Made by a program: the position numbers and the translations under genes. The notes under the pieces are model-generated. The model searched no databases. It had not been told where the DNA came from and worked only from the letters and a program-made list of their open reading frames with translations. Positions 1-64,000 of a DNA stretch of 64,000 bases are shown piece after piece. The stretch comes from Candidatus Hodarchaeota archaeon (GTDB taxonomy: Archaea; Asgardarchaeota; Heimdallarchaeia; Hodarchaeales; Hodarchaeaceae): positions 1 to 64,000 of the forward strand of contig JAEOSR010000063.1 of assembly GCA_016840285.1 (NCBI GenBank). The letters are read 5' to 3'. Within the stretch, counting starts at the first letter, position 1, and each line of letters starts with the position of its first letter.

Positions 1-281
1 AAAAGATATTCCCAGGGTTTTTTCCTGAGGAATTTCAATCCTGAATTATACACATCAGCCATGACACTTGATGAGACAGCAGAGTACCCTCTATCTTTCC
101 TTTTTATTACTATAATACCGTACTTTTCCTTGTAATGATTTAGAATTTTGGGAGTATTATCACTAGAGCCATCGTCAACTACCACGATATAATTTGGTTT
201 AATAGTCAGATTGAGAATACGATCTAATGTTTTGGTGATAATTTTTCCTTCATTACGAGCACACATCAAAATAGCATACAT
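1..281 (-). CDS. Family 2 glycosyltransferase, N-terminal part (cut by window edge)
   Basis: Leftward frame starting at the ATG at 279-281 and running off the left edge, so only the first ~93 residues are visible. The start reads MYAILMCARNEG, followed by a beta strand ending in VVVDDGSSDNT at about residues 35-45. This is the nucleotide-sugar binding signature of GT-A fold family 2 enzymes, in which the aspartates bind metal and UDP/GDP sugar. It probably transfers a sugar to a lipid- or protein-linked glycan at the cytoplasmic membrane face. It lies just downstream of the WbqC-like gene, with 43 nt between them, in a surface polysaccharide cluster. The acceptor cannot be inferred and the C-terminus is missing. 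Confidence 0.8.
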   Translation of the reverse strand, partial: MYAILMCARNEGKIITKTLDRILNLTIKPNYIVVVDDGSSDNTPKILNHYKEKYGIIVIKRKDRGYSAVSSSVMADVYNSGLKFLRKKPWEYL

Positions 282-324
282 TTTTCATGTCTTCCTATTG
301 TAAAATCTGACTTTCACCAATACA

Positions 325-1128
325 TTATTCATGATCGCTTCTAAATTTTCTTAACTTTGACTTATTGAAGAGTATTTTTTGATAATTTTCTAAAATTTCA
401 ATAATTCCATCCGCTCCGATATTGAACAGTGCATCCAGTACTGAAAGCCCATTGATAAACTCCCCCTGGACTTGATAATAAGGATTTTCTTCAATAAAAT
501 TAAATATTTCTTGATAAATCAATTTGATACCTGACTTAGTGAAATCCGCCTCGGTTTGGTATCCTTGTGCACCTGTTCCACTCAAGTAAACCGTCCCTTG
601 AAAGTGCTTGATAAGATTAATATTATACTCTGATTTCACTCCTTTCACTTTAAGTTTACTTGATAGCACTGTATCTTTATCTATGGATAGTATCTCCATA
701 ACCCCTTTAATAGAATTTATATTAACATCGACTAATGATTCTACATCCTTAAAGCTTTGGAACAACTCTTTTATTTGTGGAAAATATTCCTTGAAGTTTG
801 GAGACTTATGATAAACCCCTTTTAGTTGATTCAAATGCTTTGATTGCCAGTTTTGATTATGATCTACTCTTAAATCCTTTATCAAATCGTAATCACTAGT
901 TTTCTTTACTGGAACTGTTATGTATGTCTTTTCAGATGATGTTGGTGCTTTTCTAATAAGAGTTCTTTTTGTTAAGCTGCGTTTAGTAAACTTCACATTA
1001 TCGTGAAAGACAAACACATCACTACAAAATAATTTGGTAAAGTATCCTAACCAAGGAAAGTAATTTGGTTGATGTATAGCTACTACAATTGTACTTCTTG
1101 ATTTAGAATCAAATGTGTCATCTTTCAA
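325..1128 (-). CDS. WbqC-like family protein
   Basis: 267 residues from a TTG start. After a 13-residue leader the protein has AIHQPNYFPWLGYF (about residues 17-30) and then DVFVFHDNVKF. These are the hallmark of the WbqC-like family (Pfam WbqC), found in O-antigen and other glycan clusters. Family members are proposed to help make or attach modified amino sugars, but the reaction is not established. Length is typical (230-270). No signal peptide or membrane helix is visible, so it is cytoplasmic. It sits between a sulfotransferase and a GT2 gene on the same strand, which supports a role in the same glycan. No clear ribosome binding site precedes the TTG, so the exact start is uncertain. Confidence 0.8.
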   Translation of the reverse strand: MKDDTFDSKSRSTIVVAIHQPNYFPWLGYFTKLFCSDVFVFHDNVKFTKRSLTKRTLIRKAPTSSEKTYITVPVKKTSDYDLIKDLRVDHNQNWQSKHLNQLKGVYHKSPNFKEYFPQIKELFQSFKDVESLVDVNINSIKGVMEILSIDKDTVLSSKLKVKGVKSEYNINLIKHFQGTVYLSGTGAQGYQTEADFTKSGIKLIYQEIFNFIEENPYYQVQGEFINGLSVLDALFNIGADGIIEILENYQKILFNKSKLRKFRSDHE

Positions 1129-1180
1129 AGGAAGAAACCATCTTATTATACTCGAACTGATGAATATTCATAGTTCTAAG

Positions 1181-2191
1181 TTATTCTTTGTAAAGCATAA
1201 ATTCTTTGAAAGGAACCCTTTCATTCTCTTCTCCAAAGCTTTTTTTTACATATTTTTTTAATAACTCCCACTCAGTATCATCTAATTTTTGTTCATTACG
1301 ATTTTGAAATCCTGCTGGAATTTCTTCTTCTAATTTCCTACTGATTTCATTTTCGTCAATTAATTCGATTATTCTGTTCATCTGTTGTTGTGGGTTCTCA
1401 ACAAGTTTCTCAAGTTGTATTATCACATAATCAGATTGGCGGACATTCTTTAAACTGTCCTCTATTGTCTTGAGAATGTAGAAAATTTGGCCTGTGACCT
1501 GTTCATAATCATTTCTCTTTTTTAATTCAAAATATTCTTGTGGTTTGAGAGAAAACCATTCCTTAGTATTTCCACAAAAGGCCTTTCTTCCTAGTAGGAT
1601 AGATTGGGCTTGATAAAGAGGATTTCGTAAACATACTATGAATTTAGCTTTATTTAACGCCTTTTTTAGGAAACTGATCTGTAAATTACAATATAAGCTC
1701 CTAAATGCCATGGGAAGAGTAAAAACACTTTCTAATGCTGCTATTTCCTGCTTAAAGAATTTTAAATTAATCTTTTTAATTATCTCCTTAGGCATTTGAT
1801 GATTTTCATCAAATTGAAACCATCTTTGCCAGAAATAGCTAAAGTGATGTGGTTCATTCCATCCTGATGTTCTTCCATAATTCGATTTGAATGACATTGG
1901 AGGTGAGGTGCGAACCTCAAACGCCTTTTCCTGAAGTGCGCCATAATATGGGGCTTTCCAAAATCTGGCTAAATAATTTGAAATATAACCAAAATAACCT
2001 GATTCTGCAATTAATTGATATAATAGAGTAGTTGCGCTTCTTGGTGCTCCGAGAATGAAAATTACCGGCTTTTTAGGTTCAGTAAAAGTTGAGACTAATT
2101 CTTTTTCAATTGGTTCTAGAATATTGTTTATTTCTTCTAATCTTCTTTCTGTTTTCGGATCTTTCTGGTACTCCTTTAACCGTTCACTCAT
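1181..2191 (-). CDS. PAPS-dependent sulfotransferase family protein
   Basis: 336 residues. FILGAPRSATTLLYQL at about residues 45-60 is the P-loop-like 5'-phosphosulfate binding loop of sulfotransferases. FIVCLRNPLYQAQSIL in the middle matches the 3'-phosphate binding segment, where Arg and Ser contact PAPS. No signal peptide or transmembrane segment is visible, so it is probably cytoplasmic and acts on a glycan or lipid-linked substrate. The neighbours (WbqC-like, GT2, GT4 and manC) point to sulfation of a surface glycan; this is inference. The substrate cannot be read from the sequence. A 52 nt gap separates it from the WbqC-like gene, which fits cotranscription. Confidence 0.82.
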   Translation of the reverse strand: MSERLKEYQKDPKTERRLEEINNILEPIEKELVSTFTEPKKPVIFILGAPRSATTLLYQLIAESGYFGYISNYLARFWKAPYYGALQEKAFEVRTSPPMSFKSNYGRTSGWNEPHHFSYFWQRWFQFDENHQMPKEIIKKINLKFFKQEIAALESVFTLPMAFRSLYCNLQISFLKKALNKAKFIVCLRNPLYQAQSILLGRKAFCGNTKEWFSLKPQEYFELKKRNDYEQVTGQIFYILKTIEDSLKNVRQSDYVIIQLEKLVENPQQQMNRIIELIDENEISRKLEEEIPAGFQNRNEQKLDDTEWELLKKYVKKSFGEENERVPFKEFMLYKE

Positions 2192-2422
2192 GTATATGAC
2201 GGTTTAGTTACCAATTTTTAGAAGTAGCTTTTCTTATGATAAAATGTCAACGATTACTAATACTAAGATTTAAAGTCATTACAAGTTGTATCATAAGAAA
2301 TCATTTTTTTATTCTGAATTTTAAGATTATATGGTTAGTGTACCTTTATTGATGGGCGATCCATTAATAAACTAAAAAACGTTGAATGTAGTAAAATTTC
2401 ATGATTTCAGAAAAGGTGGCCC

Positions 2423-3511
2423 TTGGTCATATTGAAAGTACTAGCACTGCGGGTTCTTGCTTGGAATGAAGCAGCCCGTCTTCCTCAACGGATCGATTTC
2501 ATTAAAGCTCGTATAGCAAAGTATGCAGATTATCAAGAGATTCATATCGAACCAATACGGACCTTTGGATATTATTTTGGATACATCATCAGTTTTATTT
2601 TAACGATTCCTCGTTTGTTAAGAAAAAAATATGATATTCTACTCGTTGAGAACGCTTATTTAGTGGTTTTTGGGTTTATTTCACGATTATCGGGTAAAAA
2701 AGTCATCGCTGAATATGTAGACTACTATCCAGACATGCTTCAACGAATTTATGATACGAGAAAATTCCGCTATTTTGTGACATTTATGCTTTGTAGGATG
2801 TTTTCGAAACTTGCTAACTTAGTGATTGTTGAAACACAATTAAGTAAACAAATAGTCATCTCACTTGGAATTCCTCCTACAAAAATACGTGTTATTAGTC
2901 AATCTCCTGACTTGTCAGTTATAAAACCTTATAAACGACATGAAATTCGGAAAAAACACAGCATCAAGGAGAATGAGTTTGTAGTCGGGTATCTTGGGAA
3001 ATTTACAGATCATTACGGGTTGGAGTTCATTCCTGAAGCAACAGCAATTGCTCAAAAAGAGACAAAAAGAGACATAGTATTACTTATGGTGGGTGATGGT
3101 GAATTTCTCTCTGAAATTAAGGATATGACCACTCGTTTGAATGTAAGAAAGGCAATTTTTCCGGGAAGAGTCCCGTTTCAGGAAGTTTCAAAGTATTATT
3201 CTTCCTTTGATGTTCTTCTTTACACACCTAATACAGCTTCAGGAATTAAATTAGCTGAAGCTCTTGTTATTGGCGTTCCTGTCATCGTAGGAGCTGGTTA
3301 TGCAACTGAATTCGTTAAAGATGGATTTAATGGATTTATTGCTGAAGCACGAACATCAAAAGCTTATGCTAAGAAGATTATTGAAGCTGAAAGCTTGAAT
3401 CGAAGAGATCTTCAAAAATTATCTAAAAGGGTAAGACACTATGCCCACAAGCGGTTTGTGCTTTCTTATAAGCAATACATTATCATGTTTAACGAAGTCT
3501 TTCTTTTATGA
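2423..3511 (+). CDS. Family 4 (GT-B fold) glycosyltransferase
   Basis: About 360 residues in the two-Rossmann-domain GT-B layout. The C-terminal half contains VGYLGKFTDHYGLEF and, near residues 275-290, the EX7E-like segment SGIKLAEALVIGVPVI. The latter is typical of GT4 retaining transferases that bind the nucleotide sugar there. The region around residues 60-85 is hydrophobic, suggesting peripheral membrane attachment. TTG codons at 2423 and 2432 are both possible starts: a GGTGG motif lies 4 nt before the first, and the second gives the more usual N-terminus MKVLAL. It is the only rightward gene of the glycan block and converges on the flippase-like gene. The sugar specificity is unknown. 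Confidence 0.82.
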   Translation: MVILKVLALRVLAWNEAARLPQRIDFIKARIAKYADYQEIHIEPIRTFGYYFGYIISFILTIPRLLRKKYDILLVENAYLVVFGFISRLSGKKVIAEYVDYYPDMLQRIYDTRKFRYFVTFMLCRMFSKLANLVIVETQLSKQIVISLGIPPTKIRVISQSPDLSVIKPYKRHEIRKKHSIKENEFVVGYLGKFTDHYGLEFIPEATAIAQKETKRDIVLLMVGDGEFLSEIKDMTTRLNVRKAIFPGRVPFQEVSKYYSSFDVLLYTPNTASGIKLAEALVIGVPVIVGAGYATEFVKDGFNGFIAEARTSKAYAKKIIEAESLNRRDLQKLSKRVRHYAHKRFVLSYKQYIIMFNEVFLL

Positions 3512-3539
3512 ATTTCAGCAAATTGGAAGAAATTATTAC

Positions 3540-4559
3540 TCATTCTGAGCTGCTACTGGTTTTATATGGGTTTTTTCCTAGTCTTTGTGTGATTAACAGG
3601 AGGAATACTAACCCTAAGGTGACACCAAACCATAAGGTGGTCATTCGTATCAGAATAACTAAAGCTCCAGCCGTTGATAAACTAATAACTAGAAGGTTTA
3701 CCAGAAATAACTCCATACTTCCCTCCATTACACCCAATCCACCAGGAAGAAATGATATAGCTCCAAGGAGAGACGATGTTGCATAAATAAAGATAGAAGC
3801 TTCAAACGTAATAGATATCCCTAAACTCTGAGCCAATAAGAAAAAACCCAAACCCTCACATGCCCATCCTATAATTCCTAATACTAAGGCTCCCAAAAAC
3901 ACATCGTAATGAAAAGTAACCACTACATCTGATCGAAATTTATCAAATTTCTTTCCCACTTTAAACCAAGGCCCTAAATGGAAGATCCAACTGAAAAGAT
4001 TGTATAATGGATCGAAAAGGAAGATTAAAACTCCGATGAGAATTCCGAACAAAATTATTACAAGAACAGGTAAGAAATCGATTGATTGTTGAAATCCCAG
4101 GATTAAACTGCCTATTAGTGCCAGTATAGTCACCGCTAGCAAGTCTATCAATCGTTCGGAGAAAGTAGAAGCAAGACCTTTTGAGAGATCGATGGAACTT
4201 GTTTTTTGTAGAAAAAACGCCCTTATTGCCTCACCAACTTTTGCAGGAGTTATTGAAAGACTAAGACCTGCGAAAAAGATCAGAAGATTTTCTTTGAACG
4301 GGATTTCAAGTTTTAACCTTTGCGTGAATAGAAGCCATTTAAAAAATCGACAGAAATAATTTCCCAAGCTTAGGAACACAGCTAGTATGACCACTATAGG
4401 ATCAACTTTGAAAATTTGTTTTATCAGATCCTCCCAATCACTGAATATCATTATGAGAAGGTAAACGAATATTGCTAGTATTATGGCAAAAAGAAAATAA
4501 CGAAAATTTAACACTTGAGTTAAAGTTTCCTGTTTTGACGTTTCCATTGAAAAAACCAT
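3540..4559 (-). CDS. Flippase-like integral membrane protein (LPG synthase TM / UPF0104 family)
   Basis: 339 residues with roughly eight hydrophobic helices. Diagnostic segments are LSLSITPAKVGEAIRAFF (about residues 95-112), the SERLIDLLAV segment and SFLPGGLGVMEGSM near residue 275. These are characteristic of the YbhN/AglD-type family whose name comes from the membrane domain of lysylphosphatidylglycerol synthase. Members are associated with transfer or flipping of lipid-linked intermediates, and archaeal AglD works in N-glycosylation. The neighbours manC and GT4 fit a lipid-linked glycan pathway. A second paralogue lies at 16887-18047. The precise activity is not shown by the sequence. 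Confidence 0.8.
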   Translation of the reverse strand: MVFSMETSKQETLTQVLNFRYFLFAIILAIFVYLLIMIFSDWEDLIKQIFKVDPIVVILAVFLSLGNYFCRFFKWLLFTQRLKLEIPFKENLLIFFAGLSLSITPAKVGEAIRAFFLQKTSSIDLSKGLASTFSERLIDLLAVTILALIGSLILGFQQSIDFLPVLVIILFGILIGVLIFLFDPLYNLFSWIFHLGPWFKVGKKFDKFRSDVVVTFHYDVFLGALVLGIIGWACEGLGFFLLAQSLGISITFEASIFIYATSSLLGAISFLPGGLGVMEGSMELFLVNLLVISLSTAGALVILIRMTTLWFGVTLGLVFLLLITQRLGKNPYKTSSSSE

Positions 4560-4590
4560 GAACTAAACTGAAATTGTGAGTTTAAACCAG

Positions 4591-5652
4591 TTAAAAGACT
4601 AATAAACGGTTTAAATGAGGATCTTTTGTGAGTTTCTCTGTAACTCGTTTAATGTGATGAGCACTTTTCTTATGACAAACAAACACACAATCTTCAGTAT
4701 TGACTACTACAATGTTTGAAATTCCTAGCGCAACGACTGGTTTTTCTCCAAAGATTACACTATTTTTTACATCTAAACCCGAAAAATCTCCATGTATTAT
4801 ATTTCCATCGGAATCTGATTCTAATATATGATCCAAAGAATCCCAAGTACCTATATCATCCCAATGGAAATCTCCAATAACAACTACTAAGTCAGATGTC
4901 TTTTCCATAATACCATAATCAATGGAGACTTTGGGGAGAGAATTGAAAGCGTTATAGACCTCTGTTTCATCAAACTCTGCTGCTTTTATTCTTTCAAGTG
5001 CTTGGTAGAGCGGGGGCATATACTGACGTATTTGTTTGATTAAAATGGAAGGTTTGACAATAAACATACCTGAATTCCACAGATACCCACGTTCAATATA
5101 TTTTTGCGCTTGAACCTCATCAGGTTTTTCTGTGAAACTCTCAACCTTAAAAGTAGGAATTATAGTCTGGTCAATCCTCTTTCCTGGATTAATATACCCA
5201 AAACGGGTCTCAATACGCCTTGGTTTGATACCGATTGTCGAAATCTTTCCCTTTTCAGCTATTTCAACTGCTGTTGCTAAGACCTCTTTGAAGTGACTTG
5301 TATCGGGTATGTGATAATCTGCTCCCATAAATAGTGTAACTTCGTCTTTTTTCTCGTGAAGGAGGTGAGCACAGACAAATCCCATCCCAGCTGCAGAATC
5401 TCGGCCTAATGGTTCCACAACCATTCTAGCTTGAGGTAACTGCTTTTGGATTATGGATGTTAATTCTTTTCTAGTAGATACAACGATACTCTCTTTTCCT
5501 GCTATTTCGCTAGCAATTTCGAATGTTCGTTGAATCAAAGACTGTTTTCCATCGAGAGAGATGAATTGTTTGGGCCGATTTATACGGGATATTGGCCACA
5601 AACGTTCACCTCCTCCTCCAGCGAGGATAACAATAAAAACCACTAATTTCAC
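4591..5652 (-). CDS. manC: Mannose-1-phosphate guanylyltransferase
   Basis: 353 residues. It makes GDP-mannose from mannose-1-phosphate and GTP, the donor for mannosylated glycans. The N-terminus carries VILAGGGGERLWPISR and then RPKQFISL (about residues 8-31), the nucleotide-binding loop and PKQF motif specific to the ManC/GMP class. FTEKPD and LWNSGMF follow at the usual spacing, and DFHWDDIGTWDSL lies near residue 262. The length matches single-domain GMPs and lacks the phosphomannose isomerase cupin of bifunctional ManC. Cytoplasmic. It lies 31 nt upstream of the flippase-like gene on the same strand and is probably cotranscribed with it. Confidence 0.9.
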   Translation of the reverse strand: MKLVVFIVILAGGGGERLWPISRINRPKQFISLDGKQSLIQRTFEIASEIAGKESIVVSTRKELTSIIQKQLPQARMVVEPLGRDSAAGMGFVCAHLLHEKKDEVTLFMGADYHIPDTSHFKEVLATAVEIAEKGKISTIGIKPRRIETRFGYINPGKRIDQTIIPTFKVESFTEKPDEVQAQKYIERGYLWNSGMFIVKPSILIKQIRQYMPPLYQALERIKAAEFDETEVYNAFNSLPKVSIDYGIMEKTSDLVVVIGDFHWDDIGTWDSLDHILESDSDGNIIHGDFSGLDVKNSVIFGEKPVVALGISNIVVVNTEDCVFVCHKKSAHHIKRVTEKLTKDPHLNRLLVF

Positions 5653-5752
5653 CTCAATCCTAGAGAATATGAGATCTTTTTTTTATAGATATAATTAAGT
5701 TATCAAAAATCTTCGAAAACTCATCAGAAGTATTATCAGTTTTCTTGGTTTT

Positions 5753-6124
5753 TTAGGAAATATATTTTCTGATTAATTGGGTTAGCTCTTTCGTACTAAA
5801 TGGCTTTGTGAGATACTCATCAGCTCCAGCGCTTAATCCTAACTCTATATCATGACTTAATACTTTAGCAGAAAAAATAATTATTGGAATATGCTTAAAT
5901 TTGTCATCTTGCTTTAAACGACGACAAACTTCAAGCCCAGATAAACCTGGCATTCTGATATCTAGAAGTATAAGATTAGGAACCTTTTTTACTAGTTCTA
6001 ATGCTTCATTACCGTTTGTTGCTTTCCAAGTTATGTAATTTTCATGTTCTAGAATTGTACTTAGCATCTCAAGAGTTTCTTCCTCATCATCGACAATCAA
6101 GATGCTTTTCTTCTCTGTGGACAT
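5753..6124 (-). CDS. Stand-alone receiver-domain response regulator
   Basis: 123 residues consisting of one CheY-like receiver domain. Acidic pocket D12-D13, phosphoacceptor D55 in LLDIRMPG, S85 in the switch position and K107 in LTKPFS are all present, so phosphorylation by a histidine kinase is expected. There is no output domain, so it must act by protein contact or as a phosphorelay intermediate. No kinase gene is in the window. It is a single-gene unit flanked by ~100 and ~140 nt of noncoding DNA. Its target is unknown. Confidence 0.88.
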   Translation of the reverse strand: MSTEKKSILIVDDEEETLEMLSTILEHENYITWKATNGNEALELVKKVPNLILLDIRMPGLSGLEVCRRLKQDDKFKHIPIIIFSAKVLSHDIELGLSAGADEYLTKPFSTKELTQLIRKYIS

Positions 6125-6266
6125 TGTAAAACCTGAATTAATAGGATTTTCGAAGCCACATTTTATTATAGCTAAAGTTAAAACTTCCTTATTTAATAGA
6201 GGATCACTTCGGATTCAGCTTCTTACCTTTCATTGAAAGTAATATGTTAAGAAATCTCTGGATAAA

Positions 6267-7406
6267 CTAACATAACAGATTATATAATGTCCCACGCTCA
6301 CATGCTGTTCTTTGGAGTTGCTGAATACTCAACTGAAATTTCTCAGGAGTCGCAAGTTGTCCGAATTCCCCTCCTGCTGATCGGGTTATATTCTCCTCAA
6401 ATAAAGTTCCCCCAAAATCGTTGCATCCTGTTGTTAATGTAATCTGTGCTAATTGAAACCCTAGTTTTACCCAAGATGTCTGAACATTCTTAATTACGTC
6501 CCCCAAGTATAATCGGGAAACAGCATAGAATTTTATATAATCTAATTTACTTAATTCATGAATATGAGTAGAGAAAGTTCTCTTTAGTTGTGTATTTTCT
6601 GAAATGAACGGGAGTGGGATGAATTCTGTGAAACCCCTTGTCTTCTCTTGGATCTTTCGTAATACTGAGAGGTGACGAATCCAGTGATTGACATTTTCAA
6701 TATGTCCAAATAGAATTGTAGCAGTTGTTGGAATTCTTAATTGATGACTTAATTCGATAATATACATCCATTCAGAACTGCTTATTTTTCGGGGGCAAAT
6801 TATTTTACGAATATTATCATCAAGGATCTCGGCAGCAGTACCAGGTATAGAATCTAAACCTTTCCGCTTAAATTCCCGTAAAACCTCCTCAACGTCTTCC
6901 CCTATGGAACGAGCTGCATGGGTAATCTCTTGAGGGGAAAATGCATGGATGTGAAGAGTAGGGTCAATTGTTTTAAGATTTTGAAGGATTTCAAGATAGG
7001 TCTCAAAGTTTATTTTTGGATGGATCCCTCCTTGAACACAGACCTCTGTAATGCGATATGGCTGGGTTTGCTTAATCTTTTTACGTAGCGTTTCGATTGA
7101 TATATCGATGTACCCCTCTTTTGATTCAGGTGAAACCGAGTAGGCGCAGAAAAGACAATTATTGGTACAGACATTAGTAAAATTAATGTTACGATTTACA
7201 ACGTAGGTGATAACCGATCCTGTTTGCCGTTCCCTAATTATATCAGCTATTTGGCCTATTAGGTATATTTCACGTCCCTGGGCTGAAAATAAAATTTCAA
7301 GTTCTTCAGTGGTTGGCCTTTGGTCATCCAATGCCCTTTTAAGGATGTGCTGGAGTTCTTTCTTAGCTAATCGAAGATCAATTTCCTCCAGATCAGTCTG
7401 ATGCAC
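6267..7406 (-). CDS. cofH: FO synthase subunit 2 (CofH, radical SAM)
   Basis: 379 residues. Together with CofG it makes FO (7,8-didemethyl-8-hydroxy-5-deazariboflavin), the chromophore of coenzyme F420; CofH joins a tyrosine-derived radical to a uracil derivative. The radical SAM cysteines are C80, C84 and C87 in CTNNCLFCAYS. EVCVQGGIHP and the C-terminal TTGCNDFGGTLFEENI are CofH-type markers. Full length for the family. It is the last gene of the leftward F420 operon, and its start overlaps the cofG end by 14 nt, implying translational coupling. Confidence 0.93.
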   Translation of the reverse strand: MHQTDLEEIDLRLAKKELQHILKRALDDQRPTTEELEILFSAQGREIYLIGQIADIIRERQTGSVITYVVNRNINFTNVCTNNCLFCAYSVSPESKEGYIDISIETLRKKIKQTQPYRITEVCVQGGIHPKINFETYLEILQNLKTIDPTLHIHAFSPQEITHAARSIGEDVEEVLREFKRKGLDSIPGTAAEILDDNIRKIICPRKISSSEWMYIIELSHQLRIPTTATILFGHIENVNHWIRHLSVLRKIQEKTRGFTEFIPLPFISENTQLKRTFSTHIHELSKLDYIKFYAVSRLYLGDVIKNVQTSWVKLGFQLAQITLTTGCNDFGGTLFEENITRSAGGEFGQLATPEKFQLSIQQLQRTACERGTLYNLLC

Positions 7407-8559
7407 CGTTATTCATAACCATCCTTTTATTAGGTCTTTTGAGCTTAATTAGCTTATAAATGTGCTCTGATAGCCACTCTAAATTAATGTAGCGAGGGTA
7501 AACAGGGAGCCTTTCATGCAAACGATACCCTGCATCCCGTGTAATCTGTCTTAATTTAGAAATTGATGGCCAAGAATGATCTGGGTTTATATAATCTGAT
7601 GAAATTGACGATATTCCTCCCCAATCAGACATTCCTGCTGTTATAAAACGATGTTCATAACCTTTTACAAGATTTGGTGGAATTTGAATTGAAATTTCAG
7701 GAGGAAGGATATGACGCGCGATAATTAGGGTTTTTTCCATTAATTCCATTGTAGGTGGAGTAGAATTCGCCATGTGACTACCTTTTTGAGGTTGAAAATT
7801 CTGAATGATCACTTCTTGAAGGTGTTGATATTCCTGATGAACATTTTTTAGGGCAAAAAGACTATCTACTATCTCTTCTAGAGTTTCCCCAATTCCTACT
7901 AAAATTCCACTTGTAAAAGGAATTTTTAATTTTCCTGCGGAGATAATGGTACGCATTCTTTTTATTGGGTGTTTATCAGGAGATTGGTCATGAGGTAATC
8001 CAGAGTGTGTTAGTCTTGGGCTTATTGTTTCAAGCATTAATCCTACACTAGCAGATACCTCACGTAATTGAGCAAGTTCATCAAAAGTCAATGTTCCAGC
8101 GTTAATATGAGGTAACAGCTCATATTTCAATGCCTTCTTAGCAATAAAACAGGTATATTCTATCGTAGAGTCGAAACCATGCGCTTTCAGCCATTTTTTG
8201 GCGTTGGTGTATTTTTTCTCTGGTTTGTCCCCCATTGTAATTAAGACTTCAGATACCCGATTCTGCTTTGCTGTGTCAAAAATATTCTCTATTTTATCAG
8301 GTTCTAGATATTCTTGGCCTTTAGGCATTATTGCCCTACGATACCCACAATAATGACACGCATTTCTACAGAGAAATGTTAAAGGAATAAAAATATTGGT
8401 CGTAAATGTAATTTGGCGTTGATAAACACTATTAGCAATAGATTGAGCCGATTTCCTCCACAGATCAATTCCATTTAGTCTGTATTGATTTAAAAATTCT
8501 ATAGCTTGATTTTTTGAAATTATTTTTTGAGGATTTTTTGTACAAGAATTATCTGTCAA
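7393..8559 (-). CDS. cofG: FO synthase subunit 1 (CofG, radical SAM)
   Basis: 388 residues. It catalyses the second radical step in forming the deazaflavin ring of FO. The radical SAM cluster cysteines are C64, C68 and C71 in LCRNACHYCGYR, preceded by the family strand TFTTNIFIPLT. ITMGDKPEKKY and GMLETISPRL-like segments (here GLMLETISPRL) are CofG-type. The AGMSDWGGISSISSDYIN segment lies near the C-terminus. It lies 10 nt downstream of cofC and overlaps cofH by 14 nt. Separate CofG and CofH genes are the archaeal arrangement, in contrast to fused FbiC of actinobacteria. Confidence 0.93.
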   Translation of the reverse strand: MTDNSCTKNPQKIISKNQAIEFLNQYRLNGIDLWRKSAQSIANSVYQRQITFTTNIFIPLTFLCRNACHYCGYRRAIMPKGQEYLEPDKIENIFDTAKQNRVSEVLITMGDKPEKKYTNAKKWLKAHGFDSTIEYTCFIAKKALKYELLPHINAGTLTFDELAQLREVSASVGLMLETISPRLTHSGLPHDQSPDKHPIKRMRTIISAGKLKIPFTSGILVGIGETLEEIVDSLFALKNVHQEYQHLQEVIIQNFQPQKGSHMANSTPPTMELMEKTLIIARHILPPEISIQIPPNLVKGYEHRFITAGMSDWGGISSISSDYINPDHSWPSISKLRQITRDAGYRLHERLPVYPRYINLEWLSEHIYKLIKLKRPNKRMVMNNGASD

Positions 8560-8569
8560 AACTATGCCT

Positions 8570-9229
8570 CTACTTGTTAAAAACTATTATATCTATCTGT
8601 TCTAATATCTTCCTGAAAAGTTCAGGCCTCATAATCATTGTCAAATGCTGTTTTAAGTATTTAACATCATTTAATGTGTCTAAGTCTCTACCAAAAGGAT
8701 CAAAGTTAAGTAAACGAAACTTAAGGTTTTTTCGGCTGGCTTCAGCCTGATGACGTTCACAGCTATCCCTCCCAAATTGAAGTGATAATAAATTTCGTTT
8801 TTTTAAGTACAATGCTGCAGTTCCCAAGTTTTTATCGCTTGATATTGATGGAATAATCAGCATATCGAATTTTTTAGTTTCATCAACCAATTGATGGAAT
8901 AATTCTTTAGAAATAAATGGCAAATCTGGTAAAATGATTACAATAGCTTGTTCTAGAGGTAGCTCTTGAACAGCTTCTGTTAATGCCACATTCAAATCGA
9001 TTCCTGAGTCCTGATAAGTGAATGTAGCTCCCAATTCCTTAGCTTTGTTTATAATAGAAATTGATGGCGAAATAACTCCAAAAGGATATGATAAGGATTT
9101 TACGGTTTCAATGGTTCGAAAAAATGTTATTTCTACTAAACGATCTATGAATGGAGAAAATTTCGCGGGTATCGCTGCTTTTATACGGGATTTTGTTTCT
9201 GAAAAATCCTTAATTGGAATAAGTGTCAA
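8570..9229 (-). CDS. cofC: 2-phospholactate (or PEP) guanylyltransferase CofC
   Basis: 219 residues from a TTG start. It activates 2-phospho-L-lactate (phosphoenolpyruvate in some organisms) with GTP to give the donor used by CofD. The N-terminus LTLIPIKDFSETKSRI matches the family pattern of a beta strand followed by a P-x-K nucleotide-binding loop. VIILPDLPFIS near residue 100 matches the LPDLP-type substrate motif. The in-frame stop only eight codons upstream and the position of the IPIKDF strand support the TTG start. It lies 64 nt after the Dus-like gene and 10 nt before cofG in the F420 operon. Confidence 0.88.
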   Translation of the reverse strand: MTLIPIKDFSETKSRIKAAIPAKFSPFIDRLVEITFFRTIETVKSLSYPFGVISPSISIINKAKELGATFTYQDSGIDLNVALTEAVQELPLEQAIVIILPDLPFISKELFHQLVDETKKFDMLIIPSISSDKNLGTAALYLKKRNLLSLQFGRDSCERHQAEASRKNLKFRLLNFDPFGRDLDTLNDVKYLKQHLTMIMRPELFRKILEQIDIIVFNK

Positions 9230-9293
9230 TGGTTTCGGGATTTTCAGAAGTTAAACACCTTCATTTGTTCAAGAATCTGGAGAATAATTTTTT

Positions 9294-10049
9294 CTAAAAA
9301 TGTTTCAATAATGTTCTGAAGATTGTTGGATTACTTCTCGCAGCTCTTGCAATTGAAAAATATCGTGCTCCAGTGTTTAAAATGGCTTGAGCACTTGCAA
9401 TATCCACTACTGAATTGTTTCCTATAATGGGTATGTTTGTTTCCTTTGTATACTCTTCTAATAAAACTAAATCAGTTCCTATAGTTCCATTCTTATAGGA
9501 ATCAATATGTAAAAAATCAAGTTGCCATTGTTTAATTTGAGAGATGATAGAATTGGATTTAATCGCATTTCCACGAATTTTCAAAGAAATTTTGAAGTCT
9601 TTCGATTGAAATTTTTTTATAATGTCTGTAAGGACATCAAATCGTTGCAAAAGTCCTTGTCCTCCACCTAAATGGGTAATTTCACTTTGACGACAATGAG
9701 CATTAATTTCAAGTATTGGTTTTTCCGAAATAAGTTCTCCAAGATTTCGAGTAAATTTACGTGCTTCTTTTGAACTATTGAGCCTCAGGTTAATGATAAG
9801 ACGCGAAAAATCTGGAATTTTATGTGCTTCGCTTATTATTTCATCAGACTCTTTTCCAACATGAAGAATGAATTCATCTCGACCTCTTTGAGCGATTTTA
9901 AATGATGCTTTGATCATCTCTGTTCCAATGGGATACCCTCCAATTGTAACCATCCCAGCCTCACCCTCGATTAAGCACTGTTTAGCGAAGTCCCCATTAG
10001 TTATGCCAGCCATTGCGGCTAAAATACTAGGATTTCTGGAATTTCCCAT
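9294..10049 (-). CDS. Dihydrouridine synthase-like TIM-barrel protein (MJ0144-like)
   Basis: 251 residues. AAMAGITNGDFAKQ at about residues 11-24 resembles the APMAGVTD opening of Dus flavoenzymes. ILEINAHCRQSEI and LKIRGN follow at strand positions of a TIM barrel, and IPIIGNNSVVDIASAQ near residue 205 resembles the phosphate-binding end of the barrel. It is shorter than true Dus enzymes (~310-330) and lacks a recognisable RNA-binding C-terminal domain. I think it belongs to the archaeal Dus-related family exemplified by MJ0144, whose function is unknown to me. It sits between cofD (0 nt gap) and cofC, which suggests a link with flavin or deazaflavin metabolism; that is inference. Confidence 0.6.
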   Translation of the reverse strand: MGNSRNPSILAAMAGITNGDFAKQCLIEGEAGMVTIGGYPIGTEMIKASFKIAQRGRDEFILHVGKESDEIISEAHKIPDFSRLIINLRLNSSKEARKFTRNLGELISEKPILEINAHCRQSEITHLGGGQGLLQRFDVLTDIIKKFQSKDFKISLKIRGNAIKSNSIISQIKQWQLDFLHIDSYKNGTIGTDLVLLEEYTKETNIPIIGNNSVVDIASAQAILNTGARYFSIARAARSNPTIFRTLLKHF

Positions 10050-10982
10050 TCATTTACTATCCATTATTCGGTTAAATAACCGTGAGGCATCATTTTTTGT
10101 ATGAATGTAAATATCTTCTAAAATTGGAGTGATTCCCATTCCCTTAATATCTTCAAGATATTGTTCATCTGTTTTATGAATCATCAAGGCGTCTAGAATG
10201 TCATGAAACAATTCCACAATCGCTACGGGGGAAACATCATGCCCCCATGCCTTTAAAAACGCTGTTGTTGGTCCAGAAACCGCGTTCGTACCGATAATTG
10301 GACTTATTGCGATTCGATATCCGGAAGCTTTTTGTAATGCTTCTCGTAGAGGTTGAAGAGCCAAAATTGGTCCCACTGATGAAATAGGATTGCTTGGACC
10401 TATTATAATAGCATCAGCACGTTGAATGGCTTCTAGAACCTGGTCAGTTGTATTTCTTAGGTCTCCTTCAAAAAAAACATTCTTTACTTGTACTTTTCCC
10501 TTATACTTAACCCAATATTCCTGTAAATGCAGCGTTTGTTCTGGTGTACGAACTTTTGTTTGAATGGCTTGATTAGCCATCGGTAATACACGAGATTGGA
10601 TATTAAGACGTCTTCTAATGATTTCTATGGCCTCAGTTAAACTTTTTCCTTGGTTCAATAAAAAAGTTCTATAAAGACATAATCCCGCATCAAAGTCACC
10701 TAGATTAAACCAAACCTCTTCCTTTAATTGGTTTTTTAGAAAATCTACTAGATTGAAAGTGTCATTTTTTATCCCCCACCATTTCTCTGTGTCTATGAGA
10801 TCTGTTAATGTCAATAGTATACTATCTATGTCAGGTGAAACATGTAATCCATAAAAACTCCAATCATCTCCAGTATTGCCAATAATTGTAATATTTCGAG
10901 CATCAGTGACCTCTACAACACCTTGTAATAATTTCGGGGTTCCAGTACCCCCTGATAAGAAAACGATGTTTGAAATATTCAA
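10050..10982 (-). CDS. cofD: 2-phospho-L-lactate transferase CofD
   Basis: 310 residues. It transfers the phospholactyl (or phosphoenolpyruvyl) group from the activated GDP donor to FO, giving F420-0 or dehydro-F420-0. FLSGGTGTPKLLQG (about 8-21), NTGDDWSFYGLHVSPDID and GPSNPISSVGPIL (about 196-208) are the donor and FO binding signatures of CofD/FbiA. Full length. It is the first gene of the leftward operon; the next gene starts at the base directly after its stop. No SD is obvious, which fits a leaderless or short-leader transcript. CofE, the glutamate ligase, is not in the window. Confidence 0.93.
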   Translation of the reverse strand: MNISNIVFLSGGTGTPKLLQGVVEVTDARNITIIGNTGDDWSFYGLHVSPDIDSILLTLTDLIDTEKWWGIKNDTFNLVDFLKNQLKEEVWFNLGDFDAGLCLYRTFLLNQGKSLTEAIEIIRRRLNIQSRVLPMANQAIQTKVRTPEQTLHLQEYWVKYKGKVQVKNVFFEGDLRNTTDQVLEAIQRADAIIIGPSNPISSVGPILALQPLREALQKASGYRIAISPIIGTNAVSGPTTAFLKAWGHDVSPVAIVELFHDILDALMIHKTDEQYLEDIKGMGITPILEDIYIHTKNDASRLFNRIMDSK

Positions 10983-11088
10983 TTTATAATCCTCTTAACA
11001 AAAATTTCCTTAATATGATCTTTTCTTAGCGAATTTAGTGACATTATTTTAATAATGATACCGATAGTTATGCATCTGTTGATTAGTT

Positions 11089-12204
11089 TTGGCCGCAAAC
11101 AATAATGAATGGGATCTTATTCTTTTTGGAGAGAATGACAACATCAATACTCAGACAATCTGGCATGCTGCTACCTTGGCAAGGAGTCGGGGAATTCAAG
11201 AACGTGACCTTGTAATTATCGATTGGCCACGAGACCCTGTTGTCTGTTGTGGACTCCATCAATCTATAAATCAAGTTGTGGATCTGAATTTTTGTGAATT
11301 AAATAATATTCCAGTCATCAGACGGGTGTGTGGGGGAGGAGCTGTCTTACTCGATTCAAACCAACTCTTTTATAATGTAATTGCCCATATCGATTCTAAA
11401 ATCGTTCCACGGAGGATTAATGCCTTATATTCGAAACTTCTAGAACCAGTTGTTAATACTTATCGCCACTATAATATCGAAGCAGATTATCGGCCAGTAA
11501 ATGACATTTTAGTTAAAGGTAGAAAAATCTCTGGAAATGGAGCTGCACTTCTCGAGAGTGCTCAAGTTTTAGTCGGTAATTTTATATTGGATTTTCCTCG
11601 TAAAGAGATGACTCAAATTCTACAGGTTCCGGGTGAAAAATTCCGAGATAAGGTTTATAAGTCCCTAGAAGCTGGAATAACTTCTTTTAAGGATGAACTG
11701 GGGTATATTCCGAATCGGGATGAAATTATTGAGATATTTACTCAACAATTTGAATCAATCTTGAATGTACACTTTACACCTACCTCCCTTGAGCCTGAGA
11801 CCCTTACATTGATGGAAGAACTACGAACTACCTATCTGACTGATAAATGGAGATTTCAAGTAGCTCACCGAGGAAAAAATCTGATTCATAAAGTCAAGAT
11901 CCATGCTTCTAATTATATCGTTGAAGGTACGCATAAATCAACTGGTGGCTTAATACAAGTAATTTGTGAATTTCAAGGGTCAGTTCTCGTAGACATTCTA
12001 ATAAGTGGTGACTTCTGGATTTATCCTGATCTCATCCTTCCTCAATTAGAACAAAATCTTCATAATGTCGACTTAAACAGTATCGATCTGGAATCACATA
12101 TCCAATCGTTTTTAAATAGTCATAACTGCGAAAGTCCAGGCACTACTTCTACAGATCTATCACAATCGATACTTAATGCTTATCAGAACATTACTCGTAG
12201 ATAA
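11089..12204 (+). CDS. lplA: Lipoate-protein ligase A family protein with C-terminal accessory domain
   Basis: 371 residues from a TTG start. The N-terminal ~245 residues form the BPL/LplA fold. RRVCGGGAVLLD at 78-89 is the lipoate/adenylate binding loop, and GRKISGNGAA contains the catalytic lysine K146. The C-terminal ~110 residues resemble the LplA accessory (LplB/LplA-C) domain, here fused rather than encoded separately as in several archaea. It would activate lipoate (or octanoate) with ATP and attach it to E2 or GcvH lysines in the cytoplasm. No acceptor protein gene is in the window. It is divergent from cofD, with 106 nt between the starts. Confidence 0.85.
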   Translation: MAANNNEWDLILFGENDNINTQTIWHAATLARSRGIQERDLVIIDWPRDPVVCCGLHQSINQVVDLNFCELNNIPVIRRVCGGGAVLLDSNQLFYNVIAHIDSKIVPRRINALYSKLLEPVVNTYRHYNIEADYRPVNDILVKGRKISGNGAALLESAQVLVGNFILDFPRKEMTQILQVPGEKFRDKVYKSLEAGITSFKDELGYIPNRDEIIEIFTQQFESILNVHFTPTSLEPETLTLMEELRTTYLTDKWRFQVAHRGKNLIHKVKIHASNYIVEGTHKSTGGLIQVICEFQGSVLVDILISGDFWIYPDLILPQLEQNLHNVDLNSIDLESHIQSFLNSHNCESPGTTSTDLSQSILNAYQNITRR

Positions 12205-12223
12205 TAACATCCTCTAAGCTGTT

Positions 12224-12847
12224 TCACTTCCCAAATTCTACCAAACATTCTATAACCAAGGTAATTGCTTTTTTCATGATATCCAGACTCATTGATGCAG
12301 ATAGAGGGGAGTTAATTATTTGCTCTGGTAAGAGAGGAAGATGAATAAAGCCAGCAGAAACCTGATTGAGTTTGGAAGATGAATCTAAATAATTCAAAGT
12401 ATGGTACATTAGTTGATTGCATCCAAAAGTCCCAGCAGAGTTTGAGATATAGCAGGGAATATGATTTTCTTTGAGATAACTTACTAGGTGCCTAACTGGT
12501 AGTGTACTAAGATACGCCACAGGTCCTCCTTTCACTAATATTTCTTCATGTGGTTTTGTACCGCAATTGTATGCTACTTTGGAGGCATCAGCTAGATTAA
12601 TCGCAATTCGTTCAATAGAGATCGAAGAACGGGAAGCTTGACCTGTATTAATTACGATTTCAGGATATATCTCATCAATTAATTGAATAATGGCAGATTT
12701 TATCTTGGCATATCTTAGTGGAATTGTTTTACCAATTACTTTGATGTTTGAAAATGTCTTCCCATCTAAATCTTGTGCAATAACCTCTGAGGGATTGATT
12801 TCATATCCTCCAAAGGGCTCAAAACCTGTTAATAGCAATGTTCTCAT
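12224..12847 (-). CDS. pcp: Pyroglutamyl-peptidase I (peptidase C15)
   Basis: 207 residues. It removes N-terminal pyroglutamate from peptides in the cytoplasm. The start MRTLLLTGFEPFGGYEINPS is the family's opening. The catalytic triad is visible as E79 in SISIERIAIN, C143 in SNSAGTFGCNQLMYH and H169 in GFIHLPLLPEQ. Length is typical (200-220). It converges on the lipoate ligase gene with 19 nt between stops and is divergent from a methyltransferase gene, so it is a single-gene unit. Confidence 0.92.
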   Translation of the reverse strand: MRTLLLTGFEPFGGYEINPSEVIAQDLDGKTFSNIKVIGKTIPLRYAKIKSAIIQLIDEIYPEIVINTGQASRSSISIERIAINLADASKVAYNCGTKPHEEILVKGGPVAYLSTLPVRHLVSYLKENHIPCYISNSAGTFGCNQLMYHTLNYLDSSSKLNQVSAGFIHLPLLPEQIINSPLSASMSLDIMKKAITLVIECLVEFGK

Positions 12848-12967
12848 GCTTCATCCCAGTATTCGTTGCGATAGTTGTGTTTTTAATTTCTGAGAAAAGA
12901 CTTTATTCTTTTTCATAATCAATATTATTGGTTTCTAATACTATTCAATTAAAAAAGTGAAGGAATA

Positions 12968-13594
12968 ATGACTTCTTCTTCTGCAGATTGGGAAACTTAT
13001 GCTAAAAGCACTTCATCTGCTCTCATTCGCGCTCATTATTTCTTTACGGTATGGCGAAACTATCGTATTTTGTTGCGAGGTTTAAAAATACCTCAAGGTT
13101 CATTATTGGAGATAGGATCCTCCACTGGTTTGAATTCTCTTCGTCTCTCTAAGAAATACCAACTAAAACCAACTTTAGTAGATACATCAAAATTTGCTTT
13201 AGTCCTGGCGTATAGTCTTTATCGTCAATCCAACGTTATTCCGAAATTAGTTCAACAAGATGCGTTAAAATTATCCCTCAATCAACAATTTGATTTTGTC
13301 CATTCTCATGGATTATTAGAACACTTCAAACATTCAACTCAATGTATTGCCTTTCAAAATCATACTAAGCATGTCCGTCCAGGAGGATGGCTTATTTGTT
13401 GGGTTCCAACCCCAGACACTCTATATCGTTTAAGTCGTTGGTATTTAGAACGTACAGGTCAATGGATATTCGGTTATGAGAAACCACTACCTGTTAAAGA
13501 GTTTATTTCTTTTTTTCATCAAGGAAACTTTCAAATTCGAAAAATTCATCATCCTCCGGGTTGGGTGGGTGTTGCAGCTCAGAAACCTTTTTGA
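12968..13594 (+). CDS. Class I SAM-dependent methyltransferase
   Basis: 208 residues. LLEIGSSTGLNSLRLSKKY at about 45-63 is motif I of class I methyltransferases (variant of E/DxGxGxG). TLVDTSKFAL provides the acidic residue after beta 2, and FDFVHSHGLLEHF matches motif IV/post-motif IV of the Methyltransf_11 type. The substrate cannot be told; small molecules, lipids and sugars are all known for this class. A single-gene unit between pcp and priS, converging on the latter. A G-poor leader with AAGTGAAGGA 5 nt before the ATG gives a modest SD. Confidence 0.75.
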   Translation: MTSSSADWETYAKSTSSALIRAHYFFTVWRNYRILLRGLKIPQGSLLEIGSSTGLNSLRLSKKYQLKPTLVDTSKFALVLAYSLYRQSNVIPKLVQQDALKLSLNQQFDFVHSHGLLEHFKHSTQCIAFQNHTKHVRPGGWLICWVPTPDTLYRLSRWYLERTGQWIFGYEKPLPVKEFISFFHQGNFQIRKIHHPPGWVGVAAQKPF

Positions 13595-13652
13595 GAAAAA
13601 AATTTACGTACTCTCTTCGTTTTTTTTCTGGACAAAAAGTGAATTTTTAGTT

Positions 13653-14663
13653 TCAAATATTGTGCTTTTGTTGATTTTTCACATTAGAAAAAATTGAAGA
13701 CTCCTCATCGGGATTAAATGAAAATATTTTGCTAGGATTCAATATTTGTGCTATTTTTCCAGTTTTTCCATGAATAGAGGTAGGTAAACGGAGTAATCGT
13801 CGTAAATCGATAGTTACTTTATGATCAATCCGTGGTACCCATCGACGTAAAATTTCATCGTATTTATTAATCTTAGCTATCCGAAGATTGAAATTTCTCA
13901 ATAAACTCTCGTCAATCTGTCCTTCTTGGTGCTTTAATTGTTTCATGATATTGGTTGCTATAGAAGAACTGAAACCTAAATCTATAAGATCTTTATGACG
14001 GACATTTTTGAGAAAATACTTGAATACAGTATGTTCTATGCGGTAACGAAAATCATACTTTAGTTTCGTACGATCCTGAATTCTGGCTGTCTCTGCTTCT
14101 CCGTGAATAACAGACAGATAATCTATTATCGACATTCGCTGCTCTTGATTGATAGAAAAACCTATATCATCAGTAACCCAGCCATGTACACCCCGACGTC
14201 CAGAAAAAATCCAAGTTATGTCCTTCATCCCGAAATCATGACGCAATGTTTCATCTATGATATGAACTGCAAGATTAACTAGCTGCCAACAGCGGATACA
14301 CACTTGGTCAGCTCCCTGGCAATTACAGACAAATTGGCGTACTGCATCGTATTCGTTTAAATCGATGTCAAATACAAGTTCATGACCGATCCACTCAAGT
14401 GAATGGATAGGATTCTCCCGAGAAGGGGACTCATCATACACAGCACCAATATAAGCATGAAAAGGAGTCCGATCCACTAGAAAATCGATCAAGGCCCTAG
14501 GGGTTTCAAAGGAGATATTGCGAAAGAATTTTCCTTCTAGTGTAGCAAAACCAAATTCGCGTGTTGAAAACTTTGAGAAGTCTATAAATGCTGCAATGTC
14601 ATCGAAATTAAAATAAGTGGAATAGTAATCACGAAGAGCAGTTCGCTGTTGAGCTTGATTCAC
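13653..14663 (-). CDS. priS: DNA primase small (catalytic) subunit PriS
   Basis: 336 residues. It is the polymerase subunit of the archaeal/eukaryotic primase and makes RNA primers at replication forks. The catalytic aspartates are D99 and D101 in ELVFDIDLNEYD. Zinc-binding cysteines C113, C115, C122 and C125 lie in the knob that follows, and SGRRGVHGWV at 154-163 is the nucleotide-binding motif. Full length. Its start overlaps the priL stop by 4 nt, so the two subunits are translationally coupled in the order priL-priS, matching their 1:1 complex. Confidence 0.95.
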   Translation of the reverse strand: MNQAQQRTALRDYYSTYFNFDDIAAFIDFSKFSTREFGFATLEGKFFRNISFETPRALIDFLVDRTPFHAYIGAVYDESPSRENPIHSLEWIGHELVFDIDLNEYDAVRQFVCNCQGADQVCIRCWQLVNLAVHIIDETLRHDFGMKDITWIFSGRRGVHGWVTDDIGFSINQEQRMSIIDYLSVIHGEAETARIQDRTKLKYDFRYRIEHTVFKYFLKNVRHKDLIDLGFSSSIATNIMKQLKHQEGQIDESLLRNFNLRIAKINKYDEILRRWVPRIDHKVTIDLRRLLRLPTSIHGKTGKIAQILNPSKIFSFNPDEESSIFSNVKNQQKHNI

Positions 14664-15991
14664 TGATTTATTTCCACCTCTTTATTTACCGATGAATCAT
14701 TTTCCTTCTCTTCAACCATTAATCCCTCGAACTTACTTGCATACCTAGCCCATTGTAACGGATGAACTATTTTTCGATACAGAGATCTCTTATAGATGCT
14801 AGGAAAATACTCTGTGCAAGCTTGGGTTGGATTACTCCCGCTTCGAGAGACAATTCTTTCTAGTTGATTCCTGGATGGTTTGACAGATTTTTTGTTTGTA
14901 AGATAATTATCACTAAGGAAGTTGAGTAAAATTGCAGGAGCTAAATGAACAAATGGACAAAAATAACTTGTGGCTATAGTAGAACACTTAGGAACATTAT
15001 AATCCTTTTTTCCACCTTCTAGTCCATAAAGATGACGTATTTGATAACCAGAAGTCCTTAGATACTCCGTATAAGTGACATTCAGATTATCTACAGATTT
15101 TTCAAACCAATAATGCAATTGATCGTCCACTGTCATTCCAATTTTCTTTAGAAAAAAACCTAATTGAAGACGTTGTGCATGATTTAACCGTCCTGTTTTC
15201 TCAAATTCGGAGAATAAATATATCATGCATGGTGGAAAGATTTCAGGATGTGATTGTAAGTCTTTACCCTCAAATTCTGCAGAAGAAAATTGTGAACGAA
15301 TTTGTGTGTGTTTTGCGAGATTTTGTTCGATTTCCTGAACTGCCTGATCTATATTTTCATTTATTCCTAATAAATCCTGGGCTTTTTCCACTTCTTCTTG
15401 GAGTTTGAGTTCAAAGGCTTTTTTAAGACTACCTCGAAAGGAAACTTCATTTGAAATTACCCAACCCTTACGAAGGTAACCCCTTCGATTTGATACCATC
15501 CATGGAACTTGTGCAAAATGAACACATGTCAGAAAATCACTTGTTACTCTTCGAGCTGAATGATATTGATGATAAAGGTCAGCTAGATATTCATTTTGTT
15601 TCTCATCCATTTTATATTTGAACTCTTCATAGTTCATTACGTTCTCGGACCCAAATATATGATTGAAGATATCCCTTTTTTGGTTTACACTTGTACGATC
15701 AGAATACAAATATGCAAATAAATCGCCTTCTGTCTCAATCAGCCAAGCCTCTAACCTGCGATTAGTGGCTGCGACTAATCTAAGTAGATATGCTCCTAAA
15801 CGGTAATCATTATAGATATGACTCAGTGAATCATCATCCGTTGGTGGAAAATGATCTCGAACGACTCGTGATCGCCCTTGAGGGAGTTGCTCAAGAAGTG
15901 TTACCCTGTTCCATGCTAATTGTTTCCACTGTTTGACATCAATATCCAAATTAGGTGGTGCTTGTAAAATGAACCAATCAGGTAGAGCCAA
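14660..15991 (-). CDS. priL: DNA primase large subunit PriL (Fe-S)
   Basis: 443 residues. It is the regulatory subunit that carries a 4Fe-4S domain needed for primer initiation. The four candidate cluster cysteines are C255 (PPCMIYLF), C336 (PKCSTIA), C345 (YFCPFVH) and C392 (ACTEYF), with the expected order and increasing spacing. HPLQWARYASK near the C-terminus matches the conserved tail of the family. The insertion of ~45 residues between C345 and C392 is longer than in many archaeal PriLs. First gene of the priL-priS pair; the start ATG is 262 bp from the divergent methyltransferase gene. Confidence 0.92.
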   Translation of the reverse strand: MALPDWFILQAPPNLDIDVKQWKQLAWNRVTLLEQLPQGRSRVVRDHFPPTDDDSLSHIYNDYRLGAYLLRLVAATNRRLEAWLIETEGDLFAYLYSDRTSVNQKRDIFNHIFGSENVMNYEEFKYKMDEKQNEYLADLYHQYHSARRVTSDFLTCVHFAQVPWMVSNRRGYLRKGWVISNEVSFRGSLKKAFELKLQEEVEKAQDLLGINENIDQAVQEIEQNLAKHTQIRSQFSSAEFEGKDLQSHPEIFPPCMIYLFSEFEKTGRLNHAQRLQLGFFLKKIGMTVDDQLHYWFEKSVDNLNVTYTEYLRTSGYQIRHLYGLEGGKKDYNVPKCSTIATSYFCPFVHLAPAILLNFLSDNYLTNKKSVKPSRNQLERIVSRSGSNPTQACTEYFPSIYKRSLYRKIVHPLQWARYASKFEGLMVEEKENDSSVNKEVEINQ

Positions 15992-16253
15992 AATCAGTTC
16001 CTTCTTTTTATAAGATTAAGGTCAAATATTAACCATTGCTGCTTGGTGTTGAGCCAGTATTTGGGTCATAGTATTGCCTTTCAAATAACTTTTATGCCTT
16101 TATCTTTAATATTCATTAGTTTCTCTTAATTAATTTCACATTTTTGTAGAGTTCTAAATAATGTAAAATCCTGACCCGACTTTTTATTTCTCAACGAATT
16201 ACGACAATTATTAAAATTAGTCTATTCATTCCGACCATACCCCGAATAAAAGA

Positions 16254-16859
16254 ATGGTGAGATCTATTCCTGGTATTTATCGCCAATACTGTATGAACAA
16301 GATGGATATTGTTGAACAACTTATTCCCAAGAGCGCTAGAAGAGTCTTGGATGTTGGCTGTGGGGATATAGATGTTTCAGGCCATCTCTATTGTCATAAT
16401 AGGTTACAACGAAAATATAGAGATGTAATAGGAATTGACCTCAATCCTGGGCGTCAAAAGAACGTCGTCCAAGCCAGCGCAATGAAACTTCCTTTTACGG
16501 ATCAATCAATTGAATATGTGGTCTCTTTTGATGTTGTTGAACACATTGAGGACTTTTCGTCTGTTATTAAAGATATTCTTAGAGTAGCAATCAAACGAGT
16601 CATTATTATTGTACCGACAACCGAAAACCGTTCCATTCGCCCAATTTTCAATTTTCTTCGCAGAATGTTACGCGGGGTTAATAATTTCATTTTTCAAGGC
16701 CACTATTACGAATTCTACCCATTTGAAATATGTAAGTTCAAAAGAAGAAATTATTCTTGCAAGATAATCACAATCGATTATCCTATTCTTGGTGCCTCCA
16801 TTTTTCACAGAAAAGGACTCATTACTGCTGGTATCTATATATTTGACAGACTTGAATGA
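16254..16859 (+). CDS. Class I SAM-dependent methyltransferase
   Basis: 201 residues. RVLDVGCGDIDVSGHL at about 31-46 is motif I. VIGIDLNPGR supplies the acidic ribose ligand, ASAMKLPFTDQSIEYVVSFDVVEHIED contains motifs III-IV (the D and EH typical of Methyltransf_11), and RVIIIVPTTENRS follows. The C-terminal half is basic and aromatic, possibly substrate- or membrane-facing. Function beyond methyl transfer is not indicated. Its neighbour, converging with 27 nt between stops, is a flippase-like membrane protein, so a lipid or glycan substrate is possible but unproven. Confidence 0.75.
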   Translation: MVRSIPGIYRQYCMNKMDIVEQLIPKSARRVLDVGCGDIDVSGHLYCHNRLQRKYRDVIGIDLNPGRQKNVVQASAMKLPFTDQSIEYVVSFDVVEHIEDFSSVIKDILRVAIKRVIIIVPTTENRSIRPIFNFLRRMLRGVNNFIFQGHYYEFYPFEICKFKRRNYSCKIITIDYPILGASIFHRKGLITAGIYIFDRLE

Positions 16860-16886
16860 GGATGACAATCATTTCTCTCAAAAAGA

Positions 16887-18047
16887 TTACTCAGAAACCG
16901 ATTTTTCATTTAAATCCCGTGCATTTACCTTAGTTTTACCTACAATATAGACTAGTAACCCAACAATAATTATAAAATAGAATTTCATCAACTGTACAAG
17001 GATCGCTCCAGATGCAGCTAGCGTGGATCCGAGTCCTAAACCTATGTCCAGAAAAACTGAAAGTGTGATTTCTTTTAATCCAGCCATTCCAGGAATTCCA
17101 ACAGGAAGAAAATCAATTGTTCCACCCAGGAAATTAACCGCTGCAACTTGATCTAAAGTTATTGTTATCCCAGATAAGGATGTTAAAAGGAAATAAATGG
17201 ATACCCAATGAGCAACCTGTGAGAAAAAAGCTAAAACAAGTGCTATTAGTGAAGAAAATTTATTCTTAGCCAGATAGGCGAACTGTATACTAAAATCATC
17301 AATGATTTTCTCAGATGGTTCCATAGCATTTTTTGCTGTTACTCCAATAAGAGGAAAAGAGGAGAATATTCTTAAAATATATTTTATGACGGTTTTTGCC
17401 GTTTTAGGGGATTTTGCAATTAAAATGAAAAAAATAACGACTGTTAATGAGAGTAAAGAGATGATTACAACAAAAATTAAGGCAATTTCATCTGATAACG
17501 ATTGACCTGTCATTTTTGAAATAATTTCATCAAAATAAGCCAAGATCGCAAACGCTACAAAAACCGATATGGGAATGAATGCTAACAATCCACACAGTTT
17601 ATGCGCAATAACACTGGATAATATCTCACCACTCGTTGCTTTTCGGTTTTCTAACTCGTTATCGAATTCTTGTGTTCCTAGTGCAATACGCATAATTCCT
17701 TCAACGGCTCCTGCACTAGGGATTAATAAACCATAGGAAAATGAAGCCAGCTGAATTCGGTAGACTGATGATGTGGATGGACGAATAAATGAGATCCCTA
17801 AAAGAACTTTCCATGCAAGTGTATCTATCAAAATGGCAACAAAGGTGAAGAGAGTTCCTAAGAGAAGAAGAAGAGGATTTGCTGATAACATAATTCCAAT
17901 CATGGTGAAAATACTTACTCCTCCTAAATATAGATAAGTTATTAACGCTATTACAGCAATTCCTAGAAGAAGAAGAGTTTTATTATCAAAAGCTTTGCGT
18001 AACGAGATCTCTGTGCCTTCTACAATTAATTTCGACGATTTTTCCAC
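16887..18047 (-). CDS. Flippase-like integral membrane protein (LPG synthase TM / UPF0104 family)
   Basis: 386 residues, about eight to nine transmembrane helices. ALLIPSAG-type text is seen as YGLLIPSAGAVEGIMRIAL near 110-128, the helix-helix VIAHKLCGLLAFIPI follows, and NFLGGTIDFLPVGIPGMAGL near 310-330 is the C-terminal signature of the family (compare the PGGLGVMEG segment in the paralogue at 3540-4559). The N-terminus is cytoplasmic and charged. The two copies are divergent, so they probably serve different lipid-linked substrates. It stands alone, flanked downstream by a methyltransferase gene and upstream by the remains of a transposon. Confidence 0.75.
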   Translation of the reverse strand: MEKSSKLIVEGTEISLRKAFDNKTLLLLGIAVIALITYLYLGGVSIFTMIGIMLSANPLLLLLGTLFTFVAILIDTLAWKVLLGISFIRPSTSSVYRIQLASFSYGLLIPSAGAVEGIMRIALGTQEFDNELENRKATSGEILSSVIAHKLCGLLAFIPISVFVAFAILAYFDEIISKMTGQSLSDEIALIFVVIISLLSLTVVIFFILIAKSPKTAKTVIKYILRIFSSFPLIGVTAKNAMEPSEKIIDDFSIQFAYLAKNKFSSLIALVLAFFSQVAHWVSIYFLLTSLSGITITLDQVAAVNFLGGTIDFLPVGIPGMAGLKEITLSVFLDIGLGLGSTLAASGAILVQLMKFYFIIIVGLLVYIVGKTKVNARDLNEKSVSE

Positions 18048-18134
18048 AAATTTGACCTCAATTGAGGCGAGGACTTCTTAGGTTATTAAAATTGATAAAA
18101 GTAAAATCAATTACTATTTACATGAGGTCATCAA

Positions 18135-19356
18135 CTAGCTCGTTACCGTAGCTAATCTCAATCGTGTGGTATGTAACCCTACATCCTCTATCCTGTCAGC
18201 TTCAACAGCATTCAGGAGTGCTTTTTTCAGAATGTTATACGCCCCATTCACATCAGCATTAATGATAGTGCCTGTGTGAGATTTGAATAACCCTCTAGTA
18301 ATTCTTCTACCTAGATATTTGTTATGGTGTTCGATTGGTTCGTTATCCAAGAAAAAACACTTGCTGGAGTGGCTTTCCTCCTGTTTAATGACTGTTATTC
18401 CCTGATCTTCGGCTTTGTAGTCCAATTGCTAAATTAGCTTATGATAAGGAATGGTGACAAAATTTTGGTTATTTCTTCTTCCAAGGTGACAGTTTTGTTT
18501 CCAATCGGGATTATATCTGATAATAACTGTTCCAATGTCATTCAAGACGCAGTACTCTATAATTTTTCTACTGGTCTTGTGGAAATAGTCATTGATTTTG
18601 TTATTGCGCTTATTGGTTAATTTTTGCATGGTTTTGCCTATTTTTATTCCCTGACGGTCATAAATTGATTGAATTCGGGCTTTTTCTTTGTTATAGAATT
18701 GATTAATGGATTTAACAACCCCACCTTTAATAACAAATGGTCTCAGACCATTGTTATTTACCGTAGTTATGAGGTTGCGAACCCCTAAATCAATAGCAAT
18801 GATAGTATTCTTATTCAAAGATTTCGGATTAACAATTTTCTGATAGATGATTTCTACTACATAACCTACCCCCTTCGGAATAATTCGTACTTCTCTGATG
18901 TCTATTTTTTCAGGTAGTCTTGTATTAATTTTAATTCCTATTTTTTTGGGAAATCTAAGGATACTGTTTTTTTTAATTTTACCTGTTGGTTAGTAAAAAC
19001 CAATAGAAACTCACCATTCTTCGGTTTGTATCCAGGGAGTTTTGGTCTCCCTTTAAATGTCGACTCATCCTTCTCCCACTCTTTAATAGTACCAAAAAAG
19101 GCTTTCCAATTTCTATCAAGGATTTTCACCACTTGTTGAGCTGTCTGGGCAGGTAGCAGTTGATAATTCTTTAAGGTCTTGATTTTATGGTAAAGTGTGT
19201 TATACCGAATCCATTTTTTTCATTAAAAAAAGCCTTTCTAATTAGATAGTTTGCTTCATTGTAAAAATTCTTTGATACATGACAAAGATGTCGGAGGTTT
19301 TTGGTTGGTTTTAACCAGATCCGTTCAGTTCTGAAGACTCTCATCATTTCTGTCAA
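18135..19356 (-). pseudogene. tnpB: Decayed TnpB (IS200/IS605-type RNA-guided nuclease)
   Basis: A leftward tnpB of about 400 codons broken in three places. The N-terminal piece (from 19356, RTERIWLKPTKNLRHLCH) shifts frame near 19195. The next piece contains TAQQVVKILDRNWKAFF and RPKLPGYKPKNGEF, and ends in a frameshift at the T-run 18967-18974 (an A-run on the coding strand). The third piece holds LRFPKKIGIK and the RuvC strand IIAIDLGVRN, then hits an in-frame TAG at 18429-18431. The last piece carries SSKCFFLDNEP, LGRRITRGLF and INADVNGAYNILKK. No tnpA accompanies it. The element is inactive as written, unless the lesions are sequencing errors. Confidence 0.85.
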
Positions 19357-19659
19357 TCAGCATCACATGGTAGGAAATTTGTTTAGTAATGCAAATTATA
19401 TTCCTCGAAATCTCTAAAAAATGAATTACAGAGGGAATGAGAAATTGTCAAAGAAAAAACCACCAATCTCCTTATAACCACCTAAGAAAATTAATTTTGT
19501 GATATAATCCGCAACAACCGTAGAAATTCTTATTCTCGTATTAGTCCTCATTTCACTAAAAAGAAATATTAAATTATATCATTCGATTATATTTTCAGTT
19601 ATCCATATTCTTTTCTAAGAAAATATTAAATAGCAATTTTCAATACAAGATGGTTTTTA

Positions 19660-20802
19660 ATGGATATTTCAGAGCTAGTGTTCGTCTATTTAGGGCCCTT
19701 CCTCTACAATCTCATATTCGTTTCCTTATGGATCCTCTGGTTTATGTACCACCGCGAAGAAGAAAATCAAAGACTCAAACACCTCTTCAGGAAGTATCTT
19801 CGCGATAAAATCTGGTTTTATCTTATCACAGGAAGTTTAACTGTAATTTTTCTTTATTTCCTATTCTCATATGCGATATTTAACACTGATGTTGATGATG
19901 CGATTACATCAGCCGTACAGGCCTTTTTACAAGGTGTTAATCCTTATCAAAAAGACGTTGTAGAACACCATATTAATTCCGAAATTGTTCTTGGTCGATA
20001 CCATTATTTCCCTCCTGATTTGCTCACTTACAGTTTATATTACTATTTCTTTGGCAATTTTTTGTTTCCTCTTCTTCATACCTATTGGTTTGTCCCTCTC
20101 CATATTATTCTGATAATTCCAGGATATTGGATAATCACTCAACTTGTCGCTTGGCCACATCATCGGCTAATCCCTTTTACTGTTCTCTTAATTACTCCTT
20201 TTTTATTCACTAATTCAATGCTTATGTGGTTTTTTTTCCTGATAGGCTATTATTTTTATGAGGAAAAGGAAAGACACATCTTAGGTATGACGTTTTACGT
20301 CCTCGCAGCTTCTGTTAAATACATGGTTGGCTTTATCATTCTCTTTTATTTTATTCAAACCTTGAAGGGACTTCATAAAGAAAACCAATTCACGAAATGG
20401 CGGATAATTGGACATAAACTGGCTCCATTTGTGATCTCTAGTTTAATCCTGACCTTAATCTGTTTACCGTTTGGCTTTTTTGATGTAATAAAATCAGTTT
20501 TTCTAGATCAAGGCGATCCTCAGTACAGAGAGGAGGTAGCTCAATCCGTTGGCCCATTATTAATTGAAATTCTTAAGATAATGAACTTGACATCTCTTTA
20601 TCTCCCGATTTTGGGAGTCATTGTGATTCTAGCTTTAATTATTTCAATGAAACAGCCCACATATGACCAAATTATCCATTTTTCATTCCTCTCTATGATC
20701 ATCCTCCCTTTCTATGCAACAGAGTTGTTCATCACCCTACCTTTCTTCTTTTGGTTCAAGGAGGGTTTTGAGGCAATTAAAGATGACAATCAGGTAGTAT
20801 AA
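19660..20802 (+). CDS. Multi-pass membrane glycosyltransferase-like protein (GT87/DUF2029-like)
   Basis: 380 residues with about nine hydrophobic segments. After the first two helices the loop NTDVDDAI...FLQGVNPYQKDVVEHH (residues ~68-108) has an acidic D-x-D cluster and the GxNPY motif, typical of polyprenyl-phosphate-mannose dependent membrane transferases such as GT87. RYHYFPPDLL follows, then further helices. It would use a lipid-linked sugar on the outer face of the membrane. The donor and acceptor are unknown. An A/T-rich TATA-like stretch at 19622-19631 lies ~30 nt before the ATG, so the mRNA could be leaderless. It is not a full-length match to any family that I can name with certainty. 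Confidence 0.55.
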   Translation: MDISELVFVYLGPFLYNLIFVSLWILWFMYHREEENQRLKHLFRKYLRDKIWFYLITGSLTVIFLYFLFSYAIFNTDVDDAITSAVQAFLQGVNPYQKDVVEHHINSEIVLGRYHYFPPDLLTYSLYYYFFGNFLFPLLHTYWFVPLHIILIIPGYWIITQLVAWPHHRLIPFTVLLITPFLFTNSMLMWFFFLIGYYFYEEKERHILGMTFYVLAASVKYMVGFIILFYFIQTLKGLHKENQFTKWRIIGHKLAPFVISSLILTLICLPFGFFDVIKSVFLDQGDPQYREEVAQSVGPLLIEILKIMNLTSLYLPILGVIVILALIISMKQPTYDQIIHFSFLSMIILPFYATELFITLPFFFWFKEGFEAIKDDNQVV

Positions 20803-20849
20803 CTTACAGAAATAATCTCCCAACCCAAGTGAAACCATTATATCCAATA

Positions 20850-21092
20850 CTAGCGTTTTTCATCAGCAATTGTGGTAATTACTGAAATACTCCGTACAGA
20901 AAATCGTTCATCAACATAAAGAATGCGTACATGCTCTGGGTCACAATCAGTTAGACCATGTATGTCAACCACTTGACACACTCCAGAGATAGAGGGTTTA
21001 TAATCGTTTCTATTCATTTTTAGCTGGATTGCTCTCTTACAGATTGAGCAAGGTTCGCAATTGAGAGCCACTAGATCACTCTTTGATGACAT
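20850..21092 (-). CDS. Small CxxC protein, unknown function
   Basis: 80 residues. A CEPCSICKRAIQLK segment (C12, C15, C18) is followed by two or three beta-rich stretches with further Cys (C39, C50). The cysteines could form a small metal-binding knuckle, but the pattern is not a standard zinc ribbon. No signal peptide or membrane helix is present. It is a single gene between a membrane transferase (convergent) and a small coiled-coil gene (divergent). I do not recognise a family. Coding reality is supported by a long clean frame with a normal amino acid mix, but not by homology. Confidence 0.5.
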   Translation of the reverse strand: MSSKSDLVALNCEPCSICKRAIQLKMNRNDYKPSISGVCQVVDIHGLTDCDPEHVRILYVDERFSVRSISVITTIADEKR

Positions 21093-21194
21093 TGTTTATC
21101 TCGCCTTAGCTTTCGTGAAAGAACTCCACTAGTTCAAACTTCAAAAACCTTTGCTAATTCCTGGTAGTGATGAATAATCCTCCGATTACATAAA

Positions 21195-21202
21195 TTTAAA
21201 TA
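21195..21202 (+). promoter_or_regulatory. Candidate TATA box for the coiled-coil gene at 21268
   Basis: The sequence TTTAAATA in an AT-rich stretch resembles the archaeal TATA consensus. It lies 66 nt before the TTG start at 21268, and a GGGG stretch at 21256-21259 could act as ribosome binding site. Position and composition are the only evidence. Confidence 0.3.
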
Positions 21203-21267
21203 TTGGTTGTTTTCTTAAAAAAACAATTAAATCTGACTATTTAACCTAAGATAGCGGGGTAATATTT

Positions 21268-21585
21268 TTGGATGACGAGGAACTGGTTGTAGATACCCCT
21301 TGGGGAAAGTTAGTTACATCGAAAGGATTAAAGTACCTCTTAACAGGATTCGAGCAAGATTTGGAAAGATTAGGAAAAGTCTTGGCTCGTATTGAAACAC
21401 GGTTAACTGAAATTGAGAGTACTCAATCAAATGAAAATGTGAAAAGCCGAATTCAAGTGATTGAAGGGTCTCTTAAGTCACTGGAAGATGATATTCATCA
21501 ATTTCGTGAGAACCAGACATCCTTTGCTGCTCATATGAAAAAGACCCTTCAAATTTTCTACTCTAAACTCGATAATGACGATTGA
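21268..21585 (+). CDS. Small coiled-coil protein, unknown function
   Basis: 105 residues from a TTG start placed 8 nt after a GGGG stretch. The N-terminus has DTPWGKLVTSKGLKYLL. From about residue 35 onward the sequence is a heptad-rich helix (LERLGKVLARIETRLTEI, then IQVIEGSLKSLEDDI), suggesting a dimeric or trimeric coiled coil. No enzymatic motif is visible. It converges on hef with 28 nt between stops. I do not recognise the family; small Asgard/archaeal helical proteins of this kind often act as scaffolds, but that is only a guess here. Confidence 0.55.
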   Translation: MDDEELVVDTPWGKLVTSKGLKYLLTGFEQDLERLGKVLARIETRLTEIESTQSNENVKSRIQVIEGSLKSLEDDIHQFRENQTSFAAHMKKTLQIFYSKLDNDD

Positions 21586-21613
21586 AAAAGAAACCTTAGG
21601 TTCTGAGTAAAAG

Positions 21614-23872
21614 CTATGGGAGATTCCTATCCCCTGGAGAGTTCAAAACAGCTCGAACTCGTGTGGCAAGTTTCCTCCCGATTTGTGGAACAGCTATCAA
21701 TTCTTCTAAATCCGCTGAAGCAATTGCTTGAATGGTTTGAAATTTATCCAGTAAACTTTTCGCTTTTGCTGTGTTGATCCCAGGAATCGTTGCCAACATG
21801 AACAGCTGAATCTCTCGGACATTTTGTTCTTTTTTTGAAACGCTAGGTAAAGAAATTTCTGCAGTAGTGTCTCCTTGTTCACGTTTTGCCAACTGGTACA
21901 TAAGCGCAGCTGTTTCTGAATCATTCCGAGTGAATACAATAGGAATTCGAAAATCAAGAATTATTGAGCTGATAGCGCCCATAAGACTGTTAATATGGAT
22001 TTGACGTTCTATTACTTCTGATTCTAGCTGAATCAATATTAAAGGCAACTTTTGCTGCGCCAACCTCGACAATTGGGAGTGTTGTCCTGGGGATGAAGGT
22101 TGAAACAACCTTCCATCTATTACAGAACTTACGAAATCAGAATAAGTTTTTCGTTCCACAATTAAGCGATTTGAAAGAATATAATCTCCCACTTCTAGTT
22201 CTTGGGATCGTAATTGAGCTCCGTGTTGTTTTAATAATTTTGGGATCCGATTTGTACTTTCACGAGAATCAATAATTATTTGAGGCTCTGAAGTTCCAGT
22301 TGCAAAGTGTTCCTTCTTTTCTTCTTTTTTCAGGAACTTATCCAAGGTTTCATGACTTTCCTGGATTTTTTTGTTTTCAAGCAAAAGTTGTAGATCTTTT
22401 TTCAAGAATTTATTCATTTGTTTATTTTTTCTGTTAATTGCCCAGTACATAGCTTCATCGCGTGTACCTTTGGTTACAAGATGGATGACCCGTGATCTTC
22501 TCTTTCTTCCCCTTCCTTGGCGCTGAATTGCTCTGACAATGGAAGGAACCGAGTCATAGAACACGACCAAATCACAGTTCCCAACATCTAGTCCCTCCTC
22601 ACCAACGGAGGTGCTGAGTAGAATCTTCAAATCACCCTGTTTGAATTTTTCGATAACGTCTAATTGTTGTTTTTGCGTGAGTCCTTTGTCATCCGTCGAA
22701 CTTGAATGACCAATGAATATTCCAGTTTCAATATCTTGTCGAGATAATTCAGAATGAAGGAATCTAATTGTATCGCGATAGTTACTAAATATTATGATCC
22801 TTGAGTCCAAAGAGGAGTCTTTTTTGAAAATTTCCTTTATTTCATCAATTAAGTGTTGAAGTTTGGGATGAATCATTGGTTTTTCAGATAATTCCTTCTC
22901 AAGAAGTAAGATTCGATTATCTTCAAGAAACACTCTTAATGCCTTTGATGAAACCTTTCGACGCCATTTTTGAATACTATATAACGTTTGAGGAAAGCCT
23001 TGACTTTCTACGAGTTCTTTAAGATGTTGTACACGAATTAAATTTGAACTGTGAATTAAGAGTTCGCCAAAAGCAGAATCTTGCTTAGTAAGCATCACAA
23101 CCTGTTGGTGAATCCCTAGAGCTTCTTTCTTCCCTATATATTTATGATCTAAAGTCCCTGGTATCTGTTCTTTTAGAGTTTGTACTAATTCATCTTGATA
23201 ACTCTTTAAATCTTTAAGGACGGACTCATATTCTGCAGGAAGCTTGATCCAAATAACTTTTGGAGTGTGTATCGAAATATATTCACTTACATCTAAATCG
23301 CTGGTGTCTGTGACTGATACTTTAGAGATTCTGAGATTTTCACACACCTCAAGGATTTTCTCTGGATTATTCCCAGGTGTTGCGGTAAACCCGATGATCT
23401 GACATCGTGCTTGTTTTGCGATTCCTACATACGCGTAATCACCAGTAGCCCTATGAACCTCATCGATACAGAGCAACTTTATTTGCTGGAGATCTAAGCG
23501 GTCATAGGTCAGGTCATTTTCAATCGTTTGAGGAGTACCTATCACAATCTTGGCATTTGGATATTTATCCTTCCTTTTCGAAGGAGGAACTTCTCCTGAT
23601 ACCTCGAGGACCATATCAGGGGAGAGATTCCCTATAAATTCTAAGAACATTTCCTTTATCTGATGAACTAAAGGTCGTGTTGGAGTTAATATTAGTATCT
23701 GTTTAGTTGGATCTTTCTTCAGGTAGTATGCTGCTAAATAAGCCATGATTACTGTTTTACCCAGACCAGTTGGAAGGACGACTAGTGTATTCCCAGGGTT
23801 TGTAACACACTCTGAAAAGATAACTTGTTGGTAGATTCTTGGCTCAGCAGCGTTGATTAACGGATCATCCAA
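21614..23872 (-). CDS. hef: Hef: SF2 helicase fused to XPF-type nuclease
   Basis: 752 residues, processing stalled or branched replication forks; archaeal relative of FANCM and XPF/MUS81. Helicase motifs: LPTGLGKT (33-40), DEVH (137-140), TATPG (163-167) and the arginine-finger motif QRQGRGRKRR (450-459). The nuclease domain has IDSRE (534-538), GDYIL and VERKT (572-576), the ERKxxxD signature of XPF nucleases, so both activities look intact. Two C-terminal helix-hairpin-helix motifs (PGINTAKAKSL and PQIGRKLATRV) bind DNA. Full domain order as in euryarchaeal Hef. It stands as its own leftward unit. Confidence 0.95.
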   Translation of the reverse strand: MDDPLINAAEPRIYQQVIFSECVTNPGNTLVVLPTGLGKTVIMAYLAAYYLKKDPTKQILILTPTRPLVHQIKEMFLEFIGNLSPDMVLEVSGEVPPSKRKDKYPNAKIVIGTPQTIENDLTYDRLDLQQIKLLCIDEVHRATGDYAYVGIAKQARCQIIGFTATPGNNPEKILEVCENLRISKVSVTDTSDLDVSEYISIHTPKVIWIKLPAEYESVLKDLKSYQDELVQTLKEQIPGTLDHKYIGKKEALGIHQQVVMLTKQDSAFGELLIHSSNLIRVQHLKELVESQGFPQTLYSIQKWRRKVSSKALRVFLEDNRILLLEKELSEKPMIHPKLQHLIDEIKEIFKKDSSLDSRIIIFSNYRDTIRFLHSELSRQDIETGIFIGHSSSTDDKGLTQKQQLDVIEKFKQGDLKILLSTSVGEEGLDVGNCDLVVFYDSVPSIVRAIQRQGRGRKRRSRVIHLVTKGTRDEAMYWAINRKNKQMNKFLKKDLQLLLENKKIQESHETLDKFLKKEEKKEHFATGTSEPQIIIDSRESTNRIPKLLKQHGAQLRSQELEVGDYILSNRLIVERKTYSDFVSSVIDGRLFQPSSPGQHSQLSRLAQQKLPLILIQLESEVIERQIHINSLMGAISSIILDFRIPIVFTRNDSETAALMYQLAKREQGDTTAEISLPSVSKKEQNVREIQLFMLATIPGINTAKAKSLLDKFQTIQAIASADLEELIAVPQIGRKLATRVRAVLNSPGDRNLP

Positions 23873-24120
23873 AACAAATCTAACTCACAGATACAATCTT
23901 GATTTCACTTTATTCTTCTATTAATTAAGCATTTCGTGTATCCTTGGTTATTGTTTTAATTTTCTTGTTCATCTTCAAAAATTCAGACGGTGTTCAATAT
24001 AGAGGAAGAAATGAAGTTCGATTCCTTTAGTTTAGCTTTTAGATTGTGTGGAAAAATTTTCAATCAAGAAATTCCTAGTGATAGCATAAATAATTGATGA
24101 ATCTGATAAATCATGAATTA
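23873..24120. other. Intergenic region between hef and the 24.1-26.1 kb operon
   Basis: AT-rich divergent spacer. It must carry promoters for hef (leftward) and the rightward operon, but I see no convincing single TATA element, no structured RNA and no repeats. Confidence 0.4.
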
Positions 24121-24246
24121 ATGGTTCGAACACCTAAGTATGCAAAGCGAAACCAGATTTTTATTCGAAAAATAGCTTTAAAAAAGAAGAAAAGGATAAC
24201 TCATCAACATTCAACATTATGCTTAAGATGTGAGAAAAATGGCTGA
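24121..24246 (+). CDS. Possible small basic protein (41 aa) overlapping the next gene
   Basis: An ATG-initiated frame of 41 codons beginning MVRTPKYAKRNQ, very rich in Lys/Arg with a CLRC pair near the end. Its stop overlaps the start region of the following gene (GTG 24230 / ATG 24239). The basic composition and CxxC resemble small nucleic-acid binding or ribosome-associated proteins, but I recognise no family. Overlap with the next start could give translational coupling. Evidence is compositional only, so it may be spurious. Confidence 0.3.
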   Translation: MVRTPKYAKRNQIFIRKIALKKKKRITHQHSTLCLRCEKNG

Positions 24247-25063
24247 GAAGGAAGAATCTCAAGAAGAGGCAATACCCGTTACTGTAAAAGAACGTAAGAT
24301 CACCCTAGACCTTTGGAAAACAAAAATTCATGGCGAAATTATAGGAATAAAACAACAGGAACAATACATGGCAAAATCACGCCAATTCACAAGAGACCTT
24401 GAGCTTTTTGGTGAGGTCATTGAAAAGAAGAAAGGGAAAGAGGAGACTGTTGGTTACGTAGGTTATCGTAAAGGTTTGTGGGATGACGAGAAAGAGAAAT
24501 TAGCCCGACGACTAGTGATCAAACTATTTTCTAAATCAATGTACTATCAAGGAACCTTGGAAGAGATGGTTGGTCGTGAATTTACTCGTTCACTCTCTGC
24601 ACGACATGACTTTCCAAGTTTTAACTTAATGATTGACGATTATGAGTACTTAATCCCATTAAATAAGATTCGTGGCGGGTGGTTTGTTCCAGAATGGTTT
24701 GTTTTCCGCATTGATGATGAAGAAGGATTTATCCCAATAATATTAAAACACAAGATGGGTCTTGGAATAGATTACCGCGTTGTAAATGGGATTGGGGATA
24801 GACAGTTCGGTAAGATTGATGGAAAAAAGTTTGATGTGGGTGGTAGATATGATATCACACTCAAAGCCACAGATGAACGTCTTGTTGATAATGTTCTCGT
24901 ACGAGCTATAATCCTCTTTGCAGCTTCATTAAAATTCCATGAAGATATTATCAAGAAAATTAAGAAGGGTACGAAAAAAATGCGGAAGGATGAATGGCAA
25001 CCAGACCTTTCAAATGAAGAAAAACTCCTTCGGAGAAACCCCCGATCAATTCTTCGAAAATAG
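24230..25063 (+). CDS. Unknown protein, possible LURP-one/scramblase-like beta-barrel fold
   Basis: 277 residues from GTG 24230 (or ATG 24239, three codons in). The N-terminal ~100 residues are charged and helical. From about residue 140 the text is beta-rich: YEYLIPLNKIRGGWFVPEWF, then RYDITLKATDERLVDN, ending with the hydrophobic helix VRAIILFAASLKFHEDII. Alternating short strands followed by a buried C-terminal helix recall the tubby C-terminal-like superfamily (LURP-one-related, phospholipid scramblase). This is a weak eye-match only. The extreme C-terminus is basic (RRNPRSILRK). It is the first full gene of a three-gene operon with 23 nt to the next. Confidence 0.55.
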   Translation: MRKMAEKEESQEEAIPVTVKERKITLDLWKTKIHGEIIGIKQQEQYMAKSRQFTRDLELFGEVIEKKKGKEETVGYVGYRKGLWDDEKEKLARRLVIKLFSKSMYYQGTLEEMVGREFTRSLSARHDFPSFNLMIDDYEYLIPLNKIRGGWFVPEWFVFRIDDEEGFIPIILKHKMGLGIDYRVVNGIGDRQFGKIDGKKFDVGGRYDITLKATDERLVDNVLVRAIILFAASLKFHEDIIKKIKKGTKKMRKDEWQPDLSNEEKLLRRNPRSILRK

Positions 25064-25086
25064 AAAGTCTTTGGAGCATTATCATA

Positions 25087-25716
25087 TTGATTCCTGATGA
25101 TGAAAGTTTAGAATTTCTGATTGAGCATCTCAAATATCTGATTCAAGAACAACCTGATAGAAAGATAGAGAAAATATCAGATCTGACAGAAATTCTTTCT
25201 GATTTTATGTCAACTTTTTTAGTAGTAGTTGACGCTTTAATCTCAAGTAGTCAGAGAAGATTTGGTGCAATTGAAAATAAATTGAATGAATTTGAAGATC
25301 TTCTATTGAGTGCGTCGATTAAAGGGCTCTCAGGATTATCAGAGCTATCACAGGCAACTGAGGAAAGGTTGACCGAAGAGATAGACCAACCTTTACAAAA
25401 AACTGAGTTTCAACCAACTCCCCCAAGACCAACTACTGAGGTTGTACCACCTCCACCTCCTAAAGTTACAACAGAAGAACATATCCCAGTAGTATCTGTT
25501 CAACAGCCTAAGGAAAAACCCATTGTAACTATCTCTGAAGATATGGAAGTAGAAGATCTTGCAGCTCTCGCATTTAAACAAAGAGAAAAAGAAGCAACTC
25601 CTACCCCTCGTCCTTCCCCCGCCCGCCTTGGTGCAGTCTCACTTAAAATGGAATTAATGCAAGAACTGAAAAAGAAATTCGGTAGTGATAAATTAAAACA
25701 AAATGAGTCAATATGA
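25087..25716 (+). CDS. Helical protein with proline-rich linker, unknown function
   Basis: 209 residues from a TTG start, with a GGAG motif 10 nt upstream. Residues 1-100 are predicted helical (DLTEILSDFMSTFLVVVDAL, then AIENKLNEFEDLLL). Residues ~115-150 are Pro/Thr-rich (PPRPTTEVVPPPPPK), a flexible linker. A short helical tail ends LMQELKKKFG. Proline-rich linkers of this kind often recruit partners. It overlaps the next gene by 4 nt, so the two products are probably made together. No family recognised. Confidence 0.55.
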   Translation: MIPDDESLEFLIEHLKYLIQEQPDRKIEKISDLTEILSDFMSTFLVVVDALISSSQRRFGAIENKLNEFEDLLLSASIKGLSGLSELSQATEERLTEEIDQPLQKTEFQPTPPRPTTEVVPPPPPKVTTEEHIPVVSVQQPKEKPIVTISEDMEVEDLAALAFKQREKEATPTPRPSPARLGAVSLKMELMQELKKKFGSDKLKQNESI

Positions 25717-26120
25717 GTTTACTCAATCTCTATCAAAATGGGGTGAGTTCGTATTTGCGGAGAGATTTCCCCCAAGCAATCAATTTTCACCAGTCTCTCT
25801 TAAAACAATATGTCTTTCATTATGCTAACAGAACTAATGTAGATCCTTTATCATATGCTTTCGATTCCATTTTAGTTTTACATTCAAAAGCCTGGATTCA
25901 ATTAGAACAAATATTTTCTAGCCATAGATACCAGAATCAAACTCAGAAACAACAGAAACTCCTCAGAGCTCAAGGAACACTTGAAGGTGCAGAGATCCTC
26001 CTTGTTTATCTGAAAAACAAGCTAGGATTTACATCATACTCTGGCCTGAGACAAGGATTCAAGTGTCTTGAAACAATCCAAAAAATCTTAAAACGTAAAA
26101 CCAAACGATATAGTCTCTAA
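25713..26120 (+). CDS. Small helical protein, unknown function
   Basis: 135 residues; the start overlaps the upstream stop by 4 nt (ATGA), implying coupling. Several amphipathic helices are visible: YLRRDFPQAINFHQSLLKQ, then WIQLEQIF, then GTLEGAEILLVYLKNKLG. The helix-turn-helix spacing near the start is reminiscent of a TPR- or MIT-like helical hairpin, but no signature is complete. The C-terminus is strongly basic (LKRKTKRYSL). It ends the operon. Presumed partner of the proline-rich protein; this is inference from gene order. Confidence 0.5.
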   Translation: MSLLNLYQNGVSSYLRRDFPQAINFHQSLLKQYVFHYANRTNVDPLSYAFDSILVLHSKAWIQLEQIFSSHRYQNQTQKQQKLLRAQGTLEGAEILLVYLKNKLGFTSYSGLRQGFKCLETIQKILKRKTKRYSL

Positions 26121-26211
26121 TAGTTTCAAACCATCTGCAAAATAATTTGTAATTACGACCTTTAGATCTCTTGTAAACCTAATATAATAATGAATCATCA
26201 AGGTCTCTATT

Positions 26212-27867
26212 ATGAAAATCTCACCAACAAAAAGACCTCTGAGGTACATTTTGATAATAATTATTTTTTTTGGAATAATTTATCCATCCGTAATAACAAA
26301 TCCCATCCAACTTAATGAACCAGATAATTTCTGTATATCTGGTAATATGATAGATGCAAGGGATGAACTTGAGACTGTACTCTCAATAACACATAAAGAT
26401 CCTACTAAGGCTCAAAAAGGATTGACGGTTTTTACTCTCTGGCGACTTTCAATGCATGCTCCTGAACTACATATCATAGATACAATGATTGTCATCACGG
26501 ATATGGAGGGCGATGTCAAACAATTACTCAAGTTTCCTATAGAAGAAGAACCAGATTTAGGAATGCTGGCTTGGGATCCAGAATTTATCAATTCTACCAC
26601 TTTTGTGTATATGCTGGTACCCACCAATCTGGTTCTTTATAATATTCATATACGTCACACTGAAGTTCTTCCTGTTCGTCCAGGTCATCACGATGTGGAA
26701 TATAATCCAATTACTGACACATTTTTGACTGTTCACTTCACTCAGTACGGAGAATATTTAGATAAAGACTTATTATTTGATGATATATACGAATATGATC
26801 GGAATGGGAATGAAATTTGGTTTTGGAACAGCAGCGTTCACATCCCTTTCAATGAAACTTTATTTACAAATGAAGCCTTTTATGACCGCTACCAATGGAC
26901 TCATGCGAATACTATTTTTTGGGATATTGAAGCAAATGCCATTTATTATAATGCACGACATTTAGACACCTTCTATAAGATAGAATATCCTAGTGGAAAA
27001 ATCCTCTGGGCTGCGGGAAAGTTGGGCAATCTGAAGATGTTTGATAGACATGGAAACGAAAAACAGAGTTTATTTTACCATAGTCATGCGGTGGAAGTTA
27101 TTAGTCCTAATTCCTTTATTATTCATGATAATGACTACTTTAACACCACTAGAGACAATCCACAGGAAGCACAAGGGATACCTCGTATACTCGAGGTTGT
27201 CGTTGATGAAGAGACGATGACAATGAATGAGACATGGTTGTGGTTAGCACCAGCAGAGTACTTTGGTGATGTCTGGGGAGATGCTGATCGTTTACCTAAT
27301 GGGAACCGATTAGGAACGTTTGGAGTTCCTACTCATCCTGCCTATATTACTGAAGTTGATCCTCAAGGGGAGATCGTCTGGGAATTAGCACTTGAACAAG
27401 AAAAATGGGATTATTTAGGGATTTATAATGCTGATCGCTTTTTTGAAGCTCCTTTGGTAGAGATCAATCAAACAACATCAAAACAATACACTATTTCAAA
27501 CCCAGATGGAAATATTGTATTACAAGTGAGAACCTGGGATACATTCGACATCCGACTTACTAGAAAGGGATCATTAACACTAACCGAGGGGGATGAGATT
27601 ATAGAATCCATGGATTTCAATTTTCGTCCCCATTGGCAAGAAACTATTGTTTATGTAAATATTTCATCAAAGGGAGAGGAGGGACGAACACTAACTCTTA
27701 CTATAACGAACGAAGATGGCCTTAGTACCGAAAGATCAATAATAATATGTGGAGGAGCTACAACTGAACCAGTAGTTGGTTGGCCTTTAATCTCTATATC
27801 CGTTGGTCTAATAAGTTATTGTGTGCTAAAACAAAAAAGAAAAAAGAGAAAGAGATACACTTTGTAA
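26212..27867 (+). CDS. Arylsulfotransferase (ASST)-like secreted, membrane-anchored protein
   Basis: 551 residues. An N-terminal hydrophobic segment (YILIIIIFFGIIYPSVI) acts as signal or anchor, and a C-terminal helix (WPLISISVGLISYCVL) with a Lys/Arg tail is a second anchor, placing the main domain outside the cell. The body is a beta-propeller: PGHHDVEYNP, QWTHANTIFWD, FYHSHAVEVIS and IIHDNDYFN are typical of the Arylsulfotran families. The histidines at WTHAN and HSHAV are candidates for the sulfate-carrying residue. A C-terminal Ig-like stretch precedes the anchor. Some members have lost activity, so sulfotransfer is not proven. Confidence 0.7.
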   Translation: MKISPTKRPLRYILIIIIFFGIIYPSVITNPIQLNEPDNFCISGNMIDARDELETVLSITHKDPTKAQKGLTVFTLWRLSMHAPELHIIDTMIVITDMEGDVKQLLKFPIEEEPDLGMLAWDPEFINSTTFVYMLVPTNLVLYNIHIRHTEVLPVRPGHHDVEYNPITDTFLTVHFTQYGEYLDKDLLFDDIYEYDRNGNEIWFWNSSVHIPFNETLFTNEAFYDRYQWTHANTIFWDIEANAIYYNARHLDTFYKIEYPSGKILWAAGKLGNLKMFDRHGNEKQSLFYHSHAVEVISPNSFIIHDNDYFNTTRDNPQEAQGIPRILEVVVDEETMTMNETWLWLAPAEYFGDVWGDADRLPNGNRLGTFGVPTHPAYITEVDPQGEIVWELALEQEKWDYLGIYNADRFFEAPLVEINQTTSKQYTISNPDGNIVLQVRTWDTFDIRLTRKGSLTLTEGDEIIESMDFNFRPHWQETIVYVNISSKGEEGRTLTLTITNEDGLSTERSIIICGGATTEPVVGWPLISISVGLISYCVLKQKRKKRKRYTL

Positions 27868-27883
27868 TCTCTTCACCAGAACA

Positions 27884-29140
27884 TCAAAAGTATTTGAGGA
27901 CTGATTGAGGATATTCTTTCTTCAATTTACGAAACTGAATACAAACAGGATAAAGAATAAGTAAACCACAAATCCACACAATTAATGTAATTTGTAACGA
28001 AAAAGCATTCTTGACACCAAGCAGCAACGGTATAAAGCCATATACAACCAAATGTGCACAATAGACAAAGAGTGCTGTAGCTCCGAATACGGTAATTGGT
28101 TTAGCCCATTTCTGAAAAATCTCATGCTCTTGATAATAAAATGCTAATGCAAGAGCTAGACACATTCCACCTAATGTCCAGAGAAAGAAAACGGTACTAG
28201 GAGGGTACTTCGACATGAAGAAAAAGTTTTGAATTGTAAAAGCATCCTCTATTAAGACTCCATCACTAGCCCATAATGGAAAGTAGCTTGTTGGAGTACC
28301 CTGAATTATTCGCACAATAAAGAATCCTATAAGTGTTAGAACGCTGGTTTGCAGAAGGCGTCTCGCTATGTACCTATTGGAGTCAGGTAATTGTTGTTTT
28401 TGCACCAACCACCTACCAAATACAACACCCAAACCCAATACACCTAACCATGGGTCAAGGGGGTACAAACCGTGAGGCCACTGGGGCCATTTCACCACTG
28501 CTTGTAGCCAAATAAGGAACTCAGTGTAATTTGATAAGAGAGGATTAATGATATCACCAATGTAAAATATGGTGAAACTCGTCGGATGAGACCCAGGTTC
28601 AAAGAGGGGATTCCATATAAATTCTGCAAATATTGGAGATAACAACAAGAATAAAGAAAAGCCTAAAATGATTTTAGTATTTATTCTCCTTATAAAGGCG
28701 AAAATAATGAGTCCTACTCCTATTGCTGCTAAAACACCGAAATAAAAGGGCGCAGCATTGAATAACCATGCAATCAAGGTCCATTCAATTAAGAGGAGTA
28801 CTAATCCTCTAATGACCAGATGTTTAGTTATTTCTTCTTGCGAAGTTCCTTGTTCTAATCGTTTTACTTCATACAATACGATAGATGTACCTGCTAAGAA
28901 AACAAACGTAGGGGCACACCAATGAGATACAAAGCGGACTAAGAATTGGACAAGATCTGGTAATACTTCTGGACGGTCTACAAACCAAAATTCGCCAAAG
29001 AAGCGACCTGAATTCCAATAAGTAGAAGCATGATCAAGAGCCATTAGAATAATAACTAATCCCCGGACGAAATCTATTGCAGGAATACGAGGAAGTGATT
29101 TTAGATGTGAATTCTGTTCTTTTTTTTCTTGTACGTTCAT
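27884..29140 (-). CDS. DUF1624 / HGSNAT-like integral membrane acyltransferase
   Basis: 418 residues, about ten transmembrane helices. RIPAIDFVRGLVIILMALDH (residues ~18-37) is the conserved first helix of the family that includes heparan-alpha-glucosaminide N-acetyltransferase, and the aspartate-histidine pair at its end is family typical. SHWCAPTFVFLAGTS follows in the next helix. The likely role is transfer of acetyl groups across the membrane to an external sugar or lipid. It converges on the arylsulfotransferase-like gene with 16 nt between stops and follows the M1 peptidase gene by 22 nt, in the same direction. Confidence 0.75.
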   Translation of the reverse strand: MNVQEKKEQNSHLKSLPRIPAIDFVRGLVIILMALDHASTYWNSGRFFGEFWFVDRPEVLPDLVQFLVRFVSHWCAPTFVFLAGTSIVLYEVKRLEQGTSQEEITKHLVIRGLVLLLIEWTLIAWLFNAAPFYFGVLAAIGVGLIIFAFIRRINTKIILGFSLFLLLSPIFAEFIWNPLFEPGSHPTSFTIFYIGDIINPLLSNYTEFLIWLQAVVKWPQWPHGLYPLDPWLGVLGLGVVFGRWLVQKQQLPDSNRYIARRLLQTSVLTLIGFFIVRIIQGTPTSYFPLWASDGVLIEDAFTIQNFFFMSKYPPSTVFFLWTLGGMCLALALAFYYQEHEIFQKWAKPITVFGATALFVYCAHLVVYGFIPLLLGVKNAFSLQITLIVWICGLLILYPVCIQFRKLKKEYPQSVLKYF

Positions 29141-29162
29141 TTTATTAACCTATTCAACTTTT

Positions 29163-31292
29163 TTAGGGAATCTTCGTTTTTTTAACTCCCCAAACGACAT
29201 AACCCGATATTACACAAAAAGCAATAAGAAATACTGAAAGCTCTATTAATCCAACTAGGTTTGTTTTGAACCAATCATCAGTCCTGAATGTTAACGCGGT
29301 AACATCAGCCGACCACAATTGAACAAGGACATCGGATTCGTACATCAAAAGTACTGCTCCAGGATCGCCTCTATCGGGAAACACAAGGATTACGGTTGTT
29401 GTACCATTTATCCAGACTTGCTCACGATGGTATATTTCCTGTTGTTGAGAATCCATAACTTGAAGATGAAGTTGCTGGGAATAGGTATATTCGTTCTTGT
29501 TTTCGTTGAGATCACCAACCGTGACAGTTATTACTCCTGTATTTGAATTAAAATCTATGTTCCTGAAATAATAGCTAGGAAGGTAAGGATTGTCAAACCA
29601 AGGGAGGAAATACCAATCTAAGGATTGGCTAGTCACTACTTCGAAGGATTTTTGAAGATCAGGAAAGGTAGGCAATTTAAACTTGTACTCTTTGAAGAAA
29701 TATCGTAATCCTGCAATGTAATTATTGTATCCAATCGTTAAGCGAAGCTTTTGCAAGATTAATGGTGCTTTTGTGTAAGCAGTATAACGATAACTCATAT
29801 TAGTGTCAAGGAAATTGTAAATTGATTGATTAATTTTACTTGGTTGGCTATTTTCCTCGTAATAGGTTCTTACAATATCTAGTGGCCAATAATCATCAAA
29901 ATAATGCCAGTCTGGATAATAATGGTCGAAATAGTAATCAGTTGACCAGCAAGTTAAGCCCTCATCCAAGTGTCCCCAGTCAATTTGATCATTTCCAACT
30001 AGTTGACACCACCACTGATGAGCTGTTTCATGTACAATAACCATCTCTTGATAGAACTCATAGTTGTCAGGATGCTGGATTATAATGGATTCAGATATTT
30101 GTACCTGACAGGGATATTCCATACCACCATAGAACCCATAAGTCTCTACAACATTAAAAGTACTGTAAGGATAAGACCCAAAAGAATCATTGAAAAGAAT
30201 CAAGGAGTTGATTGCAGCATTGAGAGCCTTATTTTCCCATAGACTACTACTATGCGGTAAATAATAACATGATACATTCACACCGTTAATAATCTCAGAT
30301 TCTACTAGAAAATATTGTGATGCAGAAAACACCACTTCTCGAACTGGATAGTGAGGATTGTAATGATAAATGGTTGATGTTCCAACAGTTGTGCTGGTGA
30401 GTAATTCCCCTGTTGCAACGACAATCAGATCGTTAGGAACTTCAATAACAAGATTATAGTAAGCCATATCAAAATAAAAAGGATCACCCATTGGGAGATA
30501 CTCATCAATATTCCACCCATCATACTCATCATACACACAGGGTATCGGATAAAAAGCAGTGCAAGTATAAACCCGTGATTGGTTACTATCGAATCCATAG
30601 GAATTAGCTCTATCTTGACCATCGGGAAGAGTCGTATAAAATGCTATACGAAAAGATACGCTCTGGTTAACCTCCAAGGGAGAAGTGAGATTCACCCACA
30701 TCAGTTGTCGGTCGGAGAAAACATCATAGAGAAGATTAGTACTTGGAGAATCAGTGGTCGAGACATTTAAAATGATAATCTCTCCCTGACGATTTTCATG
30801 CTGCATACCAAAAGGATAAAGATGGAATGGAATAGAATCAATTGTGATCGGATCATTATTAACATACATTACTGTTAAATTCCCTTCAATCACAGAAAGA
30901 GCTTCATCTAATTTGACTGATAAGGATAAATTCGTGAATCTCTCCTCATTGTTCAGTTGATTAAACTGGATTTGGTCTTTCGGAAGCTTTTTTATGATAT
31001 TCTTGAGATTATCTGCATTTATTCTTTCAGCTTCGGGATTTGTAGTATATTCAGAGTATTCAAAGTAAACTGAATCGCAATAGGAGGCTGAAAGAATAGT
31101 ACCAATAAAACTTGATCCAACTATCAAGATTATAGTAAGGAATAATGCTGTTATCGAATTATATCTTCTTTGAAACACAGGTAGAGCCATCCTTCGATAG
31201 ATCCTCTGAATGACACATGACAGAGGAGTATATTTTGACATAATATACTCGAGTGTTGGGGCAATTATATTGTCCATTCTGAAGGAAACCAT
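29163..31292 (-). CDS. Membrane-anchored M1 family zinc metallopeptidase
   Basis: 709 residues. The zinc site is complete: HETAH at 421-425 and E444 in HLDEGLTCWS, the HExxH-x18-E pattern of gluzincins. GGMEYP at 389-394 replaces the usual GxMEN exopeptidase motif; the missing Asn may alter amino-terminal recognition. Helix ~47-68 (ITALFLTIILIVGSSFIG) and a C-terminal helix (LVGLIELSVFLIAFCVI) anchor it, with the catalytic domain outside the cell. An N-terminal ~45-residue basic segment precedes the first helix, so the true start may be one of several internal Met codons. Same strand as the DUF1624 gene, 22 nt apart. Confidence 0.88.
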   Translation of the reverse strand: MVSFRMDNIIAPTLEYIMSKYTPLSCVIQRIYRRMALPVFQRRYNSITALFLTIILIVGSSFIGTILSASYCDSVYFEYSEYTTNPEAERINADNLKNIIKKLPKDQIQFNQLNNEERFTNLSLSVKLDEALSVIEGNLTVMYVNNDPITIDSIPFHLYPFGMQHENRQGEIIILNVSTTDSPSTNLLYDVFSDRQLMWVNLTSPLEVNQSVSFRIAFYTTLPDGQDRANSYGFDSNQSRVYTCTAFYPIPCVYDEYDGWNIDEYLPMGDPFYFDMAYYNLVIEVPNDLIVVATGELLTSTTVGTSTIYHYNPHYPVREVVFSASQYFLVESEIINGVNVSCYYLPHSSSLWENKALNAAINSLILFNDSFGSYPYSTFNVVETYGFYGGMEYPCQVQISESIIIQHPDNYEFYQEMVIVHETAHQWWCQLVGNDQIDWGHLDEGLTCWSTDYYFDHYYPDWHYFDDYWPLDIVRTYYEENSQPSKINQSIYNFLDTNMSYRYTAYTKAPLILQKLRLTIGYNNYIAGLRYFFKEYKFKLPTFPDLQKSFEVVTSQSLDWYFLPWFDNPYLPSYYFRNIDFNSNTGVITVTVGDLNENKNEYTYSQQLHLQVMDSQQQEIYHREQVWINGTTTVILVFPDRGDPGAVLLMYESDVLVQLWSADVTALTFRTDDWFKTNLVGLIELSVFLIAFCVISGYVVWGVKKTKIP

Positions 31293-31462
31293 CCTTTCTA
31301 AGCAATGAAAAATAGTTTTTCTCGATTACTCGGTTAGTAGAACAGCTTGTAGATGGACATTTACCCTGGAAGCTTCGATTATCCTTTCACTGGATTTTCT
31401 TCTTGATTTCTGCAACCAATCTAGAACAGCTCCAATCTTTGCACCAATAAGGAAGGACTTGA

Positions 31463-31774
31463 TCAATTGCCAAGCGTCAGAACCATGTGAGGATAGATAG
31501 TGCCAGCTCGAAGAGAAATCTTATTCTTAGTCTTAACTTTGATATCTCGAATCAGTTCATAAGTACTTGATCTTTTCTTGGCACTTAAGGTAGATAAAAT
31601 AAGTAAAGTTGATAAATCCTTACCTAAATACGAATTATATTCACGGGTGGACTCACTATGAACCATTCGAACCATAGAAGTGTTATCTGGAGAAATACAT
31701 AAACTATCTTCGAATATTCGAGAAATCTTGGAATGAACTATCTCTGCAACATATACCAATAAGAAAAGAGACAA
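31463..31774 (-). pseudogene. Truncated PadR-like winged-helix fragment
   Basis: 103 residues. The C-terminal half, LSTLLILSTLSAKKRSSTYE followed by LRAGTIYPHM, closely follows the first two helices and the GTLYP wing start of PadR-family transcriptional repressors. It stops right after that point, so the rest of the wing and the dimerisation helix are absent. The N-terminal half has no counterpart in PadR proteins. I read this as a decayed or rearranged regulator. A real short protein cannot be excluded. No target operator is identifiable. Neighbouring sequence on both sides lacks intact genes. Confidence 0.45.
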
Positions 31775-31809
31775 ATTAAAAATTTGATTAAACTTAGTTT
31801 TAATATTTG

Positions 31810-32035
31810 TTAAAATTGTCGAAATTGGTCATCCTCTAGAAGCTCGTCCAAAGACCATTCCTTAAGAATATCAGAGAGAGTGCGATAAATGTACCGTTTT
31901 CCGTAATTATAAGCCGTTTTCAATAATGTATCGATTAACTGAGCCTCGTCGTGCAAAAGATCTCCTTCATTTCTAGAGGAGAAAAACTGGTTCTTAAAGC
32001 TAACGAAATAGGCCAGAAATATAAGAATGGAATAT
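31810..32035 (-). other. Open frame remnant without clear start
   Basis: Leftward open frame of about 75 codons ending at the TAA at 31810-31812. It reads NEGDLLHDEAQLIDTLLKTA, then YRTLSDILKEWSLDELLEDD, an ordinary helical protein mix. No ATG, GTG or TTG with a plausible ribosome site precedes it, so it is either the tail of a broken gene or chance. It lies in the gene-poor stretch between the PadR fragment and the nuclease-ATPase cassette. Confidence 0.3.
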
Positions 32036-32297
32036 TAAACTATTGGCTTGTAACAATATTAATCAGCATAATTTTGGTCAAATTATAAAGTACCTGTTTG
32101 AAAGCGATAGTTTTACCAAAAAAAGGGGATTGGTGCTATAAAAACATAATTAACATTGAGTAATCGTGAAAAGGCTTATAAAACAAAAATGTCGGGAAAT
32201 AACTATTAAATCCCTACTCTCCACTCAGTTTTAGATATTTCTGAGATTACGCACGAAAACAAGATATCAATGTCATTAGGAAACTTTGGTTTTCATT
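32036..32297. other. Noncoding stretch downstream of the nuclease-ATPase cassette
   Basis: AT-rich. Two TATA-like strings (around 32137-32143 and 32174-32181) point rightward into no gene. No RNA structure or repeat recognised. Confidence 0.35.
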
Positions 32298-32696
32298 TTA
32301 ATAAAGTAGAACATTTTGTTGTTTATCAGAATTGTCTTCTATTTTTGTTTCTATCCCCGAAGAGAGAATTCGAATCAAATCATTCCTTGTAAGTAAGAAA
32401 ATTCGAATTTTCTCAGCAAGGGATTGTGCAGGTTCAGAAAAGTAATTCGTTACTACAAGCATTTTAGATAAGAATCGACTATTTTTCATAACCTTTTCTG
32501 CACGAATAACGATATCAACACCGACAGCACGTTTCCAATCTTTGATCAGGACTCCAATGCCTTCATTTTCATCGCCATTTTGGATAGCGAAACTAATTTC
32601 GTCATTGACATAAGAACTATCAATCATTAAATTTCGTTGACGACAGTACTCGCGTGTAAGCTCTTCTAATCCAAGTAGTTGGTAATTATTTTTCAC
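32298..32696 (-). CDS. Mrr-like restriction-endonuclease-fold protein
   Basis: 132 residues. GIGVLIKDWKRAVGVDIVIRAEK (read in two halves at 47-58 and 59-68) followed by KMLVVTNYFSEPAQSLAEKI matches the beta3-alpha-beta4 core of Mrr-type PD-(D/E)XK nucleases, where the pattern is Q/E-x-K-W then a VTN-xFS-xxA helix. K52 would be the catalytic lysine; the usual acidic/Gln residue two before is Leu50, so activity may be altered. The upstream acid could be D32 or E34. It overlaps the preceding ATPase gene by 11 nt and is third in the operon, suggesting it is the effector of the ATPases. Confidence 0.6.
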   Translation of the reverse strand: MKNNYQLLGLEELTREYCRQRNLMIDSSYVNDEISFAIQNGDENEGIGVLIKDWKRAVGVDIVIRAEKVMKNSRFLSKMLVVTNYFSEPAQSLAEKIRIFLLTRNDLIRILSSGIETKIEDNSDKQQNVLLY

Positions 32697-33825
32697 GATT
32701 TATCCCTTCATATGTGATACGAGCAGCTTCAGTAACAACTGATTCGAATGCAAGATGCTCAAGAATTCCGAAAATTGCTTTATTTGGCCGATAGGCCTTT
32801 TCTCTTAAATCTCGATCTGTCGATTGCTCATAAATCAGATTACCACTCAATAAATCTCCCAAGTGGTGACTAATGGTGCTTTTGGTTTTATTCATCAAGA
32901 TTGTTAAGACTTTGTGGATAAGGTATTTCCGTTTAGCAGGGGGAAGGAAGTCATTCTGAACTTCTCGTACAAGGATTTCACGAAGGATTGGTGACTTACT
33001 TGAAGGAAAAGTTCTCAAAACTTCTGGATTTATCCCAAAGGTATAACGAATGTCATCTATTCTCCTAGAAAATCTAAAGAATTCTTCTAGAATTCTTATA
33101 GCTACTCCTGGGTTCCCTAGAGATAGGTTTGCGATCTCTTGAAGTTCATTATCAGCTATATTGGGGAGACTAGATCCTCCATAACAGATGGAGAGACGCC
33201 GATGAAGAATATTACTGATATCTGTTGAAGTAAGGTGGGGCATTGATAAGAAATGGTAGTAGGATTTATCACCACTTTGAATGCAAAGACGGCGGTAGAT
33301 TTCAAATTCCGTATTATCCATAATTGCAATGATTTTAGGTGAATGGTGATTAGCGGGTGATTTCAGCGACAGAAGCCGGGGAAGTGTTTTATGTAGATAA
33401 AAAGCCTTATCAAGAAAAATAACATCGACCTCTGATTCCAAATTCAAACTAAATGATAATGTTTCATTGGGTTGAAACGTTCGTTCTGTAAAAAAGGAAG
33501 AAGCATCCTGATAATTAGCTGAAACCTTTAATTTTCGACTGTATTCTTGAAAAATATGAGCGAAGATTGTTTTTCCACTACCCTGGGGCCCCTTTAAGGT
33601 CAAGAGATCTTGAGAAGAATAATGAATAAAATCGACTATCTTGGCAATGAGTGTACCAATCTGCGGGTTCTCTCCATAAAAGGCCTTAGGTTGTTGGAGA
33701 GGAAGCAAAGGATCACAAGGATCACATATATAGCCCAGTTTTCTCCATTTTTCTTTTTGTGCAACCAATTTTGCCGCAGATTCAAAGAGGGCACTAATGG
33801 CTGGATCAAGCTGATCCTCTTTCAT
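32686..33825 (-). CDS. Divergent P-loop ATPase with C-terminal winged helix
   Basis: 379 residues. Walker A is GPQGSGKT at 79-86. Walker B is VDVIFLDK at 133-140, with Lys where the catalytic Glu normally sits, so hydrolysis may be weak. SLGNPGVAIRILEEF (about 232-246) is a helical lid of the Orc1/Cdc6-like or STAND AAA type. The C-terminal ~90 residues contain KSTISHHLGDLLSGNLIYE, a winged helix-turn-helix. It is translationally coupled to the upstream ATPase (4 nt overlap) and to the Mrr-like gene (11 nt overlap). Probable DNA-binding switch protein. Confidence 0.65.
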   Translation of the reverse strand: MKEDQLDPAISALFESAAKLVAQKEKWRKLGYICDPCDPLLPLQQPKAFYGENPQIGTLIAKIVDFIHYSSQDLLTLKGPQGSGKTIFAHIFQEYSRKLKVSANYQDASSFFTERTFQPNETLSFSLNLESEVDVIFLDKAFYLHKTLPRLLSLKSPANHHSPKIIAIMDNTEFEIYRRLCIQSGDKSYYHFLSMPHLTSTDISNILHRRLSICYGGSSLPNIADNELQEIANLSLGNPGVAIRILEEFFRFSRRIDDIRYTFGINPEVLRTFPSSKSPILREILVREVQNDFLPPAKRKYLIHKVLTILMNKTKSTISHHLGDLLSGNLIYEQSTDRDLREKAYRPNKAIFGILEHLAFESVVTEAARITYEGINREK

Positions 33826-35174
33826 GATTGTTCCCTCCTTGCTAAAAGAATGGTAGATGGTTTAATGTCGTATTTCCGGGGGCTAAGCCGATGATATACG
33901 GTAAGAATCTCTAAGACACTGGCCAGATAGGATTTCCAGCGGGGGATTGGTGATTTCCAGTTGACAGTAAAAATTTTCGATCGAGCATCATGGACATCAT
34001 CAATCGTTTCTAAGATAGGTAAAGGAAAGGTGGAGGTTAACGGTTTGAGATGATAGTGCATGGTAGAGAGATTGACACCTAGTTCTCTCGCAAGAAAAGT
34101 ACTTCGTAAGCCATCCTCACCTGTAGTAGGGAAAAAGAACCTTTCACGGTGTTGTTGACTGAGGATTAAAGCAATAATCTCACGGCGTTTTGGGGTAATT
34201 AGATTAGTGATTTCTTCCTCATCCGAGCCACTATCGAGAGAGTTTACTAGTTGAACGACTGTATCATAGCCTAACCGACGTATTAACGGTTCTATTGTGC
34301 GAACTGTTGCCCTATTAAGATCGTGCACGACTAATTCATGCAAACAGTCTGAAGCGAGTTGTAATGCCACCGTAGGGATACCCAGACTATGATCAGCAAT
34401 TATCTCAATTACTCTAGGTGTAAAAATTTCTGTGGGACTACGAGCGAGTTTTATTCTTTGAGTAATCAGTTGAATAATTTCAGATTTAGAAAAGACTGGG
34501 AAAAAGAAAAATTGAGGATTGAAGTAAGCAAAGAGAGAATGGGAAGTTGAGACATAGTCGGCTTCTGAAAGAACGGCTAAGGTCAAACTTTGCATAAATC
34601 CAATGATAATAACCCCATACTGGGCTTGTCTTAGGATATCGGCAATGAACTCCCTAAAGCGGGGAATTGCCGCTGTACCAGTGATGGTATAATCTAAGCT
34701 ATCAACAAAAATAATGAGAGGTTTTTCAACAAGTGTAATTTGTCTAAGGAACTGTTCATAGGTCTGAAAGGTTTGAGTAGGAGAGTCGAGTGACTCCTGA
34801 ATCTCAAGAGGTTCTCGCCAGATGGATAAATCAGCATACAGGGTGTCATAATCTTGGAACCCAATTTGATCCCACTCTCGGTTGAAATGGCGAGCGAGAA
34901 ATGATTTCCCGCATCCTTGAAGGCCATGGATCAGTAAATGGCGAAAAGGGGTACGAGGGTCTTCCTCGAATAAGCGAATGGCATTACCAACCTGACGAGC
35001 AAAGTTTAATAAGACATCTTCCCTAGCAACGAGAAAAGTAGGGTCACTAGGATCCACATTCATAAGAAAAGGGTCATGAGAAAAACCGAAACGCTGAAAA
35101 GGAGACTTGGCGTCCACTTGACCAGAACGTCCAGCCTTTAACGCCTCACGAAGTTTTTCTGCAAGCTTAGACAT
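33822..35174 (-). CDS. Orc1/Cdc6- or STAND-like P-loop ATPase with winged helix
   Basis: 450 residues, first gene of the cassette. Walker A is GLQGCGKS at 84-91 and Walker B is LIIFVDSLDY at 153-162 (D158). A lid segment, HSLGIPTVALQLASDCLHEL, sits near 273-292, followed by a C-terminal wHTH with LARELGVNLSTMHYHLKPL. The overall order (ATPase, helical lid, wHTH) parallels archaeal Orc1/Cdc6, but the sequence is clearly different and no origin repeats flank it. The N-terminal PFQRFGFSHDPFL resembles the leader of ExeA/Orc-like ATPases. It may sense DNA or nucleotide and license the nuclease. Confidence 0.65.
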   Translation of the reverse strand: MSKLAEKLREALKAGRSGQVDAKSPFQRFGFSHDPFLMNVDPSDPTFLVAREDVLLNFARQVGNAIRLFEEDPRTPFRHLLIHGLQGCGKSFLARHFNREWDQIGFQDYDTLYADLSIWREPLEIQESLDSPTQTFQTYEQFLRQITLVEKPLIIFVDSLDYTITGTAAIPRFREFIADILRQAQYGVIIIGFMQSLTLAVLSEADYVSTSHSLFAYFNPQFFFFPVFSKSEIIQLITQRIKLARSPTEIFTPRVIEIIADHSLGIPTVALQLASDCLHELVVHDLNRATVRTIEPLIRRLGYDTVVQLVNSLDSGSDEEEITNLITPKRREIIALILSQQHRERFFFPTTGEDGLRSTFLARELGVNLSTMHYHLKPLTSTFPLPILETIDDVHDARSKIFTVNWKSPIPRWKSYLASVLEILTVYHRLSPRKYDIKPSTILLARREQS

Positions 35175-35603
35175 GAAATCAAACCAAAGATGGGGGTGAG
35201 TACTCGCGAGAGTAGGAAAGACAAAGTGCTGGAGATCTCTTTACTGAGGAAAAACGATCCAGAAACCAACCAGAATTTTTCCTAATAAGAGATGAGTCGG
35301 AGGGAAAGATACTACTCAACGCAATTTCGGAAGTAAGCATTCGAAATAGATCAAATCGAACTAATCGAAGAAGGGATTTATAAAACTATCTCAAACCAAA
35401 CATTATCACTATATTATGATGATATACAGTTGCGTTATAATTATATCATGACTACTTTCCCGCTCTTCCTTTTAAAACTAAAGATCCTCGAACTAATTCG
35501 TATTCTTTGAGTAGTACACTAAAGCATTGTTCCCAGTAAGAACAAAGTCTTTTATTCCCGCTATTCTTTCGTTATACAGTTTTTTGGTAAAAAATGTTTT
35601 TCT
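35175..35603. other. Upstream region of the ATPase-nuclease cassette
   Basis: 429 bp without a gene. A TATA-like string around 35377-35385 (TTTTATAAA when read leftward) lies ~200 nt upstream of the ATPase start, which would leave a long leader. The rest is AT-rich at the right and mixed at the left. No repeats, RNA genes or origin-like iterons are apparent. Confidence 0.35.
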
Positions 35604-36032
35604 TTACTGACTCTGAGTATTTAGCGAAAAAGTAAGAAACACCAGTGTTGGAATCTTTGATTGAACGCGTTTGACGTGATATATAAAGTAGTCTGATCGT
35701 GGTTGGAAGAGCTCAAGTAAGAATGGAGAAGAGTTGGTCAAGCCAAGGAGTTTTTCGACCACCCATTGTTCAAGTTTTTCACCTAGTAAGATATATTGCC
35801 TTTTTTTCTTTTGAAAAATAAACGGTAACATCAACTGATCGTTTAGAGCGTTTGGTATAACGCTTTTGAGGAATTCCAGTTCTGAGATTTTCACGGCCGA
35901 TTCTTCAGCGTTGTTAAGCATAAATACTGGATGGGAGAGAAGAGAAGTCAAAGATTTTTTTGTTTTAGGCAAGGATTCAATGATTTTTTCCTTTTCTGAT
36001 CTCCATAATCCTTCCAATAGTTTTTTCGACAT
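35604..36032 (-). CDS. DUF61 (UPF0216) family protein
   Basis: 142 residues. ESLPKTKKSLTSLLS (about 19-33), an acidic turn, ISELEFLKSVIP and a QLMLPFIF segment follow the order of archaeal UPF0216 proteins, where LPxxRxxLxELL and KLPI are conserved. The C-terminal ~45 residues (LGLTNSSPFLLELFQPRSDY) are an extra beta-rich extension. The family's function is not known. It lies 37 nt downstream of the FKBP-like gene in the same direction. Confidence 0.6.
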   Translation of the reverse strand: MSKKLLEGLWRSEKEKIIESLPKTKKSLTSLLSHPVFMLNNAEESAVKISELEFLKSVIPNALNDQLMLPFIFQKKKRQYILLGEKLEQWVVEKLLGLTNSSPFLLELFQPRSDYFIYHVKRVQSKIPTLVFLTFSLNTQSQ

Positions 36033-36069
36033 ATTAACTCGTTTTTTTCAATTTTAAAAAATCTCGCAA

Positions 36070-36780
36070 TTATCGACGACGACGGCGAAATTTTGTCTCT
36101 TCTTTCTTTGTAGTGTCTTCTGAATCCGCAATTGACTCAGTGAGCTCTCGTAATTCTTTAAGTTGGATTTTGTCTTTCTGGATCGATTTAGCTCGTACTG
36201 AGGAACTCGTTTTTTCCTCTGAAAGAGCTGACTTATGTGTTCGTGAAGATTGTAGACGCCACAATGCAAATCCTCCTCCTACAACAGCCACGCTCCCACC
36301 GATTAAGAGTGGATATAAATCCTTGAAAGGATCTGAAGAAGTATTCGGTCCCTCGGTAGGTTGCACTGACGCGTCATAATGAATTATTAATAGTTTAATG
36401 CGATAATACAGGTCTTCATCCCCGTAAGCCTCATCAGCTGGAATCATAAAATCCTTTAATTCATCAACCTCCATTCCAATAATTTCATCTATGAATGCTT
36501 GAAGATAGGGTTGCTCAAGATCTTGTTTAACGGAACTAGGAAAAGAATTTTTCACTTTTGATGGAACTGGTTCATTTTGAGTCCTTCTAAGATAGATATA
36601 CCGCAAATTTACGTCAATATTACCTTCTTTTTCTATTTGGTGCCCCTCATCTAGCCATAGAGAGTAATTCACATCTACTACGTCTCCGTAGTCAGTAGGC
36701 TCTGCAGCAATGGCAAAATCAAGATTAAATGTCCAAAAACTGAAAAAAATTGTCAATAATATTAATCGTGTTTTCCACAC
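36070..36780 (-). CDS. Membrane-anchored FKBP-like peptidyl-prolyl isomerase (degenerate)
   Basis: 236 residues from a GTG start. A signal/anchor helix (LILLTIFFSFWTFNLDFAIA) is followed by a domain with DVVDVNYSLWLDEGHQIE, then AFIDEIIGMEVDELKDFMIP and DEAYGDEDLYYRIKLLII. This is the order of SlyD/FKBP-type isomerases: V-x-V-x-Y, GM-x-x-GE-x-K, P-x-x-AYG and a final strand. Some active-site aromatics are missing, so catalysis is uncertain. A second helix (YPLLIGGSVAVVGGGFALW) leads to a very basic cytoplasmic tail (RRRRR). The catalytic domain would be outside the membrane. Confidence 0.65.
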   Translation of the reverse strand: MWKTRLILLTIFFSFWTFNLDFAIAAEPTDYGDVVDVNYSLWLDEGHQIEKEGNIDVNLRYIYLRRTQNEPVPSKVKNSFPSSVKQDLEQPYLQAFIDEIIGMEVDELKDFMIPADEAYGDEDLYYRIKLLIIHYDASVQPTEGPNTSSDPFKDLYPLLIGGSVAVVGGGFALWRLQSSRTHKSALSEEKTSSSVRAKSIQKDKIQLKELRELTESIADSEDTTKKEETKFRRRRR

Positions 36781-36823
36781 AGTCTGATCGCCTGAATTAA
36801 TTGTAGTTAAGGCTTTTTCTTTT

Positions 36824-37075
36824 GTGTACTTTAACTTTTTTCACCTCACGTATAAAACTAGGTTTTTATCGAACGATTATGTAGTTCAATTGACTATCAA
36901 TGATAAAGTATCTAAACAAAAAATTACTGATTATTCATCGATATTTCAAAAGATCAAACAAAAATTCAACCTGGGAAAACAAAATTTAATGGTTAAAGAT
37001 TCAATAACAGGAGTTATAGTTTTCTCATATTCATTCATGTTACCAATTCAGGTTGAGATAAGTGGATCCCCGTAA
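36824..37075 (+). CDS. Small protein of unknown function upstream of a receiver gene
   Basis: 83 residues from GTG 36824, only 43 nt from the divergent FKBP-like start, so a later start such as TTG 36890 (LTINDKVSK) is plausible. The later part reads YSSIFQKIKQKFNLGKQNLM and then VKDSITGVIVFSYSF, resembling a small alpha/beta fold. The stop overlaps the start of the receiver gene by 14 nt, which suggests coupling and supports that it is real. No family recognised. Confidence 0.45.
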   Translation: MYFNFFHLTYKTRFLSNDYVVQLTINDKVSKQKITDYSSIFQKIKQKFNLGKQNLMVKDSITGVIVFSYSFMLPIQVEISGSP

Positions 37076-37499
37076 GAATCACAATATTCTAGTATTAGAT
37101 GAAGATGTCGAATTTGTTCCTCTTATAGAGCAAATACTTGTACATCTTTTCTCTAACATGAGTAATGTCTTCTGGTTTGATAAAGAGGCTGCTGTCTTGG
37201 ACTTTCTTAATACAAATCCCTCCCCCACAATCTCAATAGTTTTATTGGATGTTGAAAATTCAAATTTTGATGGTATAGCAGTTTTAAAACATCTTAAAGG
37301 TGAATCATCTCCTCTTAAGATTATCCCAGTAATTATATTCTCAAGATTACAAGAAGTATCAGTTATAAGACAATGCTTTTCCCTTGGGGCAAACTCTTGG
37401 GTTCATAAACCTACAGATTTTCCGAAATTCCAAAAAATTCTGGAAGTCATTTGTGAATTTTGGCTTAAACACACCATCTTGCCTTCCAATCTTCTCTGA
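37062..37499 (+). CDS. Divergent stand-alone receiver-domain protein
   Basis: 145 residues from a GTG start. LVLDEDVEF gives the acidic pocket (D13-E14-D15), VLLDVENSNFDG supplies the candidate phosphoacceptor Asp in beta 3 and WVHKPTDF the conserved Lys, so the CheY fold is recognisable. The MPx motif after the phosphoacceptor Asp is replaced by ENS, and T/S in beta 4 is Ser (FSRL). Phosphorylation is likely but not certain. There is no output domain. The following receiver gene starts 13 nt after this stop, making a tandem pair. Confidence 0.72.
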   Translation: MDPRKNHNILVLDEDVEFVPLIEQILVHLFSNMSNVFWFDKEAAVLDFLNTNPSPTISIVLLDVENSNFDGIAVLKHLKGESSPLKIIPVIIFSRLQEVSVIRQCFSLGANSWVHKPTDFPKFQKILEVICEFWLKHTILPSNLL

Positions 37500-37512
37500 A
37501 TTAAAAAGTGTG

Positions 37513-37959
37513 ATGTGGTGGATGATAGACCTAGAACGAAAGAAACTGATCCTTCTTGTTGAAGATTCCCCTGATCATGCTTTTCTTATTAAACGCGCAA
37601 TTTTATCAGCATTTCATGATTTAGAATTCCAATGGGCAAAAGATGGGGAAGAAGCGGTTAATTTGATTGTTCGTAATGGTCTAAGGCCAGATCTAATTCT
37701 TTTGGACATTAAAATGCCTCGAATGAATGGTTTTGAGGTATTAGAGATCCTAAAAAGCAATGATGAGACGGAGTGTATTCCAATCGTGGTTTTATCAACT
37801 TCCGCTAATAAAAAAGATGTCTCATTGGCTTATTCACTGGGAACAAACTGTTATATAGTCAAACCTGTAGAAATTGTTGAATTCCAAACAAAATTAAGAA
37901 GTATTCCATTGTATTGGCTTTATACTAATACTATACCTCAAATGGTGGTAAAAGAATAA
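37513..37959 (+). CDS. Stand-alone receiver-domain response regulator (Rcp1-like)
   Basis: About 148 residues from ATG 37513 (ATG 37522 also possible; an upstream open frame exists but overlaps the previous gene). ILLVEDSPDHAFLIKRA is the opening of the Rcp1-like subfamily with an ExDxxD acidic pocket, LILLDIKMPRMNG carries the phosphoacceptor Asp, VVLSTSAN the switch Ser and YIVKPVE the Lys. All key residues are present. Rcp-type regulators often pair with phytochrome-like kinases, none of which is in the window. Confidence 0.85.
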   Translation: MWWMIDLERKKLILLVEDSPDHAFLIKRAILSAFHDLEFQWAKDGEEAVNLIVRNGLRPDLILLDIKMPRMNGFEVLEILKSNDETECIPIVVLSTSANKKDVSLAYSLGTNCYIVKPVEIVEFQTKLRSIPLYWLYTNTIPQMVVKE

Positions 37960-38066
37960 CTTAATCTCTGAAGATGAATTAATATGTCAGAATCTTCTTT
38001 TTACTACTGACACAGATTTTTTTGTTTGTAACGTAAATAGATTAGAAAATCTGGTAAATAATTTTT

Positions 38067-38072
38067 GGAGGT
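38067..38072 (+). promoter_or_regulatory. Strong Shine-Dalgarno site of the PAC2 gene
   Basis: GGAGGT, six bases before the ATG at 38079. It is one of the best anti-16S matches in the window and shows that this genome uses SD-led translation at least in part. Confidence 0.7.
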
Positions 38073-38078
38073 CACATC

Positions 38079-38858
38079 ATGGAAAAAGAATCATCAGAAC
38101 TTGTATTGCGAGCAGATCCTGGTCAAACAGTGTGTGAATGTACAACTGACATACGTCCCAAATGGATCGCTGCGGGTTTTCCTGGACATGGCTTAGTTGG
38201 AAATATTGCCGCGAAACACATGATAAAAGAACTTGACTTAACATGGATAGGGTCTATCCGATCTCCTCTCATACCTCCAGTCTCAGTATTTTTTGATGGT
38301 GTTCTAGCGTACCCGTATCGGATATATGGCTGTAAAGAACGTCAAATAGTAATTCTAATTGGTGAATCTCCTTGTCCACCACAAGCGTACTACTATCTTG
38401 CCAATGCTGTGTTAGAATGGGCAATAGCCATTGGAACTAAACAAGTAATTTGTCTTGATGGATTCGTTGCTGATCCTCGCGATGAAAAGGGAGATAAAGT
38501 GTTTTTAGTAGCTGAACCTCAAGTCTATGAAGAAAATAAAAATCTTATGAAATTCGATTTTCCCAAACCGCAAACTGGTTTTATTTCAGGCCTTTCTGGG
38601 GCAATTATGAATGAAGCCCTACTTACACCGATTGAAGGCCTTACTCTGCTTACTTCCGTATCTACTCCATATCCCGACCCAGGAGGGGCTGCTAAATTAA
38701 TTGAGGCTGTCAATCTGATAAAAAGTCTTGATATTGACACTTCCAAGCTTCTTGAGGATGCAGATAAAATTCAGAAATCTCTCATGGAATTAGCGGAACG
38801 AAATCGTCAGCTATCTCAAGGTGAAGGACTGGAGCCAAGTAAAGGACTTTATGTCTGA
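38079..38858 (+). CDS. PAC2 (proteasome assembly chaperone 2) family protein
   Basis: 259 residues. WIAAGFPGHGLVGNIAAKHM (about 30-49), IGSIRSPLIPP and the central GESPCPPQAYYYLANAVLEW match the archaeal PAC2 family, whose eukaryotic relatives help assemble the 20S proteasome. Archaeal members are related by fold; a proteasome role is plausible but unproven. A helical C-terminus (KLLEDADKIQKSLMELAERN) is typical. It has a strong SD and is a single-gene unit. No proteasome subunit gene is in the window. Confidence 0.85.
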   Translation: MEKESSELVLRADPGQTVCECTTDIRPKWIAAGFPGHGLVGNIAAKHMIKELDLTWIGSIRSPLIPPVSVFFDGVLAYPYRIYGCKERQIVILIGESPCPPQAYYYLANAVLEWAIAIGTKQVICLDGFVADPRDEKGDKVFLVAEPQVYEENKNLMKFDFPKPQTGFISGLSGAIMNEALLTPIEGLTLLTSVSTPYPDPGGAAKLIEAVNLIKSLDIDTSKLLEDADKIQKSLMELAERNRQLSQGEGLEPSKGLYV

Positions 38859-38874
38859 AAAAAAAACCTTGGTA

Positions 38875-39384
38875 TTAACGGTCACTACGCCACTTAAGAA
38901 GACAATCCCAATTATCAAAATATGATTTCAGAGATTTAGTCAAAGGTTTAGAGGGTTTAGCCTTTGATTTTGTATTTAAAATTTGGAGATCGGAAAAGGG
39001 TAAGGTAATTACCCATTTATCATTTTTAGTCTTCATTCTATGCTTTTTAACTATTTGTAAGAATTTTTTTGATGCTAGAATCATATGATGTTTCTGAAAT
39101 AACTCGTCTTCGTCTGGTAACCTGACAGCTAAGATCAAATAACTTTCATTATTCATAAAAAATCCTATTTCAAGCTCCCATACAATATTGTCATCCTTTT
39201 GGACGCCTGTACAAACTTTAATGTCAGCATATCGGACAAGATCCCCATTTTCAGAACGAATGATCATATCGACCTTTCCAGAGGATGCATACGGACTGAA
39301 TGTCTCCACACCCATTTGAAATAATTTCAATTGGGTATCTAACTCATCTATTCCATCCAGGCTAAATTCTTCATCTGGATCCAT
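38875..39384 (-). CDS. PD-(D/E)XK nuclease-like protein
   Basis: 169 residues. LFQMGVETFSPYASSGKVDM followed by an acidic hairpin and YADIKVCTGVQ gives the D39...D54-x-K56 arrangement of the restriction endonuclease-like fold, including the G-x-V-D strand used by archaeal recB-like and DUF4365-type proteins. Later text (YLILAVRLPDEDEL, then ASKKFLQIV) fits the outer strands and helix. The C-terminus is basic (PLTKSLKSYF). The substrate is unknown; DNA repair and defence are both possible. It converges on the PAC2 gene with 16 nt between stops. Confidence 0.55.
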   Translation of the reverse strand: MDPDEEFSLDGIDELDTQLKLFQMGVETFSPYASSGKVDMIIRSENGDLVRYADIKVCTGVQKDDNIVWELEIGFFMNNESYLILAVRLPDEDELFQKHHMILASKKFLQIVKKHRMKTKNDKWVITLPFSDLQILNTKSKAKPSKPLTKSLKSYFDNWDCLLKWRSDR

Positions 39385-39498
39385 TCACAAAGTAACCCCT
39401 ATCTGTCCCATCACATTAAATATTCTGGAAAAAACTAACTCATCTTCATTTGCTTTTTCAAATGTTAATGACCCGAATACTTCATTAATGGTTTTCAA
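39385..39498 (-). CDS. Possible 37-residue ORF directly upstream of the nuclease-like gene
   Basis: A TTG-started frame, MKTINEVFGSLTFEKANEDE then LVFSRIFNVMGQIGVTL, whose TGA abuts the ATG of the PD-(D/E)XK gene. The amino acid mix is protein-like and the adjoining stop/start suggests coupling. No SD is visible and no family is recognised. It could also be the amino-terminal part of the nuclease-like protein cut off by the TGA. Confidence 0.3.
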   Translation of the reverse strand: MKTINEVFGSLTFEKANEDELVFSRIFNVMGQIGVTL

Positions 39499-39619
39499 AG
39501 CATTGGTTAATAAAAAGTTTTTGAATTAGTTTCAAAGAAGAAGGAAAAATTCCTCCAAAATGATACATTTCCACTAGCTATAAAATGATTGTCGAACCGT
39601 AAAAAGGGGAGACGCTCTT

Positions 39620-40591
39620 TTAAGAGGGATTGGAGAATAAAGTAAGTCGTTGATGGCACATTGGACATTGATTGAAGACTTTCAACCATTCTAGAAGGTG
39701 ATTTCGATGAAAAGAATTGTGACATGAAGGACATTCGACTGAATTATCTTGTGACCCTATAGGATACCGACAAATTACACAACTTTTTTCGCTCTTCTTT
39801 GCTTTTTCCCATGAGATATCACTGATTGACTCTCCCTCATAAGATCTCTCTACCGTTAAAATCAGTTCACCGGTACTATTCTGGTTTAATTTACCAAGTA
39901 TTTCACCTTGCGATAAAATATGCTCAAGTATCTGTTTTAACAAGCAATCATCTGTGATTTGATTTTGCATGTGCTTATGAACTTTGTAGAGTAAATAATC
40001 ATACTCAATTTCGTTTAATGGCCGAGAAAGCTTATTATTAATTGAATTTAGCATAATTTGCCGAATATTAGCTAAGAACTCAATATTTTTTTGTTTTCTC
40101 CTTGCTTCCTTTAGTGTTTCCTCCACTAACTTTTTAATCCCCCATAGCTCCTTTTGTATGTTAAGATTTCGAATCGAAGGAGAGTTTATCGAAATATCAT
40201 CTGAAGTTAGATTTAATATCTCTTCCATGCTAAAACAGAGTTCATCAATCTGTCTTAATGCTCCTTCTATAGATGCCACTTTTTGGAGTGGCTCAATTAA
40301 TTCGATTTGAACCGTTGCCTGTTGCACATCATAACGACGATTTATCAGCTCTTCTATGTAACGCGAAGTTTCTGAGAAAAACGGTCGTCGCAATGTTCTG
40401 TCTATTAAATATGTGAAAAAGATACTTAGAAAAAAACCAGTCAAGAATGTGTATTTATCGATATCAGATGAAGTTATTCCGATTGCATTCAGAAAAAATG
40501 TGACTCCTATAAATAATAATATTAAGATGATAATATTTCCTGTTGTTTTGTTTCGAGATAAGCGAGAGAGTTTTGTAACACTTGAAGCCAT
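39620..40591 (-). CDS. Membrane-anchored RING-type zinc-finger protein (candidate E3 ligase)
   Basis: 323 residues. Two N-terminal helices (about 19-38 and 47-64) anchor it, and a mostly helical region (75-235) follows. The C-terminus holds an eight-ligand zinc motif: C271, C274, C287, C290, H295, H298, C309 and C312. The text CVICRYPIG, CPSCHNSFHRNHLLEWL and CPMCHQRL follows the cross-brace RING pattern, with EWL and CPxC as in E3 ligases and His in place of the usual sixth Cys. RING proteins are known from Asgard ubiquitin systems, and this one would face the cytoplasm near the membrane. No ubiquitin, E1 or E2 gene is in the window. Confidence 0.72.
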   Translation of the reverse strand: MASSVTKLSRLSRNKTTGNIIILILLFIGVTFFLNAIGITSSDIDKYTFLTGFFLSIFFTYLIDRTLRRPFFSETSRYIEELINRRYDVQQATVQIELIEPLQKVASIEGALRQIDELCFSMEEILNLTSDDISINSPSIRNLNIQKELWGIKKLVEETLKEARRKQKNIEFLANIRQIMLNSINNKLSRPLNEIEYDYLLYKVHKHMQNQITDDCLLKQILEHILSQGEILGKLNQNSTGELILTVERSYEGESISDISWEKAKKSEKSCVICRYPIGSQDNSVECPSCHNSFHRNHLLEWLKVFNQCPMCHQRLTLFSNPS

Positions 40592-40713
40592 TATTGCACC
40601 TAGCTTGCTGAGGTTAATGATTAGAAATCAAACTGATAATTTATTATCCGTGGTCAATTAAAAATTAGTCTAGAAAAAAGATCCGCAGAATTATTTCGAT
40701 TATAGATAGAAAA

Positions 40714-41658
40714 TTAGTCTTTGTCTTTAAAAATCTCGATGTAATCTGATTTAATCAATGCATTTTCGTAACTCCGCTCAATTGTGGTATGTGGTAGAAC
40801 AACACAATTTTTTAACACTACTCCCTTTTCCACATGGGAATTATCTCCCAGAATAGAATTCTTAATAATTGAAGATTCCTTTATAGTGACATTAGTTCCA
40901 ACTAGGTTTCCGTTGATTTCTCCTTTGAGTGTTTTGTGGAGAAATTTGAGGTTAAATCGCCATAAATCGCGAATTGTGCTGATATGACAGACACGTTCTG
41001 TAATTATGCCGCCCACTTGACCCCCTTGATGAATTATTTTGTTGATAGCTGTGACTAATTCATATTCGCCACGTTTAGACTTTTTAATGTCTTTTATCAC
41101 ATCGAAAATTGATTCTGAAAATGTATATAGGGCTGCAGAATTTAAGTCACTTAATACTTCTGTTGGGGTTTGTGGTTTCTCGCGTACCTCAAATACACGC
41201 CCATTACGATAATCGACTGTTGAAGATTCTTTCATTAAGTCGAAATCCATCTTCTCAAGAGCCAGCGTGATGTCATTTTTTTCTTTAAGATGTGTATTAC
41301 TTAGTTGAATCAAGAATGAAGATGAAAAAAGTGAATCGCCTGCAACTACAATGAAATTCTTGCTAGTCAGATAATCTTGAACCTGTAATACAGCATGAGC
41401 GGTCCCCAGTGCTTTTTCCTGAATGATAAAACATGGATTGAGATCTGGAAAGGTAGTATTAATATAGGATGGAATGATTTGGTCACATTTCCTGACTACA
41501 ACTCCTATATCTGAAATATGAGCCCTTAAAAGGCGTTCTATAGAATGAAAAATTATTGGTTTATTTAATAAGGGTAACATTGGCTTTGGAGTCTCAGAAG
41601 TAAACGGATACATCCTCGTTCCTTTGCCTGCAGCCAGAATGAATGCAGATATTTTCAT
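40714..41658 (-). CDS. Sugar-1-phosphate nucleotidyltransferase with beta-helix tail
   Basis: 314 residues. FILAAGKGTRMYPFTSETPK and PMLPLLNKP (residues 5-33) form the nucleotidyl transferase signature, VVAGDSLF the metal-binding Asp strand, and EVREKPQTP the sugar loop. After about residue 240 short hexapeptide-like strands (GNLVGTNVTIKESS, SILGDNSHVEKGV) form a left-handed beta helix, as in archaeal GlmU-like/glucose-1-phosphate thymidylyltransferase-like enzymes. Without the acetyltransferase end it is probably a single-function enzyme making a UDP- or dTDP-sugar. The nucleotide specificity cannot be told from motifs. Single-gene unit. Confidence 0.82.
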   Translation of the reverse strand: MKISAFILAAGKGTRMYPFTSETPKPMLPLLNKPIIFHSIERLLRAHISDIGVVVRKCDQIIPSYINTTFPDLNPCFIIQEKALGTAHAVLQVQDYLTSKNFIVVAGDSLFSSSFLIQLSNTHLKEKNDITLALEKMDFDLMKESSTVDYRNGRVFEVREKPQTPTEVLSDLNSAALYTFSESIFDVIKDIKKSKRGEYELVTAINKIIHQGGQVGGIITERVCHISTIRDLWRFNLKFLHKTLKGEINGNLVGTNVTIKESSIIKNSILGDNSHVEKGVVLKNCVVLPHTTIERSYENALIKSDYIEIFKDKD

Positions 41659-41931
41659 TTTCTTCCAGTCATTAACCAGCTTTTATTAATATGATTTCCT
41701 AATTTAAAAAGTTATAAATTGTTTCGGTAGAATAATCATGTAAAACGTGGAAGATTATAATTGGTTAATAAATCAGAAAAAATATACAAATTCAGCTTCA
41801 GGAATCATCACAAACGATCTCGATAAGAAGATTTGGTGAAAACTACCTAGTGATCAAAAACTCCCAGTTTAATCTTCTTTTTATCATATTTGAAAGAAAT
41901 AGCAATATAAATGAAAGAGTGAGGTTTCAAG

Positions 41932-42666
41932 ATGGTTCGCCTTAAAGCAGTCTATTTAATCACTGACGAAGGTTTCTCAATTTATACCCAGTCTTTTGGG
42001 GCAACTGAGCAAGACCAGGATATGGTTGGCTCTCTTCTCATGGCTTTGAGAAGCTTCGGGAAGGAAGCCTTGGGAGAAGGTTCTCTGTCTAAAGTAGACT
42101 TTGGTGAAGGAGCAGATATGATCTTAGAGGCAGGAAAAAGGGTTATAGCAATTGCTGTTGTAGTTTTAGAAAAAGATGCCAAAGAACGGGAAGAATATAA
42201 TATTCGCAATGATTTATTAAAATTTGTTAGGAAATTTGAAGATATCTATGGAGAGGAGTTGGATGACCCCATTTTTCAGAAAAGTTCCTTTTCTGGAGTT
42301 GGAACACTAATTTCTGCTTATTTCTTCCGAGATAAAATGTCTAGGATCTTTGGTGATCAATTTGCTAGTCTGAATGAATATATAAAATATCCTACGACAT
42401 TATTGTTTGAAATAACTCCTCGTGGAGGGAAACTTTATGCGTTTTATCGAGCATTCCCTAAGATTATTGAAATAAGAGGAGATATACCACAAGAAAGACT
42501 TGATAATTTAATTGAAGATATGTTAGATAAGAACAGTATGGTCTCATTTAATGATTGCCTAGAACGCTTTGGGACTGATAAAAGTGAGAAGATTCTTGAA
42601 TTATTTAAATTTTTGACAGAACGAGGTATGTTTGAAGCGTACAATTTTGAACGAATAGCAGCTTGA
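41932..42666 (+). CDS. Longin/roadblock-like protein with C-terminal helical (wHTH-like) tail
   Basis: 244 residues with a GAGG SD motif 9 nt before the ATG. The N-terminal ~110 residues, AVYLITDEGFSIYTQSF, then LLMALRSFGKEALGEGSLSK and ADMILEAGKRVIAIAVVVL, run in the beta-beta-alpha-beta-beta order of longin/roadblock domains that serve small GTPases in Asgard archaea and eukaryotes. The C-terminal ~70 residues (NLIEDMLDKNSMVSFNDCLE) look like a small winged helix. It meets the coiled-coil gene of the tubulin-like operon tail to tail, with one base between the stops. Domain call by eye only. Confidence 0.55.
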   Translation: MVRLKAVYLITDEGFSIYTQSFGATEQDQDMVGSLLMALRSFGKEALGEGSLSKVDFGEGADMILEAGKRVIAIAVVVLEKDAKEREEYNIRNDLLKFVRKFEDIYGEELDDPIFQKSSFSGVGTLISAYFFRDKMSRIFGDQFASLNEYIKYPTTLLFEITPRGGKLYAFYRAFPKIIEIRGDIPQERLDNLIEDMLDKNSMVSFNDCLERFGTDKSEKILELFKFLTERGMFEAYNFERIAA

Positions 42667-42667
42667 C

Positions 42668-43519
42668 TCATGAAGATCGTTTCGTAGCTTGGATTACCAA
42701 TGCAGTCATTTTTTTAATTTCTTTCTTCATTGAAGCTAGTTCAGCAGTAACTTTTGTTTCAACTGCTGTATCTATTTGTTGTTTTACTACTTCAGGTAGA
42801 GCTGCGATATTCTGAGTTAATCGCTCTGTTACTTTAGTTAATTTTTGAAGAGTGCCATCTTGAACAGCTAAACGTTCTGTTACTGACGTTTTAAGCTCAT
42901 TTACTGTTGTTTCTAAATAAATTGCAATACGATCACGTAGTGATACCAATTCAACCTGAATAATTGCACTAACACGATCCCTTAGATCTGCTACAGTTGC
43001 TAATTGATCTGCTTGATTCTCGACCAGCGCATTTAAACTGCTTTCAACGTTGTTAAGTTTTTCGACTATTTCCCCAAAATGACCAACACTGGCTTCATAT
43101 AAGGCTGTAATTCTGTCGTTGGAGGTATTCACCTTGTCATTAATTTCTTTAGACAAGTTGCGCATGTTGCCAACAACATCTTCAACATAACTGACTTTGA
43201 TAAATTTCAGATCGTTTTTTGTCTCTTCAGAAGTTTTCTCAAACGTATTAAGAATGGTTCCAAGGGATTCCTCAAGACTCGAGATCATCTGGGGGAGATT
43301 TTCAATTGAAGTCTGTAACTCAGAACTTATTCTAGAGGATTCAACCTGTTCACGAATTTGTTCGAGTTTCTCTTCAAAATTCAGCAGTACCATTGAGAAC
43401 TTTTGGATTGATTCGGAAGGATCTTGAAATCCTTGAAGTGAGTTTTTAACAGTATTGATTGACTGCTTAATTTCCAAACTTATCTGTTGGATACTTTTAA
43501 TGCCATCTTCTATTCCCAT
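42668..43519 (-). CDS. Coiled-coil protein of the tubulin-like operon
   Basis: 283 residues from ATG 43519, chosen because GAGAGGT lies six bases upstream; a GTG at 43534 would include that SD and is less likely. Almost the whole protein is heptad-patterned helix (SIQQISLEIKQSINTVKNSL, SSLEESLGTILNTF, KLTKVTERLTQNI), with a basic end (KKEIKKM...TKRSS). The pattern resembles methyl-accepting or filament-like coiled coils, but there is no membrane helix. Last gene of the four-gene operon, 89 nt after the previous stop. Likely structural or adaptor role; inferred. Confidence 0.6.
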   Translation of the reverse strand: MGIEDGIKSIQQISLEIKQSINTVKNSLQGFQDPSESIQKFSMVLLNFEEKLEQIREQVESSRISSELQTSIENLPQMISSLEESLGTILNTFEKTSEETKNDLKFIKVSYVEDVVGNMRNLSKEINDKVNTSNDRITALYEASVGHFGEIVEKLNNVESSLNALVENQADQLATVADLRDRVSAIIQVELVSLRDRIAIYLETTVNELKTSVTERLAVQDGTLQKLTKVTERLTQNIAALPEVVKQQIDTAVETKVTAELASMKKEIKKMTALVIQATKRSS

Positions 43520-43525
43520 TTTCTT

Positions 43526-43532
43526 ACCTCTC
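43526..43532 (-). promoter_or_regulatory. Shine-Dalgarno site setting the start of the coiled-coil gene
   Basis: GAGAGGT on the minus strand, six bases before ATG 43519. It argues for the shorter 283-residue product. Confidence 0.6.
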
Positions 43533-43608
43533 ACTTGGTTCCTTCACTCATGACGAAAATAATTATGAAATTTAACTTTTTAATTTATATTGGATCACAA
43601 AAAAATTG

Positions 43609-44691
43609 TCATTTTAGACGTTTCAAAAAAAGAGTAAATCTTTCATTCTGTAAAAGTGAATCATTCAATCGATGGATCAGGATAATAGTTTCTGATAATA
43701 TAAAACGTTTCAAATCATTATCTAGGGTTTCTTGGAGCTCTAAATTGATTTCTTTGACAATATTAAAGGAAACATTAGGAATTCTCGATTCTAAGTCTCC
43801 AGTTCCTAGGTTATAATTCTTTAGAATACCTGATGAAATGCGGAGAGAATCCTGTAAGCTGCGAGTTTCATTAAAATATTCTGAAATGCTTTTATAGTAC
43901 AATTCTACAACATTTTGGATTTGATCTTGTTCTATCGATGTAAGAACTGAATCTTGTTCTGCAGGAAACATTTTACGAAGATTTTGAAGTAAGCGGGCGG
44001 CAGGTGCTTCACGTAAAAGCTTGCTTATCAGAGTTCTAAGTTTAAAGGAGGGAATTTGAATGATTTCAGACTGGTTAGAGAAGGGAGCATTTTGCTGCAC
44101 CTCATAACGGTGTAGTTCTTTGCATGCTGAAAAGTAGTAATTAGGAAAACTCAGTTGAGACAAGTTCGAGTAAGAGACTAGTAAGTTGTCAATGGATTCA
44201 ATTATACCCCATTTATCAATGTAGACTGCATTTTGCTGAAAAAAACCAAAAATTTTTTCTGGGACAGCCGGAGGTTTCTTTTCCAAAGCTATAGTTGACA
44301 TTGCAGCACTAGGAAGTCCCTCCATTAATGTAGCTACTTTGGAATAGATTGTTTCAATGTTTTCTAAGATTTCTAAACTTGATTCTGGTTGTGTGACCAT
44401 TTTAGAAAGGAGTTCCTGGGTTATGTTTAAACTCGTAATCATATCATCAGTAAGAGTATCCTCTTTATTCAGAACTTGAACTAAAGAGGTTATTAGGTTT
44501 ATAAGTAGGAGATTTAATCCTATTAAGATGTTAATCTTCTCACCCATATTCCCTCTGGATGTCCAAAAATCAGATGAGGGGGATTTTTGTTTGACTTGAT
44601 CAGGTTCGGTTTGTAATTGATCCTCTAATGATTCGTTAGAATTTGGACCCTTTTGGGTATATTCAAACCTTGGTGGATCTTTTCTGTCCAA
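43609..44691 (-). CDS. Helical protein of the tubulin-like operon, unknown function
   Basis: 360 residues. A polar, disordered-looking N-terminus (Pro, Gln, Ser and Lys rich, residues 1-48) is followed by an amphipathic-to-hydrophobic helix (ILIGLNLLLINLITSLVQVL, 54-73) that may bind a membrane or partner. The rest is all-helical: ELLREAPAARLL-type text (here KLLREAPAARLLQNLRKMFP), then long helices to the end (LQNERFTLFLKRLK). No known domain. It starts 14 nt downstream of the tubulin-like gene, so it is almost surely cotranscribed and a likely partner of the GTPase. Confidence 0.6.
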   Translation of the reverse strand: MDRKDPPRFEYTQKGPNSNESLEDQLQTEPDQVKQKSPSSDFWTSRGNMGEKINILIGLNLLLINLITSLVQVLNKEDTLTDDMITSLNITQELLSKMVTQPESSLEILENIETIYSKVATLMEGLPSAAMSTIALEKKPPAVPEKIFGFFQQNAVYIDKWGIIESIDNLLVSYSNLSQLSFPNYYFSACKELHRYEVQQNAPFSNQSEIIQIPSFKLRTLISKLLREAPAARLLQNLRKMFPAEQDSVLTSIEQDQIQNVVELYYKSISEYFNETRSLQDSLRISSGILKNYNLGTGDLESRIPNVSFNIVKEINLELQETLDNDLKRFILSETIILIHRLNDSLLQNERFTLFLKRLK

Positions 44692-44705
44692 TTTTATCTA
44701 GCACC

Positions 44706-46073
44706 TTATCCTTTTTCTGGCTTGATGTAATAACCAAATAATTTTTCCAAATCACTTACAGCTTCATCCAATTCTTTTCGTGTTGTACCTTTTGAACGTT
44801 TGAACCAATGTTGCTTTAATTCGGAGTCCCCACTATGAAGGTTTATGAGTGCTTTAGCTTCTTCAAGAATATCATGAAGTTCTGGAATTCTTGGCAAACC
44901 AAACAACAAAAGAAGAGATGCTCGTGTACTATCATCATCATAGGCACAATATGTTGGAGAAATACTCGCACCTTTAGCTAAAAAGGGAGCCAATGCTTTT
45001 TTCAAAAGCGGATCATATTCTACCCTGGCAATATTTCGGGAACCACTGAGGACTGAAAAAACAGAGGATGCCATGGGATTCGTCCCCATGTCTGTTAAGC
45101 TACAGTTAGAAAGAGTATATTCTACAGCAGTAGAAAGTTGAGAATCCATCCCTCCAATTTCTGGGAAAACGGACAAATCATCAAACATAGCCGGTACAAC
45201 GACACTATCTAACTTTAATGCAAAGTCACCAATATCAGTAGTGGGTAAAACCTCTTTTCCGACTTCTGGTACTCCAGGGGATAACATCTCAGCTATTGAT
45301 TCCAAAGCTAAAGGGTTAACTAATTCCACAAATGCTTCTTCTAGTTGGGTTGGATATGTCCCATCTTGACCGATGACAGTGGGGATACTAGAACTAACCT
45401 GTTCACTGCTTAAGTCAGCTAAGTCGTTTCCTATTTGACGACTCAATAAATCAACAGATTCGCCGCGTTGCCAGCTTAAAACCCTTTCAAGCATTGTTCT
45501 ATTTGAAAGTAGAAGTATCAAATCTGGCCCCATGTTTCCTTCCTCGAGTTGGAGCCTCAGTAATTTTGATAATGCCCAGACACTGTTAACGGCTTCAGAT
45601 GATTGATTTACGAATGGTAAGACCCCAAAGACATATATAAAGATTTTACGTTTTTCTTCTTCAGCAAACCGCTTTCTTAACAGTTTTATTAAAGCAGGCG
45701 TTCCCCCACATCCAGTACCTCCTCCGAAGCTAGTAAAAATGCAAAAACCACTAATTCCCTCATAACCCAAGCCTTGCAACTGATTTAAAATAATATCCTG
45801 AGAATTCATGACTGATTCGTACCCAGCAGAGAATTTTCCCCCAACTCCAATTTCTGCGTCCGAATAAAGCAGAGTTCGGTTCTTGGAAATAGAATATTTT
45901 TTTCGTGCTTTCAGTAAATCTCCACGATCAGTATTCAACACCAAATACTCTCTAATACGTTGAGGTAGCTCGCCTTTTTTGGATCTGGCTAAGTAGCTGC
46001 CAACAAGATTACTACCACATTCACCAATTCCAATTGCAAAGATCTCTGATTCTGGTCCTCCTTCAATTGACAT
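44706..46073 (-). CDS. Noncanonical tubulin/FtsZ/CetZ-superfamily GTPase
   Basis: 455 residues. IGIGECGSN at 14-22 is a T1-loop variant and SFGGGTGCGGTPAL at 115-128 is the tubulin signature (GGGTGxG), with C122 in place of Ser/Thr/Ala. LPTTDIGDFALKLDSVVVPA (277-296) resembles the T7 loop and helix H8 end, with D280 and D283 in the catalytic positions, so GTP hydrolysis on assembly is plausible. The C-terminal domain ends in a helical, charged tail. It is too divergent to be called FtsZ, CetZ or artubulin. Flanked by helical-protein genes, 38 nt and 14 nt away. Confidence 0.78.
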   Translation of the reverse strand: MSIEGGPESEIFAIGIGECGSNLVGSYLARSKKGELPQRIREYLVLNTDRGDLLKARKKYSISKNRTLLYSDAEIGVGGKFSAGYESVMNSQDIILNQLQGLGYEGISGFCIFTSFGGGTGCGGTPALIKLLRKRFAEEEKRKIFIYVFGVLPFVNQSSEAVNSVWALSKLLRLQLEEGNMGPDLILLLSNRTMLERVLSWQRGESVDLLSRQIGNDLADLSSEQVSSSIPTVIGQDGTYPTQLEEAFVELVNPLALESIAEMLSPGVPEVGKEVLPTTDIGDFALKLDSVVVPAMFDDLSVFPEIGGMDSQLSTAVEYTLSNCSLTDMGTNPMASSVFSVLSGSRNIARVEYDPLLKKALAPFLAKGASISPTYCAYDDDSTRASLLLLFGLPRIPELHDILEEAKALINLHSGDSELKQHWFKRSKGTTRKELDEAVSDLEKLFGYYIKPEKG

Positions 46074-46111
46074 TTAGACACACTCTTTTTTTATTTGTTT
46101 GTAGGGAGTTG

Positions 46112-49100
46112 TTACTTCAATTTAATTCCTGATTTAATTTCAATAAGCAATTTCATGACTAAGCTCAAATACGAACGGATTACTTCATTATGAGGATAGG
46201 TTTCTTTGATTTTCTTGGATATTTCTTTGTAAAATCGTAAATTCTCTTCTCTACTCTCTGTTGGTGTGTATCGTGGACGAAACATTCGAACAGCACGGTG
46301 CCAATGATTTAACTGGATTGACACTTTTTTCCACTCATTTCTTTGCTCATTTATTTGTGGTAATAAATCTAATATATATCTAAGATCATGAGAATCAAGG
46401 AATTCCTCACGAGCTTTTACTAATTCAGATAATGGAAATATTTTTTCTGACGCTTCCTTTGTATACCTCTTAAACACTTCTTGAATGTTAGAATAGTATT
46501 CTAACTCCCCTAACTCTGTCTGTAAGGAAGCATTTCGACTTTTTTCAATTGTTTTCATGATTTCAATCACAGAGCTTCGAACTGATACTAATTCGAGAAT
46601 AGCTCCCGTTAAGCGACCAACATGATCTGTTGTAGCTACTTCTTGAAAACGATTTAGGTATGCAAGATCAACCCGCTCGTCCTGACGTAAGTCAATTTGA
46701 TAATGATTAAATAAATATTCTACGGTATCTTGAATTTCAGTAATATAGCGTTTACCCATTGATCGAATTTCTCGACATGCTTTAGGATCAGTCTGTAAGT
46801 TATCAATTTCGATGAAAACATCTGTTACTTCTCGTAATTGAACATCTTCCTGGTTTTTGACAATTATTTGACTAAAATTTTCAATATACCCTCCAACAAA
46901 CTCAATAATATTAATCCCGACTTCTTTCAAATCGTTAACATTTTTCAAAACCCTTCGTGATTCTTGTACTCCATGTGCGAGTAAAACTGATAATATTTCA
47001 GTATCATAGAGGAATATCAGCTGTCTTAATTTGTGAGCTAATCGCTCATGAGAGACTTCTTCAGCTTCAAAATCAGAAACTTTCTTCTCTGCACTAAAAA
47101 TAGCATCATCAAGAGGTGTTATTTCATTTATCCGAGGAAGACTAACTCTTAACCAATTATAGAGATTTTGATGAAGTTTGGCTAAGGAATCTTTTGCCAT
47201 CTGTAAGCTTTCCAAGCTATAACTCTCAAAAACATTGACTAAGCGTACAATATCTTTATGAGTTTTGATTTCATCCATTTTTTCAGTCATAAGATTTATA
47301 GTTTCATCAAAAAAGTCTGCATACTGGCTAGGAAGTTTTGAATAGTCCTGTATGTGCGAAGAAATTTCACGTTCCATTTGTTCTGCTAATGTAGAAGCTT
47401 TCCGACCAACAAAAGCTGATAATTGCCAAAATTCTGTTAGAGCTTCAGAATAATCAAGGTTATCGACTTCTTTATCAGTAGAATAAATTAAGCTGGTCTT
47501 TCGAGATTTTAATAATCTAAATAGTCTTCTATCGACTCCTTCGAGATTTCCTATTTGTTTTTTCAATTCGATAAGAATATCATTCTTATATTCTTCAATC
47601 GTTTCTAAGAAAGAAATATATTCTTTGATTATAGCCTCAATATTTCCTAATTCTGAATATTCATCCACTGAATCTACAATTTGGTTACGTTTTTCCCGTA
47701 AATCGAATCGTGTCTCTATAGGAATTAATGGGAAGGGAATTGATTTTAAATTTTCACGGATTCGTGAGGAGATCTTATATTTCCACAAAGGGATCTTTTC
47801 ATACTCATCTAACAACTCCTGAATACTTTTTTGAGCTGCTTCACTAACCTCCTCTCTAAAGGATTTTAGATCGTCTACTGTGAGAGTTGGAACGAGAATT
47901 TTTAATTTTGGAGGAATTGTTTCGAGATTAATAAGTTGATTGTAAATGGGGTGTGTCTCATTATCTATTTTATTCCAAAGTTCAGTTTTGATATTTGCGT
48001 TGAGTCTATGCAATCCCTCAATCTCATGAACTAAGTCACGTATATCAATTTCTTCGGCAATTTTCTGCTTTCTTTGATAATCGATTTGATCTTTCAGGTC
48101 TACAGATAGAATGTCTCGTAAACTTTCACGAGAATCATATAGATTTAACAAATTTTGTCTAAGGCTTTGTTGAGCTGGTTTAGAAAAATATGCAACCAAA
48201 CGGGTCTCCCAATCTTTAATTTCACGAGCTTTACTACTCAATTCACTGGGACTTAGAGCCTCAAAATCACGAATGATTGGTATCTGTGGCCCTTCACTTA
48301 AGTTGATGACCTCTTGGATATGTGGATTTTCTAGTAGTCTGAAAAAATAGTTCTGACATTCTTCTGCTAATGATGATTTCAGGTCATGATACCGTTTTGC
48401 TAATTCAACCCATTCTTGAAGGTCGCTTGTTTTTGCTGCTTCTTTCTCAATCGCACGTACTTTTTTTTCAAAATCGGGAGGAACAGGTATCTTCATCGCA
48501 CGAATAGCTTTGGATGAGTTAATTAGCTCTGACGTACTTAGTATTTTCTTTGTAGCAATAATCTGCTGTTGACGCCAAGAACGTATTTTCTCGATATCTT
48601 GGATGATGATTGGTATACTTGTAGATGAAATATCTGTTTCAGGAACTGGGGAGAACGAAGATTCTAATCCTTCTTTCCCAAAAATCTGTATAATACGTCC
48701 AATTTGATCATCTGTTTCTGTCTTGAGGGATATCTCATATGTTCGCAAAATATTGATGAACTCATTACTAAGAGAATTTAACCGTTTTTCTAATGAAATG
48801 AGGGTTTCTACTGAAGTTGTCCTGTCCGCACTGGTCTGAACATCTTGAACTTCCTCTTTTAATAAATCAATTTTACTCCAAAGGTCTAAACCAATTGATG
48901 CGACAGTATCAATATGTTGCTGTAGCTCAGAAGACATTTGAACAATTGCCAGTTGAATTTTACCTTCTGTACCCTTCCGTCGTTGCTTTAAATACGCGTT
49001 TTCAGCTTCTAACAGGCTATAAACTTCAAGCAAATCTGGAATCGTCATCACATGAATGCTAGTTTTTGTCGTCTGGTTCGTTACTCGAACCTTTTCTTCA

Positions 49101-49627
49101 TCAAAATTAACAAATTTTCCATAGAGCTCGATAATCTCACGATTAAACAACAAGATTGAAACATTTTTTCCTCGTAGAACCTCAGAAATCTGATTATATG
49201 TCCTAAGAACATTTGAACTGAACCTCAAGATTTCATTTACATCGAAACTTGGGATTTGTAGTTTACGAATTGTCTCCGTTTCCTGGGGAATAAATTTCGC
49301 TATCTCTTTGATGTTATTTGCTAGATCAAAGTAAATTTTACGAAATCCAACCAAAAGAGCGTTTAATAACTCCTCAGTCAGCTTGTTGTACTTTTCTTTA
49401 TCTTGGGTAAGAGTTTTTTTAATTCCCCTCTTTTTAAAAAAGCCAGCTTTAGGCAAAGCTGTCTCTAATTTTTCAATTTCTATCACTAATTTTTGAGCTT
49501 CATTTAAAGCGGAGACAACTTGCACTGTAGGATCAATTGAGCGTAATTCAGTCACTAAATCTCTAATATTATGAAGAACTTCCTTTGATACGAGAAGCTT
49601 TCCTTCTGAGGTCATATTAACTAGCAT
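46112..49627 (-). CDS. Giant helical/coiled-coil protein of the tubulin-like operon
   Basis: 1171 residues from ATG 49627 (an ATG four codons later is an alternative; the AAAGG just before 49627 is too close for that start and about 12 nt from the second). Nearly all helical with many Leu/Ile/Glu/Lys/Arg heptads and recurring 'LVHEIEGL', 'LRSIDP', 'ELVSVRSSVIEIM' style segments; no transmembrane helix and no enzymatic motif. It may be built of spectrin-like or other helical repeats of ~100 residues. First gene of the operon. Its size and all-helical nature suggest a scaffold, linker or motor-like tether for the GTPase filament; inferred. Confidence 0.65.
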   Translation of the reverse strand: MLVNMTSEGKLLVSKEVLHNIRDLVTELRSIDPTVQVVSALNEAQKLVIEIEKLETALPKAGFFKKRGIKKTLTQDKEKYNKLTEELLNALLVGFRKIYFDLANNIKEIAKFIPQETETIRKLQIPSFDVNEILRFSSNVLRTYNQISEVLRGKNVSILLFNREIIELYGKFVNFDEEKVRVTNQTTKTSIHVMTIPDLLEVYSLLEAENAYLKQRRKGTEGKIQLAIVQMSSELQQHIDTVASIGLDLWSKIDLLKEEVQDVQTSADRTTSVETLISLEKRLNSLSNEFINILRTYEISLKTETDDQIGRIIQIFGKEGLESSFSPVPETDISSTSIPIIIQDIEKIRSWRQQQIIATKKILSTSELINSSKAIRAMKIPVPPDFEKKVRAIEKEAAKTSDLQEWVELAKRYHDLKSSLAEECQNYFFRLLENPHIQEVINLSEGPQIPIIRDFEALSPSELSSKAREIKDWETRLVAYFSKPAQQSLRQNLLNLYDSRESLRDILSVDLKDQIDYQRKQKIAEEIDIRDLVHEIEGLHRLNANIKTELWNKIDNETHPIYNQLINLETIPPKLKILVPTLTVDDLKSFREEVSEAAQKSIQELLDEYEKIPLWKYKISSRIRENLKSIPFPLIPIETRFDLREKRNQIVDSVDEYSELGNIEAIIKEYISFLETIEEYKNDILIELKKQIGNLEGVDRRLFRLLKSRKTSLIYSTDKEVDNLDYSEALTEFWQLSAFVGRKASTLAEQMEREISSHIQDYSKLPSQYADFFDETINLMTEKMDEIKTHKDIVRLVNVFESYSLESLQMAKDSLAKLHQNLYNWLRVSLPRINEITPLDDAIFSAEKKVSDFEAEEVSHERLAHKLRQLIFLYDTEILSVLLAHGVQESRRVLKNVNDLKEVGINIIEFVGGYIENFSQIIVKNQEDVQLREVTDVFIEIDNLQTDPKACREIRSMGKRYITEIQDTVEYLFNHYQIDLRQDERVDLAYLNRFQEVATTDHVGRLTGAILELVSVRSSVIEIMKTIEKSRNASLQTELGELEYYSNIQEVFKRYTKEASEKIFPLSELVKAREEFLDSHDLRYILDLLPQINEQRNEWKKVSIQLNHWHRAVRMFRPRYTPTESREENLRFYKEISKKIKETYPHNEVIRSYLSLVMKLLIEIKSGIKLK

Positions 49628-50012
49628 CCTTTGGTAGTGATGTGTAGTCTCTTTTCGTCATTACTTACAGAGAGGGTTCTTTATATGTTTCAGTTATATA
49701 TGTATATTACAATGACTAACTTTAGTTCACGATGATTTTCCCCTTTTTTAAATTAATCAAATCAGATCAAATAAATTATCCCTTTAAATGATGAATGAGC
49801 TCTGTAGTATCAGTACCTTTCATCATAATGCATAGAAAATATAATGTATGTCCATTAAACAAGATTAGACTCATTTTGAACATAGAAAAGATTTTCAAAT
49901 AATTTTATATATTAAAATTGAAGACATTCTCTTCTATTCAGGAGTTTTGATTAGAGACATGTCCATCCAGCAGTAAAATTAACAGAATTGTGTTTTTTGA
50001 GGCTTTTATAAA
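49628..50012. other. Divergent promoter region between the tubulin-like operon and cinA-like gene
   Basis: AT-rich 385 bp without a gene. A TATA-like string (TATATAAC, read leftward) around 49693-49700 lies about 70 nt from the coiled-coil gene. A TTTTATATATT string near 49902-49912 lies ~100 nt before the cinA-like ATG. No repeats or RNA genes seen. Confidence 0.4.
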
Positions 50013-50804
50013 ATGAAAGTGTGCTTAATATCTATTGGGAATGAATTGCTATCAGGTAAAACCATCAACACAAACGCTAACTTTCTTTCAAAAAAACTCA
50101 CAAACTTCGGTTTTGTAGTTCAAAAAATTCTGACAATTCCTGATGATCCAGTAATTGTTCCAAAAGAGATTTCTCTTCTTATATCTTCAGGTGAATACCG
50201 TCTTATTCTAATAACAGGAGGATTAGGCCCAACTTGGGATGATTCGACTGCAAATTTTTTAGCTAAAGCATTAAATGTGGATACTGAACTTGACATAGAG
50301 GCTTTATCAATAGTCACCCAACGCTATAAGGACCTATTTGATGAGAACCTAGTAGATACTGTTGAAATTACTTCAGCACGTAAAAAAATGGCATTTCTAC
50401 CCGTTGGATCTGAAGCTATTGATAACCCAGTAGGAACTGCTCCTGGGATTTTTATTATCCATAAAAAATCAAATACGTGGATTTTCTGTCTTCCTGGGGT
50501 TCCCCGTGAGATGAAGGAAATGTATAAAGCGGTTGAGTCTAAAATCTCTGTTTTAAAAAATGAAATCCAAACTGGATATTATGAAACAGAATTTACCACA
50601 ACTTTCACAGATGAATCATTACTTGCTCCATTCTTAATACCAGTACGTCAAAAATATGATGTGTGGATAAAATCACTTCCCGAAGCGTATCAGGAGGAAA
50701 AAAATATACGCCTGATTATTTCTAAATCAGCTGGCTCAGAAGAGGCTGCTAAGAAAGAAGTCCTAGCTGCAAAAGCATACCTTCATAAATTGATCAACAG
50801 CTAA
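50013..50804 (+). CDS. CinA N-terminal-domain protein (molybdopterin-binding fold)
   Basis: 263 residues. MKVCLISIGNELLSGKTINT, then LILITGGLGPTWDDST and VGTAPGIFI are the MoCF/CinA N-terminal (COG1058) signature. FCLPGVPREMKEMY follows at residue ~160. The C-terminal nicotinamide-nucleotide amidase domain of bacterial CinA is absent, as usual in archaea. Bacterial CinA N-domains act as ADP-ribose/nucleotide pyrophosphatases; archaeal stand-alone versions are presumed similar. It is followed by cdc48 76 nt downstream in the same direction, though they may not share a transcript. Confidence 0.85.
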   Translation: MKVCLISIGNELLSGKTINTNANFLSKKLTNFGFVVQKILTIPDDPVIVPKEISLLISSGEYRLILITGGLGPTWDDSTANFLAKALNVDTELDIEALSIVTQRYKDLFDENLVDTVEITSARKKMAFLPVGSEAIDNPVGTAPGIFIIHKKSNTWIFCLPGVPREMKEMYKAVESKISVLKNEIQTGYYETEFTTTFTDESLLAPFLIPVRQKYDVWIKSLPEAYQEEKNIRLIISKSAGSEEAAKKEVLAAKAYLHKLINS

Positions 50805-50880
50805 AGACAGGTGAAATAATTATAATTCTTTCAAAATCGGATTTAATTGAAGAAAATGGCATTAGGGAATTGTTTGCCAA

Positions 50881-53187
50881 ATGACAGATGATAATGAGAA
50901 AAAATTACTCTTAAAAGTGGTTGAAGCCAATCAGGGTGATGTTGGCCGAGGATTAGTTAGAGTCGATTACTCTATTATGCGGGAGAATGGATTAGAAACT
51001 GGTGATATCGTTGAGATCGCCAGTGAGAGGGCAGGAGGTAAAAAAACAGGTGCCTTAGTAATACCTGGAAGAAGAGAAGATCGAGGGAAAACCATCATTC
51101 GTATGGATGGGCTGATCCGAGGAAATGTGGGAACCAGTTTAGGTGAAACAGTTCGAATCCGGAAAATTAAAAAACGAGAAGCAAAACGTATTACGATAGC
51201 TCCTGCAGAAGAACGAATTCGCCTTTTAGTTCGATCTGAGATTATACGTGAGCGTTTACAAAACCATCCTGTTTCTCGTGGAGATCTACTAGTTATTACA
51301 GGACAAATCAGGAAGATTCCTCCCTCTGGAGGAGGTACTACTGGTACAGGAATGGATGATTTCATATCTCGATTTTTTGGTGCAACAAGCCCCGTTTCTT
51401 TAGGTGAAATTAAGGTTGTGGTTGTAGCAACAGATCCTGAAGGCATTGTAACTGTAGGAGATACAACAGAAGTTAAAATTGTCGAAGAAGCTCCCAAAGA
51501 CCTTAGAATGATGCCACGTGTGTCATATGAGGATATTGGTGGACTTTCAGAAGAAATTAAGAGGGTTAGGGAGATGATAGAACTTCCAATGAAACATCCC
51601 CAACTCTTTGAGCGTTTAGGGATTGATCCCCCAAAAGGGGTTTTGTTACATGGACCTCCTGGAACAGGAAAAACCTTACTTGCAAAAGCAGTTGCAAATG
51701 AATCAGGAGTCAATTTCGTTTCAATCGCTGGTCCGGAAATAATGTCTAAATTTTACGGAGAGAGTGAACAACGTATTCGAGAAATTTTCCAAAATGCTGA
51801 GAAAGAGGCACCTAGCATTATTTTTATAGATGAATTAGATTCTATCGCTGTAAAGCGGGAAGAGGTCACTGGAGAGGTGGAAAGACGTGTTGTTGCCCAA
51901 CTCCTCGCTTTAATGGATGGTTTAAAGAGCCGTGGTAAAGTAATAGTTATTGGAGCAACGAATCGACCTAATGCCCTCGACCCCGCCTTACGTAGGCCTG
52001 GCCGATTTGATAGAGAAATTGAGATAGGAGTTCCAGATAAAAATGGTCGCTATGAGGTTTTATTAGTTCATACTAGAGGGATGCCACTAGCGGATGACGT
52101 CGATCTAAGTGAATATGCGGCAAAAACTCATGGATTTGTTGGAGCAGACATTGCTGCTCTTACAAAAGAAGCTGCAATGCATACTCTCCGAAAGATTTTA
52201 CCTAATATTGATTTTGACAAACCTCTTACTCCTGAAATTCTTTCAAAATTAGTTGTGTCCAAGGAGAATTTTGATGAAGCACTTAAGATAACAGAACCAT
52301 CAGCAATGCGAGAAGTACTCCTTGAAATACCAAATGTTTACTGGGATGACGTCGGAGGCCTAGAAACAGTAAAACAACAACTCATTGAGGCCGTAGAGTG
52401 GCCTATTACTCATCCTGAGATTTTTCAACGACATGGTGTCACACCTCCTCATGGTATTCTTCTATATGGTCCCCCTGGTACTGGAAAAACCCTTTTGGCT
52501 AAAGCTGTTGCTACTGAAAGCCAAGCAAATTTCATTGCTATTAGAGGGCCTGAATTATTATCAAAATGGGTTGGTGAGAGTGAGAAAGCTGTTCGTGAAG
52601 TTTTCAGGAAAGCTAAGCAGGCTTCTCCTTCTATTATTTTCCTAGATGAGCTCGATGCTATTGCTCCCCGTCGTGGGGCCTTTGCAGGTGGAAGTCATGT
52701 TACAGAGAGCGTTGTGAACCAAATATTATCATTACTAGACGGTTTAGAGAGTCTTCGTGATGTTCTGGTTTTGGGAGCAAGTAATCGGCCTGATATGATT
52801 GATCCAGCCCTTCTCCGACCAGGGAGATTTGATCGGTTACTTCTAGTGAAACCTCCTGACAATGAATCAAGAGAAAAAATTCTAAAGATCCATACAAGTG
52901 GAATGAAATTAGGAACTGATATAGACCTTTCTCAACTCGCTAGTGACCTAGAAGGTTATGTAGGCGCTGATATCGCAGCAATATGCCGTGAGGCGGTGAT
53001 GATTGCTCTCCGTGAGGATTTAAACACAGATTTTATAGAACTACGTCATTTTCGTGAGGCTAAAAAAGCTGTTCATCCCAGTATCAATGATAGAATTATC
53101 AAAGAGTTTATAGAATTAGAAAGTAAGCTTTTAGGCAAATCAGAAATTGGTAGAAAAGATGTTTTAGGATTAAAAGATTATCTTTAA
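50881..53187 (+). CDS. cdc48: Cdc48/VAT AAA+ unfoldase
   Basis: 768 residues: N-domain (1-205), then two AAA modules. D1 Walker A GPPGTGKT (258-265) and Walker B FIDELD (315-320); D2 Walker A GPPGTGKT (530-537) and a [13 protein letters not shown]alker B. Arginine fingers are in the GRFDR regions. It would extract or unfold proteins for the archaeal proteasome. The C-terminus ends KDYL, with Tyr in the penultimate position, similar to but not exactly the HbYX proteasome-docking motif. A near-neighbour PAC2 gene lies 12 kb away. Complete. Confidence 0.96.
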
Positions 53188-53194
53188 CATTATA

Positions 53195-54154
53195 TCATGT
53201 GTTCCACTCATTATTACTCTCAGATTGTACTTTTGGTTTATAAATGTCTAAAGGCCATTGTTTTTTCATTAATTTTAATAATATACGAGAATCAAATTGA
53301 TCAATTTCAATCGATGCTGAAGCTGTTTTCATTAATCTTTCAGCAATCAGTTTGGCTCGTACAACGGAATCTGAGTAGCCAATTATGAGTCCAATTACTA
53401 AAGGATGATTCTTTACGATAGTGAGCTGCAGGTCAGACGCAGTAATTACTTCCATTCCAGTTGGGTTTTTTGTTAACCCTTTTACAGTTTCACTAATACC
53501 CATATTTAACTGATCCAAAATCAAGCGGTTTATGTTTGTGAACTTCGTTGTATATATCTGATGAGACTCTAGATTGATTAAAATCACCACTCGTACTTTA
53601 CATTTGAATGTAGACTCTTCTCCTGTGAGGACATCAGCTACCCAATCAAAAGCATCGTAAAAGTTTTCACCAGTTTTTGCAGAGATTCGAAAGAGCCCGA
53701 CTGGTCTAGCAGATCTTTGAGCACGGGGTAAATCAAGATCGTTTACAATAAGATCAAAAGCTCGAGCACCAGGTAGGTCGATTTTATTTGCAATAAAAAG
53801 GACAGGTACTTTCTCGTTTCGCTGGATTGAATCCCAAAAAGCTTTTGATGCTTCTGTAAGGCGAAGGTCAGCACTATCTAACACAAAAACGATAGCTGAA
53901 GCTTTTTCTAAGGAGTCATGCCAGAGAAGGTTTCGATAGATTTCTTGCCCACCCAAATCAACCAAATTGAACTCAATCTGCCGATATTTTACCGTTCGAT
54001 AGTTAACACCGAGAGTTCGTGTTGTAGGTACAAATTCTGAGCGTAATAACCGATTCACAATTGTGGTTTTTCCAGCGCCGTCGAGACCTATAACAGTTAT
54101 TTCATATTTCTCGACTTTCTTGCCTTTGAATATTCTTCGCAATATGCTCGACAC
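53195..54154 (-). CDS. Arf-like small GTPase fused to a longin-like domain
   Basis: 319 residues from GTG 54154, chosen because CCACC on the plus strand (GGTGG leftward) lies six bases upstream; an in-frame TTG at 54181 adds nine residues and lacks an SD. G motifs: GLDGAGKT (23-30), DLGGQE (66-71), NKID (123-126) and SAK (158-160), all intact, with Gln71 in the switch II position for hydrolysis. Residues ~185-300 (VRVVILINLESHQIYTTKF, ASDLQLTIVKNHPLVIGLII) have the longin/roadblock beta-alpha order. No N-terminal myristoylation glycine. A GTPase with its own longin partner is an Asgard-type trafficking component. Confidence 0.82.
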   Translation of the reverse strand: MSSILRRIFKGKKVEKYEITVIGLDGAGKTTIVNRLLRSEFVPTTRTLGVNYRTVKYRQIEFNLVDLGGQEIYRNLLWHDSLEKASAIVFVLDSADLRLTEASKAFWDSIQRNEKVPVLFIANKIDLPGARAFDLIVNDLDLPRAQRSARPVGLFRISAKTGENFYDAFDWVADVLTGEESTFKCKVRVVILINLESHQIYTTKFTNINRLILDQLNMGISETVKGLTKNPTGMEVITASDLQLTIVKNHPLVIGLIIGYSDSVVRAKLIAERLMKTASASIEIDQFDSRILLKLMKKQWPLDIYKPKVQSESNNEWNT

Positions 54155-54160
54155 TGATAA

Positions 54161-54165
54161 CCACC
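54161..54165 (-). promoter_or_regulatory. Shine-Dalgarno site setting the Arf-like gene start
   Basis: GGTGG read leftward, six bases before GTG 54154. It supports the 319-residue start over the upstream TTG. Confidence 0.5.
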
Positions 54166-54181
54166 GATTCCTATTGATCAA

Positions 54182-54562
54182 TCATTGCTTCAAAGAAAAA
54201 TAAATGAGTTTGTTGTGATTAATTTTTCAACATACACTCATAAATTTTTACAAATGCTGCTATTAAATAAAGTTCATCTAATTGAATTGCTTATGTTATT
54301 CAAAGAAGAATAATATACTTTATCATCTTGATCTTTTAAATGAAGTTTGCTTTCTCATTTGTAATTTAATTAATTAGCTTTGAAATGTTTAATTTAAGGG
54401 AATCATTTCCAAGTTCTTTGAGATATCACTTTATCTTTCTTGTAAGGTTCTTAGGCGGGACAAAAAGAATCAAACTTACGTTTTGTGTTAATAATAGAAA
54501 TATTAAGTAAACCCAAATAAGTATCTTAAGCTGCTAATTAATTTTTTAGGAGAGGATTTCTC
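54182..54562. other. Divergent spacer between the Arf-like gene and R15P isomerase gene
   Basis: 380 bp, AT-rich, no gene, repeat or RNA structure seen. A GGAGAGG ribosome site at 54549-54555 precedes the R15P isomerase GTG. Confidence 0.4.
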
Positions 54563-55516
54563 GTGAAAAACAATTTTACAGAAACCCCAGAGTATCGTGA
54601 GCTAAAAACTACAATGAAGAAAATTAAAAATCTGACTATCCAAGGTGCTACAAACGTGGCCATTTTTGGGGTTCGTGCTTTTGCAAATCATGCAAAGACT
54701 GTTCCACTGAAAGAAAAAGAATTATTTTCCCACTTAGAGGTCGTTGTTGATCAGCTCAGTAGGGTAAGGGTAACAGAACCAGCATTAAGGAACGGGTTAC
54801 GATATGTAATGACAGGGATCCAATTTGATGGAAAAGAATCTGCTGTAGATCATGGAGATAAGTACATTGACCTTATAAATGATGCTAAATTGAAGATCTT
54901 CGAAACTGGTGCTGAGCGAATTCAAGATGGCTCAAGAGTGTTTACCCACTGCCATTCTTCAATCACTGTAGGGATTTTTATTGAAGCAGCTAAACAAGGT
55001 AAAGATTTCGAGGTGATTTCTACAGAGACACGACCTCTCTATCAAGGCAGAAAGACAGCTAGAAGACTAATAGAGAATAATATTCGAGTTACACACATAG
55101 TAGATTCAGCAATGCGATGGGCAATGAATAATTTCAATCCTCATATGGTTTTTATGGGAGCAGATGCTATTACTGTCGAAGGAGTAGCCTTAAATAAGAT
55201 TGGTTCTCGTCTATGCGCTTTAGCATCAGAAGAAGAACATATTCCATTATATATTTGTACTTCTCTCTTGAAATATGATCAAGCTACTAGCATCGGCCGT
55301 CTTAGCGAGATCGAAATGCGTGCTCCATTTGAAATCTGGAATGAAGATGTTCCCCCTGGTATTAGAATCTTGAATCCTGCTTTTGAAACTATTGATCGAA
55401 ATAATATCTCAGCTTATATCACTGAAGCGGGTTTGATTCCCCCACAAACCGTTCATATAACGTTTCAGCAGCTTTATGGCAAAAAAATTCAATATTACCC
55501 TCATATTGAGAGATAA
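54563..55516 (+). CDS. Ribose-1,5-bisphosphate isomerase (eIF2B-like family)
   Basis: 317 residues from a GTG start, with GGAGAGG 7 nt upstream. It converts ribose-1,5-bisphosphate to ribulose-1,5-bisphosphate in the archaeal AMP/nucleoside salvage pathway, feeding type III RuBisCO. C130 (VFTHCHSSITVG) and D201 (FMGADAITVEG) match the catalytic Cys and Asp of the T. kodakarensis enzyme. ETRPLYQGRKTARRL is the substrate loop. The family is close to eIF2B alpha/beta/delta, so an initiation-factor-like member cannot be fully excluded, but the C/D pair favours the isomerase. No RuBisCO or AMP phosphorylase gene is in the window. Confidence 0.88.
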   Translation: MKNNFTETPEYRELKTTMKKIKNLTIQGATNVAIFGVRAFANHAKTVPLKEKELFSHLEVVVDQLSRVRVTEPALRNGLRYVMTGIQFDGKESAVDHGDKYIDLINDAKLKIFETGAERIQDGSRVFTHCHSSITVGIFIEAAKQGKDFEVISTETRPLYQGRKTARRLIENNIRVTHIVDSAMRWAMNNFNPHMVFMGADAITVEGVALNKIGSRLCALASEEEHIPLYICTSLLKYDQATSIGRLSEIEMRAPFEIWNEDVPPGIRILNPAFETIDRNNISAYITEAGLIPPQTVHITFQQLYGKKIQYYPHIER

Positions 55517-55548
55517 CGAGTATATTTTGGTAATTAATCTATAAAAAA

Positions 55549-55905
55549 TTAGCGTCTATCAGGCCCATCCCCCAGATAATACGCATCATCCTCTACAAAG
55601 CCTACTTTTTCGAGTTCCTCTCGTACAGCAGCTAGAATGAGTTTTTCTTCATTCTCATCATCTTCATAAGGCCAAATTGTGAATCCAATGATGATTTCGC
55701 ACAGATATGTTTCATTATCGAAGTTATCTAACTCAATATAGAAGGCTCGGGCACTTCCTGCGAAATCTTTCTCCACGGTTTGACCCACCTCTATCAAATT
55801 CGCATCAGCAACCTCAAAAGTCATTTGTTCATCGCCTTCACGAAAAAGACCGCTAAATACATAATATCGAGTAATAGCTGCAGTCAGAGATTCATGATAA
55901 CTCAC
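55549..55905 (-). CDS. Small protein, unknown function
   Basis: 118 residues, acidic. Two or three beta strands (MTFEVADANLIEVGQTVEKD, then ETYLCEIIIGFTIW) and a C-terminal helix (LILAAVREELEKVGFV) suggest a compact alpha/beta domain. No metal, nucleotide or catalytic motif is evident and I recognise no family. It converges on the R15P isomerase gene with 32 nt between stops. Coding reality rests on length and composition. Confidence 0.5.
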   Translation of the reverse strand: MSYHESLTAAITRYYVFSGLFREGDEQMTFEVADANLIEVGQTVEKDFAGSARAFYIELDNFDNETYLCEIIIGFTIWPYEDDENEEKLILAAVREELEKVGFVEDDAYYLGDGPDRR

Positions 55906-56359
55906 AGGAATTCACACCCACGGAATTTACTCCGATATCTTCATATTAAAATTTCTCAAAATACAATTTTGTAAATCTTCTGATATTAGATGCTCAATAC
56001 AGATGGCTGAAGTATATTATAAATTTGTACCAGTATGAAAAAAAAGGTGTGGAATGATTTTTTTACAATCAGCACTGTAGAAAAGTTGGGTGTTCTTAAT
56101 CTAAAAGCTCGATGTTTAATAATCAATAGGAGTATAAACCATGGATCAAGAGCTGGGGGCATCTTTTCACCACCTCGCGATCCTCACTTCTTCTTTCAAT
56201 AATTATTTTTTTTAACTTCCTATAAATCCTTAATCTTTGGCTATTATTTTTTAAAAAAGGTATCCAGTGTTTTTTGTCTGAGTAATGATGATCAGGAATA
56301 AAATTTGGGAGGGTGGCTAAAAAGTTTAGAACCCAAAGAAAGATGATAAGAAATAGAAA
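55906..56359. other. Gene-poor stretch
   Basis: AT-rich. An ATG at 56141 with AGGAG 8 nt upstream opens a 24-codon frame (MDQELGASFHHLAIL...) that ends at 56215; it is too short to trust. A T-run at 56205-56213 might be a terminator. No other feature seen. Confidence 0.3.
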
Positions 56360-56747
56360 TTATGGTTCAATAACTTCTATATTAAATCTGGAAATTAAAA
56401 TCGACCCTATCTCACCATCAGACAATGTGATAATGTTCAATTTTCTCCCCCAAGATCGAGCAACCTCTGAGAAAGTATTACTTATTACCATGACTTTACT
56501 AAGGCCACTTTCCTTTAATGATTTCTCTGCTTGTAAGATGATTTGATAACCACAGGGAACTGATAATTTGTTATATCATTTTTGTTTGTTTTCTTGATAC
56601 ACTCTGTTGGGAAATTCCTACTATTTTGCCCAGCTCGCTTGTAGTACTGAATACTGGACGACGAATACCCCCCACTTTACATATCGCAATAAGTAAGTTT
56701 ATATAGTCACTAATTTCGATTTTACATTTATTTTTACTTTTTACCAT
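56360..56747 (-). pseudogene. Broken gene: winged-helix N-terminus and Mrr-like C-terminus
   Basis: Two leftward frames that follow each other. ATG 56747 opens 58 codons (MVKSKNKCKIEISDYI..., then FSTTSELGKIVGISQQSVSR), a wHTH like the N-domain of CTP-dependent riboflavin kinases and other archaeal regulators, ending at TAA 56571-56573. A second frame from about 56575 to the TAA at 56360 reads LQAEKSLKESGLSKVMVISN, then TFSEVARSWGRKLNIITLSD. It aligns by eye with the C-terminal half of the Mrr-like protein at 32298-32696 (VVTNYFSEPAQSLAEKIRIF). One frameshift would join them. Both are too short to be an intact enzyme. Confidence 0.45.
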
Positions 56748-57122
56748 AAGTATTCATCCTTGAGTCTATATACTCATGCTCCCAAGTTATATTTTTTTTA
56801 GAGTAATTACTTGTTCCTCTCTTCTATGGGTGTGGGCATTATTCATGTGTTATTTTTGTTTCAATGAGTAGAAATCTCCTAGATTGTGAGAAGTCATTAT
56901 TTTCATAACTCAATTAAAAAGAAAAAAAGACATCGGATTTTAGACTTGACAAAATCTATGAATACTATTTTCTGTTCAATAACCTAGATAAGATAATAGA
57001 GCTATTCAGTTTACTAAAACAAGATCAAGAAAATCGTCATTCGATTTAATTCGACTATGGTCGAGATCCAATATCCGATTTCTAAGAAAATGAGCTCTGC
57101 AAATGGAAAATGACAAAAACAA
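56748..57122. other. Gene-poor stretch upstream of the ABC exporter genes
   Basis: 375 bp of AT-rich DNA between the broken wHTH-Mrr-like gene and the end of the ABC ATPase gene. No open frame of note, repeat or RNA structure seen. Confidence 0.35.
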
Positions 57123-57812
57123 TTACGAGGGGGATTTCCTTTCTTCTAATCGGCCTTTTATTAAGTAATAAGTTTGATCAGTGATTTCTTGAAATAAAGG
57201 GTTATGACTGACTAAAATAATTGTTGCTTCTCTATTTTTAATATGATCATCTATGAAATCAATCATTTGTTCTGATGTTTCAGGATCTAGGTTACCTGTG
57301 GGCTCATCACATAACAATAGTTGAGGTTGATTAATAAGAGCTGTAACGAATGCCACCCTTTGGCATTCGCCTCCCGAAAGCTTATAAACTTTATGATCAA
57401 GACGATCCATCAATCCGATTGCGGATAAAAGTTCTGTTGCTCTTTTTTTTGCTTCTTCATGCGGTGAGTCTGCTAGAAGAGCTGGAATCATTACATTTTG
57501 TAAAGTAGTTAAGTGCATTGCCAAATTGTGGAATTGGAAAACAAATCCCACAGTTTTAAGACGATAATTTTCTAGTTTAGAACGGTTAAACTTTGTGATG
57601 ATTTGGGTTCCTACTTGGATTACTCCAGTAGTAGGACGATCTAAACCGCCAAGTAGGTTTAATAATGTCGATTTTCCCGAACCAGATGGGCCCATGATAA
57701 GGGTCATTCCCTTTGAAGCGACAAAGTCGACTCCGCGTAAGATTAACAGATTACCTTGAGGAGTAGGATAAGCTTTAGTAACATCCTTTATTATCACTTG
57801 TATCATCATCAA
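57123..57812 (-). CDS. ABC exporter ATP-binding subunit (MacB/LolD type)
   Basis: 229 residues. Walker A GPSGSGKS (41-48), Q-loop FQFHNLAMH, signature LSGGECQRV (145-153) and Walker B LLCDEPTGNLD (166-176) are intact. The class matches MacB/LolD/FtsE ATPases that drive FtsX-like permeases. Its start overlaps the permease stop by 4 nt, so subunits are made together. It powers extrusion or mechanical work on an extracellular substrate; the substrate is unknown. Confidence 0.92.
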   Translation of the reverse strand: MMMIQVIIKDVTKAYPTPQGNLLILRGVDFVASKGMTLIMGPSGSGKSTLLNLLGGLDRPTTGVIQVGTQIITKFNRSKLENYRLKTVGFVFQFHNLAMHLTTLQNVMIPALLADSPHEEAKKRATELLSAIGLMDRLDHKVYKLSGGECQRVAFVTALINQPQLLLCDEPTGNLDPETSEQMIDFIDDHIKNREATIILVSHNPLFQEITDQTYYLIKGRLEERKSPS

Positions 57813-60808
57813 TCACCAAACTGTCTCAAAGTTTCGACTAAATGAAGACGATTCAATCGATAAATGACGAGTAAAACAGCAATTATTGAAAAACTTAAAG
57901 AGGATAAAATGAATAAAATCAAGCTTTCTGGGTAAATTAGATTTCTGACCAAAGTGTTATTGGGCAAGAGATTAAATGTAAAATAAGCAGGTAAGAGGGC
58001 TAACATATGTGAAGACAATATAAATGAGAAGAAGATCGACATCAATAAGCTCAAAATAAGTATAAATTGAACTTCTATAATTAAACCAATAACCATTTTT
58101 GATTTCTTAGCACCTCTCGTCACCAGCATTGCATATTCATGAGAACGAAAACGAATATCGAAAAACATTTCAAATCCTAGTATAATCATAAGTAAAACCG
58201 CTATTAAAACAATCTGATTGTTGAATATCTGAAAAAGAAAACTAATTTCATTAGACGAGGTGAATAAAAGTTCAATTTCACTGCGAGTATCGCTTACTAT
58301 CGTTGTTGGATATAAATTTTTTAATCGACGAAGGAAGTCAGTTTTTTGATTGGGTTGTAGATCTTTCGCAAATTTAGCAAAAAATCTTGTCTTAAAGCTA
58401 TAACCATTGCTATCAAGGACATTTAAAATTGTGGAGAAGTTACCAGAAAATGAGAATGGAATAATCAACGTAGGGCGACCTATTAGTAATTCATTAATTC
58501 CTGGCAAATAATTAAAAGTATAAAGAGTGTTTTTCCTTGTAGTATTATAATGTGAAAGTTCACTGAAAGAATGATTAAAGGTAAGCGTGTGTATTTTATC
58601 ATCTAATCTAGGAACAGAACTGATATGAGATTTCCCATTTAACCAAATTAAAATGTCTTTTTCTTGTCTCATTAATGCTTCAGAATGTTTTTCAGAATTC
58701 TCAATGTAATTGTATGCTGTTGGATTTAACAATGATACGTAATTACTTAAATTAAGGAAAATAATATCATAACTTCCAGTAGACAACTTCCCAATGTTCT
58801 CAATGGTGATTTCTACTTGTCTCTTAAAGGATAAAGACGCTCCGATGATAAATACAGGAGTGAAAAATTCAACTTCTTTAGAGGTCTCGAGAAAGTCATA
58901 GATATCATCAATGATTAGGAGAGGTTTGTCGTGGAGGGTAAGTGCATAGGGGTCAATTGCTGTGACCCATAAATCTGATCCACTATATAATTCAGCGTCT
59001 TCAAGAAGAAAGACTTGATATGATTGTGACGTAATCATAAGAGAAAACAGTATAGTGAAAGTAATTGATAGGAGGAGAATGGTTCTTTTTAAATGATTAG
59101 TTGATGTAGAGAACATAAATGCAATAATGGTTCCAGTTGAAATAGAAAATTTATTAAGAGTACGGAGAATGATATTGAAGATATGATGAGATTTTGCACT
59201 TAAGAAGTAAACAACAATGAAAATTGTCAATACAAAGAAAAGAGGACTTAAAAATCTAAAAAAAGAAAAAATAATTGTAATAAATGGTAATAAAAGAGCT
59301 ATAACTGGTATTTGACCTATCCAATATTCAATATTCATTACTGAACCTACCCATAATGAAAGGATCACAAGGATTCCTTTTCCTTTGAGTCCAATTTCCC
59401 TCTGTTGTGTTGTTGTCTCTTGTAAGTAACGAGAAGATCGAATCCTTAGATTATTTAAACTAGAATTGGACTCAACATGAGAAAAAGTGTTTATAAAAAT
59501 CCAACCAGAACCAAGGAAAGAAGCGATAAGAGATTGTAACAGATAAGATGGTATTACTGAACCCAAATACCCTGAGTATGCTGAAAATGATTCCAATGAT
59601 GCGCTAATTCCAAAAGCTAAAACCAAACCACCAAAAAGCCCTATTATTGCAGCAATAACAGATATTACACTTAATTCGACGATTAGCAAGGTAGCAGTCT
59701 GATGACGTCGTAATCCTCTACTTTTTAACCATAAAAGTCGACTATTAAGTGATGGATTGGTTAAATTAATCCACAAAGCTGTTAAATATAAGCCTATGAT
59801 AAGAACTGGAGAAAAAATAATAATACCCAAGGCTATAACAAGTGAGGTAGCTTTTTGTTGACTAAATAATCGATAAGAAAACGTAATGCCAAAATCAAGC
59901 CATGAAATACCATTCTGATCAAAGGAAAAGAACTCTTCATAATCCTGTTGTATAGTCTTATACCTCTGAATGGTCTGAGAAAGCTGAAGAGGATTAAAAT
60001 ACACTTCACGATCCACAAAAACATATAGACGATTGATAAATTCTAATTGTTCGTTCATTGTGACGTTTGTAGAGAATTCAGTGATTGTGGCATTATTGAG
60101 GTAAGTCGCCAGAGCTGTGAATTCATTTAAACCAAAGAGTAACCATGGAATATTTCCTATTTTATTATCCTCTGAATCTCTTGCCAATATCTGAATTGAA
60201 TTATCATTTCTTGAGACCTGAATACTCTCAGTAATTCTTACCAAAACTTGTCGGTTCGTCACATTAGAATAAATGTAAAAAGAGTCTCCGATTTGTAAAT
60301 TTAATGATATAAGAGTTGTATTATCTACGGTAATAAACAGTTCTGACTTATTGAAAGCAACAATGGGTGAAACAGTCGAGATATTTAACCAATGAAAATG
60401 AGTTTCAAGAGTTGTGATTGAGACATCTTGTAATATTGAGATTATAGGAGTTTGGTCTTGAAAAATCGATTCATTTGAGTTTATCAATTGTAATCTCCAA
60501 GAAGAAGTTGTCCCACCTAGTATACTAAGTCCAAAAGTAGCACCTAGCAAAAATGATGTATTAGAATGAGGAGTTCCTACTGTTTCTGACAAAAATTGTT
60601 CTATTATTTCTTTATTCTCGCCTGAAGCAACGAAATCAATAGGAGTCATCTTTGAGAGACCAATTAATTCGCGTCCCGTTGAAAGCGCAAAAGCAAAGGG
60701 GATAGTATTAAAAACCATTGTTAAAAACATAATGGCGACTAAACGATGTTTAGTATATTCATCAAATATTAACATTTTATGTAAAAGAGGGAAAATACGA
60801 AACATCAT
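57809..60808 (-). CDS. FtsX-like ABC permease with large external domains
   Basis: 999 residues. An N-terminal membrane helix (residues ~22-40) is followed by ~270 residues of external domain, several transmembrane helices around 320-450 and 470-590, another external domain (to ~850) and three C-terminal helices (IVLIAVLLMIILGFEMFF, LILSLLMSIFFSFIL, LILFILSSLSFSIIAVLLVI). The duplicated helix bundles with big external loops match MacB/FtsX-type permeases of archaea. It pairs with the ATPase gene by a 4 nt overlap. Substrate unknown; lipoprotein, peptide or polysaccharide export are all known for relatives. Confidence 0.82.
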   Translation of the reverse strand: MMFRIFPLLHKMLIFDEYTKHRLVAIMFLTMVFNTIPFAFALSTGRELIGLSKMTPIDFVASGENKEIIEQFLSETVGTPHSNTSFLLGATFGLSILGGTTSSWRLQLINSNESIFQDQTPIISILQDVSITTLETHFHWLNISTVSPIVAFNKSELFITVDNTTLISLNLQIGDSFYIYSNVTNRQVLVRITESIQVSRNDNSIQILARDSEDNKIGNIPWLLFGLNEFTALATYLNNATITEFSTNVTMNEQLEFINRLYVFVDREVYFNPLQLSQTIQRYKTIQQDYEEFFSFDQNGISWLDFGITFSYRLFSQQKATSLVIALGIIIFSPVLIIGLYLTALWINLTNPSLNSRLLWLKSRGLRRHQTATLLIVELSVISVIAAIIGLFGGLVLAFGISASLESFSAYSGYLGSVIPSYLLQSLIASFLGSGWIFINTFSHVESNSSLNNLRIRSSRYLQETTTQQREIGLKGKGILVILSLWVGSVMNIEYWIGQIPVIALLLPFITIIFSFFRFLSPLFFVLTIFIVVYFLSAKSHHIFNIILRTLNKFSISTGTIIAFMFSTSTNHLKRTILLLSITFTILFSLMITSQSYQVFLLEDAELYSGSDLWVTAIDPYALTLHDKPLLIIDDIYDFLETSKEVEFFTPVFIIGASLSFKRQVEITIENIGKLSTGSYDIIFLNLSNYVSLLNPTAYNYIENSEKHSEALMRQEKDILIWLNGKSHISSVPRLDDKIHTLTFNHSFSELSHYNTTRKNTLYTFNYLPGINELLIGRPTLIIPFSFSGNFSTILNVLDSNGYSFKTRFFAKFAKDLQPNQKTDFLRRLKNLYPTTIVSDTRSEIELLFTSSNEISFLFQIFNNQIVLIAVLLMIILGFEMFFDIRFRSHEYAMLVTRGAKKSKMVIGLIIEVQFILILSLLMSIFFSFILSSHMLALLPAYFTFNLLPNNTLVRNLIYPESLILFILSSLSFSIIAVLLVIYRLNRLHLVETLRQFGD

Positions 60809-60897
60809 AATTTACCTGTAAGTTCGTATAAAATTTTTTGAAAATGAGCAAGTCCTTCCACCTTTTATTCTTCTTCGTGTTGGTTGAAATTTTTGAA

Positions 60898-60905
60898 TTT
60901 AAATA
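60898..60905 (+). promoter_or_regulatory. Candidate TATA box for the large gene at 60995
   Basis: TTTAAATA preceded by GAA, resembling BRE-TATA. A transcript starting ~26-30 nt later would begin near ATG 60931, which opens a 24-codon frame overlapping the start of the large gene. Confidence 0.35.
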
Positions 60906-60994
60906 CCCTACTTAAGAATTGCTAGTAGAAATGTCTGAAGATATCATCTCAAGTATTACTGGATTTTCTAATCCTATGACTAAAGTGGATTACA

Positions 60995-63900
60995 ATGGCG
61001 TTTGAACAAGAACACACAGAAGAACTGGAACAACTCCAAAAACAAAAAGAAAACGAACGCATCCAGCAAGAGCTTGATTTAGCTCTTGCTCGGATAGAAA
61101 ACGAGCAAATACAGCGAGCTCTTGACGCTGCGATTGAGCGTCTTGACCAGCAGATCTCCGATCAGGATGAAAATACAGAAGAACAGGTCATCGATGACCA
61201 CGAGGCTCACCAATCCTCCTCTACTGAAGAGGAACTGGCTTCACATGACTCTGTAACAGAGGAAAAGTCCGACCAGCAAAACTCTCTTGGTCAATCAATC
61301 CAAACGTGGGACGATAAACTTTTCTCCCAGCATGAGGAAAATAATGATGGGCAACCAGCACAAATCGAGGATTTCACGAAATCCAAATACTCAATACAAG
61401 AGGAAGAAGTTATCGAGAGGGATCAAGAGGTAGAGCTCAACCTGCTCCAAATGAGAGAAGAAAACAAACAATTCCAACAAGAATTAGATGCGATCATAGA
61501 GCGTCTTGACCATGCATCTGAAGAAGAATCATCTTCACATAATTCTGTACTGGAAAGAGACCACAAACAATTAAATTCGCTTGAACATTTAACTCAAAGT
61601 ACTGATGAACGGTCTATTTGTCATCAAGAGGAATGTGCAGAAGAACAGCAAACACAAAATCTGGAATTAAAAAATGCTGAAAATTCATTACAAGAGATTT
61701 CTTGTCATGAATCTGTAACGGAGGGCAAACTAAAGCAATCAACCCAGTTTGAAAAATCAATCCTAGCTTCATTAGACCATTTAAATCACGATATAATAAA
61801 GGAAAAAACAGAATCAAGTCTAGAGAAAGAAGAGAAAATATATTATTCTAAACAACTAGAAGAAACAATAAAACATCAAGAAACGCTTCATCAGAAATTA
61901 GAATCATCAGAGAAAGAAAAATATGTTATTAAAAAATGTGAACATTCTGTAATCAAGCCTATTACTCATTTTCAATCTACAGTAACCTTTCAAAAAGCTG
62001 ATTCTCTATCTGAATCAGGGAGCGAGTATATTTCAAATAGAGGTGCAAAGGAATCTTTTGAATCGAAAAAACACCATATCAGATTAGAAGATATTTTTAA
62101 TTTTAGATGGCAGAATTGGTTCAATGGTTATATTGAAAATTTCCTTACAGAAGAATATTTGAGTAGTGAAATACTAGCGAAAGTAGATTTACTGAGTAAT
62201 GGTTGCAAATTTTTTCGCAAACCAACAAAAAGAGATTTAGCAAATTACATGCTAAAAATTTCTAATACTAAAATGTATAATCTTCTTCCAGATGATGAAT
62301 TATTATCAATATACATTGATATCCCTATAAAAACAAGTTTGATAGATGGAACATCGGACATAATAGCAGTGTTGCCGTTCAAACGACCTAAAAAAACCAG
62401 CTCCCACGAAATTTACTTAAAAAGTAATATGAAAGGATCAGTAGTCATATCAAATAATGGAATCCATATATTAACCTCTGATCCAGATGGATTCAACCTA
62501 GCAAAGAAAATAGCGGATAATGGTCTGAATCCCGACGCGTTCAGAGAACGTTTGATACTAGGTGAGAACTTATTTAACAAACTGACTTTTCAGCTGAATA
62601 AAGACGATTTAAGACAATTACCACAGCTTATAATCAAAGCTGTTTCAGCCAATAAGGATACAAATAGAGCATTTGGAATAACAGCCACCCAATTGGGTGA
62701 AAACAATATATCACAAATTCGATTAACAGATGTAGTAGAGACAGAGATAGATAAAAGGAAATTGAATGAATATTTGAAAAAAATGAATCCACGATTCGCA
62801 AGGAGATCATTTGCCGATATTTACAAGTATTATATGACTTATGACAGCATAAATAGAAAAGTAGTAAGTAAGATAGAGAAGATCGAGGAGGAAATCAAAG
62901 ACTTAATGGGTAGTTTTTCATTATCCTACGATTGGCAGGCTTGGAGATATTTCGATTCTAACGTTGACGGAGTAATAATTAGATATAATATTGATAAGCT
63001 GGATGGAGACGCCACATTCCGAATACAAATCCTTGGAAATCTGACTGATGATGGGAAAAGGACAATAAAGAATTTTGGGGAGTTTGTGACGGGATATAAG
63101 AATAAGAAAACCAGAATACCTAGAGAGATTACATATGATAAAATCAGACAAACAATTAGAGGTAGAAGTCTTCTTAACGATATTAGAAACCAATCGAGGG
63201 CTATGTTGGAAGAAGCTGACAGATTTATGGAAGACCTTTTTCCAATGATTGAACTCAGTAACCAGAGTAGTAACCGGAGTCTGTCTCAAAGTGGAACTAG
63301 AGTTCTAAATGATTATAGACTAATGACTGGTCCAGGTATTGATTATGACTTTTCAATAATTCAAAACTACCATATTACAGATGAAGTTAATGAAATTCAA
63401 CCAAGGATATCTTATGGAATTGGCTATGAAATTTCCTTTAATAAGAATAAATTTGACACAATTAGAATGGATTTGAGTCAAGAAGTCATTCGGAGAACAC
63501 TAATCCTCGAAGGATTTCAAAAAAATATTTTGACTCGGAATTGTACTGAAGAATTACCTGGTAGTGGTATTAGAGGGTATTTTAGCCACTTATTAGATAT
63601 TTATGAAAGTTCTCCTGGCAAAGGATGGAAAGATATTTTACCTAATGATCCTGTATACCAATTCTATAACACCAGAATAAAACAACTAAGTATGTCAGCA
63701 GGGAAGCTATCAACACCTGTAAAGGGTTGGGAAAGGGGAAGGATAACAAGTACCTTGATACAAGGAGATAGAATTTTTAATGACCTTTATATCCAATTGA
63801 AAGGTTCACCAAAAAAAGTTACTTTTCCAAGTAATTCTTTAGTAAAAAAAACAAAGAATAAGATTATCAAAGAACTAAAAACTAAAAACAGAATATTAAC

Positions 63901-64000
63901 GACACACGGGGTAACGATAGGGGATGTTAAAAGTAAAGAAAACATTATAGCTATAAATAGAGGGTTACAAAGATTTCAAAGAGGGAACGAAAATGCAGGG
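60995..64000 (+). CDS. Large protein of unknown function, open to the window end
   Basis: At least 1002 codons from ATG 60995 without a stop, truncated by the window. Residues 1-350 are acidic and helical with imperfect repeats: SHDSVTEEK, SHNSVLERD and CHESVTEGK near residues 83, 181 and 237, and QELDxxxxRI/ERLD-type helices at two places. From ~residue 365 the protein becomes mixed alpha/beta (FRWQNWFNGYIENFLTEEYL, then DIIAVLPFKRPKK, IYKYYMTYDSINRKVV). No known domain, transmembrane helix or catalytic motif is recognised. The body uses AGA/AGG for nearly all Arg, unlike earlier genes in the window, which suggests recent acquisition or a mobile origin. Confidence 0.75.
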   Translation, partial: MAFEQEHTEELEQLQKQKENERIQQELDLALARIENEQIQRALDAAIERLDQQISDQDENTEEQVIDDHEAHQSSSTEEELASHDSVTEEKSDQQNSLGQSIQTWDDKLFSQHEENNDGQPAQIEDFTKSKYSIQEEEVIERDQEVELNLLQMREENKQFQQELDAIIERLDHASEEESSSHNSVLERDHKQLNSLEHLTQSTDERSICHQEECAEEQQTQNLELKNAENSLQEISCHESVTEGKLKQSTQFEKSILASLDHLNHDIIKEKTESSLEKEEKIYYSKQLEETIKHQETLHQKLESSEKEKYVIKKCEHSVIKPITHFQSTVTFQKADSLSESGSEYISNRGAKESFESKKHHIRLEDIFNFRWQNWFNGYIENFLTEEYLSSEILAKVDLLSNGCKFFRKPTKRDLANYMLKISNTKMYNLLPDDELLSIYIDIPIKTSLIDGTSDIIAVLPFKRPKKTSSHEIYLKSNMKGSVVISNNGIHILTSDPDGFNLAKKIADNGLNPDAFRERLILGENLFNKLTFQLNKDDLRQLPQLIIKAVSANKDTNRAFGITATQLGENNISQIRLTDVVETEIDKRKLNEYLKKMNPRFARRSFADIYKYYMTYDSINRKVVSKIEKIEEEIKDLMGSFSLSYDWQAWRYFDSNVDGVIIRYNIDKLDGDATFRIQILGNLTDDGKRTIKNFGEFVTGYKNKKTRIPREITYDKIRQTIRGRSLLNDIRNQSRAMLEEADRFMEDLFPMIELSNQSSNRSLSQSGTRVLNDYRLMTGPGIDYDFSIIQNYHITDEVNEIQPRISYGIGYEISFNKNKFDTIRMDLSQEVIRRTLILEGFQKNILTRNCTEELPGSGIRGYFSHLLDIYESSPGKGWKDILPNDPVYQFYNTRIKQLSMSAGKLSTPVKGWERGRITSTLIQGDRIFNDLYIQLKGSPKKVTFPSNSLVKKTKNKIIKELKTKNRILTTHGVTIGDVKSKENIIAINRGLQRFQRGNENAG

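Follow-up and report, generated by a model that had tools for sequence, protein, structure and literature searches.

The window, a 64,000-nucleotide stretch of contig JAEOSR010000063.1 from a Candidatus Hodarchaeota archaeon, contains four open reading frames (ORFs) at 42668..49627, all of which are read leftward.

46112..49627, minus strand: GIANT, ORF for a giant, predicted helical protein of 1171 residues; first gene of the operon
44706..46073, minus strand: AGT, ORF for a putative tubulin-superfamily GTPase of 455 residues; matches PF00091
43609..44691, minus strand: H360, ORF for a predicted helical partner of 360 residues; TTG start
42668..43519, minus strand: H283, ORF for a protein of 283 residues with weak coiled-coil-type matches; ATG start; lineage-specific fourth gene

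The genes are separated by 38 nt (GIANT-AGT), 14 nt (AGT-H360), and 89 nt (H360-H283). The H283 ORF extends to an upstream GTG (42668-43534, 288 residues); the remaining 8 rows of the H283 alignment start at the internal ATG that gives 283 residues, suggesting that this is the start. The sequences IGIGECGSN, GGGTGCG, and TTDIGDF all lie within AGT. The ORF list and the alignment thus bear out the arrangement of genes, gaps, and motifs described in a first-pass annotation made from the DNA letters. The closest named locus (L001, 98% identity) is on a Candidatus Heimdallarchaeota chromosome and the named relatives include Candidatus Hodarchaeales entries, in agreement with the attribution of the DNA to an Asgard archaeon.

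The sequence of AGT supports its assignment to the tubulin/FtsZ superfamily of GTPases, at a position separate from the rows tested for FtsZ, CetZ, and tubulin, and upholds its initial description as a tubulin/FtsZ-like GTPase. AGT matches PF00091 with 64.6 bits (cut-off 33; E = 2e-17), and the same family is matched by all 24 AGT members searched (E <= 1; best 1.9e-20). In an alignment of 125 AGT rows, which counts the window sequence twice (also as P0001), five of the seven positions of the T4 loop, GGGTGCG, are the same in every row and the remaining two are conserved in 124 and 123 rows; the acidic T7 residues, Asp280 and Asp283, are invariant. Because of the strength of the PF00091 match and the near or full invariance of the T4 and T7 residues, the motifs are taken to be beyond chance.

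The GTPase had also been described as noncanonical, and it scores below the cut-offs of both profiles with which this was examined: 31.7 bits against the FtsZ equivalog TIGR00065, far under the cut-off of 295.2, and 20.9 bits over 64 residues against PF13809 (Tubulin_2), for which the cut-off is 27. In profile comparisons CetZ is closest (E = 6e-13), followed by tubulin (4e-9) and FtsZ (1e-8), with the similarity to all three confined to the N-terminal half. CetZ proteins are archaeal cell-shape tubulin-like proteins, and AGT might be a divergent CetZ with coiled-coil neighbors, in which case it would only add a branch to a family already known. The best matches among PDB sequences, 3zid, 4b46, and 4b45, are presumably CetZ structures, and the LC_3 member of the AGT family is annotated at its source as 'Tubulin-like protein CetZ'. 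However, the CetZ_C domain (PF21011) was detected in none of 24 AGT members at E <= 1 and in none of six genomes, with Haloferax volcanii as the positive control, and the CetZ rows, all from Halobacteria, form a separate clade in the tree, so that we regard this relationship as unlikely.

In that tree AGT forms a clade of its own (support 100/99). Seventeen FtsZ rows, 16 of them from Asgard genomes and one haloarchaeal, split off without AGT (100/98), the Asgard rows having been assigned by similarity to the FtsZ of genome G001, which itself matches annotated ftsZ genes. The eight CetZ rows, all from Halobacteria and including no Thermococcales or methanogen CetZ, also group without AGT (98/99). 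Among these, UniRef gives the name CetZ to P0123, and PF21011 is present in all five P rows, which were found with L132 as the query; L133 and L134 were called CetZ because they score 301 and 324 bits against P0123. Three Asgard tubulin rows occupy their own branch (100/99) in this sampling, which did not include eukaryotic tubulins, and one Bacillus plasmid sequence, which we labeled TubZ, forms a long branch apart from AGT. The program warned of a meeting of long branches, and the deep order of AGT, CetZ, FtsZ, and tubulin was not used. AGT is placed apart from the FtsZ rows and the Halobacteria CetZ rows, and with this sampling the first outcome named in the first-pass annotation as refuting its proposal, a position inside a known FtsZ or CetZ clade, was not obtained.

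The association of AGT with its partners recurs across loci in several Asgard lineages, as the initial proposal of dedicated helical partners implied, and the second refuting outcome, homologues that lack the helical neighbors, was not observed either. GIANT is immediately upstream of AGT in 56 of 58 scorable loci, H360 immediately follows it in 53 of 56, and 46 of 51 loci have both partners in these positions, with median gaps of 12 nt (GIANT-AGT) and 14 nt (AGT-H360). For these counts, ORFs of less than 120 residues upstream or 100 residues downstream were skipped, and a locus was scored only if it extended for more than 600 nt on the given side. In the upstream exceptions (L006 and L007) a charged ORF of 773 or 1202 residues precedes AGT, and the downstream exceptions (L034, L039, and L043) contain the paralogue described below and lack H360. 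In Thorarchaeota and Borrarchaeota, H360 is followed by a gene for a 468-residue protein, a candidate for a fourth partner. CoA-binding and succinyl-CoA-ligase domains were detected in the one member examined, and the gene is therefore taken to be a metabolic neighbor.

Adjacency of this kind could reflect shared regional ancestry with no common function. Within Thorarchaeota and the lineage of the window many other neighbors also appear to be shared, judging by gene length and strand. Between lineages, in contrast, six representative loci from five lineages share only two matches outside the triad of GIANT, AGT, and H360 in all 15 pairs, and a divergent AGT clade retains the triad with ORFs that overlap or nearly touch. 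The triad is nearly the only content common to the six loci, and its conservation is not general synteny; the regional explanation has scarcely any probability.

The distribution of the genes in Asgard-phylum genomes follows the same pattern. AGT is present in 72 of 227 genomes, being frequent among Thorarchaeota, and absent from 155; this count omits three of 75 matches that were weak (G003, G172, and G173; 18 to 36 bits) and resembled FtsZ cross-matches, and keeps fragments such as that in G068 (43 residues, 40.8 bits, beside H360). GIANT is found in 69 of the 72 genomes with AGT, leaving three in which it was not found, versus one of the 155 without AGT. The corresponding numbers for H360 are 68, with four in which it was not found, versus none. 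Of the 227 genomes, 10 contain a strong H283 match, which in each case follows H360 as the next match at a distance of no more than about 200 nt; the other four of the 14 initial matches were weak (20 to 22 bits) and were discarded. Thus, of the four-gene operon originally described, the GIANT-AGT core stands, usually together with H360, and H283 is an addition of the lineage of the window. Relatives of the window also contain a paralogous operon, found in three of 227 genomes (one weak match of 21 bits was dropped from four), in which a second GTPase-GIANT pair is accompanied by a 310-residue third gene in place of H360; no relation of the 310-residue protein to H360 was found by hhalign (probability 0.04%).

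GIANT and H360 are consistent with their designation as helical proteins. An AlphaFold2 model of an 896-residue relative of GIANT contains only helices (mean pLDDT 86), and GIANT is predicted to be all-helical; its description as a rod is more conjectural, the pTM of the model being 0.38. The GIANT ORFs are between 894 and 1311 residues in length across loci, apart from two that are shorter. GIANT matches no Pfam or NCBIfam family above cut-off, and the profile of its family reaches E = 0.11 at best against PDB sequences. H360 matches no Pfam family above cut-off and is modeled by AlphaFold2 as helices with two short strands (mean pLDDT 76). No significant fold match was obtained for GIANT or H360. 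The H360 of the window has a hydrophobic helix (KD 2.15) that was considered as a membrane anchor, yet only six of 19 aligned rows, including that of the window, reach a KD of 1.6, and therefore an anchor is not a general feature of H360.

A filament-type GTPase encoded in one operon with a small adaptor is also the general plan of TubZ/TubR, and the system might partition DNA or another cargo through a filament, an adaptor, and a binding site. However, 72,556 plasmid records gave no match at E <= 1e-5, the system being located on whole chromosomes, and no DNA-binding family is above cut-off in GIANT, H360, or H283. We consider a partition system to be very unlikely.

From the observed gene content, order, and distribution and the conserved GTP-binding and T7 residues, we propose as fairly probable that this chromosomal Asgard system consists of a GTP-driven AGT filament, a giant helical tether or cross-linker, and a replaceable adaptor, with a role in shape or positioning. 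With GTP, AGT subunits would assemble head to tail into a polymer in which the T7 loop of each completes its neighbor's active site. GIANT would be a long rod, its length varying with lineage, that binds the filament and spaces or cross-links the AGT polymer or attaches it, as a tether, to a membrane or a cargo. H360 may be an adaptor or regulator, which appears to be replaceable because the paralogous operon encodes the unrelated 310-residue protein in its stead. The T7 motif of FtsZ is given as NxDxx[D/E] in the retrieved text of PMC12583498, and at the position two before the first aspartate, where FtsZ has Asn, 120 of the 125 AGT rows have Thr and two have Asn. This replacement, together with the constancy of GIANT beside AGT, would be compatible with a nonpolymerizing, GTP-bound scaffold or switch that regulates GIANT as a tether. 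The invariance of both acidic T7 residues argues against such a switch, which we judge to be quite unlikely, and favors the filament. An FtsZ-strength PF00091 match (best E of 1e-39 or better, as compared with about 1e-13 to 1e-20 for AGT itself) is present in 68 of the 72 AGT genomes, the exceptions being G070, G072, G176, and G223. Since FtsZ is also present in most AGT genomes, the likeliest role of the system concerns cell shape or positioning and not division. The suggestion in the first-pass annotation of a cytoskeletal or cargo-positioning machine is in keeping with this proposal, and the system looks like a little-studied, skeleton-type cell machine.

AGT shares the PF00091 GTPase domain with CetZ, to which it is nearest by profile, but differs in the absence of CetZ_C, in forming its own clade relative to Halobacteria CetZ, and in its dedicated partners, GIANT and H360. 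FtsZ1 and FtsZ2 have PF00091 and the T7 acidic pair in common with AGT but are separated from it by the TIGR00065 cut-off and the tree, and FtsZ accompanies AGT in most of its genomes. The FtsZl/Tubulin_2 proteins (PF13809) are divergent tubulin-superfamily GTPases with dedicated neighbors, as is the case for AGT, but AGT is below the PF13809 cut-off and their partners are other than those of AGT. No prokaryotes are known to be closer to eukaryotes than the Asgard archaea, in which actin, tubulins, and FtsZ have already been studied. The retrieved text of PMC9871819 (2023) describes a CetZ-like group from Asgardarchaeota, Asg.Tub, as paralogues from Heimdallarchaeia and Lokiarchaeia that fall between CetZ and tubulin, with genes for unknown and coiled-coil proteins surrounding proteins of this type, and calls such groups scarce. 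The original remark, that no family with such dedicated partners was known to have been described, was therefore too strong. Compared by description, Asg.Tub resembles AGT in being Asgard, CetZ-like, and accompanied by unknown or coiled-coil neighbors. 'Thorarch' does not occur in the main text of that paper as retrieved, whereas AGT is frequent in Thorarchaeota; the same text describes no conserved partner operon for Asg.Tub, and the GIANT-AGT-H360 operon was not found in it or elsewhere in the literature searched. AtubA/B/C and OdinTubulin resemble AGT in belonging to the tubulin/FtsZ superfamily and in their Asgard hosts, and AtubAB forms an operon; according to the available text of PMC13394414 they are bona fide tubulins whose genomic context is not conserved between groups, and they differ further from AGT in their separate clade. 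Asgard tubulins occur in few Asgard genomes, as stated in the portion of PMC12993045 retrieved. For the question of the Asgard cytoskeleton, AGT represents another tubulin-superfamily system with its own partners, in 72 of the 227 Asgard genomes examined. We tentatively suggest, at somewhat under even odds, that it is a further cytoskeletal system, distinct from FtsZ and the AtubAB microtubules and far commoner than AtubAB, in which a GTPase filament may have co-evolved with a lineage-variable giant helical rod, the pair having been doubled in some relatives of the window with a new partner.

ORF analysis of the window bore out the leftward four-gene array of the first-pass annotation, in which a 455-residue tubulin-superfamily GTPase (AGT) follows a helical protein of 1171 residues (GIANT) and precedes a helical partner of 360 residues (H360) and a fourth gene (H283). 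No Pfam or NCBIfam family was found above cut-off for the three partner proteins.

The operon and genes near it in the window
46112-49627, minus strand: GIANT
44706-46073, minus strand: AGT
43609-44691, minus strand: H360
42668-43519, minus strand: H283, 283 residues (288 from GTG)
41932-42666, plus strand: 244-residue gene with no Pfam match, convergent with the operon
39620-40591, minus strand: RING-H2 finger protein (PF13639, 27.6 bits; cut-off 27.3)
53195-54181, minus strand: Arf-family small GTPase, extended at the C terminus by about 145 residues

Relatives of the 244-residue gene occupy the same position in eight loci of the window's lineage.

The PF00091 match of AGT scores 64.6 bits against a cut-off of 33. 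Two other profiles stayed under their cut-offs: PF13809, which the first-pass annotation had named, gave only a match below it, and the FtsZ model TIGR00065 scored 31.7, far under the required 295.2. From 5.8 billion proteins, a search that scored just the 7993 candidates with the most shared words returned 153 relatives at E ≤ 0.001; identity to AGT is at least 52% among the best 120 of these, and the names, where given, are all Asgard among the matches listed. The Heimdallarchaeota LC_3 member is labelled "Tubulin-like protein CetZ" by its source. Over 125 aligned rows (the 120 listed proteins, the window's own protein a second time and four divergent proteins), the acidic T7 residues Asp280 and Asp283 are invariant, as is Cys122 in the GGGTGCG loop.

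The superfamily tree has 54 rows, among them 22 AGT (four from a divergent clade, genomes G004-G007), 17 FtsZ, eight CetZ and three Asgard tubulin sequences. A branch supported at 100/99 sets the AGT rows apart from all others, and the FtsZ, CetZ and Asgard tubulin rows each have a separate branch; the tree, in which long branches are flagged, separates the groups but gives no order among them. AGT lies outside the FtsZ, CetZ and tubulin rows included, the CetZ rows being from Halobacteria only. In profile comparison CetZ is closest (E = 6e-13), followed by tubulin (4e-9) and FtsZ (1e-8), with similarity confined in every case to the N-terminal half. CetZ has the CetZ_C domain (PF21011), whereas none of 24 AGT members and none of six genomes gave a match to it; the Haloferax volcanii control was positive.

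Scanning of bacterial and archaeal genome contigs yielded 63 loci, with record titles naming Thorarchaeota, Hermodarchaeota, Borrarchaeota, Sifarchaeum, Hodarchaeota and Heimdallarchaeota, and a few Lokiarchaeota or "archaeon". The association with helical partners recurs in these loci: GIANT is the adjacent same-strand upstream gene in 56 of 58, and H360 the adjacent downstream gene in 53 of 56, with sequence on the relevant side. Both flank AGT in 46 of 51 loci, at median gaps of 12 nt (GIANT-AGT) and 14 nt (AGT-H360). An H360 profile search (7998 candidates scored) found 83 proteins, the names, where given, being all Asgard. Upstream of 26 of 52 GIANT genes lies a divergently oriented neighbor of 600-700 residues, of which the L016 member was domain-tested.

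Additional genes and paralogous operons
L007, 6154-9762: long, highly charged ORF of 1202 residues directly before the GTPase, between it and GIANT; no Pfam match; related to the L006 ORF
L006, 7325-9646: long, highly charged ORF of 773 residues directly before the GTPase; no Pfam match; related to the L007 ORF
L016, 5116-7032, minus strand: WD40-propeller-like gene upstream of GIANT, diverging from the operon
L034, 5556-11314: 310-residue gene of no known family, second GIANT and second AGT; window's relatives; adjoins a Rag-like GTPase
L039, 309-6099: 310-residue gene, second GIANT and second AGT; window's relatives
L043, 2403-8158: 310-residue gene, second GIANT and second AGT; window's relatives

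Among 227 Asgard-phylum genomes, whose counts track lineages and so are not independent, and which came without completeness figures, 75 have an AGT match (72 once three weak matches are removed), 70 have GIANT and 68 have H360. Of the 72 AGT genomes, 69 also have GIANT, 68 have H360 and 65 have all three genes. The remaining 155 genomes gave no H360 match and a single GIANT match, in G187, which on the side facing the GTPase runs up to the end of the contig. The second operon (G001, G043 and G047; order 310-residue gene, GIANT, GTPase) lacks H360, and therefore GTPase and GIANT are the most constant pair; no relationship of the 310-residue protein to H360 was recognizable. Of the four-gene set first proposed, AGT, GIANT and H360 stay together across several Asgard lineages, but H283 has a strong match in only 10 of the 227 genomes, always just downstream of H360.

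All genes of at least 120 residues were compared among six loci. Four of these represent separate lineages and cover about 21 kb each; the other two are the paralogue and an 11-kb locus of the divergent clade. Adjacency of the triad (GIANT, AGT and H360) is more than mere synteny, because the 15 locus pairs gave only two matches outside it, a CoA-ligase-like gene common to the Borrarchaeota and Thorarchaeota loci and a match (E = 1.8e-7) between one genome's two operons. At E ≤ 1e-3 there was no match between H360 of the Borrarchaeota locus and that of the divergent clade, or between GIANT of the divergent clade and that of the paralogue. The divergent clade keeps the gene order, with ORFs that overlap or nearly touch, and its GIANT has 17 to 18% identity to the Thorarchaeota reference.

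Away from locus ends GIANT ORFs span 894 to 1311 residues, with two shorter exceptions (287 and 659). A profile of residues 200-330 matches another site in 26 of 27 sequences (i-E < 0.05), a weak similarity within the protein that suggests helical units which have diverged. The description of GIANT as helical agrees with the AlphaFold2 model of an 896-residue relative (27 sequences), predicted as helices only with a pLDDT of 86, though the pTM is 0.38. The H360 model (19 sequences) is confident in its C-terminal part (overall pLDDT 76, pTM 0.60). Fold searches with the two models returned no significant relative.

Gene content, order and conservation, and the GTP-site and T7 residues, were observed directly. 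AGT would form GTP-dependent head-to-tail filaments, with GIANT as a putative rod-like cross-linker or tether and H360 as a candidate exchangeable adaptor, in a system that may act in shape or positioning. Of the 72 AGT genomes, 68 also carry PF00091 matches as strong as those of FtsZ, which argues against division as the primary role.

No published description of the AGT operon was found in open-licence PubMed Central papers, and the available portions of PMC12993045 and PMC10936438 do not mention an operon of this type. Excerpts of other papers mention non-canonical superfamily members in Asgard archaea (PMC9856176) and take as their subject Asgard tubulins (PMC13394414, PMC13371889) and odinarchaeal FtsZ (PMC12583498).

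Other very divergent Asgard tubulin-superfamily proteins (L110, L117 and L126) form a separate clade in the tree, and genome G037 has a tandem pair of tubulin-type genes.

L111, 177-2760: two tandem tubulin-type genes in an AtubAB-like arrangement

PMC9871819 describes Asg.Tub, a CetZ-like Asgard group with coiled-coil neighbors and neighbors of no known function; it may correspond to AGT, or might be the L110/L117/L126 clade instead. FtsZ, according to the accessible part of PMC12583498, has Thr or Ser at the position where AGT has Cys122.
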